Shown in pieces: positions 1-38,995 of a stretch of 38,995 nt of DNA (positions within the stretch are counted from its first letter, which is position 1; the number at the start of each line of letters is the position of its first letter). Position numbers and translations under genes: made by a program. Under the pieces are notes generated by a model, which searched no databases, was not told the origin of the DNA, and saw only the letters and a list, made by a program, of their open reading frames with translations. The DNA is taken from positions 1 through 38,995 of the forward strand of contig JAAZXR010000039.1 in NCBI GenBank assembly GCA_014240065.1. Reading direction: 5' to 3'. This DNA is from Myxococcales bacterium (GTDB lineage: Bacteria; Myxococcota_A; Polyangia; Nannocystales; Nannocystaceae).

Positions 1-2
1 AG

Positions 3-1175
3 ATGCTTCAATCCCAGAAGATGAACGCGCTCGGGCGTCTCGCCGGCGGCATCGCACATGACTTCAACAATCTCCTCAGCGTCATCGTGTTGAACACGGA
101 GCTGCTCTTCGATGGATTGACCGAGGCGGGGGCTGGGGAGGACGAGCGCAAGCTGAGCGAGGAGGATGTGGCCCTGTTTGAGGAGGTTCTCGCGAGCAGC
201 GAACACGGGAAAGCGCTGACGACGCAGCTCCTTGGGATGTCAGGGAGTGGTCACGAGACCGACAACGTGTTCCAGTTTCAGGAGAGCATTCGCGGGCTCA
301 CGCGGATGATGCGGCGTCTCATCCCAGAGAATATCACCGTGAGCCATGAGCTCGACGGTGAGCCATGTCTTATCCAGGGCGACAAAAACTCCTTCGCGCA
401 GGTGCTGATGAACCTGATGCTTAACGCGCGAGACTCCCTGGCAGACGGTCGCGGCGAGATTTCGGTCTCGGGGTCCGTGCGAGACCAGCGAGTGTCCGAG
501 GCGTGCACCGAAGGGGTGCTCTCTCCAGGCATGTATGCGGTGCTCTCCGTCGCGGACACAGGCGTGGGCATGCCGGAGGCAACACTCCACAGCATCTTTG
601 AGCCGTTCGTGACTTCCAAGGGGCAGCGAGGCACCGGCTTGGGGCTCACGGTGGTTCGGCACGCCGTGCTCAGTCGATTCGAGGGGGCGCTTAAGGTTTC
701 TAGCGAGGAGGGGAAGGGCACACGATTTGATATTTTCTTCCCGATCGCCGGGGCCGCAGAATCGGGTCACCCAGAGGCTGACTCCGGTGTGCGACGACCG
801 AGCGCCACACGTGGCGGGCTGAAGCTCGCGCTCGTGGAGGACAATGACAGTGTTCGCGCGAGTCTCGTGCGCACGCTTACCTCTACTGGACACACGGTGG
901 CCTCGTTTGGCGCGGGAACCGACCTCATCAAATGGGCGACGGAGCACGAGGAGGAGCATCTCGAACTGTTGATCACGGACGTCGTGATGCCAGGGTGGAG
1001 CGGGCCGAAGACCTACCGAGAGCTCGACGCGCTACGTCCCGGGATCAAGGTGTTGTTCTTGTCCGGCTATCCGGGATCGGAGTTCAAAGAGTTCCAGTAC
1101 GAGCCGCAGCAGCTGTTGCAAAAGCCAGTGTCGCGAGCCGATTTGGTGCAGCGCATCGAAGAAATCTGCGGCTAG
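3..1175 (+). CDS. Hybrid histidine kinase/response regulator, 5' partial
   Basis: This is a cytoplasmic signalling protein that autophosphorylates on His and carries its own receiver. The visible 390 residues begin at an ATG two bases into the window, almost inside the H-box, so sensor domains (probably PAS) very likely lie upstream. The H-box GGIAHDFNN has its phosphorylated His at about residue 19. A HisKA helix pair follows, then an ATPase domain with N-box NLMLNARDSL (about 137-146), DTGVGM, FEPFVTSK and GTGLGL. From about 273 a receiver domain shows the acidic pair VEDND, phosphoacceptor Asp326 in LLITDVVMPG and Lys374 in LLQKPVS, so it looks functional. No transcription factor or separate regulator gene is adjacent, so the output is unknown. 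It converges with the next gene, 65 nt away. Confidence 0.9.
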   Translation: MLQSQKMNALGRLAGGIAHDFNNLLSVIVLNTELLFDGLTEAGAGEDERKLSEEDVALFEEVLASSEHGKALTTQLLGMSGSGHETDNVFQFQESIRGLTRMMRRLIPENITVSHELDGEPCLIQGDKNSFAQVLMNLMLNARDSLADGRGEISVSGSVRDQRVSEACTEGVLSPGMYAVLSVADTGVGMPEATLHSIFEPFVTSKGQRGTGLGLTVVRHAVLSRFEGALKVSSEEGKGTRFDIFFPIAGAAESGHPEADSGVRRPSATRGGLKLALVEDNDSVRASLVRTLTSTGHTVASFGAGTDLIKWATEHEEEHLELLITDVVMPGWSGPKTYRELDALRPGIKVLFLSGYPGSEFKEFQYEPQQLLQKPVSRADLVQRIEEICG

Positions 1176-1240
1176 GCTGAGCAGCGCTGGCGAGGCGAGC
1201 GCGTACCGCAGCGGGAGGTGACCTGCTCTGGCCCTCCGAC

Positions 1241-1969
1241 CTACGCCGCTCGTCGCCGTCGTCGGAGGCTCACGCCGCCGACAACGAGCCACATCCACGC
1301 GGCTGCTCCGCCGCTTCTTGTGGCGCTGGTGACGGCGCACCCCTTGGCAGAGGTAGCATCGGTCGGCGCCGCGCGGTCTTTGACGTCACCGCTCGGTCGT
1401 GACGACTCGGCCGCTGCGGACTCTCTGTGCTTGGTCGGTTTGGGCGGGCTGGTCGGCTCCAACGGCGCGTCGACGGGTGCGGGCTCGGGACTCCTGGGTC
1501 GCTCGGCTTCTCCGGTCGTCGGCGCCGGTGCGGGCGGTGGTCCGTCGCCCCAGAACGTATAGTCGCCGCGGCTGCTAGCCTTGGACTTGCTCGCGGTGAA
1601 GCTGCACGCGCCATCGGTGAGTCCGCGCTCGCCTCGCTTGGCGTAGATCAGGTAGGTCTGTCCTGGCTCGTAGCTGCGGCCGCAGGCCGCGCTTGAGAGA
1701 TTGGTGGTGATTTCGACGGTTCCGGCGGCGGCCCCTTTCATGACGCGACCGACCTCGAAGGTGTAGGTCGCGGTGCGAGGCAGGTTCTCTGGCGGACTCG
1801 CGACCGGCTCACCTGCGGCGACAGCCTCAAAGATGTCCGAGGCATACGGCGCGGCGGTCTTGGCGTCCGGCGGGAACTTACACTTGCACGCGTAGGCCGT
1901 CGACGGAGCCACGAACATCACCGCTCCGAGAGAACAGACACCGAGACTCCAACGAAGGACAGTTCGCAT
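1241..1969 (-). CDS. Secreted TIMP/NTR-like protein with MYXO-CTERM-like tail
   Basis: This 242-residue protein is exported and probably surface-anchored. A signal peptide (about 1-28, ending STAYA) is followed at once by CKCKFPP, so cleavage after AYA would make Cys-Lys-Cys the mature N terminus, the arrangement typical of tissue inhibitors of metalloproteinases. The following 100 residues fit a netrin/TIMP-type beta-barrel (YTFEVGRVMKG, then AACGRSYEPGQTYLIYA). A Pro/Ser/Ala-rich linker leads to a C-terminal GCAVTSATRSGG, a hydrophobic stretch and RRRRRAA, which resembles the MYXO-CTERM sorting signal although the Cys context is not classic. ATG 1969 was chosen; an in-frame GTG at 1978 adds three residues. 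No Shine-Dalgarno sequence is evident. Protease inhibition is inferred from the family, not shown. Confidence 0.78.
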   Translation of the reverse strand: MRTVLRWSLGVCSLGAVMFVAPSTAYACKCKFPPDAKTAAPYASDIFEAVAAGEPVASPPENLPRTATYTFEVGRVMKGAAAGTVEITTNLSSAACGRSYEPGQTYLIYAKRGERGLTDGACSFTASKSKASSRGDYTFWGDGPPPAPAPTTGEAERPRSPEPAPVDAPLEPTSPPKPTKHRESAAAESSRPSGDVKDRAAPTDATSAKGCAVTSATRSGGAAAWMWLVVGGVSLRRRRRAA

Positions 1970-2072
1970 CGTACGCACAGTAGCATCGCATTCATTTATT
2001 TCACCATGAATAATTCTCAGCGGGGATCCGTCGCGGATGCCTGCGCACCGCGGGCGGCGAAGCGCCTCCCTA

Positions 2073-3836
2073 TTAAGGTCTTTCTCGGATATCGGGGAGC
2101 AAGCCTGTGCGTCGAATGGTCCACACCAGCCACAGCCCGATCCACCCGAGCCAGGAGAACGTGATCAACGTGCGGTTGAGACTCGTCGCCGTGTACTGAG
2201 GTGAAACGAGGTGGACGAGCCCCGCGATGCTCGTGAGCAGGAACAGCAGGAACAGCAGCTCCGCGGTCGCCCGATGCCGCGAGAACATCAAGGCGACGGG
2301 GATCAAAGAGACGAACGCGAAATAGTACGCCACGGTTCCGAGGAGCGAAAAGAACGCGATGAAGCCAAACATCAGCGCCGCTTCTGCCGCCGCCAAGTGA
2401 AACGCGAGCACAGCGGCGATGCCGGTGAGCGTCCATCCGAGGATGCGATACACGGGCTCTATCTGCGCGAACTCTTTGGTGAGTTTGACGCGGTTGTATC
2501 CTCCATGCTTCTTGCCGTGCTCCCCTCGATAGGTAAACGCGAACTTGAGTCCGACGCCGTAGCCCGGCGTCTTCTCAAGCCGACCGCCGAGTTTGGCGTT
2601 CGGGGGTCCATCTGCGTGGACCTCCATGTCATGCATGAAGGCGCGGTAGCCACCGACGAGGTCTCCTTGGGTGGCGGTCACCGCGACGCATAAGCACGCG
2701 GAGACGAGGCCACCGACAGCAAAGCGTCTCAGGTCCGGGAGGCGCTGGCGGTCTCGTTTGGCGGCGCCCGTGAGGCCCAGGAGGGCGCCGACGCCGAGCA
2801 AAAGCGGGAATACATTCAACATCGCGGAGACAGAGAGGAAGGCGCCGGCGGTCGCCCAGCGTTTTCGGATGAGCGCGGCCATCGCGATGATGATGGCCGC
2901 GAGCCACAGCAGCCGCATCGACGAGCCTCCGATGATCGAGAATCGGTCGGTGACCAATGTGAAGGCGAAGATGCTGAAGGTGTAGCCGCGTCGCCAGCCG
3001 ATCGCGCGCGTCATGAAGAGGTGGGCCACGCAGACGGCGAAGACGTCAAACAGCGCGAGCAAGACGAAGGAGCCTCTCTCCAGCGGCGCGAAGCTCCAGA
3101 AGGTCTGCATGAGGGAGCGATGGAAGGGGGTGCCGTTGTATCCCTGGTCGGAGAAGGCCGCCCGTACGCGTCCTGCTCCACACTGTTCCTTGTCGAGGAA
3201 GAGATCGACGGCATCATCGAACTCTTCCCAGCGCTCTGGGGTGAAGCGCGCCTTGCAGGCGGGTCCGCGGCTCTTCCGAACGGTCTTTGCGTTCGTGAAA
3301 CCGTAGGTCTTTAGGTTTCGAACGTCGGTTTTGTGCCAGATTGTCTTCGTCGGCGATGCCTCCACAGCGCAGTCGTAGAGATATTCGTAGCCGAGCTCGT
3401 CGTAGAACTTTGGGTTTAAACCGTAGTGAAACGAGTCGTAGCAGTGCCACCAGTGGTTGTAGCTCGCTCGTCGGACGTAGAAAAAATTAAATCCGGTGGT
3501 GACGAGGAGGGACAGCAGCACGGCTCGATACCCGATTTTGACGACTCTTCGACGGAGCACCTGTTCTCCGTGGATCCGGAAGATGATCGTGCGGATCGCG
3601 GTGCAACATGCCAACACGCCCGCCGCGTAGAGCATGAATCGCTCCGTGTCCTTGACCCGGATATCGTATTCTGCGAACCACCAGGCTCGCGGCGTTCCAC
3701 CCTCATACTCGTACGTGAGGACGTGGCCAGCGACCAAGAGGAAGATGAAGACAAACGGCAGCCACGCCCACCGTTGAAACGTCGCAGACTTGTCGGGTGG
3801 GGAGCGATCGTCCACGTTTGGCGCGAGCCCAGCCAT
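2073..3836 (-). CDS. Polytopic membrane protein, possible GT-C/GT87-like glycosyltransferase
   Basis: About 587 residues with around ten or more hydrophobic segments, starting with WLPFVFIFLLVAGHVL near residue 30. A large first non-membrane loop (about 125-240) contains YDSFHYGLNPKFYDELGYEYLYDC and several Cys and Trp residues. The middle and C terminus are runs of membrane helices. An acidic first extracytoplasmic loop followed by many helices is the general plan of GT-C lipid-linked sugar transferases (GT87/DUF2029), but no diagnostic motif could be confirmed, so the activity is a guess. ATG 3836 is preferred over the in-frame TTG at 3845. It stands alone on the minus strand; the TIMP-like gene follows about 100 nt downstream. 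A strong hairpin lies about 140 nt upstream. Confidence 0.7.
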   Translation of the reverse strand: MAGLAPNVDDRSPPDKSATFQRWAWLPFVFIFLLVAGHVLTYEYEGGTPRAWWFAEYDIRVKDTERFMLYAAGVLACCTAIRTIIFRIHGEQVLRRRVVKIGYRAVLLSLLVTTGFNFFYVRRASYNHWWHCYDSFHYGLNPKFYDELGYEYLYDCAVEASPTKTIWHKTDVRNLKTYGFTNAKTVRKSRGPACKARFTPERWEEFDDAVDLFLDKEQCGAGRVRAAFSDQGYNGTPFHRSLMQTFWSFAPLERGSFVLLALFDVFAVCVAHLFMTRAIGWRRGYTFSIFAFTLVTDRFSIIGGSSMRLLWLAAIIIAMAALIRKRWATAGAFLSVSAMLNVFPLLLGVGALLGLTGAAKRDRQRLPDLRRFAVGGLVSACLCVAVTATQGDLVGGYRAFMHDMEVHADGPPNAKLGGRLEKTPGYGVGLKFAFTYRGEHGKKHGGYNRVKLTKEFAQIEPVYRILGWTLTGIAAVLAFHLAAAEAALMFGFIAFFSLLGTVAYYFAFVSLIPVALMFSRHRATAELLFLLFLLTSIAGLVHLVSPQYTATSLNRTLITFSWLGWIGLWLVWTIRRTGLLPDIRERP

Positions 3837-3977
3837 TGGTGGCAAGCTATCATGATCGCCGCGTGGGCTCGGGTGGATCGTGATTCGGATCCTCGAGAAC
3901 GGCGGGGCCAGCCGCCAGCCCCAGGCCCGGGGGGTCGCGACTCCCAGGTCCGGGTGTCACCAGGTCGACGGCGAGGG

Positions 3978-4000
3978 CGCCGCGCTCGTGGAGCGCGGCG
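3978..4000. other. Perfect 10-bp hairpin with 3-nt loop
   Basis: CGCCGCGCTC and GAGCGCGGCG are exact reverse complements separated by GTG. No T-run follows on either strand, so it is not a classical intrinsic terminator. It would lie in the 5' leader or promoter region of the minus-strand membrane-protein gene, or upstream of the plus-strand lipoprotein gene. An operator or an RNA leader structure is possible. Confidence 0.55.
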
Positions 4001-4120
4001 GGTAACACGGCGGGCGAAGGTGAGGCGGTGAGGGGCGACCTGAGCGAGCCGCGCGCACGGCGCGTGACTCTCCCGCGGATCGCGAGGGCGCGTGTGTTGC
4101 CGTGGGCCGATGACCACCAT

Positions 4121-4158
4121 GGCCGCGGGCGAGGACGTGGGCCGCGGGCGAGGACGTG
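4121..4158. repeat. Tandem 19-bp repeat, two copies
   Basis: The unit GGCCGCGGGCGAGGACGTG occurs exactly twice back to back, and a partial third copy (GGCCGCG) follows. It lies in non-coding sequence upstream of the lipoprotein start. It is probably a slippage duplication; a double protein-binding site is possible but untested. Confidence 0.8.
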
Positions 4159-4313
4159 GGCCGCGCCGCGAAGCGACCGAGGTGAGCGCGACCGAGCCCG
4201 TGGAGGTCGCGCGCCCGCGCGGGGCTGTTGTTCCGGGTCAAGAACCAACGCAAATGTGGGCGAAAGATTTGCCGAGGGTTGACGCTATATCGCTTTCGTA
4301 CGAAGGTGCGCCC

Positions 4314-4838
4314 ATGAAAATCAAGTCTCTGTTTGCGGTTGTTCTCCTGTCGAGTTACGGCGTGGTCGCGGTTGGTTGCAACACCGCCGAGGCGGACGCA
4401 AAGCGCGCGGCGATTGCAGCGGCCGTGGCAAAGAAGGCGGAGGAAGAGAAGGCGCTTGGAGAGCAGCTCGCGGCGCGAAAGGCAGCTCGCGAGGCCGAAA
4501 AGAAAAAGGAAGAAGAGGCGAAGGCTGCCTACGCGGTGAAGGTCGACGGTCTTTGTGTCCTGCCCGAGAAGCTGCCCAAGAAGCTCGCCAAGGCTTGCGA
4601 CGCGGTCGCGGACGCGAACGACAAGTTCATGACCCGCATGTACACGGGCGCGGCGCTCGAAAAGTGGGAGAAGGCCAAGCAGACACAGCTTGGGATGACG
4701 AAGGCGCAGTGCACCAAGACCGGGAAGGTCGAAGTCGCCGCCTGCCAGATGAACGCGATGAACGCGGCGCAAGAGGACATGAAGAAGGCGTTGCCCGACA
4801 TCATGCGGCGTTGCATCGAGAAGTTTGGGAGCGCGTAG
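4314..4838 (+). CDS. Small coiled-coil lipoprotein, unknown function
   Basis: 174 residues. The N terminus MKIKSLFAVVLLSSYGVV is a signal sequence, and AVGCN gives a plausible lipobox with Cys at about residue 22. Residues 25-75 are Ala/Lys/Glu-rich with heptad character and probably form a charged coiled coil. The C-terminal 100 residues contain four Cys (in GLCVLPEK, KACDAV, AQCTKTG, AACQMN) plus a fifth in RRCIEK. ATG 4314 is chosen because it precedes the signal sequence and has AAGG about 8 nt upstream; the open frame continues upstream as Arg-rich, non-coding-looking sequence. No family was recognised. It converges on the GGDEF-protein gene, with a hairpin in the 87-nt gap. Confidence 0.8.
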   Translation: MKIKSLFAVVLLSSYGVVAVGCNTAEADAKRAAIAAAVAKKAEEEKALGEQLAARKAAREAEKKKEEEAKAAYAVKVDGLCVLPEKLPKKLAKACDAVADANDKFMTRMYTGAALEKWEKAKQTQLGMTKAQCTKTGKVEVAACQMNAMNAAQEDMKKALPDIMRRCIEKFGSA

Positions 4839-4858
4839 CGACAGTCGACAGCGCGTGG

Positions 4859-4882
4859 GCGGCCGCGGTGGACAGCGGCCGC
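4859..4882. terminator. Hairpin between convergent genes, possible bidirectional terminator
   Basis: GCGGCCGC occurs twice around an 8-nt loop (GGTGGACA); each arm is self-complementary, so an 8-bp stem forms on either strand. It sits between the stop codons at 4838 and 4926 of two convergent genes. No U-tract is present, so termination is inferred from position only. Confidence 0.35.
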
Positions 4883-4925
4883 GGCGACCCGCTCGCGCGA
4901 GCGCCGCGTGCGTTCCCCGCGCCGT

Positions 4926-6335
4926 TCACCCGCCGCTGCCCCCGAGCATCACGCGATTTCGCCCCTTCCCCTTGGCGACGTAGAGCGCCCGCGTGGCGGC
5001 CCCATAGAGGATTTTCCAGCTGAGTTGATCGAAGCTGCTTGAGTGGGTGACTCCGAGGGAGGCGGTCAGCGTTGTCTCGGTGATGAAGGGCTCGGCCTCG
5101 ATCCCCTTGCGCAGCTCCTCCGCCTTCAAGATGGCCTCGTCCTCCGAGGCGCCTTCGAGCAGGAGCCCAAATTCGCCTCCGCCCAGGCGCGCGAGCGTGT
5201 CGGAGGTCCGCGTTTGTCGGGTGAGGAGGTCGGAGAGGCGAGTGAGGACCTTGTCGCCCGCCTCATGTCCGTGCTGATCGTTGAGCTCCTTGAAGTGATC
5301 GACGTCGATGAGGACGAACCCAAAGTGGAGTTTGTGCCGGCGGCTGCGAGCGATGGAGCGGACGACGGAGCGCTCGAAGGCGCGGCGATTGAAGACGCCA
5401 GTGAGGGGGTCCGTGAGCGCCGCGTGCTCGAGCCGCGCTCGCAAATCGACGTTGGTGAGCGCGAGCGAGAGGCGCGCTGTGACCGCGCTTATCGTCCGCC
5501 GGTAGGTCGCTATCTCCGCGTCGCGCTGGGCATCGGGGAGGGCGTCGAGGCCGTCGACGACGAGCGAGATGATCGCGAAGGGACCGTCATGGGCGTGGAG
5601 CGGGGCGCAGAACCGTGCGGAATCCCGCTCACTCGTGTCATGAGCGCAGCGCATCTGGGTCGATTCACGCCACCAGGCGTGTGGCCGCCGCGATCGCATG
5701 GCCCAGCAGTCCGCGTGCGAGACGACGACGCCCGAGCTGCCATCCGACGACCACTTCAGCTCCAGCATCTCCGCCTCGCGATCGGTGACAAAGAGCTCTA
5801 CATGGGCCTGTCCGAAGATCTCACGGATCGCGCGGAAGACGACCTCGTCGGTTTCTGAGAGTGAATCGCAGCTTCGCAGGTGCTCCACACATGAAGATGC
5901 CCGGGCGTCTAGCAGGTCTCGCCGCTCGAGCTCCGCGGCGCTGTCTCCTCGCCTCGCGGCCTCGCGCCCCTCCGCCCTCAGGGCCTCACAGATCGGGGGG
6001 GGGACGCTCACGAACACGAGCCCCGTTGGTGTCGCGTCGACGCCGCGCACCGGGCTGATCGCGAACAGCTGAGATCGCGGCGCTCCTTCGCCCGCGGAGA
6101 TCTCGAGCTCGACGTGGGCCGTCCCCTCCGCAGCCACCGTTTGGAGCAGGCCACGAAACCACCCTGGATCCCGATGAACCAACCCCGAGAGGGCGAACGT
6201 CGAGCTGCTCGCGGACGGGTCCACGCCCAGCATGGCCCGCATGGTCTCGTTGATATAGGTGCAGCCCATGTCGAGATCAGCCGCGAAGATGAGCGAGGCT
6301 GAGGAGTTCAGGATGTCGGGACTTAGTTGCTGCAT
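4926..6335 (-). CDS. PAS-GAF-GGDEF protein with degenerate GGGEF motif
   Basis: 469 residues. An N-terminal PAS-like domain (about 1-110, LIFAADLDMGCTYINETM) is followed by a GAF-like region (about 150-290) and a C-terminal GGDEF domain (about 305-469, starting DPLTGVFNRRAFE). LIDVDHFKELND keeps the first metal-binding Asp. The signature is GGGEF (residues 385-389) instead of GG(D/E)EF, so the acidic residue that binds metal and drives c-di-GMP synthesis is Gly. The inhibitory site RTSD (376-379) is intact, five residues upstream. A c-di-GMP receptor role is therefore more likely than cyclase activity. ATG 6335 is preferred: the frame runs on to 6653, but that extension is Arg/Pro-rich with no domain. 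No good Shine-Dalgarno sequence is seen. Confidence 0.88.
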   Translation of the reverse strand: MQQLSPDILNSSASLIFAADLDMGCTYINETMRAMLGVDPSASSSTFALSGLVHRDPGWFRGLLQTVAAEGTAHVELEISAGEGAPRSQLFAISPVRGVDATPTGLVFVSVPPPICEALRAEGREAARRGDSAAELERRDLLDARASSCVEHLRSCDSLSETDEVVFRAIREIFGQAHVELFVTDREAEMLELKWSSDGSSGVVVSHADCWAMRSRRPHAWWRESTQMRCAHDTSERDSARFCAPLHAHDGPFAIISLVVDGLDALPDAQRDAEIATYRRTISAVTARLSLALTNVDLRARLEHAALTDPLTGVFNRRAFERSVVRSIARSRRHKLHFGFVLIDVDHFKELNDQHGHEAGDKVLTRLSDLLTRQTRTSDTLARLGGGEFGLLLEGASEDEAILKAEELRKGIEAEPFITETTLTASLGVTHSSSFDQLSWKILYGAATRALYVAKGKGRNRVMLGGSGG

Positions 6336-6821
6336 ATGCGATGACTGATGTGCCGCGGAGAGGCTGGCGCGCCGCAGCGAGGGCCGGCAGCGGCCGCGAG
6401 AGGTGAGTGTGTACCCGCGGCACACCCTGTTGGTGGGACGCCGCAGGGGGGAGGCGCGTGCGCCTCCGCGTGGCCGGAGTCTCGGGGGCAGCGGTCGCGG
6501 CGTCGCGCGTCGGGTTCCACCCGGCACCGGCGGAGGATCGCCTCTAGAGCGGGACGCGCTCTGCGCCGTCGCTGTTGTGGACGCAACGCGAATGAGTTTT
6601 GTCGCCATCGGAGTCGCGCCACCGGAAAATGCTAGCACGGGGAACCACGCCATCGACTCGCCGCCGTGGACGCTTTTGGGGCGATCGTGGCACGAGTCGC
6701 GGAACGCGCGGCGGGGCGAGGGCGTGGTCGCTCACATCCGACCTCCGATGATGATTGGTCCGCGCATATTTTGTGGCCTTCTTGAGCAGGTCATGGAAGC
6801 GGGGTGTGGTAATTTCCGCGC
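6336..6821. other. Divergent intergenic region, about 490 nt
   Basis: This separates the GGDEF-protein gene from the lipoprotein hydrolase gene. It is GC-rich up to about 6580 and more AT-rich from 6730 (CATATTTTGTGG near 6766). No ORF with recognisable domains was found. It contains the palindrome listed at 6450-6467 and a weaker inverted repeat, AGAGCG/CGCTCT, at 6546-6562. Promoters for both genes should lie here, but no confident -35/-10 pair could be assigned. Confidence 0.45.
6450..6467. promoter_or_regulatory. Inverted repeat, possible operator
   Basis: GGAGGCGC and GCGCCTCC are separated by only two bases, giving an 18-nt near-perfect dyad about 115 nt upstream of the GGDEF-protein start. 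The two-base spacer suits a dimeric protein site better than an RNA hairpin. No regulator is identified. Confidence 0.35.
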
Positions 6822-9083
6822 GTGAAATACCTTCGAGCACCGCTAGTCGCCATGAGTCTCCTCGCCCTCGCCGGGTGCGGAGCAGAGGACCGCTCGGGCA
6901 TGGTCGGCGATGAAGGCGGAGATCCACCACCGCCACCGAACCTCTACCAGTACGCGGGAGGCTGCTTCTCGGTGAGGTCCGGTGACGTGTGGTTGGCGCA
7001 GGAGGCGGCGGGAACAGAGTTTGCGTTCACAGCTTCGAGCGAGGCGGAGGCGGAGCGTTTCTATTTAAAAGCCTCCGACCTGGGGACCTATCTGCTCTAC
7101 GATCGCGAGGGGGGCTATGTCGTGTCCGACGACGGGCCGCTGCTGCGTCGCACCTCGCTCCAGTCCGACGTCCTGCTCGTGGACGATGACTACATCTCCG
7201 GCGCCGAGTGGGAGTTCGAAGGCTCGGGCGTGGAAGCGGAGCCGCTGCAGTTTCGCAGCCGGCGGGTGGGGAGCTTGCTCGGGGTCGAGGGGCTCGTGTC
7301 CGACGAGGAGAGCGCCGCGAGCCTCGCCTTGGTCGAGGTGACAGGCTGCACCGCACATCCTGAGCTCACGATCGACGCGGAGGGGACGCCGACCAAGACG
7401 ACCTTCGATGACGGCGACCTCTACGGCATCGTGGACACCCACTCCCATATTCTGACGAACTGGGCGTTTGGCGGCGGCGGCATTTTCCATGGCGCCCCGT
7501 TCCATCGCCTCGGGGTTCAACACGCGCTCGCTGACTGTGACGTCGGGCACGGCATCATGGGGCGGCAGGATTTCTTCGGTTATGTCTTCGACACGTCCGG
7601 ATCGAGCGGCGCTGATCTCGGCAGCGTCTTGTTTAATATCCTCGCGGGGGAATTGAACGAGGACAACCACGAGACCGACGGGTACCCGACCTTCACAGAC
7701 TGGCCGAACGCGCCTTATCGCTCGACGCATCAGATGCAGTACTACCGTTGGCTGGAGCGCGCGCACCTCAGCGGGCTGCGGCTCGTGGTGCAGCACGCCA
7801 CCACCAATTCGGTGATCTGTCACCTCACCGGCGGCTCGGATATTCAGCCGACCCGCTATTCTTGTGATGACATGGTGGCGGTGGATCGGATCATCGATGA
7901 GAGCTATGCGATGGAGCGGTACATCGACGCTCAGGCAGGCGGCCCAGGCGAAGGCTTCTTTCGCATCGTCGCCACGCCGGAGGAGGCGCGGGAGGTGATC
8001 GAGGGCGGCAAGATGGCCGTCGTGCTCGGGATCGAGACCTCCGATTTATTTGACTGCCGGTTGGTCCCGCGCGACGGCACACCCGTCTGCGACGAGGCCT
8101 ACGTGGTCGATCAACTCGACAAATACGTGGAGCGTGGCGTCCGGGTGCTGTTCCCGGTGCACAAGTACGACAACCTGTTCTCGTCGGGAGACGGAGACCG
8201 GGCCTTTATCGAGGTGGGGAATTTCTTCAACACCGGGCACTGGAACAATTTTGTGACCGACTGCCCGACCGATGTGCAGGCGGTGTTTGATAACGGCGGC
8301 GTGGAATTTGGGGGGCTCAATATGCCCCGCGACGAGTACGTGTCCATGCCCCCCAACGACTTCAGCCAATTCCCGTCCAGCCCGATCTCCACGGCCTTCC
8401 CGTTCATCTCCTCGTTTAACGAGCCCGCCCTCGAAGGGGCCTACTGCCAAAAGACTGGGCTCACGCCGCTCGGAGAGTTCTTGATCGAGCAGATGATGGC
8501 GCGCGGCATGGTCCTCGAGGTTGATCACCTCCCGCAGCGCTCCTACGAGCGCGCGTTCGAGCTGCTCGAGGCCAACGACTACCCGGCGGCGGGGACCCAC
8601 GGATCGAACAACAACGGGCGCCTCTACAGCGTGGGCGGCGTGTCCAAGACCGGCTTCGGCCGATGTCGTGACAGCCAGAACCCCGGCTCAACCCTGAGCG
8701 GGTTCAAGAGCAGGATCGCCCAAATCGAATCGGAGGGTGGGTACCCGGCGGAGGGATTTGGCTTCGATCTCAACGGGTTCGCGGGCGCGCGCAAGCCTCG
8801 CTTCGGAGACGATGGATGCGGCGCCCCACAAGAAGACCCGATCACTTATCCGTTCCAATCCGTCGCGGGGGACGTCACCTTCACCGAGCCGGTGATCGGC
8901 GAGCGAAGCCTTGACTTCAACACCGAGGGCCTCGTTCACATCGGCTTGCTGCCCGAGCTCATCGAAGACGCCCGCGGCGACGCGGCGTCGGACGACGAGC
9001 TCGAGCCGCTGTTTCGCTCCGCCGAGGGCTATATTCGGATGTGGGAGAAGGCCGTGGCGCGTGGCGAGGCGCTCGGGGGCTGA
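6822..9083 (+). CDS. Lipoprotein metal-dependent hydrolase, membrane dipeptidase (M19)-like
   Basis: 753 residues. MKYLRAPLVAMSLLALAGCG is a clear lipoprotein signal with lipid-accepting Cys19, followed by a Pro-rich linker. Residues about 40-185 form an N-terminal domain of unknown type. The hydrolase part begins with GIVDTHSHILT (His207 and His209, an HxH metal motif) and continues through VVLGIETSDLF, MVLEVDHLPQRS and AAGTHGSNNNG, each offering acid or His ligands. This pattern fits the amidohydrolase/M19 renal-dipeptidase superfamily, but the protein is about twice the size of classic M19 dipeptidases (330-400 residues), so the substrate cannot be stated. Start is a GTG without a clear Shine-Dalgarno sequence. 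It converges with the methyltransferase gene, about 26 nt away. Confidence 0.78.
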   Translation: MKYLRAPLVAMSLLALAGCGAEDRSGMVGDEGGDPPPPPNLYQYAGGCFSVRSGDVWLAQEAAGTEFAFTASSEAEAERFYLKASDLGTYLLYDREGGYVVSDDGPLLRRTSLQSDVLLVDDDYISGAEWEFEGSGVEAEPLQFRSRRVGSLLGVEGLVSDEESAASLALVEVTGCTAHPELTIDAEGTPTKTTFDDGDLYGIVDTHSHILTNWAFGGGGIFHGAPFHRLGVQHALADCDVGHGIMGRQDFFGYVFDTSGSSGADLGSVLFNILAGELNEDNHETDGYPTFTDWPNAPYRSTHQMQYYRWLERAHLSGLRLVVQHATTNSVICHLTGGSDIQPTRYSCDDMVAVDRIIDESYAMERYIDAQAGGPGEGFFRIVATPEEAREVIEGGKMAVVLGIETSDLFDCRLVPRDGTPVCDEAYVVDQLDKYVERGVRVLFPVHKYDNLFSSGDGDRAFIEVGNFFNTGHWNNFVTDCPTDVQAVFDNGGVEFGGLNMPRDEYVSMPPNDFSQFPSSPISTAFPFISSFNEPALEGAYCQKTGLTPLGEFLIEQMMARGMVLEVDHLPQRSYERAFELLEANDYPAAGTHGSNNNGRLYSVGGVSKTGFGRCRDSQNPGSTLSGFKSRIAQIESEGGYPAEGFGFDLNGFAGARKPRFGDDGCGAPQEDPITYPFQSVAGDVTFTEPVIGERSLDFNTEGLVHIGLLPELIEDARGDAASDDELEPLFRSAEGYIRMWEKAVARGEALGG

Positions 9084-9109
9084 CGCCGCCCGCCACGCGA
9101 ATCACCGCG

Positions 9110-10618
9110 TCAGGCCGGCACGAGCCTTCGCACGAGCAGCTCGGGGGCTGGCGCGTCCCCGCCGTTGTATTGGGTGGCGGCTCGCTCCAGCCGCGCTCGC
9201 GTAATTTCATCGACGCGTCTGAAGGCGTGCTCGGGTGCGCCTCTGTTCGCGCTCGGAGCGATGGGCTCGGGGGCTTGGATGAGGACGAATCGTCGGTCTC
9301 CTCCGTCGCGGGCGTTCGCCTCCCACACCGCGTGGCCCGCGGTGCCCGAGCCAGCGAAGCAATCGCATACCACAGCGTCGGGTGCGGCGAGCCAGGAGAC
9401 CAATCGAGCGGAGAGCTCGACGGGCTTCGGGTGTTCGAAGGGGATCCCAAGATCGCGAAGCCGGTCGTCGTCGGATCCGGCGAACCGAATCACGGAGGGG
9501 ATGTTCTCTTGCATATGCTCATCGAGAAAGTAGCGGCGCTGCGGCTGCGTGGTGTGGTCTTTGCCAAACTCGATTAAGCCGCGCCGCAGGAGGTCGTCCA
9601 TCGTCGCGGGAGGGTTGCGCCAGCCGCGGGCCGGGAGCGGGCACTCTCGTCCGGTCACCGGATGCGCGAGCGGGCGAAAGTACTCCGGCGGCGCCGTTTT
9701 CTTGTTGGGCCACGCCATGGACACGAGGCGGTAGACCCGCCGGTCCTCGGAGATGCGGGCGTACATCGCCTCGCCGCCCGAGAGCCCGCGCGCCTCTTTG
9801 ATCCACGCGGCGAACTTCTCGCGGGCCGCGGCGAGGCTCGGCGTGGCGCGAAGCGCGGCGTCAGCCGCCGCAATGATCCGCTGCGCGTTTTCTTTGGGGC
9901 GCCTCAGCGGCGCGCAGCTCTTCGCGTCCTTCGCGAACACGACGATGTGCTCATGCTGGTAGGCGACGCGGCGGGCGTCACCCTTGGGGTTGCCCTTGTC
10001 CCAGACGATGGAGCCGAGATACGACGACTCACCGAACACCTCCTTGCACATCATCACGAGGGTCTCGTGCTCGTGCTCGTCGATATGCGCGACGAGCACG
10101 CCGCGCTCGCTCATCAGATCGCGGAGCGCGATGAGCCGCGGGAACAAAAAGTTGAGCCACCCGCTCCGCGAGCGTCGTCGTGACCCGCGCCCTCCCGGGG
10201 GTGGAGATCCGCGCGCCGCGGGGAATCGATCTTCGAAGGTGAAGCCGCGCCCCGTGTTGTACGGCGGGTCAATATAGGCGAGGTCCACGAGGTTCGGGGT
10301 CGAGCGCGCGAGCAGCTGCATGACGGGGAGGTTGTCTCCGACGATGAGCTGATCGCGCGCGGGGGTGTCGTCGACGGGAGGCTCGAGGCGCAGGCCGTCG
10401 CACGCGCCGTTCAGCTGGCTCGCCGCTTGTTTTCCAGGCCACGTGAGGGCGACGTCGTGAAGCTCGTCGCGCCGCAACGCGACGCCCGCTTCGCGTCCGC
10501 GCCTCTCCAGCTCCCCGATCTCAAGCCGGTCGTGCGCGACCGCGTCGGCAAACCACTCCACAAGTCGGCGCAGTCGGTCGGGTTTATCAGCGTCGGGGTT
10601 GGACGGAGAGGAGGTCAC
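9110..10618 (-). CDS. Orphan DNA methyltransferase, beta class (type III Mod-like)
   Basis: 502 residues. DPPYNTG (Asp117-Tyr120) is the catalytic motif IV and DCFAGSGTAGHAV (about 416-428) the SAM-binding motif I. This IV-before-I order defines beta-class amino-methyltransferases, and DPPY usually means N6-adenine methylation. After motif IV comes a Gly/Pro/Arg/Ser-rich insert (PAARGSPPPGGRGSRRRS) before the conserved WLNFLFPRLIALRDLM. No restriction (Res) or specificity subunit is nearby, so it appears to be a solitary methylase, perhaps regulatory or protective. Start is GTG 10618, six nt after the stop of the esterase gene, suggesting co-transcription. No Shine-Dalgarno sequence is seen. 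At about 500 residues it is shorter than typical type III Mod proteins. Confidence 0.87.
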   Translation of the reverse strand: MTSSPSNPDADKPDRLRRLVEWFADAVAHDRLEIGELERRGREAGVALRRDELHDVALTWPGKQAASQLNGACDGLRLEPPVDDTPARDQLIVGDNLPVMQLLARSTPNLVDLAYIDPPYNTGRGFTFEDRFPAARGSPPPGGRGSRRRSRSGWLNFLFPRLIALRDLMSERGVLVAHIDEHEHETLVMMCKEVFGESSYLGSIVWDKGNPKGDARRVAYQHEHIVVFAKDAKSCAPLRRPKENAQRIIAAADAALRATPSLAAAREKFAAWIKEARGLSGGEAMYARISEDRRVYRLVSMAWPNKKTAPPEYFRPLAHPVTGRECPLPARGWRNPPATMDDLLRRGLIEFGKDHTTQPQRRYFLDEHMQENIPSVIRFAGSDDDRLRDLGIPFEHPKPVELSARLVSWLAAPDAVVCDCFAGSGTAGHAVWEANARDGGDRRFVLIQAPEPIAPSANRGAPEHAFRRVDEITRARLERAATQYNGGDAPAPELLVRRLVPA

Positions 10619-10624
10619 TGGATG

Positions 10625-11908
10625 TCAGGGGGCCTGCGCGGCGAAGAAAGAGAGCATCGCCTCGAGGGCGAAGTTGGTGCCAGGAATTCTCCCCCAGGTG
10701 TGACCGCCTTGCCACACGCAGTTCACCACCTGCGCCTGCGTCTGGCAGTTCGCGTGCTCCGAGCACGCCCAGCCTTGAGTGCCGTCGAAGGCGGTCGGGT
10801 AGGGGGTCGTCGCGGTGTCACAGGACTGGCCGCTGGCCCACACCAGCGCGGTCTCGTCTGCGCCGTCGTAGATCATCCCGTCGCTCGAGGGGACCTCGGC
10901 GCCGTTGACGATGTCGTCGCCGGTGGCCCACACTTGAAACAAAGACATCTTGGAGGGGGGCGCTTGGGTGTAGCCATTCGCGGAGAAACCATGATGGGGC
11001 GCGGCGACGGTGACGACGTCGGCCAGGCGCCACGCCAACGATTGGGCGCTCTGACCGCCCTGGCTGAAGCCCGTGAGCAGCACCTGCCCCGCGTCGCCAG
11101 ACCATTCGGCGAACGAGGTCTGGAGCAGCGTTCGGATGAACCCTTCATCGTCGGCGCAGCTCGTCCCCCAGTTGCACGCGTCGTCGCCCTCTTCGGGGGG
11201 GCAATTGTCGTACACGTCGTAGTCGTAGGCGTTCATGGTGCACGTGGGTCCATCCGGCCCGGCGCTGTTGTGCGAGTCGATATCGTTGAACGAGGTGACC
11301 GCCGCCTGCCATCCCATGCCCATCGGGAGCCCGTCGGGGAAGATTCCGACATAGCCGAGCTCGTCGATCCGGTCGGTCATCTGGGATGTGCTGTTCTGAA
11401 ATCCCGCACCAGATCCGTAGTAGCCGTGGAGTCCAACGACCACCGGGCGCGGGGTGCAGTCGTAGTCTGTCGGGAGGTGGAGCTCGAAGCTCCGCGTCTC
11501 GCCGTCGTAGGTCGTCTGCAGCGAGACGGTCTGACCTGGGGTCCCTTGATCCCACGAGCACGGCGGGTCCGGTGCGTCATCCCCCGTATCCGCGCCGGTG
11601 GTGTCGGTCCCCGTGGTGTCTCCCCCCGTGGTGCCGCCGCCGGAGGTGTCGTCGCCGGAGGTGCTGGCGGGGCCGGAATCGCCGCTGGTGGATCCGCCGC
11701 CGGAGGTGTCGTCGCCGGAGGTGTCGTCGCCGGAGGTGCCAACGCCGGTGGTGCCATCCTCGGAGGTGTCGGTGGGGCCGGAATCGCCGGTGGCGCTCGA
11801 GGACGTCGTCGCATCTTGTCCCCCGTCGCCTGGGTCACTTTCTCCGCAAGACAGACTCACCGCGACCATCAGCAGCGACCACTGAGCGTTCCACACAAAA
11901 CGAGACAT
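10625..11908 (-). CDS. Esterase lipoprotein, PHB-depolymerase/LpqC-like
   Basis: 427 residues. The signal sequence MSRFVWNAQWSLLMVAVSLSCGES gives lipobox Cys21. Residues about 25-120 are an extreme low-complexity linker of Ser, Thr, Gly and Asp. The C-terminal 300 residues are an alpha/beta hydrolase: oxyanion region VVVGLHGYYGSG, nucleophile elbow GFSQGG, likely acid in WATGDDIVNG, and His in QGGHTWGR. This resembles polyhydroxybutyrate depolymerase/feruloyl-esterase proteins (LpqC type) that act on extracellular esters; the substrate is unknown. Several Cys pairs suggest disulfides in a secreted domain. ATG 11908 is chosen for the signal peptide; the frame extends to 11989 without signal-like sequence. 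It lies between cyclo-ligase (98 nt upstream) and methyltransferase (6 nt downstream). Confidence 0.85.
   Translation of the reverse strand: MSRFVWNAQWSLLMVAVSLSCGESDPGDGGQDATTSSSATGDSGPTDTSEDGTTGVGTSGDDTSGDDTSGGGSTSGDSGPASTSGDDTSGGGTTGGDTTGTDTTGADTGDDAPDPPCSWDQGTPGQTVSLQTTYDGETRSFELHLPTDYDCTPRPVVVGLHGYYGSGAGFQNSTSQMTDRIDELGYVGIFPDGLPMGMGWQAAVTSFNDIDSHNSAGPDGPTCTMNAYDYDVYDNCPPEEGDDACNWGTSCADDEGFIRTLLQTSFAEWSGDAGQVLLTGFSQGGQSAQSLAWRLADVVTVAAPHHGFSANGYTQAPPSKMSLFQVWATGDDIVNGAEVPSSDGMIYDGADETALVWASGQSCDTATTPYPTAFDGTQGWACSEHANCQTQAQVVNCVWQGGHTWGRIPGTNFALEAMLSFFAAQAP
11590..11800 (-). repeat. Coding repeats for Ser/Thr/Gly/Asp linker
   Basis: Imperfect short direct repeats, such as CGCCGGAGGTGTCGT recurring several times, encode the SGDDTSGG-like linker of the esterase lipoprotein. 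The stretch recurring near 11640 reappears near 11700. Such tracts change length by slippage or recombination. The linker probably spaces the enzyme away from the membrane. Confidence 0.7.
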
Positions 11909-11930
11909 GGGCCAACGGTACGACCAGGAG

Positions 11931-11960
11931 TGGATCCCCGCAAGTCGCTCCGGGGATTCA
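11931..11960. other. Hairpin in cyclo-ligase/esterase gap
   Basis: Arms TGGATCCCCG and CGGGGATTCA pair over 10 positions with one G-U type mismatch around a 10-nt loop. It lies 23 nt upstream of the esterase start, in its leader on the minus strand. No U-run follows, so it could modulate translation or act as an mRNA processing signal between the cyclo-ligase and esterase cistrons. Confidence 0.4.
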
Positions 11961-12005
11961 CTGCGTGCGCGCCTGTCAGGCTCGCGCAAGCCGAGCGGCC
12001 GAGGA

Positions 12006-12788
12006 TCAAGTCACGGATTTGCCGCGCAGGTGGGAGGACGACTCGATGGACGGCTCCGGGTCGTCGGGGGCGCCCAGGGCGGCGTCGATGGCGGGCATGG
12101 AGCCGCGCTTGGAGGGATCGAGCAGCGTGGGGTCGAGCAGCGAAGGGCGTGGAAAGATCCGCGGACAGCGGATCAATTCTCCTGGGGCCGCGATGAGATC
12201 GAGGGAGATATCGTTGACGTTCATCACGATCTCCTCGTCTGGACACAGTTGGCTCGGGTGGATCGTCGTGGCGATGGTCACGTCGTCCGTGATCCTCCCG
12301 GTCGCCCTCAGCAACGAGAACTCGAGGTCCGCGTATCCTCCCCCTTTCCCGAGGCGCGCGCCGGAGCGACTCGCGCCGACGCTGCCCGTGATGATGAGGT
12401 CGACGAGCGCGAGCTCGGCGGCGGCCACCGGATCTCCCCACCGCATAAACCCGGGCTTGGAGCTCGCGTCCCACAAGAGGTGTCGCTCGAGGGCGCCGGG
12501 CTCGAGCGCGACAAACGGGCAGGCTCCCGCGAGCTTCGGGACGGCGACGTACAAGGTCTTGCCCGCGAGCAACGCGGCGTATCGCAGGGGGCGCTGCGGC
12601 GCGTCTGGATTGCACTTGATGGTGTTCGCGGCCTGGAACTCGGGCGTCGCGATCAGCACCTGTGCCGCGCGCTCGGCCCCGATGAAGTTCGGGATCCGGC
12701 CGCGCGTGCCGGGCCACCGCGCGGCGCCGGAGCCTTCAAGTCGCGCCCAACAGCGCGTCCGCAGGTCTTGTTTTGGGTCCTCGTTCAA
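12006..12788 (-). CDS. 5-formyltetrahydrofolate cyclo-ligase family protein
   Basis: 260 residues. The enzyme converts 5-formyl-THF to 5,10-methenyl-THF with ATP in cytoplasmic one-carbon metabolism. The glycine-rich nucleotide/folate motif RLGKGGGYADLEF is clear. N-terminal RIPNFIGAERAAQVL is typical of the longer subgroup related to the vertebrate MTHFSD N-terminal domain rather than the short E. coli YgfA type. LALVDLIITGSVGASRSGAR precedes the Gly motif as in the family. Start is TTG 12788, the first start in frame; TTG is rare and no good Shine-Dalgarno sequence is visible, so the start is uncertain by a few residues. It follows the propeller gene by 36 nt and may be in its operon, though function gives no obvious link. 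Confidence 0.88.
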   Translation of the reverse strand: MNEDPKQDLRTRCWARLEGSGAARWPGTRGRIPNFIGAERAAQVLIATPEFQAANTIKCNPDAPQRPLRYAALLAGKTLYVAVPKLAGACPFVALEPGALERHLLWDASSKPGFMRWGDPVAAAELALVDLIITGSVGASRSGARLGKGGGYADLEFSLLRATGRITDDVTIATTIHPSQLCPDEEIVMNVNDISLDLIAAPGELIRCPRIFPRPSLLDPTLLDPSKRGSMPAIDAALGAPDDPEPSIESSSHLRGKSVT

Positions 12789-12824
12789 GGGTGGGCGACA
12801 CTCTACGGGCGGAGGGCCGACCGC

Positions 12825-14948
12825 CTATCTGCGGACAGTGGTGGCGGAGAGGATGAAGTTTCCGAGGGCGTCTCGCGCGCGGATGACGAGTCGATGGTTC
12901 CCAGGCGCGAGGTCCGGGAGGCGCAGTTCGAACGCCTCGTCGGGGCTGTCGTACAGACCGTCGACAGGGCTCGCCGCCTGCAACGGCCCATCGTCGATTT
13001 GGAAGGTGACGTCGTGAATATTGCTGAGGTCGTCCACGGCGCGCCCCGTCACGGCCGCGCCGTCTACGCGAACTTCGTTGAGCCTGGGTCGGCGACGATC
13101 CACGATGAATGGCGCCGAGCGGCCCTCGTCGGTCCTGGCCTTCGAGGTCCCGTTCTCAGGGGCGTCGCTCGCGAGCACCGAGGCCTCGTACACGCCGTCG
13201 GGGACCGACGCCACGTCGAATTCAAGCTCCTCTTTGGTCACGAGCTCATCGCGCGGGCCCAGATCGATCCACGCGTCTTCGTCGCTCCCCTCCGGGCGGA
13301 TGCGGACGGTGTAGACCAGCTCGTCATCGTCGTCGTCCTCCGCCTCCCACTTGATCTTGGCGTTGGCCTCGGGTTCGTCGTCGTCTTCTTGGTCGAAATC
13401 GGGGCCCTCAAATTCTACGCTGCTCACCTTGGGCGCGAGATTCTCGGGGCCGTAGAAGAAGTTAAATTCACGCACCTCCGCGTTGGCGGACTCGAGGCTG
13501 AATCGTAGCTGCGCGAAGCGTCGGAGGGGGAGTTGAAGATCTCCCCGGAGGCCCTGGACTGTCGCCGACAAGCTCACTGGCTTCCAGTCGCCCCAGCGGG
13601 CGTCGGGTTCCTCAGTGGGGCCCACGCGAGCCTCGGCGCGGACCTTGCCAGAGGCCCGCACAATGAGCGCCCCATAGGTCGCCGGTTGGCCGGCGTCGAA
13701 CACCTCGGAGGTGTAGCGCGCCACGGCGGGCGCCGTATCGGTCAAGCCGTAGACCGCCGCGCCTTGTCCGGCGGTGGCGTAGAGTTGCGGCCCCTTGCCG
13801 CGGCCGCCGCTCGCGGTGACGCGACACAAGCTGGTCGCGAGCCGCTCTTCGAGGTCGGCGACCACCGCATGGTCGCGCCGACCCTTGACGCGGTAGACGC
13901 GGCCCGCGCGTGAGGAGCTCACGAGGAAATCGCCCGCAGAGGAGGTCGCCAACCCCGTGAAGTACTGGTCCTCCACGTCCATCCACGTCTCCCAGGTAGC
14001 CTCGAGGGCGCGGGACAGATCGCGGCGAGCGCCGCCACCGGTGAGATCCACGTAGTGCAGGGCCGCGTCGGCGTCGGGGGATGACTCGGACGCGGTCTTG
14101 CGAGGGGGCGCGGCCCCCGAGAGGTTCGCGCGGTTGAGCTGTGACTGGAGGTTCTTCAGCGTGCTGATCTTGCGCTTCTCAAAGTCGTTCACAGCGGCGA
14201 CGAGGCCGCGGTCGTTGGCCGCGAGGGCGCGGACTTCGTCGCCCTCAAAGTCGTGCACGAGCTGCCCCTTGACGTCGGGGGTCACCTGAAACACCTTCGC
14301 GCCCGGTGAGGTGCCGGCGAGGACTTCACCATCGAGCTCGAGGAGGCTGAGCACGTCTTTCGCCTCGCTGTCGAGCACGACCTTGGCGTCGGATCCGTCC
14401 AGCGCGAGCGACCACACCTCACCCTTGGGGCCGGTGCCGACGAAGATTCGCTCACCGATCACGCGGAGCGCCCAGATCCGTTTGACGCCCTTTAGCGCCG
14501 CGAACTCGGAGGTCTTGCCCCTCGGCGTGACTCGGGTGAGCGCGCCGCCAGGGAGCGTCGCGGCGATGAGGTGGCCGTTGGAGAGCTCCGCCATCGCGGT
14601 GACGACGACGCCCGAGAGCTCGGCGACCGTTTTGACTTGAACGCCCTTCTTCGACGAGGTGACCTTACGGATCGAGGCGTCGTCCGCGGTGCCCACGTAG
14701 AGGTTTTTCTTCCCGGCGAGGCACGAGAACACGGAGTTGACGTCCTCAAGCTCCGCGCGCGTGGTGGCGGTCCCCACGGTGACCTTGCCCGACGACTCGA
14801 TCGCGGCGCCCTTCGTGGTCCCCTCGTCGAACTCTTTGAAGTCGTGGACGCGCGTGTTCCGAGTCCCACCCGCGCGCAGGTCGTGAGGGAGCAGCCACGC
14901 CGCGGCGGCGATCATGCAGGAGAGGGCGAGGGATCGATTTCGTCTCAT
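12825..14948 (-). CDS. Secreted beta-propeller protein with C-terminal Ig/Fn3-like domains
   Basis: 707 residues. The signal peptide MRRNRSLALSCMIAAAAWLL ends near residue 26 (LRAGG). Residues about 35-430 are repetitive strands with motifs such as NLYVGTADDASIRKV, RIFVGTGPKGEVWSL and EVLAGTSPGAKVFQV, each about 40-50 residues apart, as in seven-bladed propellers. Residues about 430-530 form a beta domain (YTSEVFDAGQPATYGALIV). About 535-640 is a Fn3/Ig-like region with a very acidic patch (DFDQEDDDEPEANAK and EDDDDDELVYT). The end (about 650-707) resembles a bacterial Ig-like fold (VTFQIDDGPLQ, HRLVIRARDALGN). No catalytic motif was found; a binding or scaffold role outside the cytoplasm is inferred. 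It starts 4 nt after the S55 peptidase stop. Confidence 0.8.
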   Translation of the reverse strand: MRRNRSLALSCMIAAAAWLLPHDLRAGGTRNTRVHDFKEFDEGTTKGAAIESSGKVTVGTATTRAELEDVNSVFSCLAGKKNLYVGTADDASIRKVTSSKKGVQVKTVAELSGVVVTAMAELSNGHLIAATLPGGALTRVTPRGKTSEFAALKGVKRIWALRVIGERIFVGTGPKGEVWSLALDGSDAKVVLDSEAKDVLSLLELDGEVLAGTSPGAKVFQVTPDVKGQLVHDFEGDEVRALAANDRGLVAAVNDFEKRKISTLKNLQSQLNRANLSGAAPPRKTASESSPDADAALHYVDLTGGGARRDLSRALEATWETWMDVEDQYFTGLATSSAGDFLVSSSRAGRVYRVKGRRDHAVVADLEERLATSLCRVTASGGRGKGPQLYATAGQGAAVYGLTDTAPAVARYTSEVFDAGQPATYGALIVRASGKVRAEARVGPTEEPDARWGDWKPVSLSATVQGLRGDLQLPLRRFAQLRFSLESANAEVREFNFFYGPENLAPKVSSVEFEGPDFDQEDDDEPEANAKIKWEAEDDDDDELVYTVRIRPEGSDEDAWIDLGPRDELVTKEELEFDVASVPDGVYEASVLASDAPENGTSKARTDEGRSAPFIVDRRRPRLNEVRVDGAAVTGRAVDDLSNIHDVTFQIDDGPLQAASPVDGLYDSPDEAFELRLPDLAPGNHRLVIRARDALGNFILSATTVRR

Positions 14949-14952
14949 TGGG

Positions 14953-16833
14953 CTATTCGCTGATGCGGCGGCGGCCGATTTCTACGGTGAGGGACTGCTC
15001 CCCGTACACGAGGTTGGGCGTCTGCACGACGCGATGGACGGCGCGTTTAACACGCAGCGCTCGGTTAGAATTACTGAGCGGGTCGAGGGATTCGAGGAGG
15101 CTCGGAGGCAGGTCGTCGATGATCCCTTGTTTGGTGGCGAGCCCCTCTTGAGGGGAGAACACCGACGCCACCAGGGCGCGGGCGGGGTAGGTCGACGTGA
15201 GGCTGTCGATGAGCTCATCGACATCGCCGATCAATTGGGTCTGGGGAGTGACTGACAGGCCCCCCGCCACATGGATCGCCAATTTCTCGCCCGCGACGTC
15301 GTCGGGAATCCGGACGTCGAGGTGGACCCAGCTGTCTGGCTGTCGCTCGTGGACGAGCCGAATGTCGAGCCGCGCGAGATCACCGGGGCGCAGATCTCCC
15401 GAGCCGAGGCGGATCTCCGCGACGCGACGCACCTTGACCCCGTAATTCACCACCGCCTCTTGGTTCACCGAGATGATCCGGCCGCGCTCAAAGCGGTTGT
15501 CGAGGATCTTCGCGATCACCTGCAGGGCCGTGGCCCGATAAAAGGGTGCCGGCACGATCCCGGCGGGGAAGCCGAGCTCGTCCTCCAAGGAGATGGTGCG
15601 GATCCCGTTGGAGGTCTCGATCGTCACCTCGTGTCGAAGGGTCGTCGTGAGCTCCACCTGGTCACCGGCGGCTTCTTCGAGCCCCCCCATGAGCAAGGAG
15701 GCCACCAGCGTGGGCGTGAGGGCGGGGTCGACGGCGACGACGGTCTTGGAGGTGCGGGTCTCGAAGCCCTCCTCGGCGCCACGGATGGTCGTCGTGACGG
15801 GGATCTTCGGCGCGACGATGTCGGTGCGCAATGAGATCGCCGGTTGTCGATCTTGAATCAGCGTGCCTTGGATCGCCACCGGGCTCGAGAGCTTCATCGA
15901 GCGGTCGACGCTGCTGACGATGGTGTGGACCTTCGCGTCGGCCATGGGCAGGTTCGATGGTCCCGCCCCGTACAGCGGGTGTCCGAAGGCGAGGACACGC
16001 TCGTTCTTGCGACCACCGACCCAGGTCACTGTCCCGCTGGGCGCGATGGCGGTGTCACCACCGACGAGCACCACCGCGACGGCGTCGCCCGGCTGGAAGT
16101 TCTTGCGCGTGCTGGCGTCGGCCATCTTCCCGCCCCCCCGACCGCCCGCGACGGGGGTGAATCCGAGCTGCTCCGCGAGGTGGAGGGTGGTGCGTGGACC
16201 GAACCCGCCGAGGCTCATGGGGACGGCGAGCGGGGTCATTCCAATATTGCCCGCGGCGCCGCGCTCGAGCGGTCGGCGCGCGGGCAGGGGCGACGCGCCC
16301 AGCTGGAGCATGCTGTCCACGCGGCCTCCCTCTCGCGCCTCGCGGCCCATCGCGACGGGCTGGACCTCGGGGCGATGAGGCAGCTCCCCGATCTCGAGCA
16401 TATTCTCGATCGGGGTGAGGCCGCCGAGGGGATCCTTGTTGAAGCGCCACCCGAACGCGACCGCGCCGATCATCTTGCCCCCGACGTAGACCGGAGAACC
16501 AGACATGCCCCCTACGATCCCGGAGTGTTGCAGCCGCGGGTCGAGCGCCCGAAAGAGGATCGCGGGCTGCCCAGGGTTGAAGTTATGGATGACGTCGACG
16601 ATCTCGACTTCGAAGCGGTCGGGGTCTGTGCCAGAGAAGACCGTGACGGCGTGGCCCTTCATCCCGGGCTTCACGTCCTCAATCGGCATGATGCCCGGCG
16701 CGGGTGGACGGGCGGTGGCGGTGGCGGGCGTCGCGACCTCGCAGGTGACGAAGGCGAAGGCGCACAGCATGGACAGGCCGGCGACGGTCGCGAGCGCCGG
16801 TCTGCGGGAGGTGAGGTGGGACGAGGAAGTCAT
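14953..16833 (-). CDS. S55 (SpoIVB-like) serine peptidase, permuted order
   Basis: 626 residues. A signal or anchor segment (about 13-35) precedes the mature part. FEVEIVDVI, then GIVGGMSGSPVYVGGKMIGA (Ser111, with Asp98 upstream) matches the Ser half of the SpoIVB S55 peptidase. RVLAFGHPLYGAG (His285) matches the His half. In Bacillus SpoIVB, as recalled, the His half comes first and GMSGSP is near the C terminus, so the order here is reversed. The C-terminal 250 residues (from about 370) are beta-rich with no clear match. SpoIVB is a secreted protease that signals across a membrane; the substrate here is unknown. ATGA overlap with the thioredoxin gene upstream and a 4-nt gap to the propeller gene indicate one transcript and probably one pathway. 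Confidence 0.86.
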   Translation of the reverse strand: MTSSSHLTSRRPALATVAGLSMLCAFAFVTCEVATPATATARPPAPGIMPIEDVKPGMKGHAVTVFSGTDPDRFEVEIVDVIHNFNPGQPAILFRALDPRLQHSGIVGGMSGSPVYVGGKMIGAVAFGWRFNKDPLGGLTPIENMLEIGELPHRPEVQPVAMGREAREGGRVDSMLQLGASPLPARRPLERGAAGNIGMTPLAVPMSLGGFGPRTTLHLAEQLGFTPVAGGRGGGKMADASTRKNFQPGDAVAVVLVGGDTAIAPSGTVTWVGGRKNERVLAFGHPLYGAGPSNLPMADAKVHTIVSSVDRSMKLSSPVAIQGTLIQDRQPAISLRTDIVAPKIPVTTTIRGAEEGFETRTSKTVVAVDPALTPTLVASLLMGGLEEAAGDQVELTTTLRHEVTIETSNGIRTISLEDELGFPAGIVPAPFYRATALQVIAKILDNRFERGRIISVNQEAVVNYGVKVRRVAEIRLGSGDLRPGDLARLDIRLVHERQPDSWVHLDVRIPDDVAGEKLAIHVAGGLSVTPQTQLIGDVDELIDSLTSTYPARALVASVFSPQEGLATKQGIIDDLPPSLLESLDPLSNSNRALRVKRAVHRVVQTPNLVYGEQSLTVEIGRRRISE

Positions 16834-17399
16834 GGGGAGAGCGCGGTGTCCTCGCTCGCTCGGCGCATGGCCGCGAGCAGCTCGAGTTTGGAGCCGTACG
16901 AATAATAGAGCGGAAACTGAGGCGAGCGCGGATTTACGATATCGGTGATTCGGTCGCCGCTCGGGTTGAAGAACAGGATCCGCGGCACGTAGTTCCCGTC
17001 GGGAGCGAGCACCGTGCGCGCGTCCTCGTTCTTGTCTTGGTCGAGATTGACCATCACCAGCGAGTCGCTGGCGGCGATCAACGCGGGGTCATCGAACACC
17101 GGCCCAAGCTCCTTGCAGCGTCCGCACCACGACGCGTGAACGAAGATCATCATCGGCTTCCCAGACGCTTTGGACGCCGTTCTCGCGTCCTCCAGCGTCC
17201 TCCACGCGATCTTCGAACCGTACCCGTGGCTCGGCGCGCGGTCGGGCGACTGGGCGTTTGGGTCGGAGTCGCCGCGGGCTTCTTGCTGCGCGGCCGCGTT
17301 CGGTTTGGGGGCGGGGTTGCGGTTGCAACCGGCGGTCAAAGCGAAGGGCAGCAACAGCGCGAGGCGTACCGTCAACGACGCTGGGCGAGCAGGGCGCAT
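16830..17399 (-). CDS. Thioredoxin-fold lipoprotein, AGR/TXNDC12-like
   Basis: 189 residues. MRPARPASLTVRLALLLPF then LTAGC gives lipobox Cys25, so it is envelope-anchored. After a polar linker, GSKIAWRTLEDARTASKASG leads to HASWCGRCK (active-site Cys92 and Cys95), then MVNLDQDKNED and VPRILFFNPSGD with the cis-Pro expected of thioredoxins. The pattern (WRTLED, H-x-SWCGxCK, VMVNLD, YVPRILF) is very like the animal ER proteins TXNDC12/ERp18 and AGR2. The role is probably disulfide formation or reduction in a secreted partner; the propeller protein has few Cys, so the client is unclear. ATG 17399 is chosen for the signal; the open frame extends upstream but opposes sfsA. Its stop overlaps the S55 peptidase start as ATGA. 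Confidence 0.87.
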   Translation of the reverse strand: MRPARPASLTVRLALLLPFALTAGCNRNPAPKPNAAAQQEARGDSDPNAQSPDRAPSHGYGSKIAWRTLEDARTASKASGKPMMIFVHASWCGRCKELGPVFDDPALIAASDSLVMVNLDQDKNEDARTVLAPDGNYVPRILFFNPSGDRITDIVNPRSPQFPLYYSYGSKLELLAAMRRASEDTALSP

Positions 17400-17540
17400 A
17401 GAGGGCGAACCTAACACGCTGAGTCGAGCGGTTGGCGTCTGGGAAGCGACGGAAGACAGCCGCCGGGGTCGTGGCGCGCTCGGGCGTGGACCGGATCGTC
17501 GGCGCGAAACACGCAAGCCCGCGGGTGATAGGAGTGGGTC

Positions 17541-18314
17541 GTGAAGTTCGAGATACCGCTGCAGCAGGCCACGTTTCGCCGGAGGTACAAACGTTTCTTG
17601 GTGGACGCGGAGGTGGAAGGGGCCCCGGTCGTGGCGCACTCGACGAACACCGGGACGCTGCGCGGCTGCCTGCGGGACGGCGCGAGCGCGCTCTTGGCCT
17701 ACACCGCCAAGCCGGGTCGCAAGCTCGATTGGACGTTTCGCGCGATCAAGGTGGGGCGGGTGTGGGTGGGCGTGGACACCTCCATGGCGGTGCCCTTGGT
17801 CGAAGAAGCGCTCGACGCGGGCGTGCTCGACGACCTGCGGCCGTTTGATCGGAGCACCCGGGAGGTCAAGTACGGTGCCGAGGGCAAGAGCCGGATCGAT
17901 CTGTTGCTCTCGAGCGGGGGGACGCGGCTGCCCCTCGCGAACAAGCGGGCGCGCCCCGCGTACGAGGGGGACCGCCGAGTGTACGTGGAGGTGAAGAGCA
18001 CGACGTTGGTCGAGCGGCGGGGGGGTCAGCGCGTCGGCATGTTTCCGGACGCTGTGACGACGCGCGGGCTCAAGCATCTTCACGAGCTGATCGGCGAGGT
18101 TCGAAACGGCCACCGCGCGGCGATGGTGTACGTGGTGCAGCGCCCGGACGCGGACGTCTTCGCGCCGGCGGCACACATCGATCCCGCCTACGCCGAGGGG
18201 CTCGCGGAGGCCCTCGCGTGCGGGGTCGAGGCCTTCGCGCTCCGTTGTCGCCTCAAGAAAACAGGGATCGACGTGGTCGAGCGCGTCCCGATCGACGCGG
18301 CGCTTCGCAGCTGA
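17541..18314 (+). CDS. sfsA: SfsA family DNA/RNA nuclease
   Basis: 257 residues, close to E. coli SfsA (234). The N-terminal FRRRYKRFLVDAEVEG fits its OB-like nucleic-acid-binding part. The nuclease core follows: REVKYGAEGKSRIDLLLSS, YVEVKSTTLVER, MFPDAVTTRGLKHLHEL, AAMVYVVQRPDADVF and AAHIDPAYAEGLAEAL, which supply the Asp, Glu and Lys of a PD-(D/E)XK-like site. The usual HCPNTGSM segment is HSTNTGTL here, a small departure. Start is GTG 17541 with an excellent AGGAG six nt upstream. It is divergent from the thioredoxin-lipoprotein gene across about 140 nt, so promoters for both must share that gap. SfsA was named for a regulatory effect on maltose genes; its physiological role remains vague. 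Confidence 0.94.
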   Translation: MKFEIPLQQATFRRRYKRFLVDAEVEGAPVVAHSTNTGTLRGCLRDGASALLAYTAKPGRKLDWTFRAIKVGRVWVGVDTSMAVPLVEEALDAGVLDDLRPFDRSTREVKYGAEGKSRIDLLLSSGGTRLPLANKRARPAYEGDRRVYVEVKSTTLVERRGGQRVGMFPDAVTTRGLKHLHELIGEVRNGHRAAMVYVVQRPDADVFAPAAHIDPAYAEGLAEALACGVEAFALRCRLKKTGIDVVERVPIDAALRS

Positions 18315-18343
18315 GGGCCGACCACCCGCGGCTGAGCGAGCCG

Positions 18344-19567
18344 CTATGGCGTGGACGAGGTGAGCGCCTCCACGATCGACGCGGCGCGGAAGCGAAGGTG
18401 CTCCCCGGCCTGTCTCTTCACCTTTTTGGCGAGCTCAAGCGTCGCGTCGTCGGGGCGCTGTCGGTGGATGCTGACGAGGGCCTGGACGCGCGCGCCGTCC
18501 GCGAGCTTGTCGTTGAGCACCGCCGCCTCGAGCAGCTCAAGGTTTCGGCCGCACTGCGCCGCGCTCCCCGGAGCCTTCTGGGCTCGCTTCGCGGGACAGA
18601 TCCTGCGGAGCGGGATGGTGAGGTTCTTGTTCATCGTGCCGGCCTCGATCTCGCTGGCCGCGTGGTCGAGGAGGGCGTCGATGAAGGTCCCGCCGCACCA
18701 CACCATCGTGTTCGCGGCCTCATTGGCCACCGATGGGCGGGGCTCCGCCAAGGAGGGTTGGACCCACCCGCAGAGCGTGGCGCGTTCGCTGGGAGTGGCG
18801 TCGACGAGGGCGCGAGGCGCCGCCATGATCGCCGCGGCGACGCGCGGCGCGTCGGCTTGATCGAACGCGAGCTGAAGCGTCGGAAACCCGGCCAGCCGCG
18901 AGTAGCGGAGCATCGCGCCGTAGATGATCGGCAGCAGCGCTTCACTGTGCGGGTGCTTTTTGGCGGTCGCTATCAGCGCGTCGAATTCGCCGGCGATGGC
19001 CGCGGCGTGGGTGATTCCGACGGCGCTCCGGGCCGCGTGAAAATTTGGGAGCTCGGCGAGGCCTGCGATCAACGCCTTCGCGGTGGCTCGCCGCACCACT
19101 GGGCGGCTCCCGTCGAGGGACAGCGAGCGCATGAGCCCACCCACGACGTAGGCCGCCACCGTCGCGCGGGCGCCGTCGCCGCCGCTCAAGAGCTCCGCCC
19201 AGGCGGGGAGCAGCGCCGCGCGCGGCCGCGAGCCATCCGCGTAGTGAGCGAGGAACGAGCGCTGCTCATCGTTCGCGCAGCGACTGACGACGCAGCGTTC
19301 TTGATCGATCTCGCAGTTGGCCACCATGGCGTCCACCGCGGCGAACAGAGCCCCGCGGGCCTCACGTTCAGCGGGCGCCATCGCGGGTTCGCGCTCGGCA
19401 GAGCGCCCGCCACGCGGGGGCTCCCCCGAGCCCTCCGTCGCCACGGGTTCACGAGGGGTCGCGCGACCGCAGCCAGCGCTCGCGAGCGAGAGGGCGAGCG
19501 CGGCGCAGGAGACAGCGCCGACGACGAGCGGCGGGCGGCGGTGTCCACGATGGGCTAGGATTCGCAT
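18344..19567 (-). CDS. Helical-repeat lipoprotein, unknown function
   Basis: 407 residues. A signal with SLASAGCG gives a lipobox Cys near residue 33, then a charged Pro/Gly/Glu linker to about 65. The rest is Ala/Leu-rich and strongly helical, with repeating two-helix units (RATVAAYVVGGLMRS, RRATAKALIAGLAEL, RVAAAIMAAPRALVD), suggesting HEAT-like repeats. Several Cys occur in pairs (NCEIDQERCVVSRC; ICPAK to QCGRN), fitting disulfides outside the cytoplasm. No catalytic motif was seen; a binding scaffold is a fair inference. Its ATG at 19567 lies inside the end of the SRPBCC gene (13-nt overlap), so translation is probably coupled. It converges with sfsA across about 29 nt. Confidence 0.78.
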   Translation of the reverse strand: MRILAHRGHRRPPLVVGAVSCAALALSLASAGCGRATPREPVATEGSGEPPRGGRSAEREPAMAPAEREARGALFAAVDAMVANCEIDQERCVVSRCANDEQRSFLAHYADGSRPRAALLPAWAELLSGGDGARATVAAYVVGGLMRSLSLDGSRPVVRRATAKALIAGLAELPNFHAARSAVGITHAAAIAGEFDALIATAKKHPHSEALLPIIYGAMLRYSRLAGFPTLQLAFDQADAPRVAAAIMAAPRALVDATPSERATLCGWVQPSLAEPRPSVANEAANTMVWCGGTFIDALLDHAASEIEAGTMNKNLTIPLRRICPAKRAQKAPGSAAQCGRNLELLEAAVLNDKLADGARVQALVSIHRQRPDDATLELAKKVKRQAGEHLRFRAASIVEALTSSTP

Positions 19568-20055
19568 GCAGCCTTTAGACCTCGCGCGGCGGTGGAGAAC
19601 GCTCGCGCGAGGGCAGCACCGTACAGCATCATGACGACAGGAGCGAGCAGCCCGCTGAGCTGGAGCTCGTTGCGATAGGTGGTGCCCCCGTCCTCGCCGT
19701 CACGCAGCGTCTGCCAGCGATTGGTTGTGAGCATGAACCCAGGGCCCACATGGGTCCCCCAACAGATCACCTCCGGCGGACGCACCAGGTTAATCCACTC
19801 TCGTTGCACGAACGGGCGCCGCTTGAGCATGGCGACCGTAATATCCACCGCTTGACCGACCGCGAGGTCTCCTTGAATCTCCGTCGTAAATTCGTTCCAA
19901 GCCCCGTAGCCGCCAAAGGATGTGAGCGTTCGCCACACATCGATCCGCGGCGCTCGAATCCCGATCTCGCAGCAGATCGTGCGTCGAAACGTCGCCCGCG
20001 GATGGTAGCGCCGGTGAAACGCCTCCTCTGTTTCAACGCTGGTCGAGGGTTGCAT
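19555..20055 (-). CDS. SRPBCC (START-like) domain protein
   Basis: 166 residues. It begins with a polar N terminus, then CCEIGIRAPRIDVWRTLTSFGGYGAWNEF, the typical first strand, helix and WN motif of the Bet v1/START-like SRPBCC fold. Strands follow (QAVDITVAMLKRR, VICWGTHVG, TTYRNELQLSG), and the C-terminal helix GLLAPVVMMLYGAALARAF lines the ligand pocket in this fold. These proteins bind hydrophobic ligands or act as co-chaperones or aromatase-like enzymes; the ligand cannot be told here. ATG 20055 is supported by the domain starting soon after. It is the first gene of a two-gene unit with the lipoprotein and is divergent from the glycosylphosphotransferase gene. Confidence 0.85.
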   Translation of the reverse strand: MQPSTSVETEEAFHRRYHPRATFRRTICCEIGIRAPRIDVWRTLTSFGGYGAWNEFTTEIQGDLAVGQAVDITVAMLKRRPFVQREWINLVRPPEVICWGTHVGPGFMLTTNRWQTLRDGEDGGTTYRNELQLSGLLAPVVMMLYGAALARAFSTAARGLKAACES

Positions 20056-20167
20056 GCCTGCGCGCAGGGTACCGAGTGACCTCGTGTCGTGGCAAGGGGC
20101 GTGGTGGGTGACCGCGCGCGCGCGGACTCGTTGTTCGCGGAGCTGTGAACAGCAGCCCAGAGGTCGG

Positions 20168-21616
20168 GTGAAGAGGAGGCGTCGTTCTTGCCGCGTCGCG
20201 ACGGAGGGGCTACTCTCGACCTCGCTTATGGGCGCTTTCCTGATTGTCCTCGTCGATCTGCTCTTGGTGGGCGCTGCGGTGCAGGGGATCGGGTGGTCGT
20301 TTCACGAATACGTCTTCCCTGACGCGCCCTTTGGATTCGTGGGCGCGACCGTGAACTCCGTCGCCATTTTGCTGCTCGTGCTGTTCGGGAACTACGCGGT
20401 GAGTTTGTATGATCGCGACGTCCTCGTGACGCGGGCCGGGCTGTTCTCAAGGATCGTCGTCGCCACGATCGGGGCGATCTTGGGGGGGCTCTTGGTCCAG
20501 TACTTCGTGTGGTACCTCCCCAACGGGCGCGTCATCGTCATCACGCAAGCCGTGGGCCTCGCGACCGTCTCGCTCGTCTGGCGCCTGGTAATTTCGGGGG
20601 TTTATCGCCGCGCGGCGAAGCGGCCCGTCGCGGTGTATGGGACCCCCTTCGTGTGCTCCGAGATCGACTCCATCCTTCGTGAGGAGGCGTACTGTCCCTT
20701 CGAGATCGTGTACTTTGTCGCCTCGGAGGCGGCGGGCGGCGCCCCCGGGCGGGAGGAGGACGCCGCCGGGCACAAGGAACTCCGGGGGGACATTAAGGTC
20801 TTCGACGATCTTGACGCCCTCGCCGAGGGCAGCGACGCGGCGCCCGAGCTGCTCGTGATGGGACACCAAGGGGCGCTCGACACCGCGGCGATGGGCTCGA
20901 TGATGCGGCTCAGCGCCCAGGGCGTGCGACCCTGCTCCGCCGCCTCCTTCGTCAGCGACTTGGCCGGGTTCATCCCGATCGATCTGGCCTCCGTGGACTG
21001 GGTGGTCGGCGCGCTCGATCGCGTCCACCAGCGCTCGTCGCTCCCGCTCAAGCGCGCGTTGGATATCGCGGTCTCCTTGGTCGGGGTCTTGGTCATGCTC
21101 GTCTTGAGCCCGTTGCTCTGGGTGCTCACCAAGTACCGCTCACCTGGTCCGTTGTTCTACAGCCAGGAGCGCGTGGGGCTCGGGGGAGACACCTTCACGA
21201 TCTACAAGTTCAGGTCGATGACACAGGCCGCGGACACGAAAGACAAGTGGGCGGATCAAGAGAAGGCGCGCATCTCGCCGGGCGGGCACTTCCTTCGGCA
21301 GAGCCGACTCGACGAGCTGCCGCAGTTTTGGAACGTGCTCCGCGGGGAGATGAGCGTGGTCGGGCCGCGCCCCGAGCAGCCCAGCATCACGGAGACGCTG
21401 CAACAGTCCATCGAATTCCTGCATTATCGGTACGCGGTGAAACCTGGGATCACAGGCTGGCAGCAGGTGAAGCAAGGGTACGTGATCACCGAGGAGGGGT
21501 GGTCGAAGCGTCTGACCTACGATCTGTACTACGTGCAGAACTTTGGGGTCTTGTTTGACATGGAGATTATGGTGAAGACGGTCTTCATCATGATCGCGAG
21601 GATCCGCTCTCACTAG
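20168..21616 (+). CDS. Polyprenyl glycosylphosphotransferase (exopolysaccharide priming)
   Basis: About 482 residues. It transfers a sugar-1-phosphate from a nucleotide sugar to a polyprenyl phosphate carrier, starting exopolysaccharide or O-antigen units. Four N-terminal membrane helices (about 20-150, MGAFLIVLVDLLLVGAAV first) lead to a cytoplasmic Rossmann-like domain (about 155-285) and a fifth membrane helix (AVSLVGVLVMLVLSPLLWV). The catalytic part follows: SPGPLFYSQERVG, FTIYKFRSM and RLDELPQFWNVLRGEMSVVG with PRPE. Start is GTG 20168 with AGAGGT just upstream. The frame is open from 20054, and ATG 20228 at the first membrane helix is an alternative. No other polysaccharide gene is adjacent, so which polymer it primes is unknown. 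Confidence 0.92.
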   Translation: MKRRRRSCRVATEGLLSTSLMGAFLIVLVDLLLVGAAVQGIGWSFHEYVFPDAPFGFVGATVNSVAILLLVLFGNYAVSLYDRDVLVTRAGLFSRIVVATIGAILGGLLVQYFVWYLPNGRVIVITQAVGLATVSLVWRLVISGVYRRAAKRPVAVYGTPFVCSEIDSILREEAYCPFEIVYFVASEAAGGAPGREEDAAGHKELRGDIKVFDDLDALAEGSDAAPELLVMGHQGALDTAAMGSMMRLSAQGVRPCSAASFVSDLAGFIPIDLASVDWVVGALDRVHQRSSLPLKRALDIAVSLVGVLVMLVLSPLLWVLTKYRSPGPLFYSQERVGLGGDTFTIYKFRSMTQAADTKDKWADQEKARISPGGHFLRQSRLDELPQFWNVLRGEMSVVGPRPEQPSITETLQQSIEFLHYRYAVKPGITGWQQVKQGYVITEEGWSKRLTYDLYYVQNFGVLFDMEIMVKTVFIMIARIRSH

Positions 21617-21694
21617 CGCCGGGCGCCGCGCAGCGCCCCTCGGCCCCCTGCTCGTTGCGTCGCGTTGTTCTTCCGCGTTAGCCTCTCGGGAGCC

Positions 21695-22984
21695 ATGACG
21701 GACACGAGAGAGACTGTCGAGACCGCGCGTGGTGTGGATGGATGGGGGCCGCGCCGCCCCGATGACGCCGGGCTCCTCACGAGGGGTGGGGGCGCCCGGT
21801 TCGCCTTGGCGCTGGGCGGATCCCTGCGCTGGTTGGTGTGCGGCCTCGCGATGATCAGCTGCGGACCTCGGGCGACGGCGACGAGCGGAGACGACGCGTC
21901 GGGATCGGACACTGGTGCGGTCGCAGACCTCGGAGGCCCGACGTCGCTCGCGCCGCGGCGGCTGGTCACGGCGGATTGGCTCGACCGACGGTTGAGCGTC
22001 CTCGACTACGAGGGCTTCGTGACGCAAGGCCAGAGCCGAGACGAGGCGTTGCTCGCCGAGATCGATTTAAGCGCCTACGCGCCGGGACCCCTGGAGCTCG
22101 CGGTCAGCCCCGATGGGCGGAGGGCCGTGGTGACGGCGGGGCCCGGATTTTTCCAAGGTGGGGTGGGGGCCTTGATCGGCGCGGGCGAGGTGCCGGGAGG
22201 GGGCGTGGTGCTCGTGGTGGATCTGTTGACGGGCGAGGTCCTCGCCGAGCTCGCGACGCCCGAGCCACCGATGGGGGTGGTGATCACCCAAGATGGCGCG
22301 ACGGCCTACACCGCCAACTACGGAGACGACACCGCGCCGGGGCAAACCGTCACGCAGATCGACCTGGTGACCCTGGAGGTGGTGGGCTCGGTCCTCGTGG
22401 GGGCTCGCCCGGAGCAGCTGGCGTTGATGGGCGACCTGCTCGCTGTGAACGCCGCCTCCGACGGGACGGTGGTGGTGCTGGACACCACCGCGAATCCGCC
22501 GATAGTCCTGGGTTCGGCGCTGACCTCCAGCGACCCGTCGTATCCGTTGTGGATGGAGGAGTTCCCGGACCAGGTGCTGATGACCGATTCCCAGGGCCCC
22601 GGGGGCGTGAGCCTCGTGGAGGTCACCGCGCCAGCGATGCCCTCGTCCCTGACGCAGTTCGAGGTGGAGGGGATCCCCTACGCCATCGATCGCATCGACG
22701 GCGCGCTCGAGGTCGTCGTCCTCGCCACGCGGTTCACCAGCGTCGACCTCCATCGGCTCACGGTGGGAGCGTTCGATCTCGTGTCGAGCGGACCGCCCGT
22801 GAACGTCGCTGTCGGAGGCTTCCCGTTGGGGGTTCATGTGTCCGACAACAAGGCGGTGTTCGCGGTCCCCGGCGACGGTCAGGTGGTGGTGGTCGATCTC
22901 GAAGACGGCCAAACCAGCATCCATCCGTGGCCAAGCGAACCGGGTCCTACCTTCGTGGCGGAGGCGCCCGCCATCGACCCCTAG
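21695..22984 (+). CDS. Beta-propeller (YVTN-like) exported protein, probable lipoprotein
   Basis: 429 residues. After a polar stretch of about 35 residues comes LRWLVCGLAMISCGP, a possible lipobox at an unusually late position, then a Ser/Gly/Asp linker (SGDDASGSDTG). An internal TTG near 21806 would give a more normal lipoprotein signal, so the start is uncertain. The remainder is repeated beta strands: LELAVSPDGRRAVVTAGPG, GVVITQDGATAYTANYGDD, EQLALMGDLLAVNAASDG and PLGVHVSDNKAVFAVPGDG, as in YVTN/lactonase-type seven-bladed propellers. No enzymatic residue can be assigned. It follows the glycosylphosphotransferase gene by about 80 nt on the same strand and converges with the SDR gene, 23 nt away. 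Confidence 0.78.
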   Translation: MTDTRETVETARGVDGWGPRRPDDAGLLTRGGGARFALALGGSLRWLVCGLAMISCGPRATATSGDDASGSDTGAVADLGGPTSLAPRRLVTADWLDRRLSVLDYEGFVTQGQSRDEALLAEIDLSAYAPGPLELAVSPDGRRAVVTAGPGFFQGGVGALIGAGEVPGGGVVLVVDLLTGEVLAELATPEPPMGVVITQDGATAYTANYGDDTAPGQTVTQIDLVTLEVVGSVLVGARPEQLALMGDLLAVNAASDGTVVVLDTTANPPIVLGSALTSSDPSYPLWMEEFPDQVLMTDSQGPGGVSLVEVTAPAMPSSLTQFEVEGIPYAIDRIDGALEVVVLATRFTSVDLHRLTVGAFDLVSSGPPVNVAVGGFPLGVHVSDNKAVFAVPGDGQVVVVDLEDGQTSIHPWPSEPGPTFVAEAPAIDP

Positions 22985-23007
22985 GCGCCGCGGAGACGTG
23001 ACGGCCC

Positions 23008-24063
23008 CTAGGCCAGCTTGAGCCGCCTCATGGACTCCACTTGATCGCGGAGGGTGTCGAGCGCGGGTTGATAGGTGAGCCCCATCGATTCGCTCACGCT
23101 GTTGTCGAATTTGAGCGTGTGACCGACGTTATGGGTCACGAAGATTCGATCCGCCCCTTGGAGCGGCCCGAACAGCCACACCACCCACTTGGGGAGGGTT
23201 CGCGTGGGGAGCCGATAGACCCCCGGGAACGCCGCCTCGATGGTGGCGGCGATGTCGAGCATGCTCATGGTCCGCGCCGAGACGATGATTCGTTGGCCGT
23301 CGCGGTCGGGGGATGTGGCCGCGAGCAGGTGCGCGCGCGCCACGTCTCGGACGTCGACGACCCCAAAGGAGAGGTCGGGGGCGCCGAGGGCCATCAGCCC
23401 CTTGGTCATGGTGCGGATGGTGTTGAGGCTGGTGGAGTCGCCCCGCCCGCTCAGGGGCGGGCCCAGGATAAACGAGGGGTTGATCGCCGTCATCGTCCAG
23501 CGGTCTTGGGCCCCGTGAATCTCCCACGCGCGTCGCTCGGCGAGGGTCTTTGAGAACGAGTAGGGGTTGTGGCGCAGCGAGCTTCGCTCGTTCCAGCGAT
23601 CCGGCGTGAACACCTGGCGGGGTGTGGCCTCGCACTCGTCGGCGTCGCTGTACATCGCGGCGACACTTGACGTGAGCACCACGTGGCGGACCGACTCGGC
23701 GCGAGAGACCGCGTGGAGCACGTTGTCGGTCCCTTCGACGGCGGGATCGACAAGCTCACGCTGCGGATCCTTGATTTTCGCGATCTGAAAAGGGGACGCG
23801 GAGTGGAACACCACCTCGCATCCCGCGATGGCGTCGTCAAAGCTGCCCGGTTTCAGCAGGTCGGCTTCAAAGAACTCAAGCGTGCCGGGGAGGCCCTCCG
23901 CGAGCGTGGCGAGATGCCCCACTTTCTTCGCGTTGCCCGTGTCTCGCACGGTCGCGTGGACGTGCGCACCGGCGGCGAGGAGCTCATGCACGATCCACGA
24001 CCCGAGGTAGCCACCGGCCCCCGTGACTGCGACGTGCAATTCAGACAAATCCGGCGAGTGCAT
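23008..24063 (-). CDS. Extended SDR, dihydroflavonol-4-reductase-like
   Basis: 351 residues. The Rossmann motif VAVTGAGGYLGSWI binds NAD(P) near the N terminus; AIAGCEVVFHSASPF, VVLTSSVAAMY and YSFSK (catalytic Tyr and Lys) follow in standard order, then INPSFILGP. The family reduces or epimerises sugars, sterols or flavonoid-like ketones, and the DFR/3-beta-HSD subgroup fits best. The substrate is unknown. VRDTGNAKKV after the second strand, with an Arg, suggests NADPH preference (inference). ATG 24063 is preferred; GTG 24072 is in frame three codons earlier. The receiver remnant lies 42 nt upstream on the same strand. Confidence 0.9.
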   Translation of the reverse strand: MHSPDLSELHVAVTGAGGYLGSWIVHELLAAGAHVHATVRDTGNAKKVGHLATLAEGLPGTLEFFEADLLKPGSFDDAIAGCEVVFHSASPFQIAKIKDPQRELVDPAVEGTDNVLHAVSRAESVRHVVLTSSVAAMYSDADECEATPRQVFTPDRWNERSSLRHNPYSFSKTLAERRAWEIHGAQDRWTMTAINPSFILGPPLSGRGDSTSLNTIRTMTKGLMALGAPDLSFGVVDVRDVARAHLLAATSPDRDGQRIIVSARTMSMLDIAATIEAAFPGVYRLPTRTLPKWVVWLFGPLQGADRIFVTHNVGHTLKFDNSVSESMGLTYQPALDTLRDQVESMRRLKLA

Positions 24064-24105
24064 CGGCGGCACGCTAGCATGGTTGCCAAGAATCGCCCGG
24101 CGGAA

Positions 24106-24333
24106 TCAGGTTGACTCATCGACGTCTTGACCGATGAGCGAGCGGACAGTGCAGACAAATTGCGGGGCCTGAATCGGCTGGACGGCCCACGCGTTGATCC
24201 CGAGGACCCTGGCCTTCCGCGAGCTCGCGGGGGCGGATTCTCCATCTGGAGATTCCATGACCTTCAGCTGCTCCGTGTTCAACGCCGCCGCCCATGGTCC
24301 ACGGACGGCGCTTGAGCCGTCCACGAGCATCAT
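24106..24333 (-). pseudogene. Receiver-domain remnant lacking phosphoacceptor region
   Basis: An open frame of 75 codons from ATG 24333 (GTG 24360 in frame adds nine). MMLVDGSSAVRGPWAAALN matches the first strand and helix of a CheY-like receiver, with the second acidic residue (VDD) changed to Gly. After SPDGESA the sequence jumps to KARVLGINAWAVQPIQ and FVCTVRSLIG, which match the last helix, strand and helix (ARxLGAxAYLVKPI type). About 45 residues are missing in between, including the phosphoacceptor Asp and the switch Thr/Ser, and the conserved Lys is Gln. It is best read as an in-frame deletion derivative of a response regulator, either decayed or a phosphorylation-independent mini-protein. 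Expression is unknown. Confidence 0.6.
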
Positions 24334-24602
24334 CAACGGCTGGTTATCACGTCTTCCCACGGTTTAGACGACACGATGGAGCGCACGTACGAGATCACAG
24401 ACGCCGGGTTGGCCGGGGCCGGCGGGAGGTCCGACGTGGGTCGCCGTTGACCCGCACCCGGTGGATCCGTGAGGGCGCGCGGCCACGAGCGGCCCGCATA
24501 CAAGCCATGCCGGTCCCACCTGTGACCCCAAGACCGCCGGAACCAAAACAACAGCGATGACGACGCCCGTGGCGCGCTGTTTGCACTCGTCCCCTGCTGG
24601 TG

Positions 24603-25286
24603 ATGACCGAAAAAAACAAACCATCGATTTCACGCGCGCGCGAGCGGGCGGCGCTCTCGGAGGGAGGCGCGGCGGACGATTCCTCGAGTGACGAGCAACT
24701 TGTGGCGGCGGTGCTGACGGGGGCTCGTCGGCATGCGCGCGCACGGGCGGTGCTCCACATCGCGGGGGGCGTGCGTGGGATCGCACGCCTCTCCACCGCC
24801 GAGCTCGCGAAAATCGAGGGAGTCGGCCCCGCCAGCGCCCGCGCGCTCGCGGCGACCACAGAGCTGTGCCGTCGCTTGGTCCGGATCGAAGTGGAGGATC
24901 GGCCGCAGATCCAGTCGCCGTCGGAGGTGGCCCGGCTGGTCCGCGGGCGGCTGGTGGGGGCGACGAGAGAGCACTTCATGGCCATCGGGCTCAACGCGCG
25001 TCACCGGGTGGTGATGTTCGAGGTGGTCGCCGTGGGGTCGCTCGCCCATGTCGACGTGCACCCGCGCGAGCTGTTTCGCCTCGCGGTCGCGACGGGCGTT
25101 CACTCCATGGTGCTCGCCCACAATCACCCCAGTGGTTCGCCACATCCGAGCGAGGCGGATCTCGTGTTGACCCGCCGGATGGTGGAGGCAGGCGCGCTCT
25201 TGGGGATCCCCGTGCTCGATCACGTCATCGTGGCCTCCGGTGGGGACACGTCACTCGCGGCGCGAGGCCTCATGGATTTCAGCTAG
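24603..25286 (+). CDS. radC: RadC family JAB/MPN-domain protein
   Basis: 227 residues. Helix-hairpin-helix segment VRGIARLSTAELAKIEGVGPA (about 55-85) precedes the JAMM metalloprotease-like domain: FEVVAVGSLAHVDVHPRELF, then LAHNHPSGSPHPSEAD with His173, His175, Ser183 and Asp186, the full zinc motif. Length and order match E. coli RadC/YicR. Despite the name, a DNA repair role is disputed and the function is unresolved; some members sit on mobile elements, but no such neighbour is seen here. The start is ATG 24603 or the adjoining GTG 24600. The first 30 residues are polar and poorly conserved. The next gene starts about 140 nt downstream on the same strand. Confidence 0.92.
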   Translation: MTEKNKPSISRARERAALSEGGAADDSSSDEQLVAAVLTGARRHARARAVLHIAGGVRGIARLSTAELAKIEGVGPASARALAATTELCRRLVRIEVEDRPQIQSPSEVARLVRGRLVGATREHFMAIGLNARHRVVMFEVVAVGSLAHVDVHPRELFRLAVATGVHSMVLAHNHPSGSPHPSEADLVLTRRMVEAGALLGIPVLDHVIVASGGDTSLAARGLMDFS

Positions 25287-25425
25287 TGTGAGTGCTCGGA
25301 ACGGTGAACTGCGGCGTTCGCGACTGTGCCCACGAGGTGGCATATTGGTGGGAACAAGACCGTTGCGTCGATGTTGTACGATGTGCACGGAGGCGCGTGG
25401 ACGCCGCAAAAAGAGAGGACAGATC

Positions 25426-26337
25426 ATGTTTGAACGGATGAGTCGTGGTTGGAGGATTACAAAGCAGAGCTTTCAGCTCATCGGGAGAGACCCCGAGATG
25501 TTGGCCTTTCCGCTGCTGGCCGTGGTGGTCGGGTTCTTCGGGGTTGTGGCCGTCACCGGGTTGGCCGGAGCTTTGGTGCACACGCTCGATCCGGGGATGT
25601 TCGGGGACATGACGGACCACGCCGACGAGAACCCCGCGGTCCAAGCGGCTGGGTTGGGGTATATGTTTGCCGTGACCTTCGTGGTCACGACCTCCTCGAT
25701 CTACGCGAATTTTGCCGTCTTGAACACGCTGCGCGTGCGCCTGGATGGTGGGGACGCGACGTTCATGGACAGCGTGCGGGCCGCGAACGGACGCCTCGGT
25801 GACATCATGAAGTGGTCGCTGGTGGTGACCACGGTGGGCCTGGTGTTGCACGCGATCGAATCGGCGTGTGAGCGCCTCGGTGGGATCGGCTCCCTCATCG
25901 CGCGCGGAGTCGCCGCCTTGATGGGCGGCGCGTGGAACGTCGTGTCTTTCATGGTGGTCCCCGCGATGGTGATGGACGGCGTCGGTCCGAAACAGGGGCT
26001 CGAGCGTTCGGTCGAGGCGCTCAAGAAGTCTTGGGGTGAAGGGCTCACGGCCCACGTCTCGATGGGCTTTGTCTCCTTCATGGCATGCATCCCCTTCTTC
26101 GTGATGCTGGTCTTGGGCGGCGGAGCGCTCGCGAATGCGGCCGAGACCGGTGGATCCATGTGGTACGGCGGTGGGCTCCTCGGCTTGTCCTTCGTGTACA
26201 TCACGGTGGCGGTCCTGATGCTGTCGGTGGCGCGGGTGCTGTTCTCCGGGACCTTGTATCGCTTCGCAACCACCGGGAAAATCGGTGACGAGTACGATGA
26301 CGATCTCGTGAGCGGCGCGTTTACGCCGAAGGACTAG
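25426..26337 (+). CDS. DUF6159-like integral membrane protein
   Basis: 303 residues. A cytoplasmic N terminus (FERMSRGWRITKQSFQLIGRDPEML) runs into about six membrane helices (around 25-50, 75-100, 135-155, 165-195, 220-250, 265-290). WRITKQSFQLI followed by a helix, and the later GLERSVEALKKSWGEGL, are typical of DUF6159-type proteins that look like glycerophosphoryl/YciC-like membrane families. No catalytic residues are apparent, so the function is unknown. ATG 25426 has an excellent GAGAGGA seven nt upstream; the longer open frame back to 25240 is not needed. It converges with the Cys-rich lipoprotein gene across 61 nt containing a hairpin. Confidence 0.85.
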   Translation: MFERMSRGWRITKQSFQLIGRDPEMLAFPLLAVVVGFFGVVAVTGLAGALVHTLDPGMFGDMTDHADENPAVQAAGLGYMFAVTFVVTTSSIYANFAVLNTLRVRLDGGDATFMDSVRAANGRLGDIMKWSLVVTTVGLVLHAIESACERLGGIGSLIARGVAALMGGAWNVVSFMVVPAMVMDGVGPKQGLERSVEALKKSWGEGLTAHVSMGFVSFMACIPFFVMLVLGGGALANAAETGGSMWYGGGLLGLSFVYITVAVLMLSVARVLFSGTLYRFATTGKIGDEYDDDLVSGAFTPKD

Positions 26338-26347
26338 CGACGGAGGT

Positions 26348-26376
26348 GCCCGCGCCCCGCGGCGTGATGCGCGGGC
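26348..26376. terminator. Hairpin between convergent genes
   Basis: GCCCGCGC and GCGCGGGC are exact reverse complements around a 13-nt loop. The element lies between the stop at 26337 (plus) and the stop at 26399 (minus), where a shared terminator is expected. No T-run flanks it on either side, so the role is inferred from position. Confidence 0.4.
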
Positions 26377-26398
26377 GCGCGTCTCTAGGGGGTGTCGC

Positions 26399-27115
<717 letters not shown>

Positions 27116-27356
27116 CCTGAGATCAATACCGCGTCGGGAGGAGGAGCACACGGGCCAAACGCCTGGCATCCGGGGTCTGGCGCGCGGAGCGCGGGGGTCG
27201 GGGATCGCAGGTGGGAGCGGTTCTCCGCTGGCTGGGCCGAGCGATTGAAGGCCGTTAAAGATCGGCTGCGGCGATGAGGGAGGGCGGCCGACGCACCAGC
27301 GCAAATCCGCCCTCTTTGCCGGTTCCGATCGCGAGATGGCCTATACTCAGGGCGGC

Positions 27357-28583
27357 ATGTCCGGCTCAAAGTCGCTCATTTTCTTGAAGCTCGGCGTCCT
27401 TGTGGGGGTCCCCGTTGCGATCACGCTGGGACTGCTCGGATTGGGGATCTACCTTGGTGATGCCCATCGCGACACTGTGCTTCAGGTGGAGTCATTTGTG
27501 TTGGGGCGGGAGGTCGTGCCCGAGGGGGCGGACGCCGAGGGGGCGGACGGCGAGAGCGCGCTCGAGCCAACCGGCGGGCCGGTGGAGACAGGCCCTGCCC
27601 TCGATGGCGCAACCGCAGCAGGGGCGACCATGGGAGGCGAGGACGATGTTGCGGGAACCGACGATCCCAAGCCTCGCGACGCGCGGGGGAAGGCAGCGCC
27701 CGTGAACGAGGGTGGGGAGCCCTCCGCGCCTCCCGCCGTGGCAGCGGCACCTGGCATCGTGGCGCCCACAGATGCGCCGGCAGCAGCGACAGATGCGCCG
27801 GCAGCAGCGACGGGTGCCCGGGCGTCACCGACCGATGGCGAGGGAGTCGTGGGGTCCCCTGTCGCCGCCGCGAAGCGCGATCCGTTTGCGGCTGCCGTCG
27901 AGCCTCCGCCGACGTTCGACGCCTCGTCCATCGCGCGGACACCTGCAATCCCCGATGACCTGCTCGGCACCTACATGGCCGCGCGCACCCTCAAGGTGCG
28001 GGTGCTCGTGGACGCGTCGCTGGTGAAGATGCGACCCGACTGGATCGACTACGTCCAGCGGGTGGTGAGCGTGACCTCTGCGAATCTGCGCGCGCTCGTC
28101 GGCGTGGAGCTTTCACTGTACGGAGTGGGGAGGGTGGAGGGCGTCGTCGCGGCCGGAGCGGGAGGCTTGACCACCGCGAAGGAGGCGCCCCTCGAGGGGG
28201 CGGAGCTATTGCTGGTGTTCACGGCGGAGGCGACGGACTCCGCCAAGGGCGGGGCGATTCCCGGTCACGCCGCGGGCGCGGCGCTCGTGGTCGATCCATC
28301 GGAGCGCAAGATTGGGACGCGGGCTGTGGTCGTCGCTTCACCGAAAGAGAGGCTGCCCCACACGCGAAGTATGTTGCACGAAGTGGCGCACCTGTTGGGC
28401 GCGGAGGACATCACGGACGTGCGGGATCCCGCGTGGTCGAGCGGGACGGTCATGAGCTTCGCGCCGCAGGCCTCGGGCGGGGCCCCCTCCATCGATCCGC
28501 AGAACCTCCGTCGCATGCTCACCCGCAAAAGCTGGCCCACATCGTCGGGCGCGGAAGGAGTGGAGCCTAGTCATGACAGGTAA
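27357..28583 (+). CDS. Membrane-anchored metzincin-like zinc peptidase (putative)
   Basis: 408 residues. One N-terminal membrane helix (about 8-30, LGVLVGVPVAITLGLLGLGI) is followed by a long Ala/Pro/Gly/Asp linker (about 45-195) containing the repeated ATDAPAA. The folded part (about 200-395) has MLHEVAHLLGAED: His341, Glu342, His345 and Asp351, an HExxHxxGxxD zinc site as in snapalysin-type metzincins, and a likely Met-turn VMSF at Met366. The domain faces outward if the helix is a signal anchor. The motif spacing is right, but overall similarity is low, so activity is a prediction. ATG 27357 has AGGG four nt upstream; ATG 27336 is also possible. TATACT at 27342-27347 could be a -10 box. 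Its end overlaps the next gene by 11 nt. Confidence 0.72.
   Translation: MSGSKSLIFLKLGVLVGVPVAITLGLLGLGIYLGDAHRDTVLQVESFVLGREVVPEGADAEGADGESALEPTGGPVETGPALDGATAAGATMGGEDDVAGTDDPKPRDARGKAAPVNEGGEPSAPPAVAAAPGIVAPTDAPAAATDAPAAATGARASPTDGEGVVGSPVAAAKRDPFAAAVEPPPTFDASSIARTPAIPDDLLGTYMAARTLKVRVLVDASLVKMRPDWIDYVQRVVSVTSANLRALVGVELSLYGVGRVEGVVAAGAGGLTTAKEAPLEGAELLLVFTAEATDSAKGGAIPGHAAGAALVVDPSERKIGTRAVVVASPKERLPHTRSMLHEVAHLLGAEDITDVRDPAWSSGTVMSFAPQASGGAPSIDPQNLRRMLTRKSWPTSSGAEGVEPSHDR
27769..27810 (+). repeat. Tandem 21-bp coding repeat
   Basis: The 21-nt unit beginning ACAGATGCGCCGGCAGCAGC occurs twice exactly and encodes two copies of TDAPAAA in the linker of the metzincin-like protein. It looks like a recent duplication and lies outside the folded domain. 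Confidence 0.85.
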
Positions 28584-28794
28584 GATGATCGATAAAACCA
28601 AGGCGGGGATGGAGCCGAGCGCGGAAGAGGCGGAGCCCTCCGGCAAGCTCCGCTTTGTGATGGGCTGGGTGGTGTTGCCCGGGAGCGTCCTCGGGTTCAT
28701 CGTTGGATTGGGCGCGCACTGGGGCGCGCGTCATCCCGACGCGTGGTTTGTGTCCGCGGTGAAGTGGGTGGCGGAGAGACTCTTCACCGGCTGA
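28573..28794 (+). CDS. Small single-pass membrane protein
   Basis: 73 residues. A charged N terminus (about 1-26) is followed by one membrane helix (FVMGWVVLPGSVLGFIVGLG, about 28-48) and a short amphipathic end with Trp residues. ATG 28573 has GGAG seven nt upstream and lies 11 nt inside the end of the metzincin-like gene, so the two are probably translated together. No family was recognised. A partner or regulator of the protease is a reasonable but untested inference. Confidence 0.65.
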   Translation: MTGKMIDKTKAGMEPSAEEAEPSGKLRFVMGWVVLPGSVLGFIVGLGAHWGARHPDAWFVSAVKWVAERLFTG

Positions 28795-28953
28795 TCGGGG
28801 AGCGCGCGGATCGCAAGGTTCGCGGCGCGCGTCGCTCGCCGCTCGTGCGCTCGCGCAACGACGTGCGCAGGCTCGTGCCGAGGGGTGGAGATAGCCGGTA
28901 TCCTCGCATCTAGACCCGTTTTTGAGGCCTTGGGCGCGCCGCCGTCTCCACGT

Positions 28954-28982
28954 TTGTATCCCAGCGGTTCGTGGCATATTTT
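28954..28982 (+). promoter_or_regulatory. Possible promoter for E1 dehydrogenase gene
   Basis: TTGTAT and TATTTT are separated by 17 nt, about 43 nt upstream of the ATG at 29025. The -35 matches consensus only in TTG, but the AT-rich -10 stands out in GC-rich surroundings. A transcription start near 28990 would give a leader of about 35 nt. Confidence 0.3.
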
Positions 28983-29024
28983 CCCGGCTGGTGCTCGCCT
29001 CCAACGGCGGGCCCGAATTTCGTC

Positions 29025-31307
29025 ATGCCCAAGTTCTCGCTCAAAGATCTCCCTCGGTTCCCGGAACTCACCCCTGACAAGCTGCGCCTCGCGTATCGCG
29101 AGATGTGCAAGGCTCGGTTCCACGTGGAGCGCGTGGTCCAAGAGTGCTCCAAAGGCAATATCAAGTTCTCGATCTGGGGACCGGGCGAAGAGCTTCACGG
29201 TGCGGCCCAAGCCCTCGCACTCGACAGCCTGGTCAACAAGGACGCGTTCGGAATCTGGGGGCACTACCGCTCCGCGGGGCTGCTGTCCATGTGGGCGCGG
29301 CTCCAGGGCTATGAGGACTTCCACCTCGACCACATGCGGCAGCAGCTGAGCCGGTCGACAGATCCATGGAGCGCAGGTCGCCAGATGACGGCGCACTTCA
29401 ACGACCCCCGCTACCACATGATGCCGGTGCAGAGCGCCCTCGGCATGCAGATCGGGAAGTCGGTCGGCTACGCGCACGGCTTCAAGATGAAGCATCAAAC
29501 GGACGGGCTCGTGGTCTGTGTCGTCGGCGACGGGACGACCGCCGAGAGCGACTTTCACGAGGGGATGAACGGCGCGAGCGTGCTCAAGGTCCCGATGCTG
29601 CTCGAGATCACTGACAACGAGGTCGCCATCTCCGTGAAGCCCGAGGACGGGCGGGGCATCAAGGACTTCGAGGCCTACGCGAGGTCGTTTGGCTTTGAGT
29701 TTTTCAGCGCCGACGGCAACGATTTCTTGGAGATGTACGAGGTCACCCAGGCCGCGGCCACGTACTGCATGGAGCACCAGCGGCCGGCGCTGTTTTGGGT
29801 GCGCAACCTCTCGCGGCTCAACGGCCACAGCAACGCCGGGGTCTACAACTACACCTTCGACGCGCACGACTGCCTCAACGACTTCGGCGAGGCGCTGGTG
29901 GAGGAGGGGATCCTCGATCCCGAGGACATCGTGCGGCGCAACGGCGTGGAGACGGGCAAGGACTACTACGTGCGTCACGAGCTCGGCGTGATCGGCAAAG
30001 AGTGTGATGACCACATCGTCTCGACCATGGAGACGGCGGGGGCGGAGCCCGAGCCCACCTACGAGTCGGCCTTTGAGCACATCTACGACGACTACCCTGA
30101 GGCGTCGGAGCCGGCGACCGTCGGGACGAACACGGTCATCTCTCTCAACGGCGCCATCCGTGCCGCCCTGCGCGACATCATGGAGGAGCGCCCGGTCTCC
30201 TGGATCTACGGCCAGGACGTGGCCGAGCGCGGCGGGGTGATGCAGGCGACCATGGGCCTGCACCAGCGATATCCCGAGCGCGTCCAGGATTCCCCGATCA
30301 ACGAGCCCTTGATTCTTGGGGCCGCGGTGGGCTTCGCGCTCCACGAGGGATCGACCGCGCTGCCAGAGATCCAGTTCGCCGACTACAGCCTCAACACGCT
30401 GCACTGGCTCGTCTACATGGGCAACTTGCTGTGGACCTCCGGGGGACGATGCACCGCCAACGTCATCGCCCGCCTGCCGGTGGAGCCCCTGCACGGCGGG
30501 GCGGTCTATCACTCCATGTGCATGGAGGGTTTGTACGGCGCGATCCCAGGGCTCACCATCATCGCGCCCACCACCTCGCGCGATTGCTACGGGATGCTGC
30601 GCTCGGCCGCGGAATACTCGGGTCCGGTGGTGGTGTTCGAGTCGAAGGGCCTGTATCGGCTGCCGATCGGCGACGCCTTCCCGGGCGAGCCCTCCGATCC
30701 CAAAGAGATCGCCGCGCTCAAGCGGGCCATCGGCTTTCAGGGGCAGATCCCCTCGCTGCCAGCAGACTTCCGGGTGCCGCTGGGCAAGGCGGCCATCCGC
30801 CGTCGCGGACGAGACCTCACCATCGCCACCTGGGGTCGCTGCACCCTGTTTTGCGCGGAGGCAGCGCAGCGTCTGTCCGAGGAGGGGATCGAGGTGGAGC
30901 TCATCGACATGCGCACAGTGGTGCCCCCAGATCTCGACACAGTGCTCGCCAGCGTTCGGCGCACGGGGCGGCTGCTGGTGGTGCACGAGGACCGCGTCTT
31001 CTCCAGCATCGGCCGCGAGATCCAGGGCGCGGTCATCGACGCGACGCCCGGTGAGGGCGTGGTCGCGCGGGTGCTCGGGCAAGACCCCGTCCCCGGGATC
31101 CCGCAAAATATTAATCTCGAGCACGCGCTGACTGTGAACCCGGACAAGGTGGTCGCCGCTGCCCAGGACGTATTGAAGGTGTCTGTCCACCAGGCCGACG
31201 CCGAGCGCTCGGCGCTCGCGGAGGCGACCTCCAGCGGCACCGCCCCGACGAGCACGCCGCTCCGCACCCAGGTGCTCTGGACCCCCAACCGCAACTTCGT
31301 GGCGTAG
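29025..31307 (+). CDS. Fused alpha/beta 2-oxoacid dehydrogenase E1 (branched-chain type)
   Basis: 760 residues. This thiamine-diphosphate enzyme decarboxylates a 2-oxo acid and passes the acyl group to the lipoyl E2. The first half is the E1 alpha subunit: FSIWGPGEELHGAAQALAL, then GDGTTAESDFHEGMN (GDG at 168-170) and ITDNEVAIS. The second half is E1 beta: WIYGQDVAERGGVMQ, SPINEPLILGAAVGFAL, EIQFADY and VVHEDRVFSSIGREI. In most bacteria alpha and beta are separate genes; here they are one chain. The substrate class (branched-chain rather than pyruvate) is inferred from overall resemblance. No E2 or E3 gene is in the window. ATG 29025 (MPKFSLKDLPRFPEL) is preferred over an earlier in-frame start at 28971. 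The Shine-Dalgarno sequence is weak. Confidence 0.92.
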   Translation: MPKFSLKDLPRFPELTPDKLRLAYREMCKARFHVERVVQECSKGNIKFSIWGPGEELHGAAQALALDSLVNKDAFGIWGHYRSAGLLSMWARLQGYEDFHLDHMRQQLSRSTDPWSAGRQMTAHFNDPRYHMMPVQSALGMQIGKSVGYAHGFKMKHQTDGLVVCVVGDGTTAESDFHEGMNGASVLKVPMLLEITDNEVAISVKPEDGRGIKDFEAYARSFGFEFFSADGNDFLEMYEVTQAAATYCMEHQRPALFWVRNLSRLNGHSNAGVYNYTFDAHDCLNDFGEALVEEGILDPEDIVRRNGVETGKDYYVRHELGVIGKECDDHIVSTMETAGAEPEPTYESAFEHIYDDYPEASEPATVGTNTVISLNGAIRAALRDIMEERPVSWIYGQDVAERGGVMQATMGLHQRYPERVQDSPINEPLILGAAVGFALHEGSTALPEIQFADYSLNTLHWLVYMGNLLWTSGGRCTANVIARLPVEPLHGGAVYHSMCMEGLYGAIPGLTIIAPTTSRDCYGMLRSAAEYSGPVVVFESKGLYRLPIGDAFPGEPSDPKEIAALKRAIGFQGQIPSLPADFRVPLGKAAIRRRGRDLTIATWGRCTLFCAEAAQRLSEEGIEVELIDMRTVVPPDLDTVLASVRRTGRLLVVHEDRVFSSIGREIQGAVIDATPGEGVVARVLGQDPVPGIPQNINLEHALTVNPDKVVAAAQDVLKVSVHQADAERSALAEATSSGTAPTSTPLRTQVLWTPNRNFVA

Positions 31308-31402
31308 GCGCCCCGCCGGCGCCGCAGACCTCGTGCGTGGCCTCCGGGCGGTGGTTTCGTCGCGAACGTGGCGTCGAGGTCGTCTCGTGCAATCATACCG
31401 CC

Positions 31403-32239
31403 ATGACCCGACGCGGCCTCAGCGAACTCAAGGTGGGGGGACTCACCTTGCGCGGCGTCGCCAAAGGCGGCGTGGAGACCTCGCTGATGGTGCCCGAGTT
31501 CAAGCTGCTCTTCGACGTGGGGCAGGTGGTCTCCGGGGCGCAGTCTTTTGATCGCATCCTCATCTCCCACGGCCACGCCGACCACCTCGGCGGCCTGCAC
31601 TATCTGATCTCGCAGCGCCACCTCCAGGACCGGCCTCCGCCGGTGGTGCACGTGCCGGCGGAGATCGAGGCGCCGCTGCGCGTGATCTTCGGCGCGTGGC
31701 GAGAGATCGAAGACTTCGACCTCACTGTGGACCTGCGCCCGGTTCAGCCCGGCGATGACCTCGACGTGGGGAAGGACCTGCGCGCGAGGGCGCTGCGGAC
31801 CACGCACCGCGTCCCCTCGCTCGCGTACTGCGTCGATCGGATCACGCACAAGCTCAAGGTGGAGTTCCACGGGCGCCCGCGCGAGGAGCTCGTGGCCGCC
31901 AAAGCGGCGGGGGTGGAGCTCACCTCGCCCGTTCGGGCTCCCCAACTGTGCGTGACAGGAGACACCCAGATCGAGTTCTTGCAGGCGCATCCAGAGGTGT
32001 TGGGCGTGCGGGTGCTGGTGCACGAGGTGACCTCGTGGGACGAGCGGCGCAGCGTCGAGCAGACCCGCCACTGGGGCCACACGCACGTCGACGAGATGAT
32101 CCCTGTCTCCGAGGGGTTCACGGGCGAGGCGCTGGTGCTCGTCCATCGCAGCATGCGTCACTCACTCGAGGAGGCGCGGGCGGTGGTCGCGGCGCGGTTC
32201 CCGGCGTCGGTCAGGGATCGCGTGCATGTCTTCGCCTAG
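31403..32239 (+). CDS. RNase Z-like metallo-beta-lactamase fold hydrolase
   Basis: 278 residues. The metal-binding motif SHGHADHLGG (His56, His58, Asp60, His61) is intact; CVTGDTQIEF supplies the later Asp, and RHWGHTHVDEM a later His. The layout follows the short RNase Z/ElaC group, which trims tRNA 3' ends, but PHLGLF-type RNase Z features are not all visible, so a related phosphodiesterase is possible. ATG 31403 is preferred; the frame is open from 31337. No clear Shine-Dalgarno sequence. It overlaps the next gene by 14 nt, pointing to coupled translation with a flavoprotein, an unexpected pairing. Confidence 0.82.
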   Translation: MTRRGLSELKVGGLTLRGVAKGGVETSLMVPEFKLLFDVGQVVSGAQSFDRILISHGHADHLGGLHYLISQRHLQDRPPPVVHVPAEIEAPLRVIFGAWREIEDFDLTVDLRPVQPGDDLDVGKDLRARALRTTHRVPSLAYCVDRITHKLKVEFHGRPREELVAAKAAGVELTSPVRAPQLCVTGDTQIEFLQAHPEVLGVRVLVHEVTSWDERRSVEQTRHWGHTHVDEMIPVSEGFTGEALVLVHRSMRHSLEEARAVVAARFPASVRDRVHVFA

Positions 32240-33440
32240 CCCCGCTGTGGAACGTTACGACGTGATCATCCTCGGCGCGAGCATGGCCGGCATCGAGGTG
32301 CTCTATCAACTCCGCCGCAAACGCCGCGGCCGGACCCTGCGCGTGGCCGTCGTCGATCGTCAAGAGGTGCACGGCTATATCCCGCTGTGCCAAGAGCGCC
32401 TCAGTCGGCGCCTCCACGACGCGAGCGCGCGCCTTCACACCGCCGGATATGTGACCTCTTCGCAGCACACAGAGATGATCGTGGGGACGGTGGCGCGGAT
32501 GAACTCGGTCGCGCGTCGCGTCTTGCTCGCGGACGGGCGCGCGCTGGACGCCAGGATCATCGTGGTGGCCCTCGGCTCGGTCTTGGCGCCGCCCGCGGAC
32601 CGGATCCCCGGTGTGGAGGGGGCGCTCGCGGTCAAGTTTGATCATGAGGCCCAAGAGGTTCGCGAGCGTCTGCAGCGGCTCCGCGCGCCCGGCGGCCCGG
32701 AGCAGCCGCGGGTCGTCGTCGTTGGAGGTGGGATCAGCGGGGTGGAGATGGCCGGCGAGCTGGCGTGGATGAGTCAGCGCTCGGACGATCTTCAGCGCCC
32801 GTTTGAGGTCACGCTGCTCCACTCGGGTCCGCGGTTACTTCCCGCGCTCTGCGAACGCGCGGGGGCGCTCGCCGCGGAGCATCTGGAGGCGCAGGGGGTG
32901 GATCTTCGGGTGAGAGCGCGGCTGACTCAGATGCGGTCGGACGGGGTCGTCATTGAAGATCGCGTGCCCACCAGCCCGGAGCAGCTCGACATGCCGGCCG
33001 ACTTGGTGATCTGGGCGGGGGGCGTGCGGCCGCCGCCGGTGCTCGACGAGCTGGGCGTCGGGCAGCGCGACGGATGGCTCACAGTGGATCGGGAGCTGCG
33101 GGCGCTCGACGCCGACGGCGCGGCGATCGAGGGGGTCTTCGTCGCGGGGGACGCGGCGTGCGTCGTCGACGAGGGCGGCGTCTGGCCGACGATGAAGCGC
33201 GCCATCGAGTGCCTGTGGCAGGCGAAGATCGCCGCGAAGAATATCCTCGCCTCACTTCAAGGCACACCGCGGCGCGCGCATCGCCTGCGTGAAGATTTCC
33301 CCCATGGGGTGAGCATCGGCGCGCGCTCGTTGGTGGTCTACGGCCCGCTCGTGCTCGACTTGCCGCGCATCAACACGTGGTTTCGACGGTTCTTGATGCG
33401 CCGCTACTTCGCCCGCTACCGGGCGCGAGCGCGCGGCTAG
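32226..33440 (+). CDS. Type II NADH dehydrogenase-like FAD oxidoreductase
   Basis: 404 residues. VIILGASMAGIEVLYQL is the FAD dinucleotide-binding motif, here GASMAG rather than the common GAGxAG. VVVVGGGISGVEMAGEL is the NAD(P) motif in the second Rossmann domain. VIWAGGVRPPPVLDELG and GVFVAGDAACV contact the flavin. The basic C terminus, LPRINTWFRRFLMRRYFARYR, is an amphipathic, probably membrane-associating helix, as in Ndh. Expected activity is non-proton-pumping NADH:quinone oxidation, though related ferredoxin or sulfide:quinone reductases share the fold. ATG 32226 lies inside the RNase Z-like gene with AGGGA about 8 nt upstream. Its TAG overlaps the UvrD-like stop on the other strand. 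Confidence 0.87.
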   Translation: MSSPSPAVERYDVIILGASMAGIEVLYQLRRKRRGRTLRVAVVDRQEVHGYIPLCQERLSRRLHDASARLHTAGYVTSSQHTEMIVGTVARMNSVARRVLLADGRALDARIIVVALGSVLAPPADRIPGVEGALAVKFDHEAQEVRERLQRLRAPGGPEQPRVVVVGGGISGVEMAGELAWMSQRSDDLQRPFEVTLLHSGPRLLPALCERAGALAAEHLEAQGVDLRVRARLTQMRSDGVVIEDRVPTSPEQLDMPADLVIWAGGVRPPPVLDELGVGQRDGWLTVDRELRALDADGAAIEGVFVAGDAACVVDEGGVWPTMKRAIECLWQAKIAAKNILASLQGTPRRAHRLREDFPHGVSIGARSLVVYGPLVLDLPRINTWFRRFLMRRYFARYRARARG

Positions 33441-35503
33441 GTGGTACCAAAGCTCGCGAACAGTTCCGCGGTCATGGCGTCGAATTCCTCGATGGTCGTG
33501 TCGTCAGGCTCGTGGAGGTCGAGGGGCTCGAGCGCGTCCTCAGGGATCTCGGAGAGGAAGCGGCTCGCGGTGTTGTCAGACACTCGCCCGCGCTCGCTTT
33601 TTTGTTTGGAGCGGCTGATCCACAATTTGTCGCGCGCCCTGGTCACCGCCACGTAGAACAAGCGCCGCTCCTCTTCAATGTCTCCTTCGATGGCGTCACT
33701 GGCCCGGGCCGCCTCCACGCGCGCGTGGGGGATCGTGCCCTCATCGCAGCCGATAACGAACACCCGAGACCACTCGAGCCCTTTGGCCGAGTGCATGGTG
33801 GCCAGCGAAATCTTTCCCCGCTGTCGCGCGCCGTCCCCCTCCTCCTCGGTGTCGCGCTTGTCGAGGGTGAGGTTGCTGATGTACTCGATCCAGCTGCCCT
33901 TGCCCGCCTGCATGGCCCGCTGCTCAAATCGTTTGACGCTCCCGAGCAGCCACTCGATGCCCATCCACCGGTGCTTCGTAGACTCGTGAGAGCCGGTCTC
34001 GCGGAGGATGTGGTCGCGCAGCTCGATCTGTTGGAGGAGGTCTTGGAGGGCGTCGCTGATCGAGCGTGACGCGCGCGCGCGCCGGTTCGCGTGCATGACG
34101 AGGGCGGAGAACTGGGCGAGCGCGGCCTTGGGTCGACCGGTGATCTCCGGGATTTCGCTGGCGTTGTGGACCGCGTCGAGCAGTCGTTTGCCGTGGGCGC
34201 GGGCGTAGCGTTCGAGGCGCTGGAGGGTCTTGAGCCCTACGCCCCGCGAAGGCACGTCGAGCGCGCGCCGCAGCGCGATGTCGTCGTGGGGCGTCACGAG
34301 CACCTTGAGGTAGGCGAGCACGTCCTTCACATCTTTCTTGTCGTAGAAGGCCTGGCCACCGAGGACGCGGTACTCGAGGTTTTGATCTTGCAGGCCCTCT
34401 TCGATCAGCCGCGCCTGACGCGATGAGCGGTACAAGACCGCGATCTCGGAGCCGGGGATCTGCTCATCTTTGATCAGGCCCCAAATTGTCCGGCACACGA
34501 ACGCGGCCTCGTGGGCGAGGTCATCACAGACCGCGAGCTGCACCGCGTCACCGGGGCCCCGGGTCGGGACGAGGGACTTGTCGTAGCGGGCCTCGTTGTG
34601 GGAGATGACCGCGTTGGCGACCTCGCAGATCGGCGCGCGCGAGCGGTAGTTCTCCTGCAGCTTGATGACCTCCGCCTTGGGGAACATCATGTCAAAACCG
34701 AGGATGTTGGCGACCTTCGCGCCGCGCCAGCCGTAGATGGCTTGGTCGTCGTCGCCCACCACGCACAGGTTCTGCTGCTCATCGAGGAGCCACCGCAGCA
34801 GCTGAAACTGCGCTGTGTTCGTGTCTTGGTACTCGTCGACCATCAGGTAGGAGAACCTCCCTTGCCAGTAGGCGCGGGCGGCCTCATCCTCCGCGAGGGT
34901 CGCGGCCACGCGCACCACGAGGTCGTCGAAGTCGACGGCGCCGAGGGCCTGCAGGCGTGAGGCGTAGTCGGTGTAGATCTCCGCGGCGACCTCGTCGTAT
35001 TCGCTGCCCCACTTGGCGCGCTCCGCCACGTCTTCTTGGTCGAGAAATTCGTTCTTCCACAGGCTGATGCGCTGGACGATGGCGCCGAGATCGAAGCGTC
35101 GGTCTTGCCCCATCCCGTGGATCCCCGATTCTCGTAGGACCGAGCGGACCACGCCGTACACGTCGCCCTGGTCGAGGATGGTGAAGCGCTTGGGGACGCC
35201 AAAGTCGTCCGGTCGCTCGCGCATCATCCGCACGCCCAGGCTGTGAAATGTGCTGAGCATCAGCGACTGCGTGACACCCGAACCCACCATGTGTCGGAGT
35301 CGCTCGCCCATCTCACCGGCCGCCTTGTTGGTGAAGCTCAAGGCCACGATTTCATCCGGAGGGATCCCAAGCTGGAGCATGTGCGCGATGCGATGGGTGA
35401 TCACGCGGGTCTTCCCCGAGCCGGCTCCGGCGAGCACCAGGAGCGGACCGTGGATGGTCTCCACGGCGCGTCGCTGGCTCGGGTTGAGGTGAGAGAGGTC
35501 CAT
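33437..35503 (-). CDS. UvrD/PcrA/Rep family DNA helicase
   Basis: 688 residues. This superfamily 1A 3'-5' DNA helicase acts in repair and replication restart. The Q-motif LNPSQRRAVE (Gln10), Walker A AGAGSGKT (25-32), IVALSFTNKAAGEM, DEYQDTN (Walker B, from Asp223), GDDDQAIYGWRGA and VISHNEARYDKSL follow in order, with VALSFTNKAA and later LATMHSAKGLEW plus VAVTRARDKLWISRS. Length is a little short of UvrD/PcrA (720) and close to Rep (673). ATG 35503 is preferred because MDLSHLNPSQ starts the Q-motif; the open frame upstream to 36112 runs antisense to KDPG aldolase. The C terminus is acidic and lacks the longer PcrA tail. Confidence 0.93.
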   Translation of the reverse strand: MDLSHLNPSQRRAVETIHGPLLVLAGAGSGKTRVITHRIAHMLQLGIPPDEIVALSFTNKAAGEMGERLRHMVGSGVTQSLMLSTFHSLGVRMMRERPDDFGVPKRFTILDQGDVYGVVRSVLRESGIHGMGQDRRFDLGAIVQRISLWKNEFLDQEDVAERAKWGSEYDEVAAEIYTDYASRLQALGAVDFDDLVVRVAATLAEDEAARAYWQGRFSYLMVDEYQDTNTAQFQLLRWLLDEQQNLCVVGDDDQAIYGWRGAKVANILGFDMMFPKAEVIKLQENYRSRAPICEVANAVISHNEARYDKSLVPTRGPGDAVQLAVCDDLAHEAAFVCRTIWGLIKDEQIPGSEIAVLYRSSRQARLIEEGLQDQNLEYRVLGGQAFYDKKDVKDVLAYLKVLVTPHDDIALRRALDVPSRGVGLKTLQRLERYARAHGKRLLDAVHNASEIPEITGRPKAALAQFSALVMHANRRARASRSISDALQDLLQQIELRDHILRETGSHESTKHRWMGIEWLLGSVKRFEQRAMQAGKGSWIEYISNLTLDKRDTEEEGDGARQRGKISLATMHSAKGLEWSRVFVIGCDEGTIPHARVEAARASDAIEGDIEEERRLFYVAVTRARDKLWISRSKQKSERGRVSDNTASRFLSEIPEDALEPLDLHEPDDTTIEEFDAMTAELFASFGTT

Positions 35504-35644
35504 GGTCGGTCTATGGTTGTAGTCGCCGGCCCGTGCCGGGGGCAAGGGGCGCCGCGAGCTTTTGTGCGGAGGCATCCAGCGGGCGACGGGGCTTGGTGGG
35601 CTCGCCGTTGCTCCGCCCGCGCGGTCCGTGCAGTTGTTCGAGGT

Positions 35645-35670
35645 GGCGCGGCCCCCTGGCGCGGCCCCCT
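35645..35670. repeat. Tandem 13-bp repeat in divergent gap
   Basis: GGCGCGGCCCCCT occurs twice back to back between the divergent helicase and aldolase starts (35503 and 35726). It is probably a slippage duplication; a regulatory site is possible but unsupported. Confidence 0.7.
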
Positions 35671-35725
35671 CGCGCGGCGGAGATCTTTTCCCGTGGGAGG
35701 CCCCGGCCGAGGTTATGCTCGTCGC

Positions 35726-36361
35726 ATGACCCCCGAAGCGCTGCTCTCGCTTATCGCCACCGAACGCGCGAGCGCGATCTTGCGGACCGACGACGAGGAT
35801 CGCGCCCGACGGGCCATGGACGCCGCGGTGCGTGGCGGCATGCGCGTGGTGGAGTTCACCTTGACGGTCCCCGGCGTGTTCGACCTCATCGCCGAATTTT
35901 CGGAGCGCGACGACGTGGTGGTGGGCGCGGGGACGGTCTTGACGCCTGGGCAGGCCAACGACGCGGTGGACGCGGGCGCGCGGTTTTTGGTGTCCCCCGT
36001 GGTGGACGAGGCCGTCATCGACGTGGCGCGCACGCGAGGGGTCGTCGCGATGCCCGGGGTGCACACGCCCACCGAGCTGCTGCGCGCCCATCGGGCGGGG
36101 GCGCAGCTGCAAAAGCTCTTCCCCGCGCCGGCGGGGGGACCCGCGTGGGTGCGCTCCGTGCTCGGGCCGATGCCCTTTTTAAACATCGTCCCCACCAACG
36201 GCACCTCCGCCGAGAACGCCCGCGCGTGGCTGGACGCGGGGGCCTATGCGTGCGGATTTGTCGCGAGTTTGTTTCCGCGCGAGGTGGTCGAGGCGGAGGC
36301 GTGGGACGAGATCGAGGCGCGCGCTCGCGCCATTTTGAGCGCCACGCGCACGGGGGAGTGA
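35726..36361 (+). CDS. eda: KDPG/KHG aldolase
   Basis: 211 residues, the normal size. It cleaves 2-keto-3-deoxy-6-phosphogluconate to pyruvate and glyceraldehyde-3-phosphate (Entner-Doudoroff) or 4-hydroxy-2-oxoglutarate to pyruvate and glyoxylate. ASAILR, VVEFTLTVP (catalytic Glu43), VGAGTVLTPGQANDAVDAGA and LQKLFPA (Schiff-base Lys130) are all present, with FLNIVPTNGTSAEN near the phosphate site. The frame is open from 35243, but ATG 35726 fits the family start. GAGG lies a rather long 13 nt upstream. No 6-phosphogluconate dehydratase (edd) gene is adjacent, so whether it serves sugar or hydroxyproline-type catabolism cannot be told. Confidence 0.93.
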   Translation: MTPEALLSLIATERASAILRTDDEDRARRAMDAAVRGGMRVVEFTLTVPGVFDLIAEFSERDDVVVGAGTVLTPGQANDAVDAGARFLVSPVVDEAVIDVARTRGVVAMPGVHTPTELLRAHRAGAQLQKLFPAPAGGPAWVRSVLGPMPFLNIVPTNGTSAENARAWLDAGAYACGFVASLFPREVVEAEAWDEIEARARAILSATRTGE

Positions 36362-36548
36362 GCGCCACGGAGTTGGCGTCTCGGGTGCTGGCTCGATTTG
36401 GGGCGTGGACTCGAGCACAGACCGCGCCCGCGCTGGCTTCTCGGACCAGCGCGACCTCGGGGGGTCGCGATGGCGTCAAACTCGCGCGCGCATGTGCGAC
36501 AAGTTTCTCAGCAACCCTCGTGGGCTTGAACTACCCTGACGGTGCGCG

Positions 36549-37214
36549 ATGAAAAACTACTCCGTCGATCTGACAAACAAGTGGGACTACGAGAACGGCT
36601 TTTATTTGACCTGCGAGACCGGGCGGATAGGGAAGCTGATGAACCACCTAGAGATCTACAAGCAGATCGTCGGGCTCGAAGGAGACGTGCTTGAGTTCGG
36701 GGTGTTCAAGGGGGCCTCGCTGGTGCGGCTCGCGTCGTTTCGAGATCTGTTGGAGGGGAGCGCGGCCCGCCGCGTGGTCGGCTTTGACGCGTTCGGTGAG
36801 TTCCCCGCCGGCTTGTCGCTGGAGTCCGATCGCGAATTTGTGGGTCGGTTTGAACGGCATTGTGGAAACGGAATCAGCAAAGAAGAGCTGGCCGCGCACC
36901 TTCGTCGAAAAGAGCTCACCAATATTGAGTTGGTCGAGGGGGATCTGCATGAGACCCTGCCGGTGTATCTTGAGCGCAACCCCTCTCAAAAGATCGCCCT
37001 GCTCCACATGGACGTCGACGTGTACGAGCCCACAAAGACCGTGCTTGAGCAGCTGTATCCCCGCGTTGTGCCCGGGGGCATCGTGATGCTCGACGACTAC
37101 GGCACCGTCGAGGGGGAGACCAAGGCCGTGGACGAGTTCTTCCAAGGCCGCGATGTCGAGATCCACAAGCCGCCCTACTATCACATCCCGGCCTACATCA
37201 TTAAAGGCGGGTGA
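36549..37214 (+). CDS. TylF/MycF-like class I O-methyltransferase
   Basis: 221 residues. The family uses SAM and usually Mg2+ to methylate sugar hydroxyls in macrolides and aminocoumarins or in surface glycans. VLEFGVFKGASLVRL is motif I, VVGFDAFGEFP follows, and LLHMDVDVYEPTKTVLEQL with IVMLDDYGTVEGET supplies the metal-binding Asp residues. HIPAYIIKGG ends the fold. The gene looks somewhat richer in A and T than its neighbours, and no other glycan or polyketide gene is near, so acquisition by transfer is possible. ATG 36549 starts directly at a plausible N terminus (MKNYSVDLTNKWDYENGFY); the Shine-Dalgarno sequence is weak. It converges with the serine hydrolase gene, 11 nt away. Confidence 0.88.
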   Translation: MKNYSVDLTNKWDYENGFYLTCETGRIGKLMNHLEIYKQIVGLEGDVLEFGVFKGASLVRLASFRDLLEGSAARRVVGFDAFGEFPAGLSLESDREFVGRFERHCGNGISKEELAAHLRRKELTNIELVEGDLHETLPVYLERNPSQKIALLHMDVDVYEPTKTVLEQLYPRVVPGGIVMLDDYGTVEGETKAVDEFFQGRDVEIHKPPYYHIPAYIIKGG

Positions 37215-37225
37215 CGCCGGCGAAC

Positions 37226-38995
37226 TCACGGCGTACAGCTTGAGGCCACGCTGGCCTCGGACGCCGCGATCACATCCTGCCAGTCGTACTCGCTGTTGTC
37301 GCTCACGTACCAGTAGGTCGCGCCGCTGGGCATCATGGCCACGGTGATGCCGCCGTAGCCGGACATGAACGGCACCCAAAAATCGCACGCGAAGCCCTGC
37401 GCCTGCGTGAACTCCAGCGCCCAAAACCCGTTGTTGTACATGAACGGGGTGGACGCCGTGGTGAGCACGCCCCGGTCGTTGGGGTCGCGCTGCATGGCGG
37501 CGTCGAGGGCGGCGGGGCTCAACACTTGCGCGCCGGCGATCTGTCCGTCGTCCACGTTGAGCAGGCGCGTGAGCTTGGCGAGGTCGTCGGCGATGAGCCA
37601 CAGCCCGTAGCCCCCGAAGGTCTCGCCCTGCCAATTGTTGTCCGAGGTGCGCAGCGAGGTGTGGGCGCCAGGTCCGAGACCCAACGGCACAAACACGTCG
37701 CTCACGAGCAGCTCGAAGAGGTCCGCGCCCGCGCCCGCGAGCGTCTGCAGATACTCCGACATCGCGCGGGTGGCGATGAAGGTGTCGGAGCTTCGATACA
37801 CCCAGTTGTTCCCGGGGGCGGTCTTTCGCATCCACCCGAAGGCGCCGGCCGATTTCTCCGCGAGGCTCTCCGCCAAGAAGAAGTCGTTGGACATGACCGC
37901 GCCGCCCTCGTCGACCATATAGGTCGCGAATTTGTAGTGTCCGGTGGTCATGTCGAGGGCGTGGTCCACGGTGACGTCGCTGTAGTCGCCGGGGCCCGAC
38001 GCCGCCTCGGGCACGAGGGAGCCCACGATTTGTCCGCCGACATCCACGCTGTATTTATGTTCCAACAGCATCCGCGCCGCGCCGGCGTAGATCGACTTCG
38101 CGAGGGAGTAGGAGCCAAAGCGCATGACGTCGCAATAGGGGTACGTGCCCGAGCGTGTGACGCAGTCGCTGACGTAGCTGACGCCGTTGTACACGAAGCC
38201 GTAGCGGGTCATGTTGATCGGGGTGATGCCCGAGGTGAGGGTGGAGAGATCGATCCCTGGGAAGTCTGTGGCCAGGTCGCCGATGGGGCGCGTGGGGACC
38301 TTGGCCGCCTGTTCTCCAGCGAAGTCAGTCTTGATTTGTGCGCTTGAGGGGATCGACTGCGCGAGGTAGTTCGCGTCGAGGAGCCCCCAAAAATCTCCTT
38401 GGAAATACGCGCAGGTCTCCTGGGTGATCTGATAGTGCGCCTTGGAGACGGAGGTGTCGTCAAACAGGAACGTCAACAGGCCGTTGTGCGTGCAGTTGGA
38501 GTTGCGCTGCAAGATCGCGAAGGGCACAGACGCGCGCGAGAGCCCGTTGTCGCCGGACTCTTTCCACACGCTGCCGGGTTCGAGGATGGTGGTCCAAAAC
38601 GGGTGGGCGGTGTTGATGTTGCCGCGGACCACGGGGATCAGATCGTGGCCGTCTTGGACGAACGCGTGGTCAAACTCGGGCAGGTGGAGCCGCTCGTCGT
38701 CGATGTCGTAGTTGTAGTCGTCTTTGATCTTGGTGAAGTTGCCGAGGAGATCCTCACCGATCAGCTCAAGACGACCCTCAAAGACGTGATCGGGCAGGGC
38801 GGCGCCCGCGGGCATGCCAAATCCGGCGGTGTCGTCGACGGGGGCAGGTTGCTCCGGGCCGGTGACGAGCTCGTCGTAGGTCAACACGGTGCGGATGTCG
38901 CCGTCGCCATCGCCGTCGCCGTCGCCATCACCATCGCCGTCGCCGTCGCCGTCGCCATCGCCGTCGCCATCGCCGTCGCCATCGCCGTCGCCATC
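37226..38995 (-). CDS. Serine hydrolase, beta-lactamase (class C/PBP-like) family, 5' partial
   Basis: 589 codons are visible and the frame runs off the right edge with no start or stop, so the N terminus (probably a lipoprotein signal) is missing. The outermost 33 codons are Gly-Asp repeats, followed by about 240 residues of unclear fold. The beta-lactamase-like domain shows RFGSYSLAKSIY with the SxxK nucleophile (Ser codon at 38105-38107), VYRSSDTFIA as the likely Tyr motif, and FMSGYGG near the end in the KTG/HxG position. Family members are peptidases, esterases or lactamases; the N-terminal extension and location outside the cytoplasm suggest an esterase or D-Ala-type peptidase rather than resistance. 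Confidence 0.83.
   Translation of the reverse strand, partial: DGDGDGDGDGDGDGDGDGDGDGDGDGDGDGDGDIRTVLTYDELVTGPEQPAPVDDTAGFGMPAGAALPDHVFEGRLELIGEDLLGNFTKIKDDYNYDIDDERLHLPEFDHAFVQDGHDLIPVVRGNINTAHPFWTTILEPGSVWKESGDNGLSRASVPFAILQRNSNCTHNGLLTFLFDDTSVSKAHYQITQETCAYFQGDFWGLLDANYLAQSIPSSAQIKTDFAGEQAAKVPTRPIGDLATDFPGIDLSTLTSGITPINMTRYGFVYNGVSYVSDCVTRSGTYPYCDVMRFGSYSLAKSIYAGAARMLLEHKYSVDVGGQIVGSLVPEAASGPGDYSDVTVDHALDMTTGHYKFATYMVDEGGAVMSNDFFLAESLAEKSAGAFGWMRKTAPGNNWVYRSSDTFIATRAMSEYLQTLAGAGADLFELLVSDVFVPLGLGPGAHTSLRTSDNNWQGETFGGYGLWLIADDLAKLTRLLNVDDGQIAGAQVLSPAALDAAMQRDPNDRGVLTTASTPFMYNNGFWALEFTQAQGFACDFWVPFMSGYGGITVAMMPSGATYWYVSDNSEYDWQDVIAASEASVASSCTP
38897..38995 (-). repeat. Hexanucleotide repeat encoding Gly-Asp units, cut by window edge
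   Basis: At least 16 hexamers of GTCGCC/ATCGCC type run to the last base and read on the minus strand as Gly-Asp. The tract matches the one at 26834-26947 closely. Its full length cannot be seen. Confidence 0.93.

Follow-up and report, generated by a model that had tools for sequence, protein, structure and literature searches.

Sequence evidence for a circularly permuted S55-type serine protease paired with a secreted beta-propeller protein

A gene in the window, the 38,995-nucleotide stretch of DNA analysed here, very probably codes for a serine endopeptidase that is exported and belongs to the S55/SpoIVB lineage, with a PA-type core whose two barrels are exchanged, invariant Ser, His and Asp residues, and a beta-propeller protein as its partner. 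A broader proposal, which we consider reasonably likely, is that the gene represents an ancient and widespread natural permutation of the PA fold: an exported Ser-His-Asp protease that has an obligate propeller partner and retains the Asp that SpoIVB replaced. The relevant features are listed below.

14953..16833, minus strand: permuted S55-type serine protease (from the list of open reading frames; 626 amino acids, ATG start)
16384..16701, minus strand: Ser barrel, residues 45-150, equivalent to the C-terminal barrel of SpoIVB (Pfam, AF2 strands, 9lnf match)
16492..16509, minus strand: GMSGSP with predicted nucleophile Ser111, residues 109-114 (invariant in 76 of 76 sequences)
16249..16359, minus strand: linker between the barrels, residues 159-195, probably disordered (pLDDT below 50 over most of its length)
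15826..16098, minus strand: His barrel, residues 246-336, equivalent to the N-terminal barrel of SpoIVB (profile alignments, DSSP of the AF2 model)
15976..15990, minus strand: AFGHP with predicted catalytic His285, residues 282-286 (invariant in 76 of 76; aligned to SpoIVB His236)
15850..15852, minus strand: Asp328, proposed third catalytic residue, in the turn that links strands E and F within the His barrel (unchanged in all 76 sequences)
14956..15717, minus strand: C-terminal region, residues 373-626, without a counterpart in SpoIVB (DSSP of the AF2 model)
12825..14948, minus strand: exported partner with beta-propeller and Ig-like parts, 707 amino acids, starting 4 nucleotides past the protease stop codon
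16830..17399, minus strand: thioredoxin-like lipoprotein gene (PF13899, 1.2e-16), upstream of the protease and overlapping its start by 4 nucleotides

The 626-residue protein scores 40.6 bits against PF05580 (Pfam curated cut-off 25), which places it in S55 by score, and the match is restricted to residues 53-139, corresponding to profile positions 117-202 of 210. TIGR02860, the NCBIfam model for SpoIVB, also recognizes the Ser half only, with a score of 42.0 bits that is far below the equivalog cut-off of 305.25. The original prediction held that the Ser segment lies ahead of the His segment, in the order opposite to that of SpoIVB, and this is borne out. GMSGSP (Ser111, residues 109-114) precedes AFGHP (His285, residues 282-286), whereas in the sequence of Bacillus subtilis SpoIVB (MEROPS S55; PDB 9lnf) GALGH (His236) comes before GMSGSP (Ser378), the same order being given in PMC12502668. 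Ser comes before His in all 76 aligned sequences, which are thus not collinear with SpoIVB and its leading His barrel. Because this order is conserved in every one of them, including those from finished chromosomes such as that of Minicystis rosea (L053), the reversal is not an assembly artefact. With Asp328 included, the residues run Ser111, His285, Asp328 along the chain, and not His, Asp, Ser as in the PA clan.

If the halves have been exchanged, restoring their order in silico should yield a full-length match, and such a match was obtained. Constructs joining residues 246-362 to residues 46-150 were made for the window protein and three relatives. These four proteins in native order cover PF05580 only at positions 118-209, 126-202, 126-192 and 124-202, whereas with the halves swapped the matches extend over 17-209, 13-202, 13-192 and 13-202 and score 3-7 bits higher. 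We also built a family profile from all 76 sequences and compared it with four SpoIVB proteins (that of B. subtilis plus three taken from plasmid records). In hmmsearch, the swapped profile gives a single continuous match to each SpoIVB (58.1, 50.8, 45.4 and 42.6 bits), whereas the native-order profile gives weaker pieces in opposite order (best 51.0, 45.9, 29.9 and 36.6). In hhalign, the score against SpoIVB is 118.2 over 179 columns for the swapped profile, compared with 93.9 over 85 columns for the native one. Exchanging the halves therefore merges two matches that lie in the wrong order into a single continuous one, which supports the circular permutation first suspected from the motif order.

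One alternative is that no permutation has taken place, and that a fragment of S55 is followed by an unrelated beta domain with a GH motif that arose by chance. It is favored by the Pfam and NCBIfam models, which match only the Ser half in native order, and by a search of the whole PDB in which the profile of the His half on its own fails to recover 9lnf. Nonetheless, this alternative is very unlikely. None of 150 shuffles of the His-half columns reaches the hhalign score of 118.2 (94.2 +/- 0.8, maximum 103.0), and scores of 96-97 are obtained with four further regions of the protease. By itself, the His half reaches 34.1 against the SpoIVB profile, compared with a shuffle maximum of 25.7, and aligns at the His barrel and at His236. 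In addition, one native open reading frame in genome G143 yields unaided Pfam matches for both halves in reversed order, to positions 114-191 and then to 12-75 (the latter with an E value of 1.6e-4), and His285 and Asp328 are both invariant.

A second alternative holds that the likeness of the His half reflects nothing more than the symmetry between the two barrels of such proteases, such that the order of the barrels is uninformative. This would be in keeping with the isolated His-half model, for which many VIA matches fall on the C-terminal barrels of PA proteases. However, the two halves of the protease do not match each other (probability 0.4%), and the His half selects template columns 190-276 of SpoIVB, its His barrel, rather than columns 304-391, its Ser barrel. 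We consider this second alternative very improbable. The split-profile comparison proposed with the original prediction supports a circular permutation, in that the His half falls on the SpoIVB barrel that precedes the Ser barrel. The GH and GMSGSP segments are both homologous to those of SpoIVB by profile comparison, as expected of an S55 protein. At the level of sequence, these comparisons demonstrate that the barrels were exchanged through a circular permutation with its break at the domain boundary, and that the resemblance is not due to chance.

An AF2 model of the whole protease (mean pLDDT 87.6, pTM 0.85) shows both barrels intact but exchanged, which is the outcome that the original prediction anticipated from structure prediction. 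Strands of the Ser barrel are placed at residues 59-64 (A), 72-86 (B), 89-96 (C), 114-117 (D), 120-128 (E) and 136-141 (F), with Ser111 between C and D. Those of the His barrel are placed at 251-259 (A), 262-273 (B), 279-282 (C), 291-306 (D), 313-329 (E) and 332-336 (F), with His285 between C and D and Asp328 between E and F. A six-strand pattern with Ser, His and Asp in these loops is the arrangement found within the two barrels of chymotrypsin-like enzymes. The model and the fold matches of the Ser barrel thus point to a PA fold, with two six-stranded barrels that carry the three residues in the usual loops. The Ser barrel matches residues 311-424 of 9lnf structurally, with 31% identity, and the C-terminal barrels of the HtrA proteases DegQ, Deg9 and DegP with moderate Z scores of 6-8. 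Folded alone, the His half gives a confident model whose top 25 VIA matches all belong to PA-clan proteases, again with moderate scores (Z 4.5-6.2). These matches are mainly to C-terminal (second) barrels of other proteases, which the pseudo-symmetry of the barrels would explain; plain Foldseek was uninformative. The structure aligners used are sequential and cannot follow an exchanged barrel order. VIA also matched residues 212-465 with superantigen-like proteins of staphylococci (Z about 6), which was treated as a common-fold resemblance.

In the AF2 model, the protease uses the same loops for His (C-D), Asp (E-F) and Ser (C-D) as do HtrA/Deg and the trypsin-like (S1) proteases of the PA clan, but it differs from them in its Ser-His-Asp order, in the absence of a PDZ domain and in having no detectable sequence similarity to HtrA. 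When the His half was compared by sequence with the N-terminal barrel of HtrA, nothing rose above noise, and the weak alignment that it gives to the C-terminal barrel of HtrA, at the GNP motif, scores no better than noise.

Ser111, His285, Lys314 and Asp328 are invariant among the 76 aligned sequences, and Asp328 was also read by eye in nine further members, including divergent ones in which the neighboring Arg changes. The original assignment of Asp98 to the catalytic set has to be given up. Only nine of the 76 relatives carry Asp at this position, the others having G (33), H (32) or S (2), and the SpoIVB counterpart, Asp363, is reported to be separated from His236 by about 24 A in the crystal structure (PMC12502668), so Asp98 is not the triad acid. 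We infer that Ser111, His285 and Asp328 constitute a classical triad. Asp328 is aligned by profile with Asn290 of B. subtilis SpoIVB, and with Ser, Asn and Asn in the three other SpoIVB proteins; its role as an acid is therefore not inherited from a tested enzyme. The SpoIVB crystal form has a non-canonical triad in which the catalytic acid could not be placed (PMC12502668). The alignment suggests that SpoIVB lost its catalytic acid and, if true, the retention by the permuted family of the classical Asp replaced in SpoIVB would explain this odd triad. The family thus bears on the question of the SpoIVB acid, with an invariant Asp at the classical position where four SpoIVB proteins have Asn or Ser.

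The same crystal form could be taken to favor a reading in which the permuted fold is real and the protein is a non-catalytic scaffold (a pseudoprotease), such as a docking module for the propeller, and no biochemistry on the permuted S55 family was found in the literature searched. This appears unlikely, given that Ser, His and Asp do not change in any of the 76 sequences, drawn from about a dozen phyla, while neighboring positions vary, and that all three are retained in divergent paralogues. The paralogues in question, L137 and L138 of Poribacteria genome G105 and L136 of genome G101, lack the usual PGMKGYG segment near the N terminus but retain the Asp together with GMSGSP and GH. In total, three copies are present in genome G105.

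The protease and SpoIVB share the GMSGSP and GH segments and a two-barrel serine protease core (PMC12502668), and profile comparison shows each barrel to be homologous to its SpoIVB counterpart. In addition to the exchanged barrels and the invariant Asp328 in place of Asn290, the protease differs in having about 250 extra C-terminal residues and a propeller partner, and in lacking the PDZ domain that SpoIVB carries before its His barrel. Pfam finds no PDZ domain in it, so that the protease has no recognizable one, as had been noted at the outset. A remnant of such a domain between the barrels (residues 198-246) was suggested by one hhalign path but was rejected, as it does not score above shuffles on the SpoIVB profile, 43 of 150 of which reach its score. 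In the model, the linker at residues 159-195 is the new connection made by the permutation. A relic of duplication, in the form of a second Ser barrel behind the His barrel (residues 337-480), finds no support. DSSP of the AF2 model divides the C-terminal region into an alpha/beta segment followed by a beta-sandwich-like domain. The first of these (residues 373-476; 15406-15717, minus strand) lies behind the His barrel and has neither a SpoIVB counterpart nor a Pfam model, and residues 467-626 give a weak structural match to 7e1y (Z 6.1). At the other end of the protein, a hydrophobic segment can be read at residues 18-30, and the protease is probably exported.

The downstream partner scores as a beta-propeller, with matches down to an E value of 3e-34, and Ig-like domains are recognized in its fused relatives. 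At loci with room to see a partner, it is directly downstream in 67 and fused to the protease in three, for a total of 70 of 76. We searched 96 Myxococcota genomes with the partner's own profile (E up to 1e-40) and found partner and protease in exactly the same 30, the other 66 having neither, although these counts ignore shared ancestry. Judging by coordinates, about 26 of the 30 have the partner adjacent to the protease; in one the distance is 2.6 kb, and in three the two genes lie on separate contigs. In a Pyrinomonadaceae genome (G113), the partner is present but unlinked to the protease. The fusions are single chains of 1308-1531 residues that combine the protease with propeller and Ig-like parts (L072:168-4763, L095:124-4050 and L111:5890-10071). 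Gene order and co-occurrence thus demonstrate that the permuted protease and a secreted beta-propeller/Ig protein form a near-obligate pair. Reg_prop, Vgb lyase and PQQ-type secreted proteins likewise score as beta-propellers, but the partner differs from them in its extra Ig-like domains and in being a distinct conserved family that is tied to the permuted protease.

A scan of species genomes yielded 80 loci from about a dozen bacterial phyla, with group names as in the record titles: Myxococcota, Acidobacteriota, Planctomycetota (including the anammox genera Scalindua, Brocadia and Kuenenia), Gemmatimonadota, KSB1, WOR-3, BRC1, Wallbacteria, Poribacteria, Obscuribacterales, Hebobacteria and Zipacnadia, the last two of which we take to belong with Armatimonadota. 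Unlike SpoIVB, the permuted protease occurs outside endospore formers. An S55 match is present in 77 of 101 Zipacnadia genomes, mostly in frames of 1300-1550 amino acids. This length fits protease-propeller fusions, and the fused arrangement probably dominates in this phylum, from which L111 derives. Every PF05580 match in Myxococcota and in 20 genomes from the other loci is to the Ser half only, so no protein with the SpoIVB order was seen there; no SpoIVB was found in viral contigs.

The breadth of this distribution might suggest that SpoIVB is the rearranged form, with the swap of barrels being older within S55 and the PA order having been regained upon acquisition of the PDZ domain. The swapped form also keeps the Asp where the four SpoIVB proteins have Asn or Ser. 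However, S1/PA proteases run His, Asp, Ser along the chain (PMC3434108), which makes the SpoIVB order the parsimonious ancestral state, and we judge an older swap to be improbable.

In the mechanism we propose, the chain would comprise the Ser barrel, a disordered linker, the His barrel and then the extra C-terminal domains, and the barrels would fold back together such that Ser111, His285 and Asp328 form one classical triad in a single active site, a point on which the pTM of 0.85 bears only indirectly. The active protease would cleave proteins in the periplasm or outside the cell. The original prediction raised the possibility of an activation route different from that of SpoIVB, for which the conserved propeller protein is now a concrete candidate. 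It might replace the SpoIVB PDZ domain in regulation or substrate choice, acting as an activator or a presenter of substrates. Alternatively, the propeller protein may itself be the main substrate of the protease.

Few enzymes have been studied as thoroughly as the PA-clan proteases, and this family offers a natural member with exchanged barrels in about a dozen phyla. Limited open-access literature yielded no report of a permuted S55 or PA-clan protease with exchanged barrels, and no paper on the protease-propeller pair. Domain models match the Ser half only, which would keep the family hidden in databases, where such proteins would be labeled S55 or SpoIVB peptidases from the half match. As judged from sequence, the protease and propeller would define an unstudied exported system of two proteins.

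The propeller partner is the only conserved neighbor of the protease that was found, and defense-system models gave no match. No Sigma70-type promoters were found near the operon, and terminator-like sites are at chance level. Two open reading frames close to the operon (18344-19567 and 11869-12717, both on the minus strand) have no Pfam match. The thioredoxin-like lipoprotein gene is likely to be in the same operon as the protease, and it is lineage-specific, standing beside the protease only at five Nannocystaceae-like loci (L003 and L032-L035).
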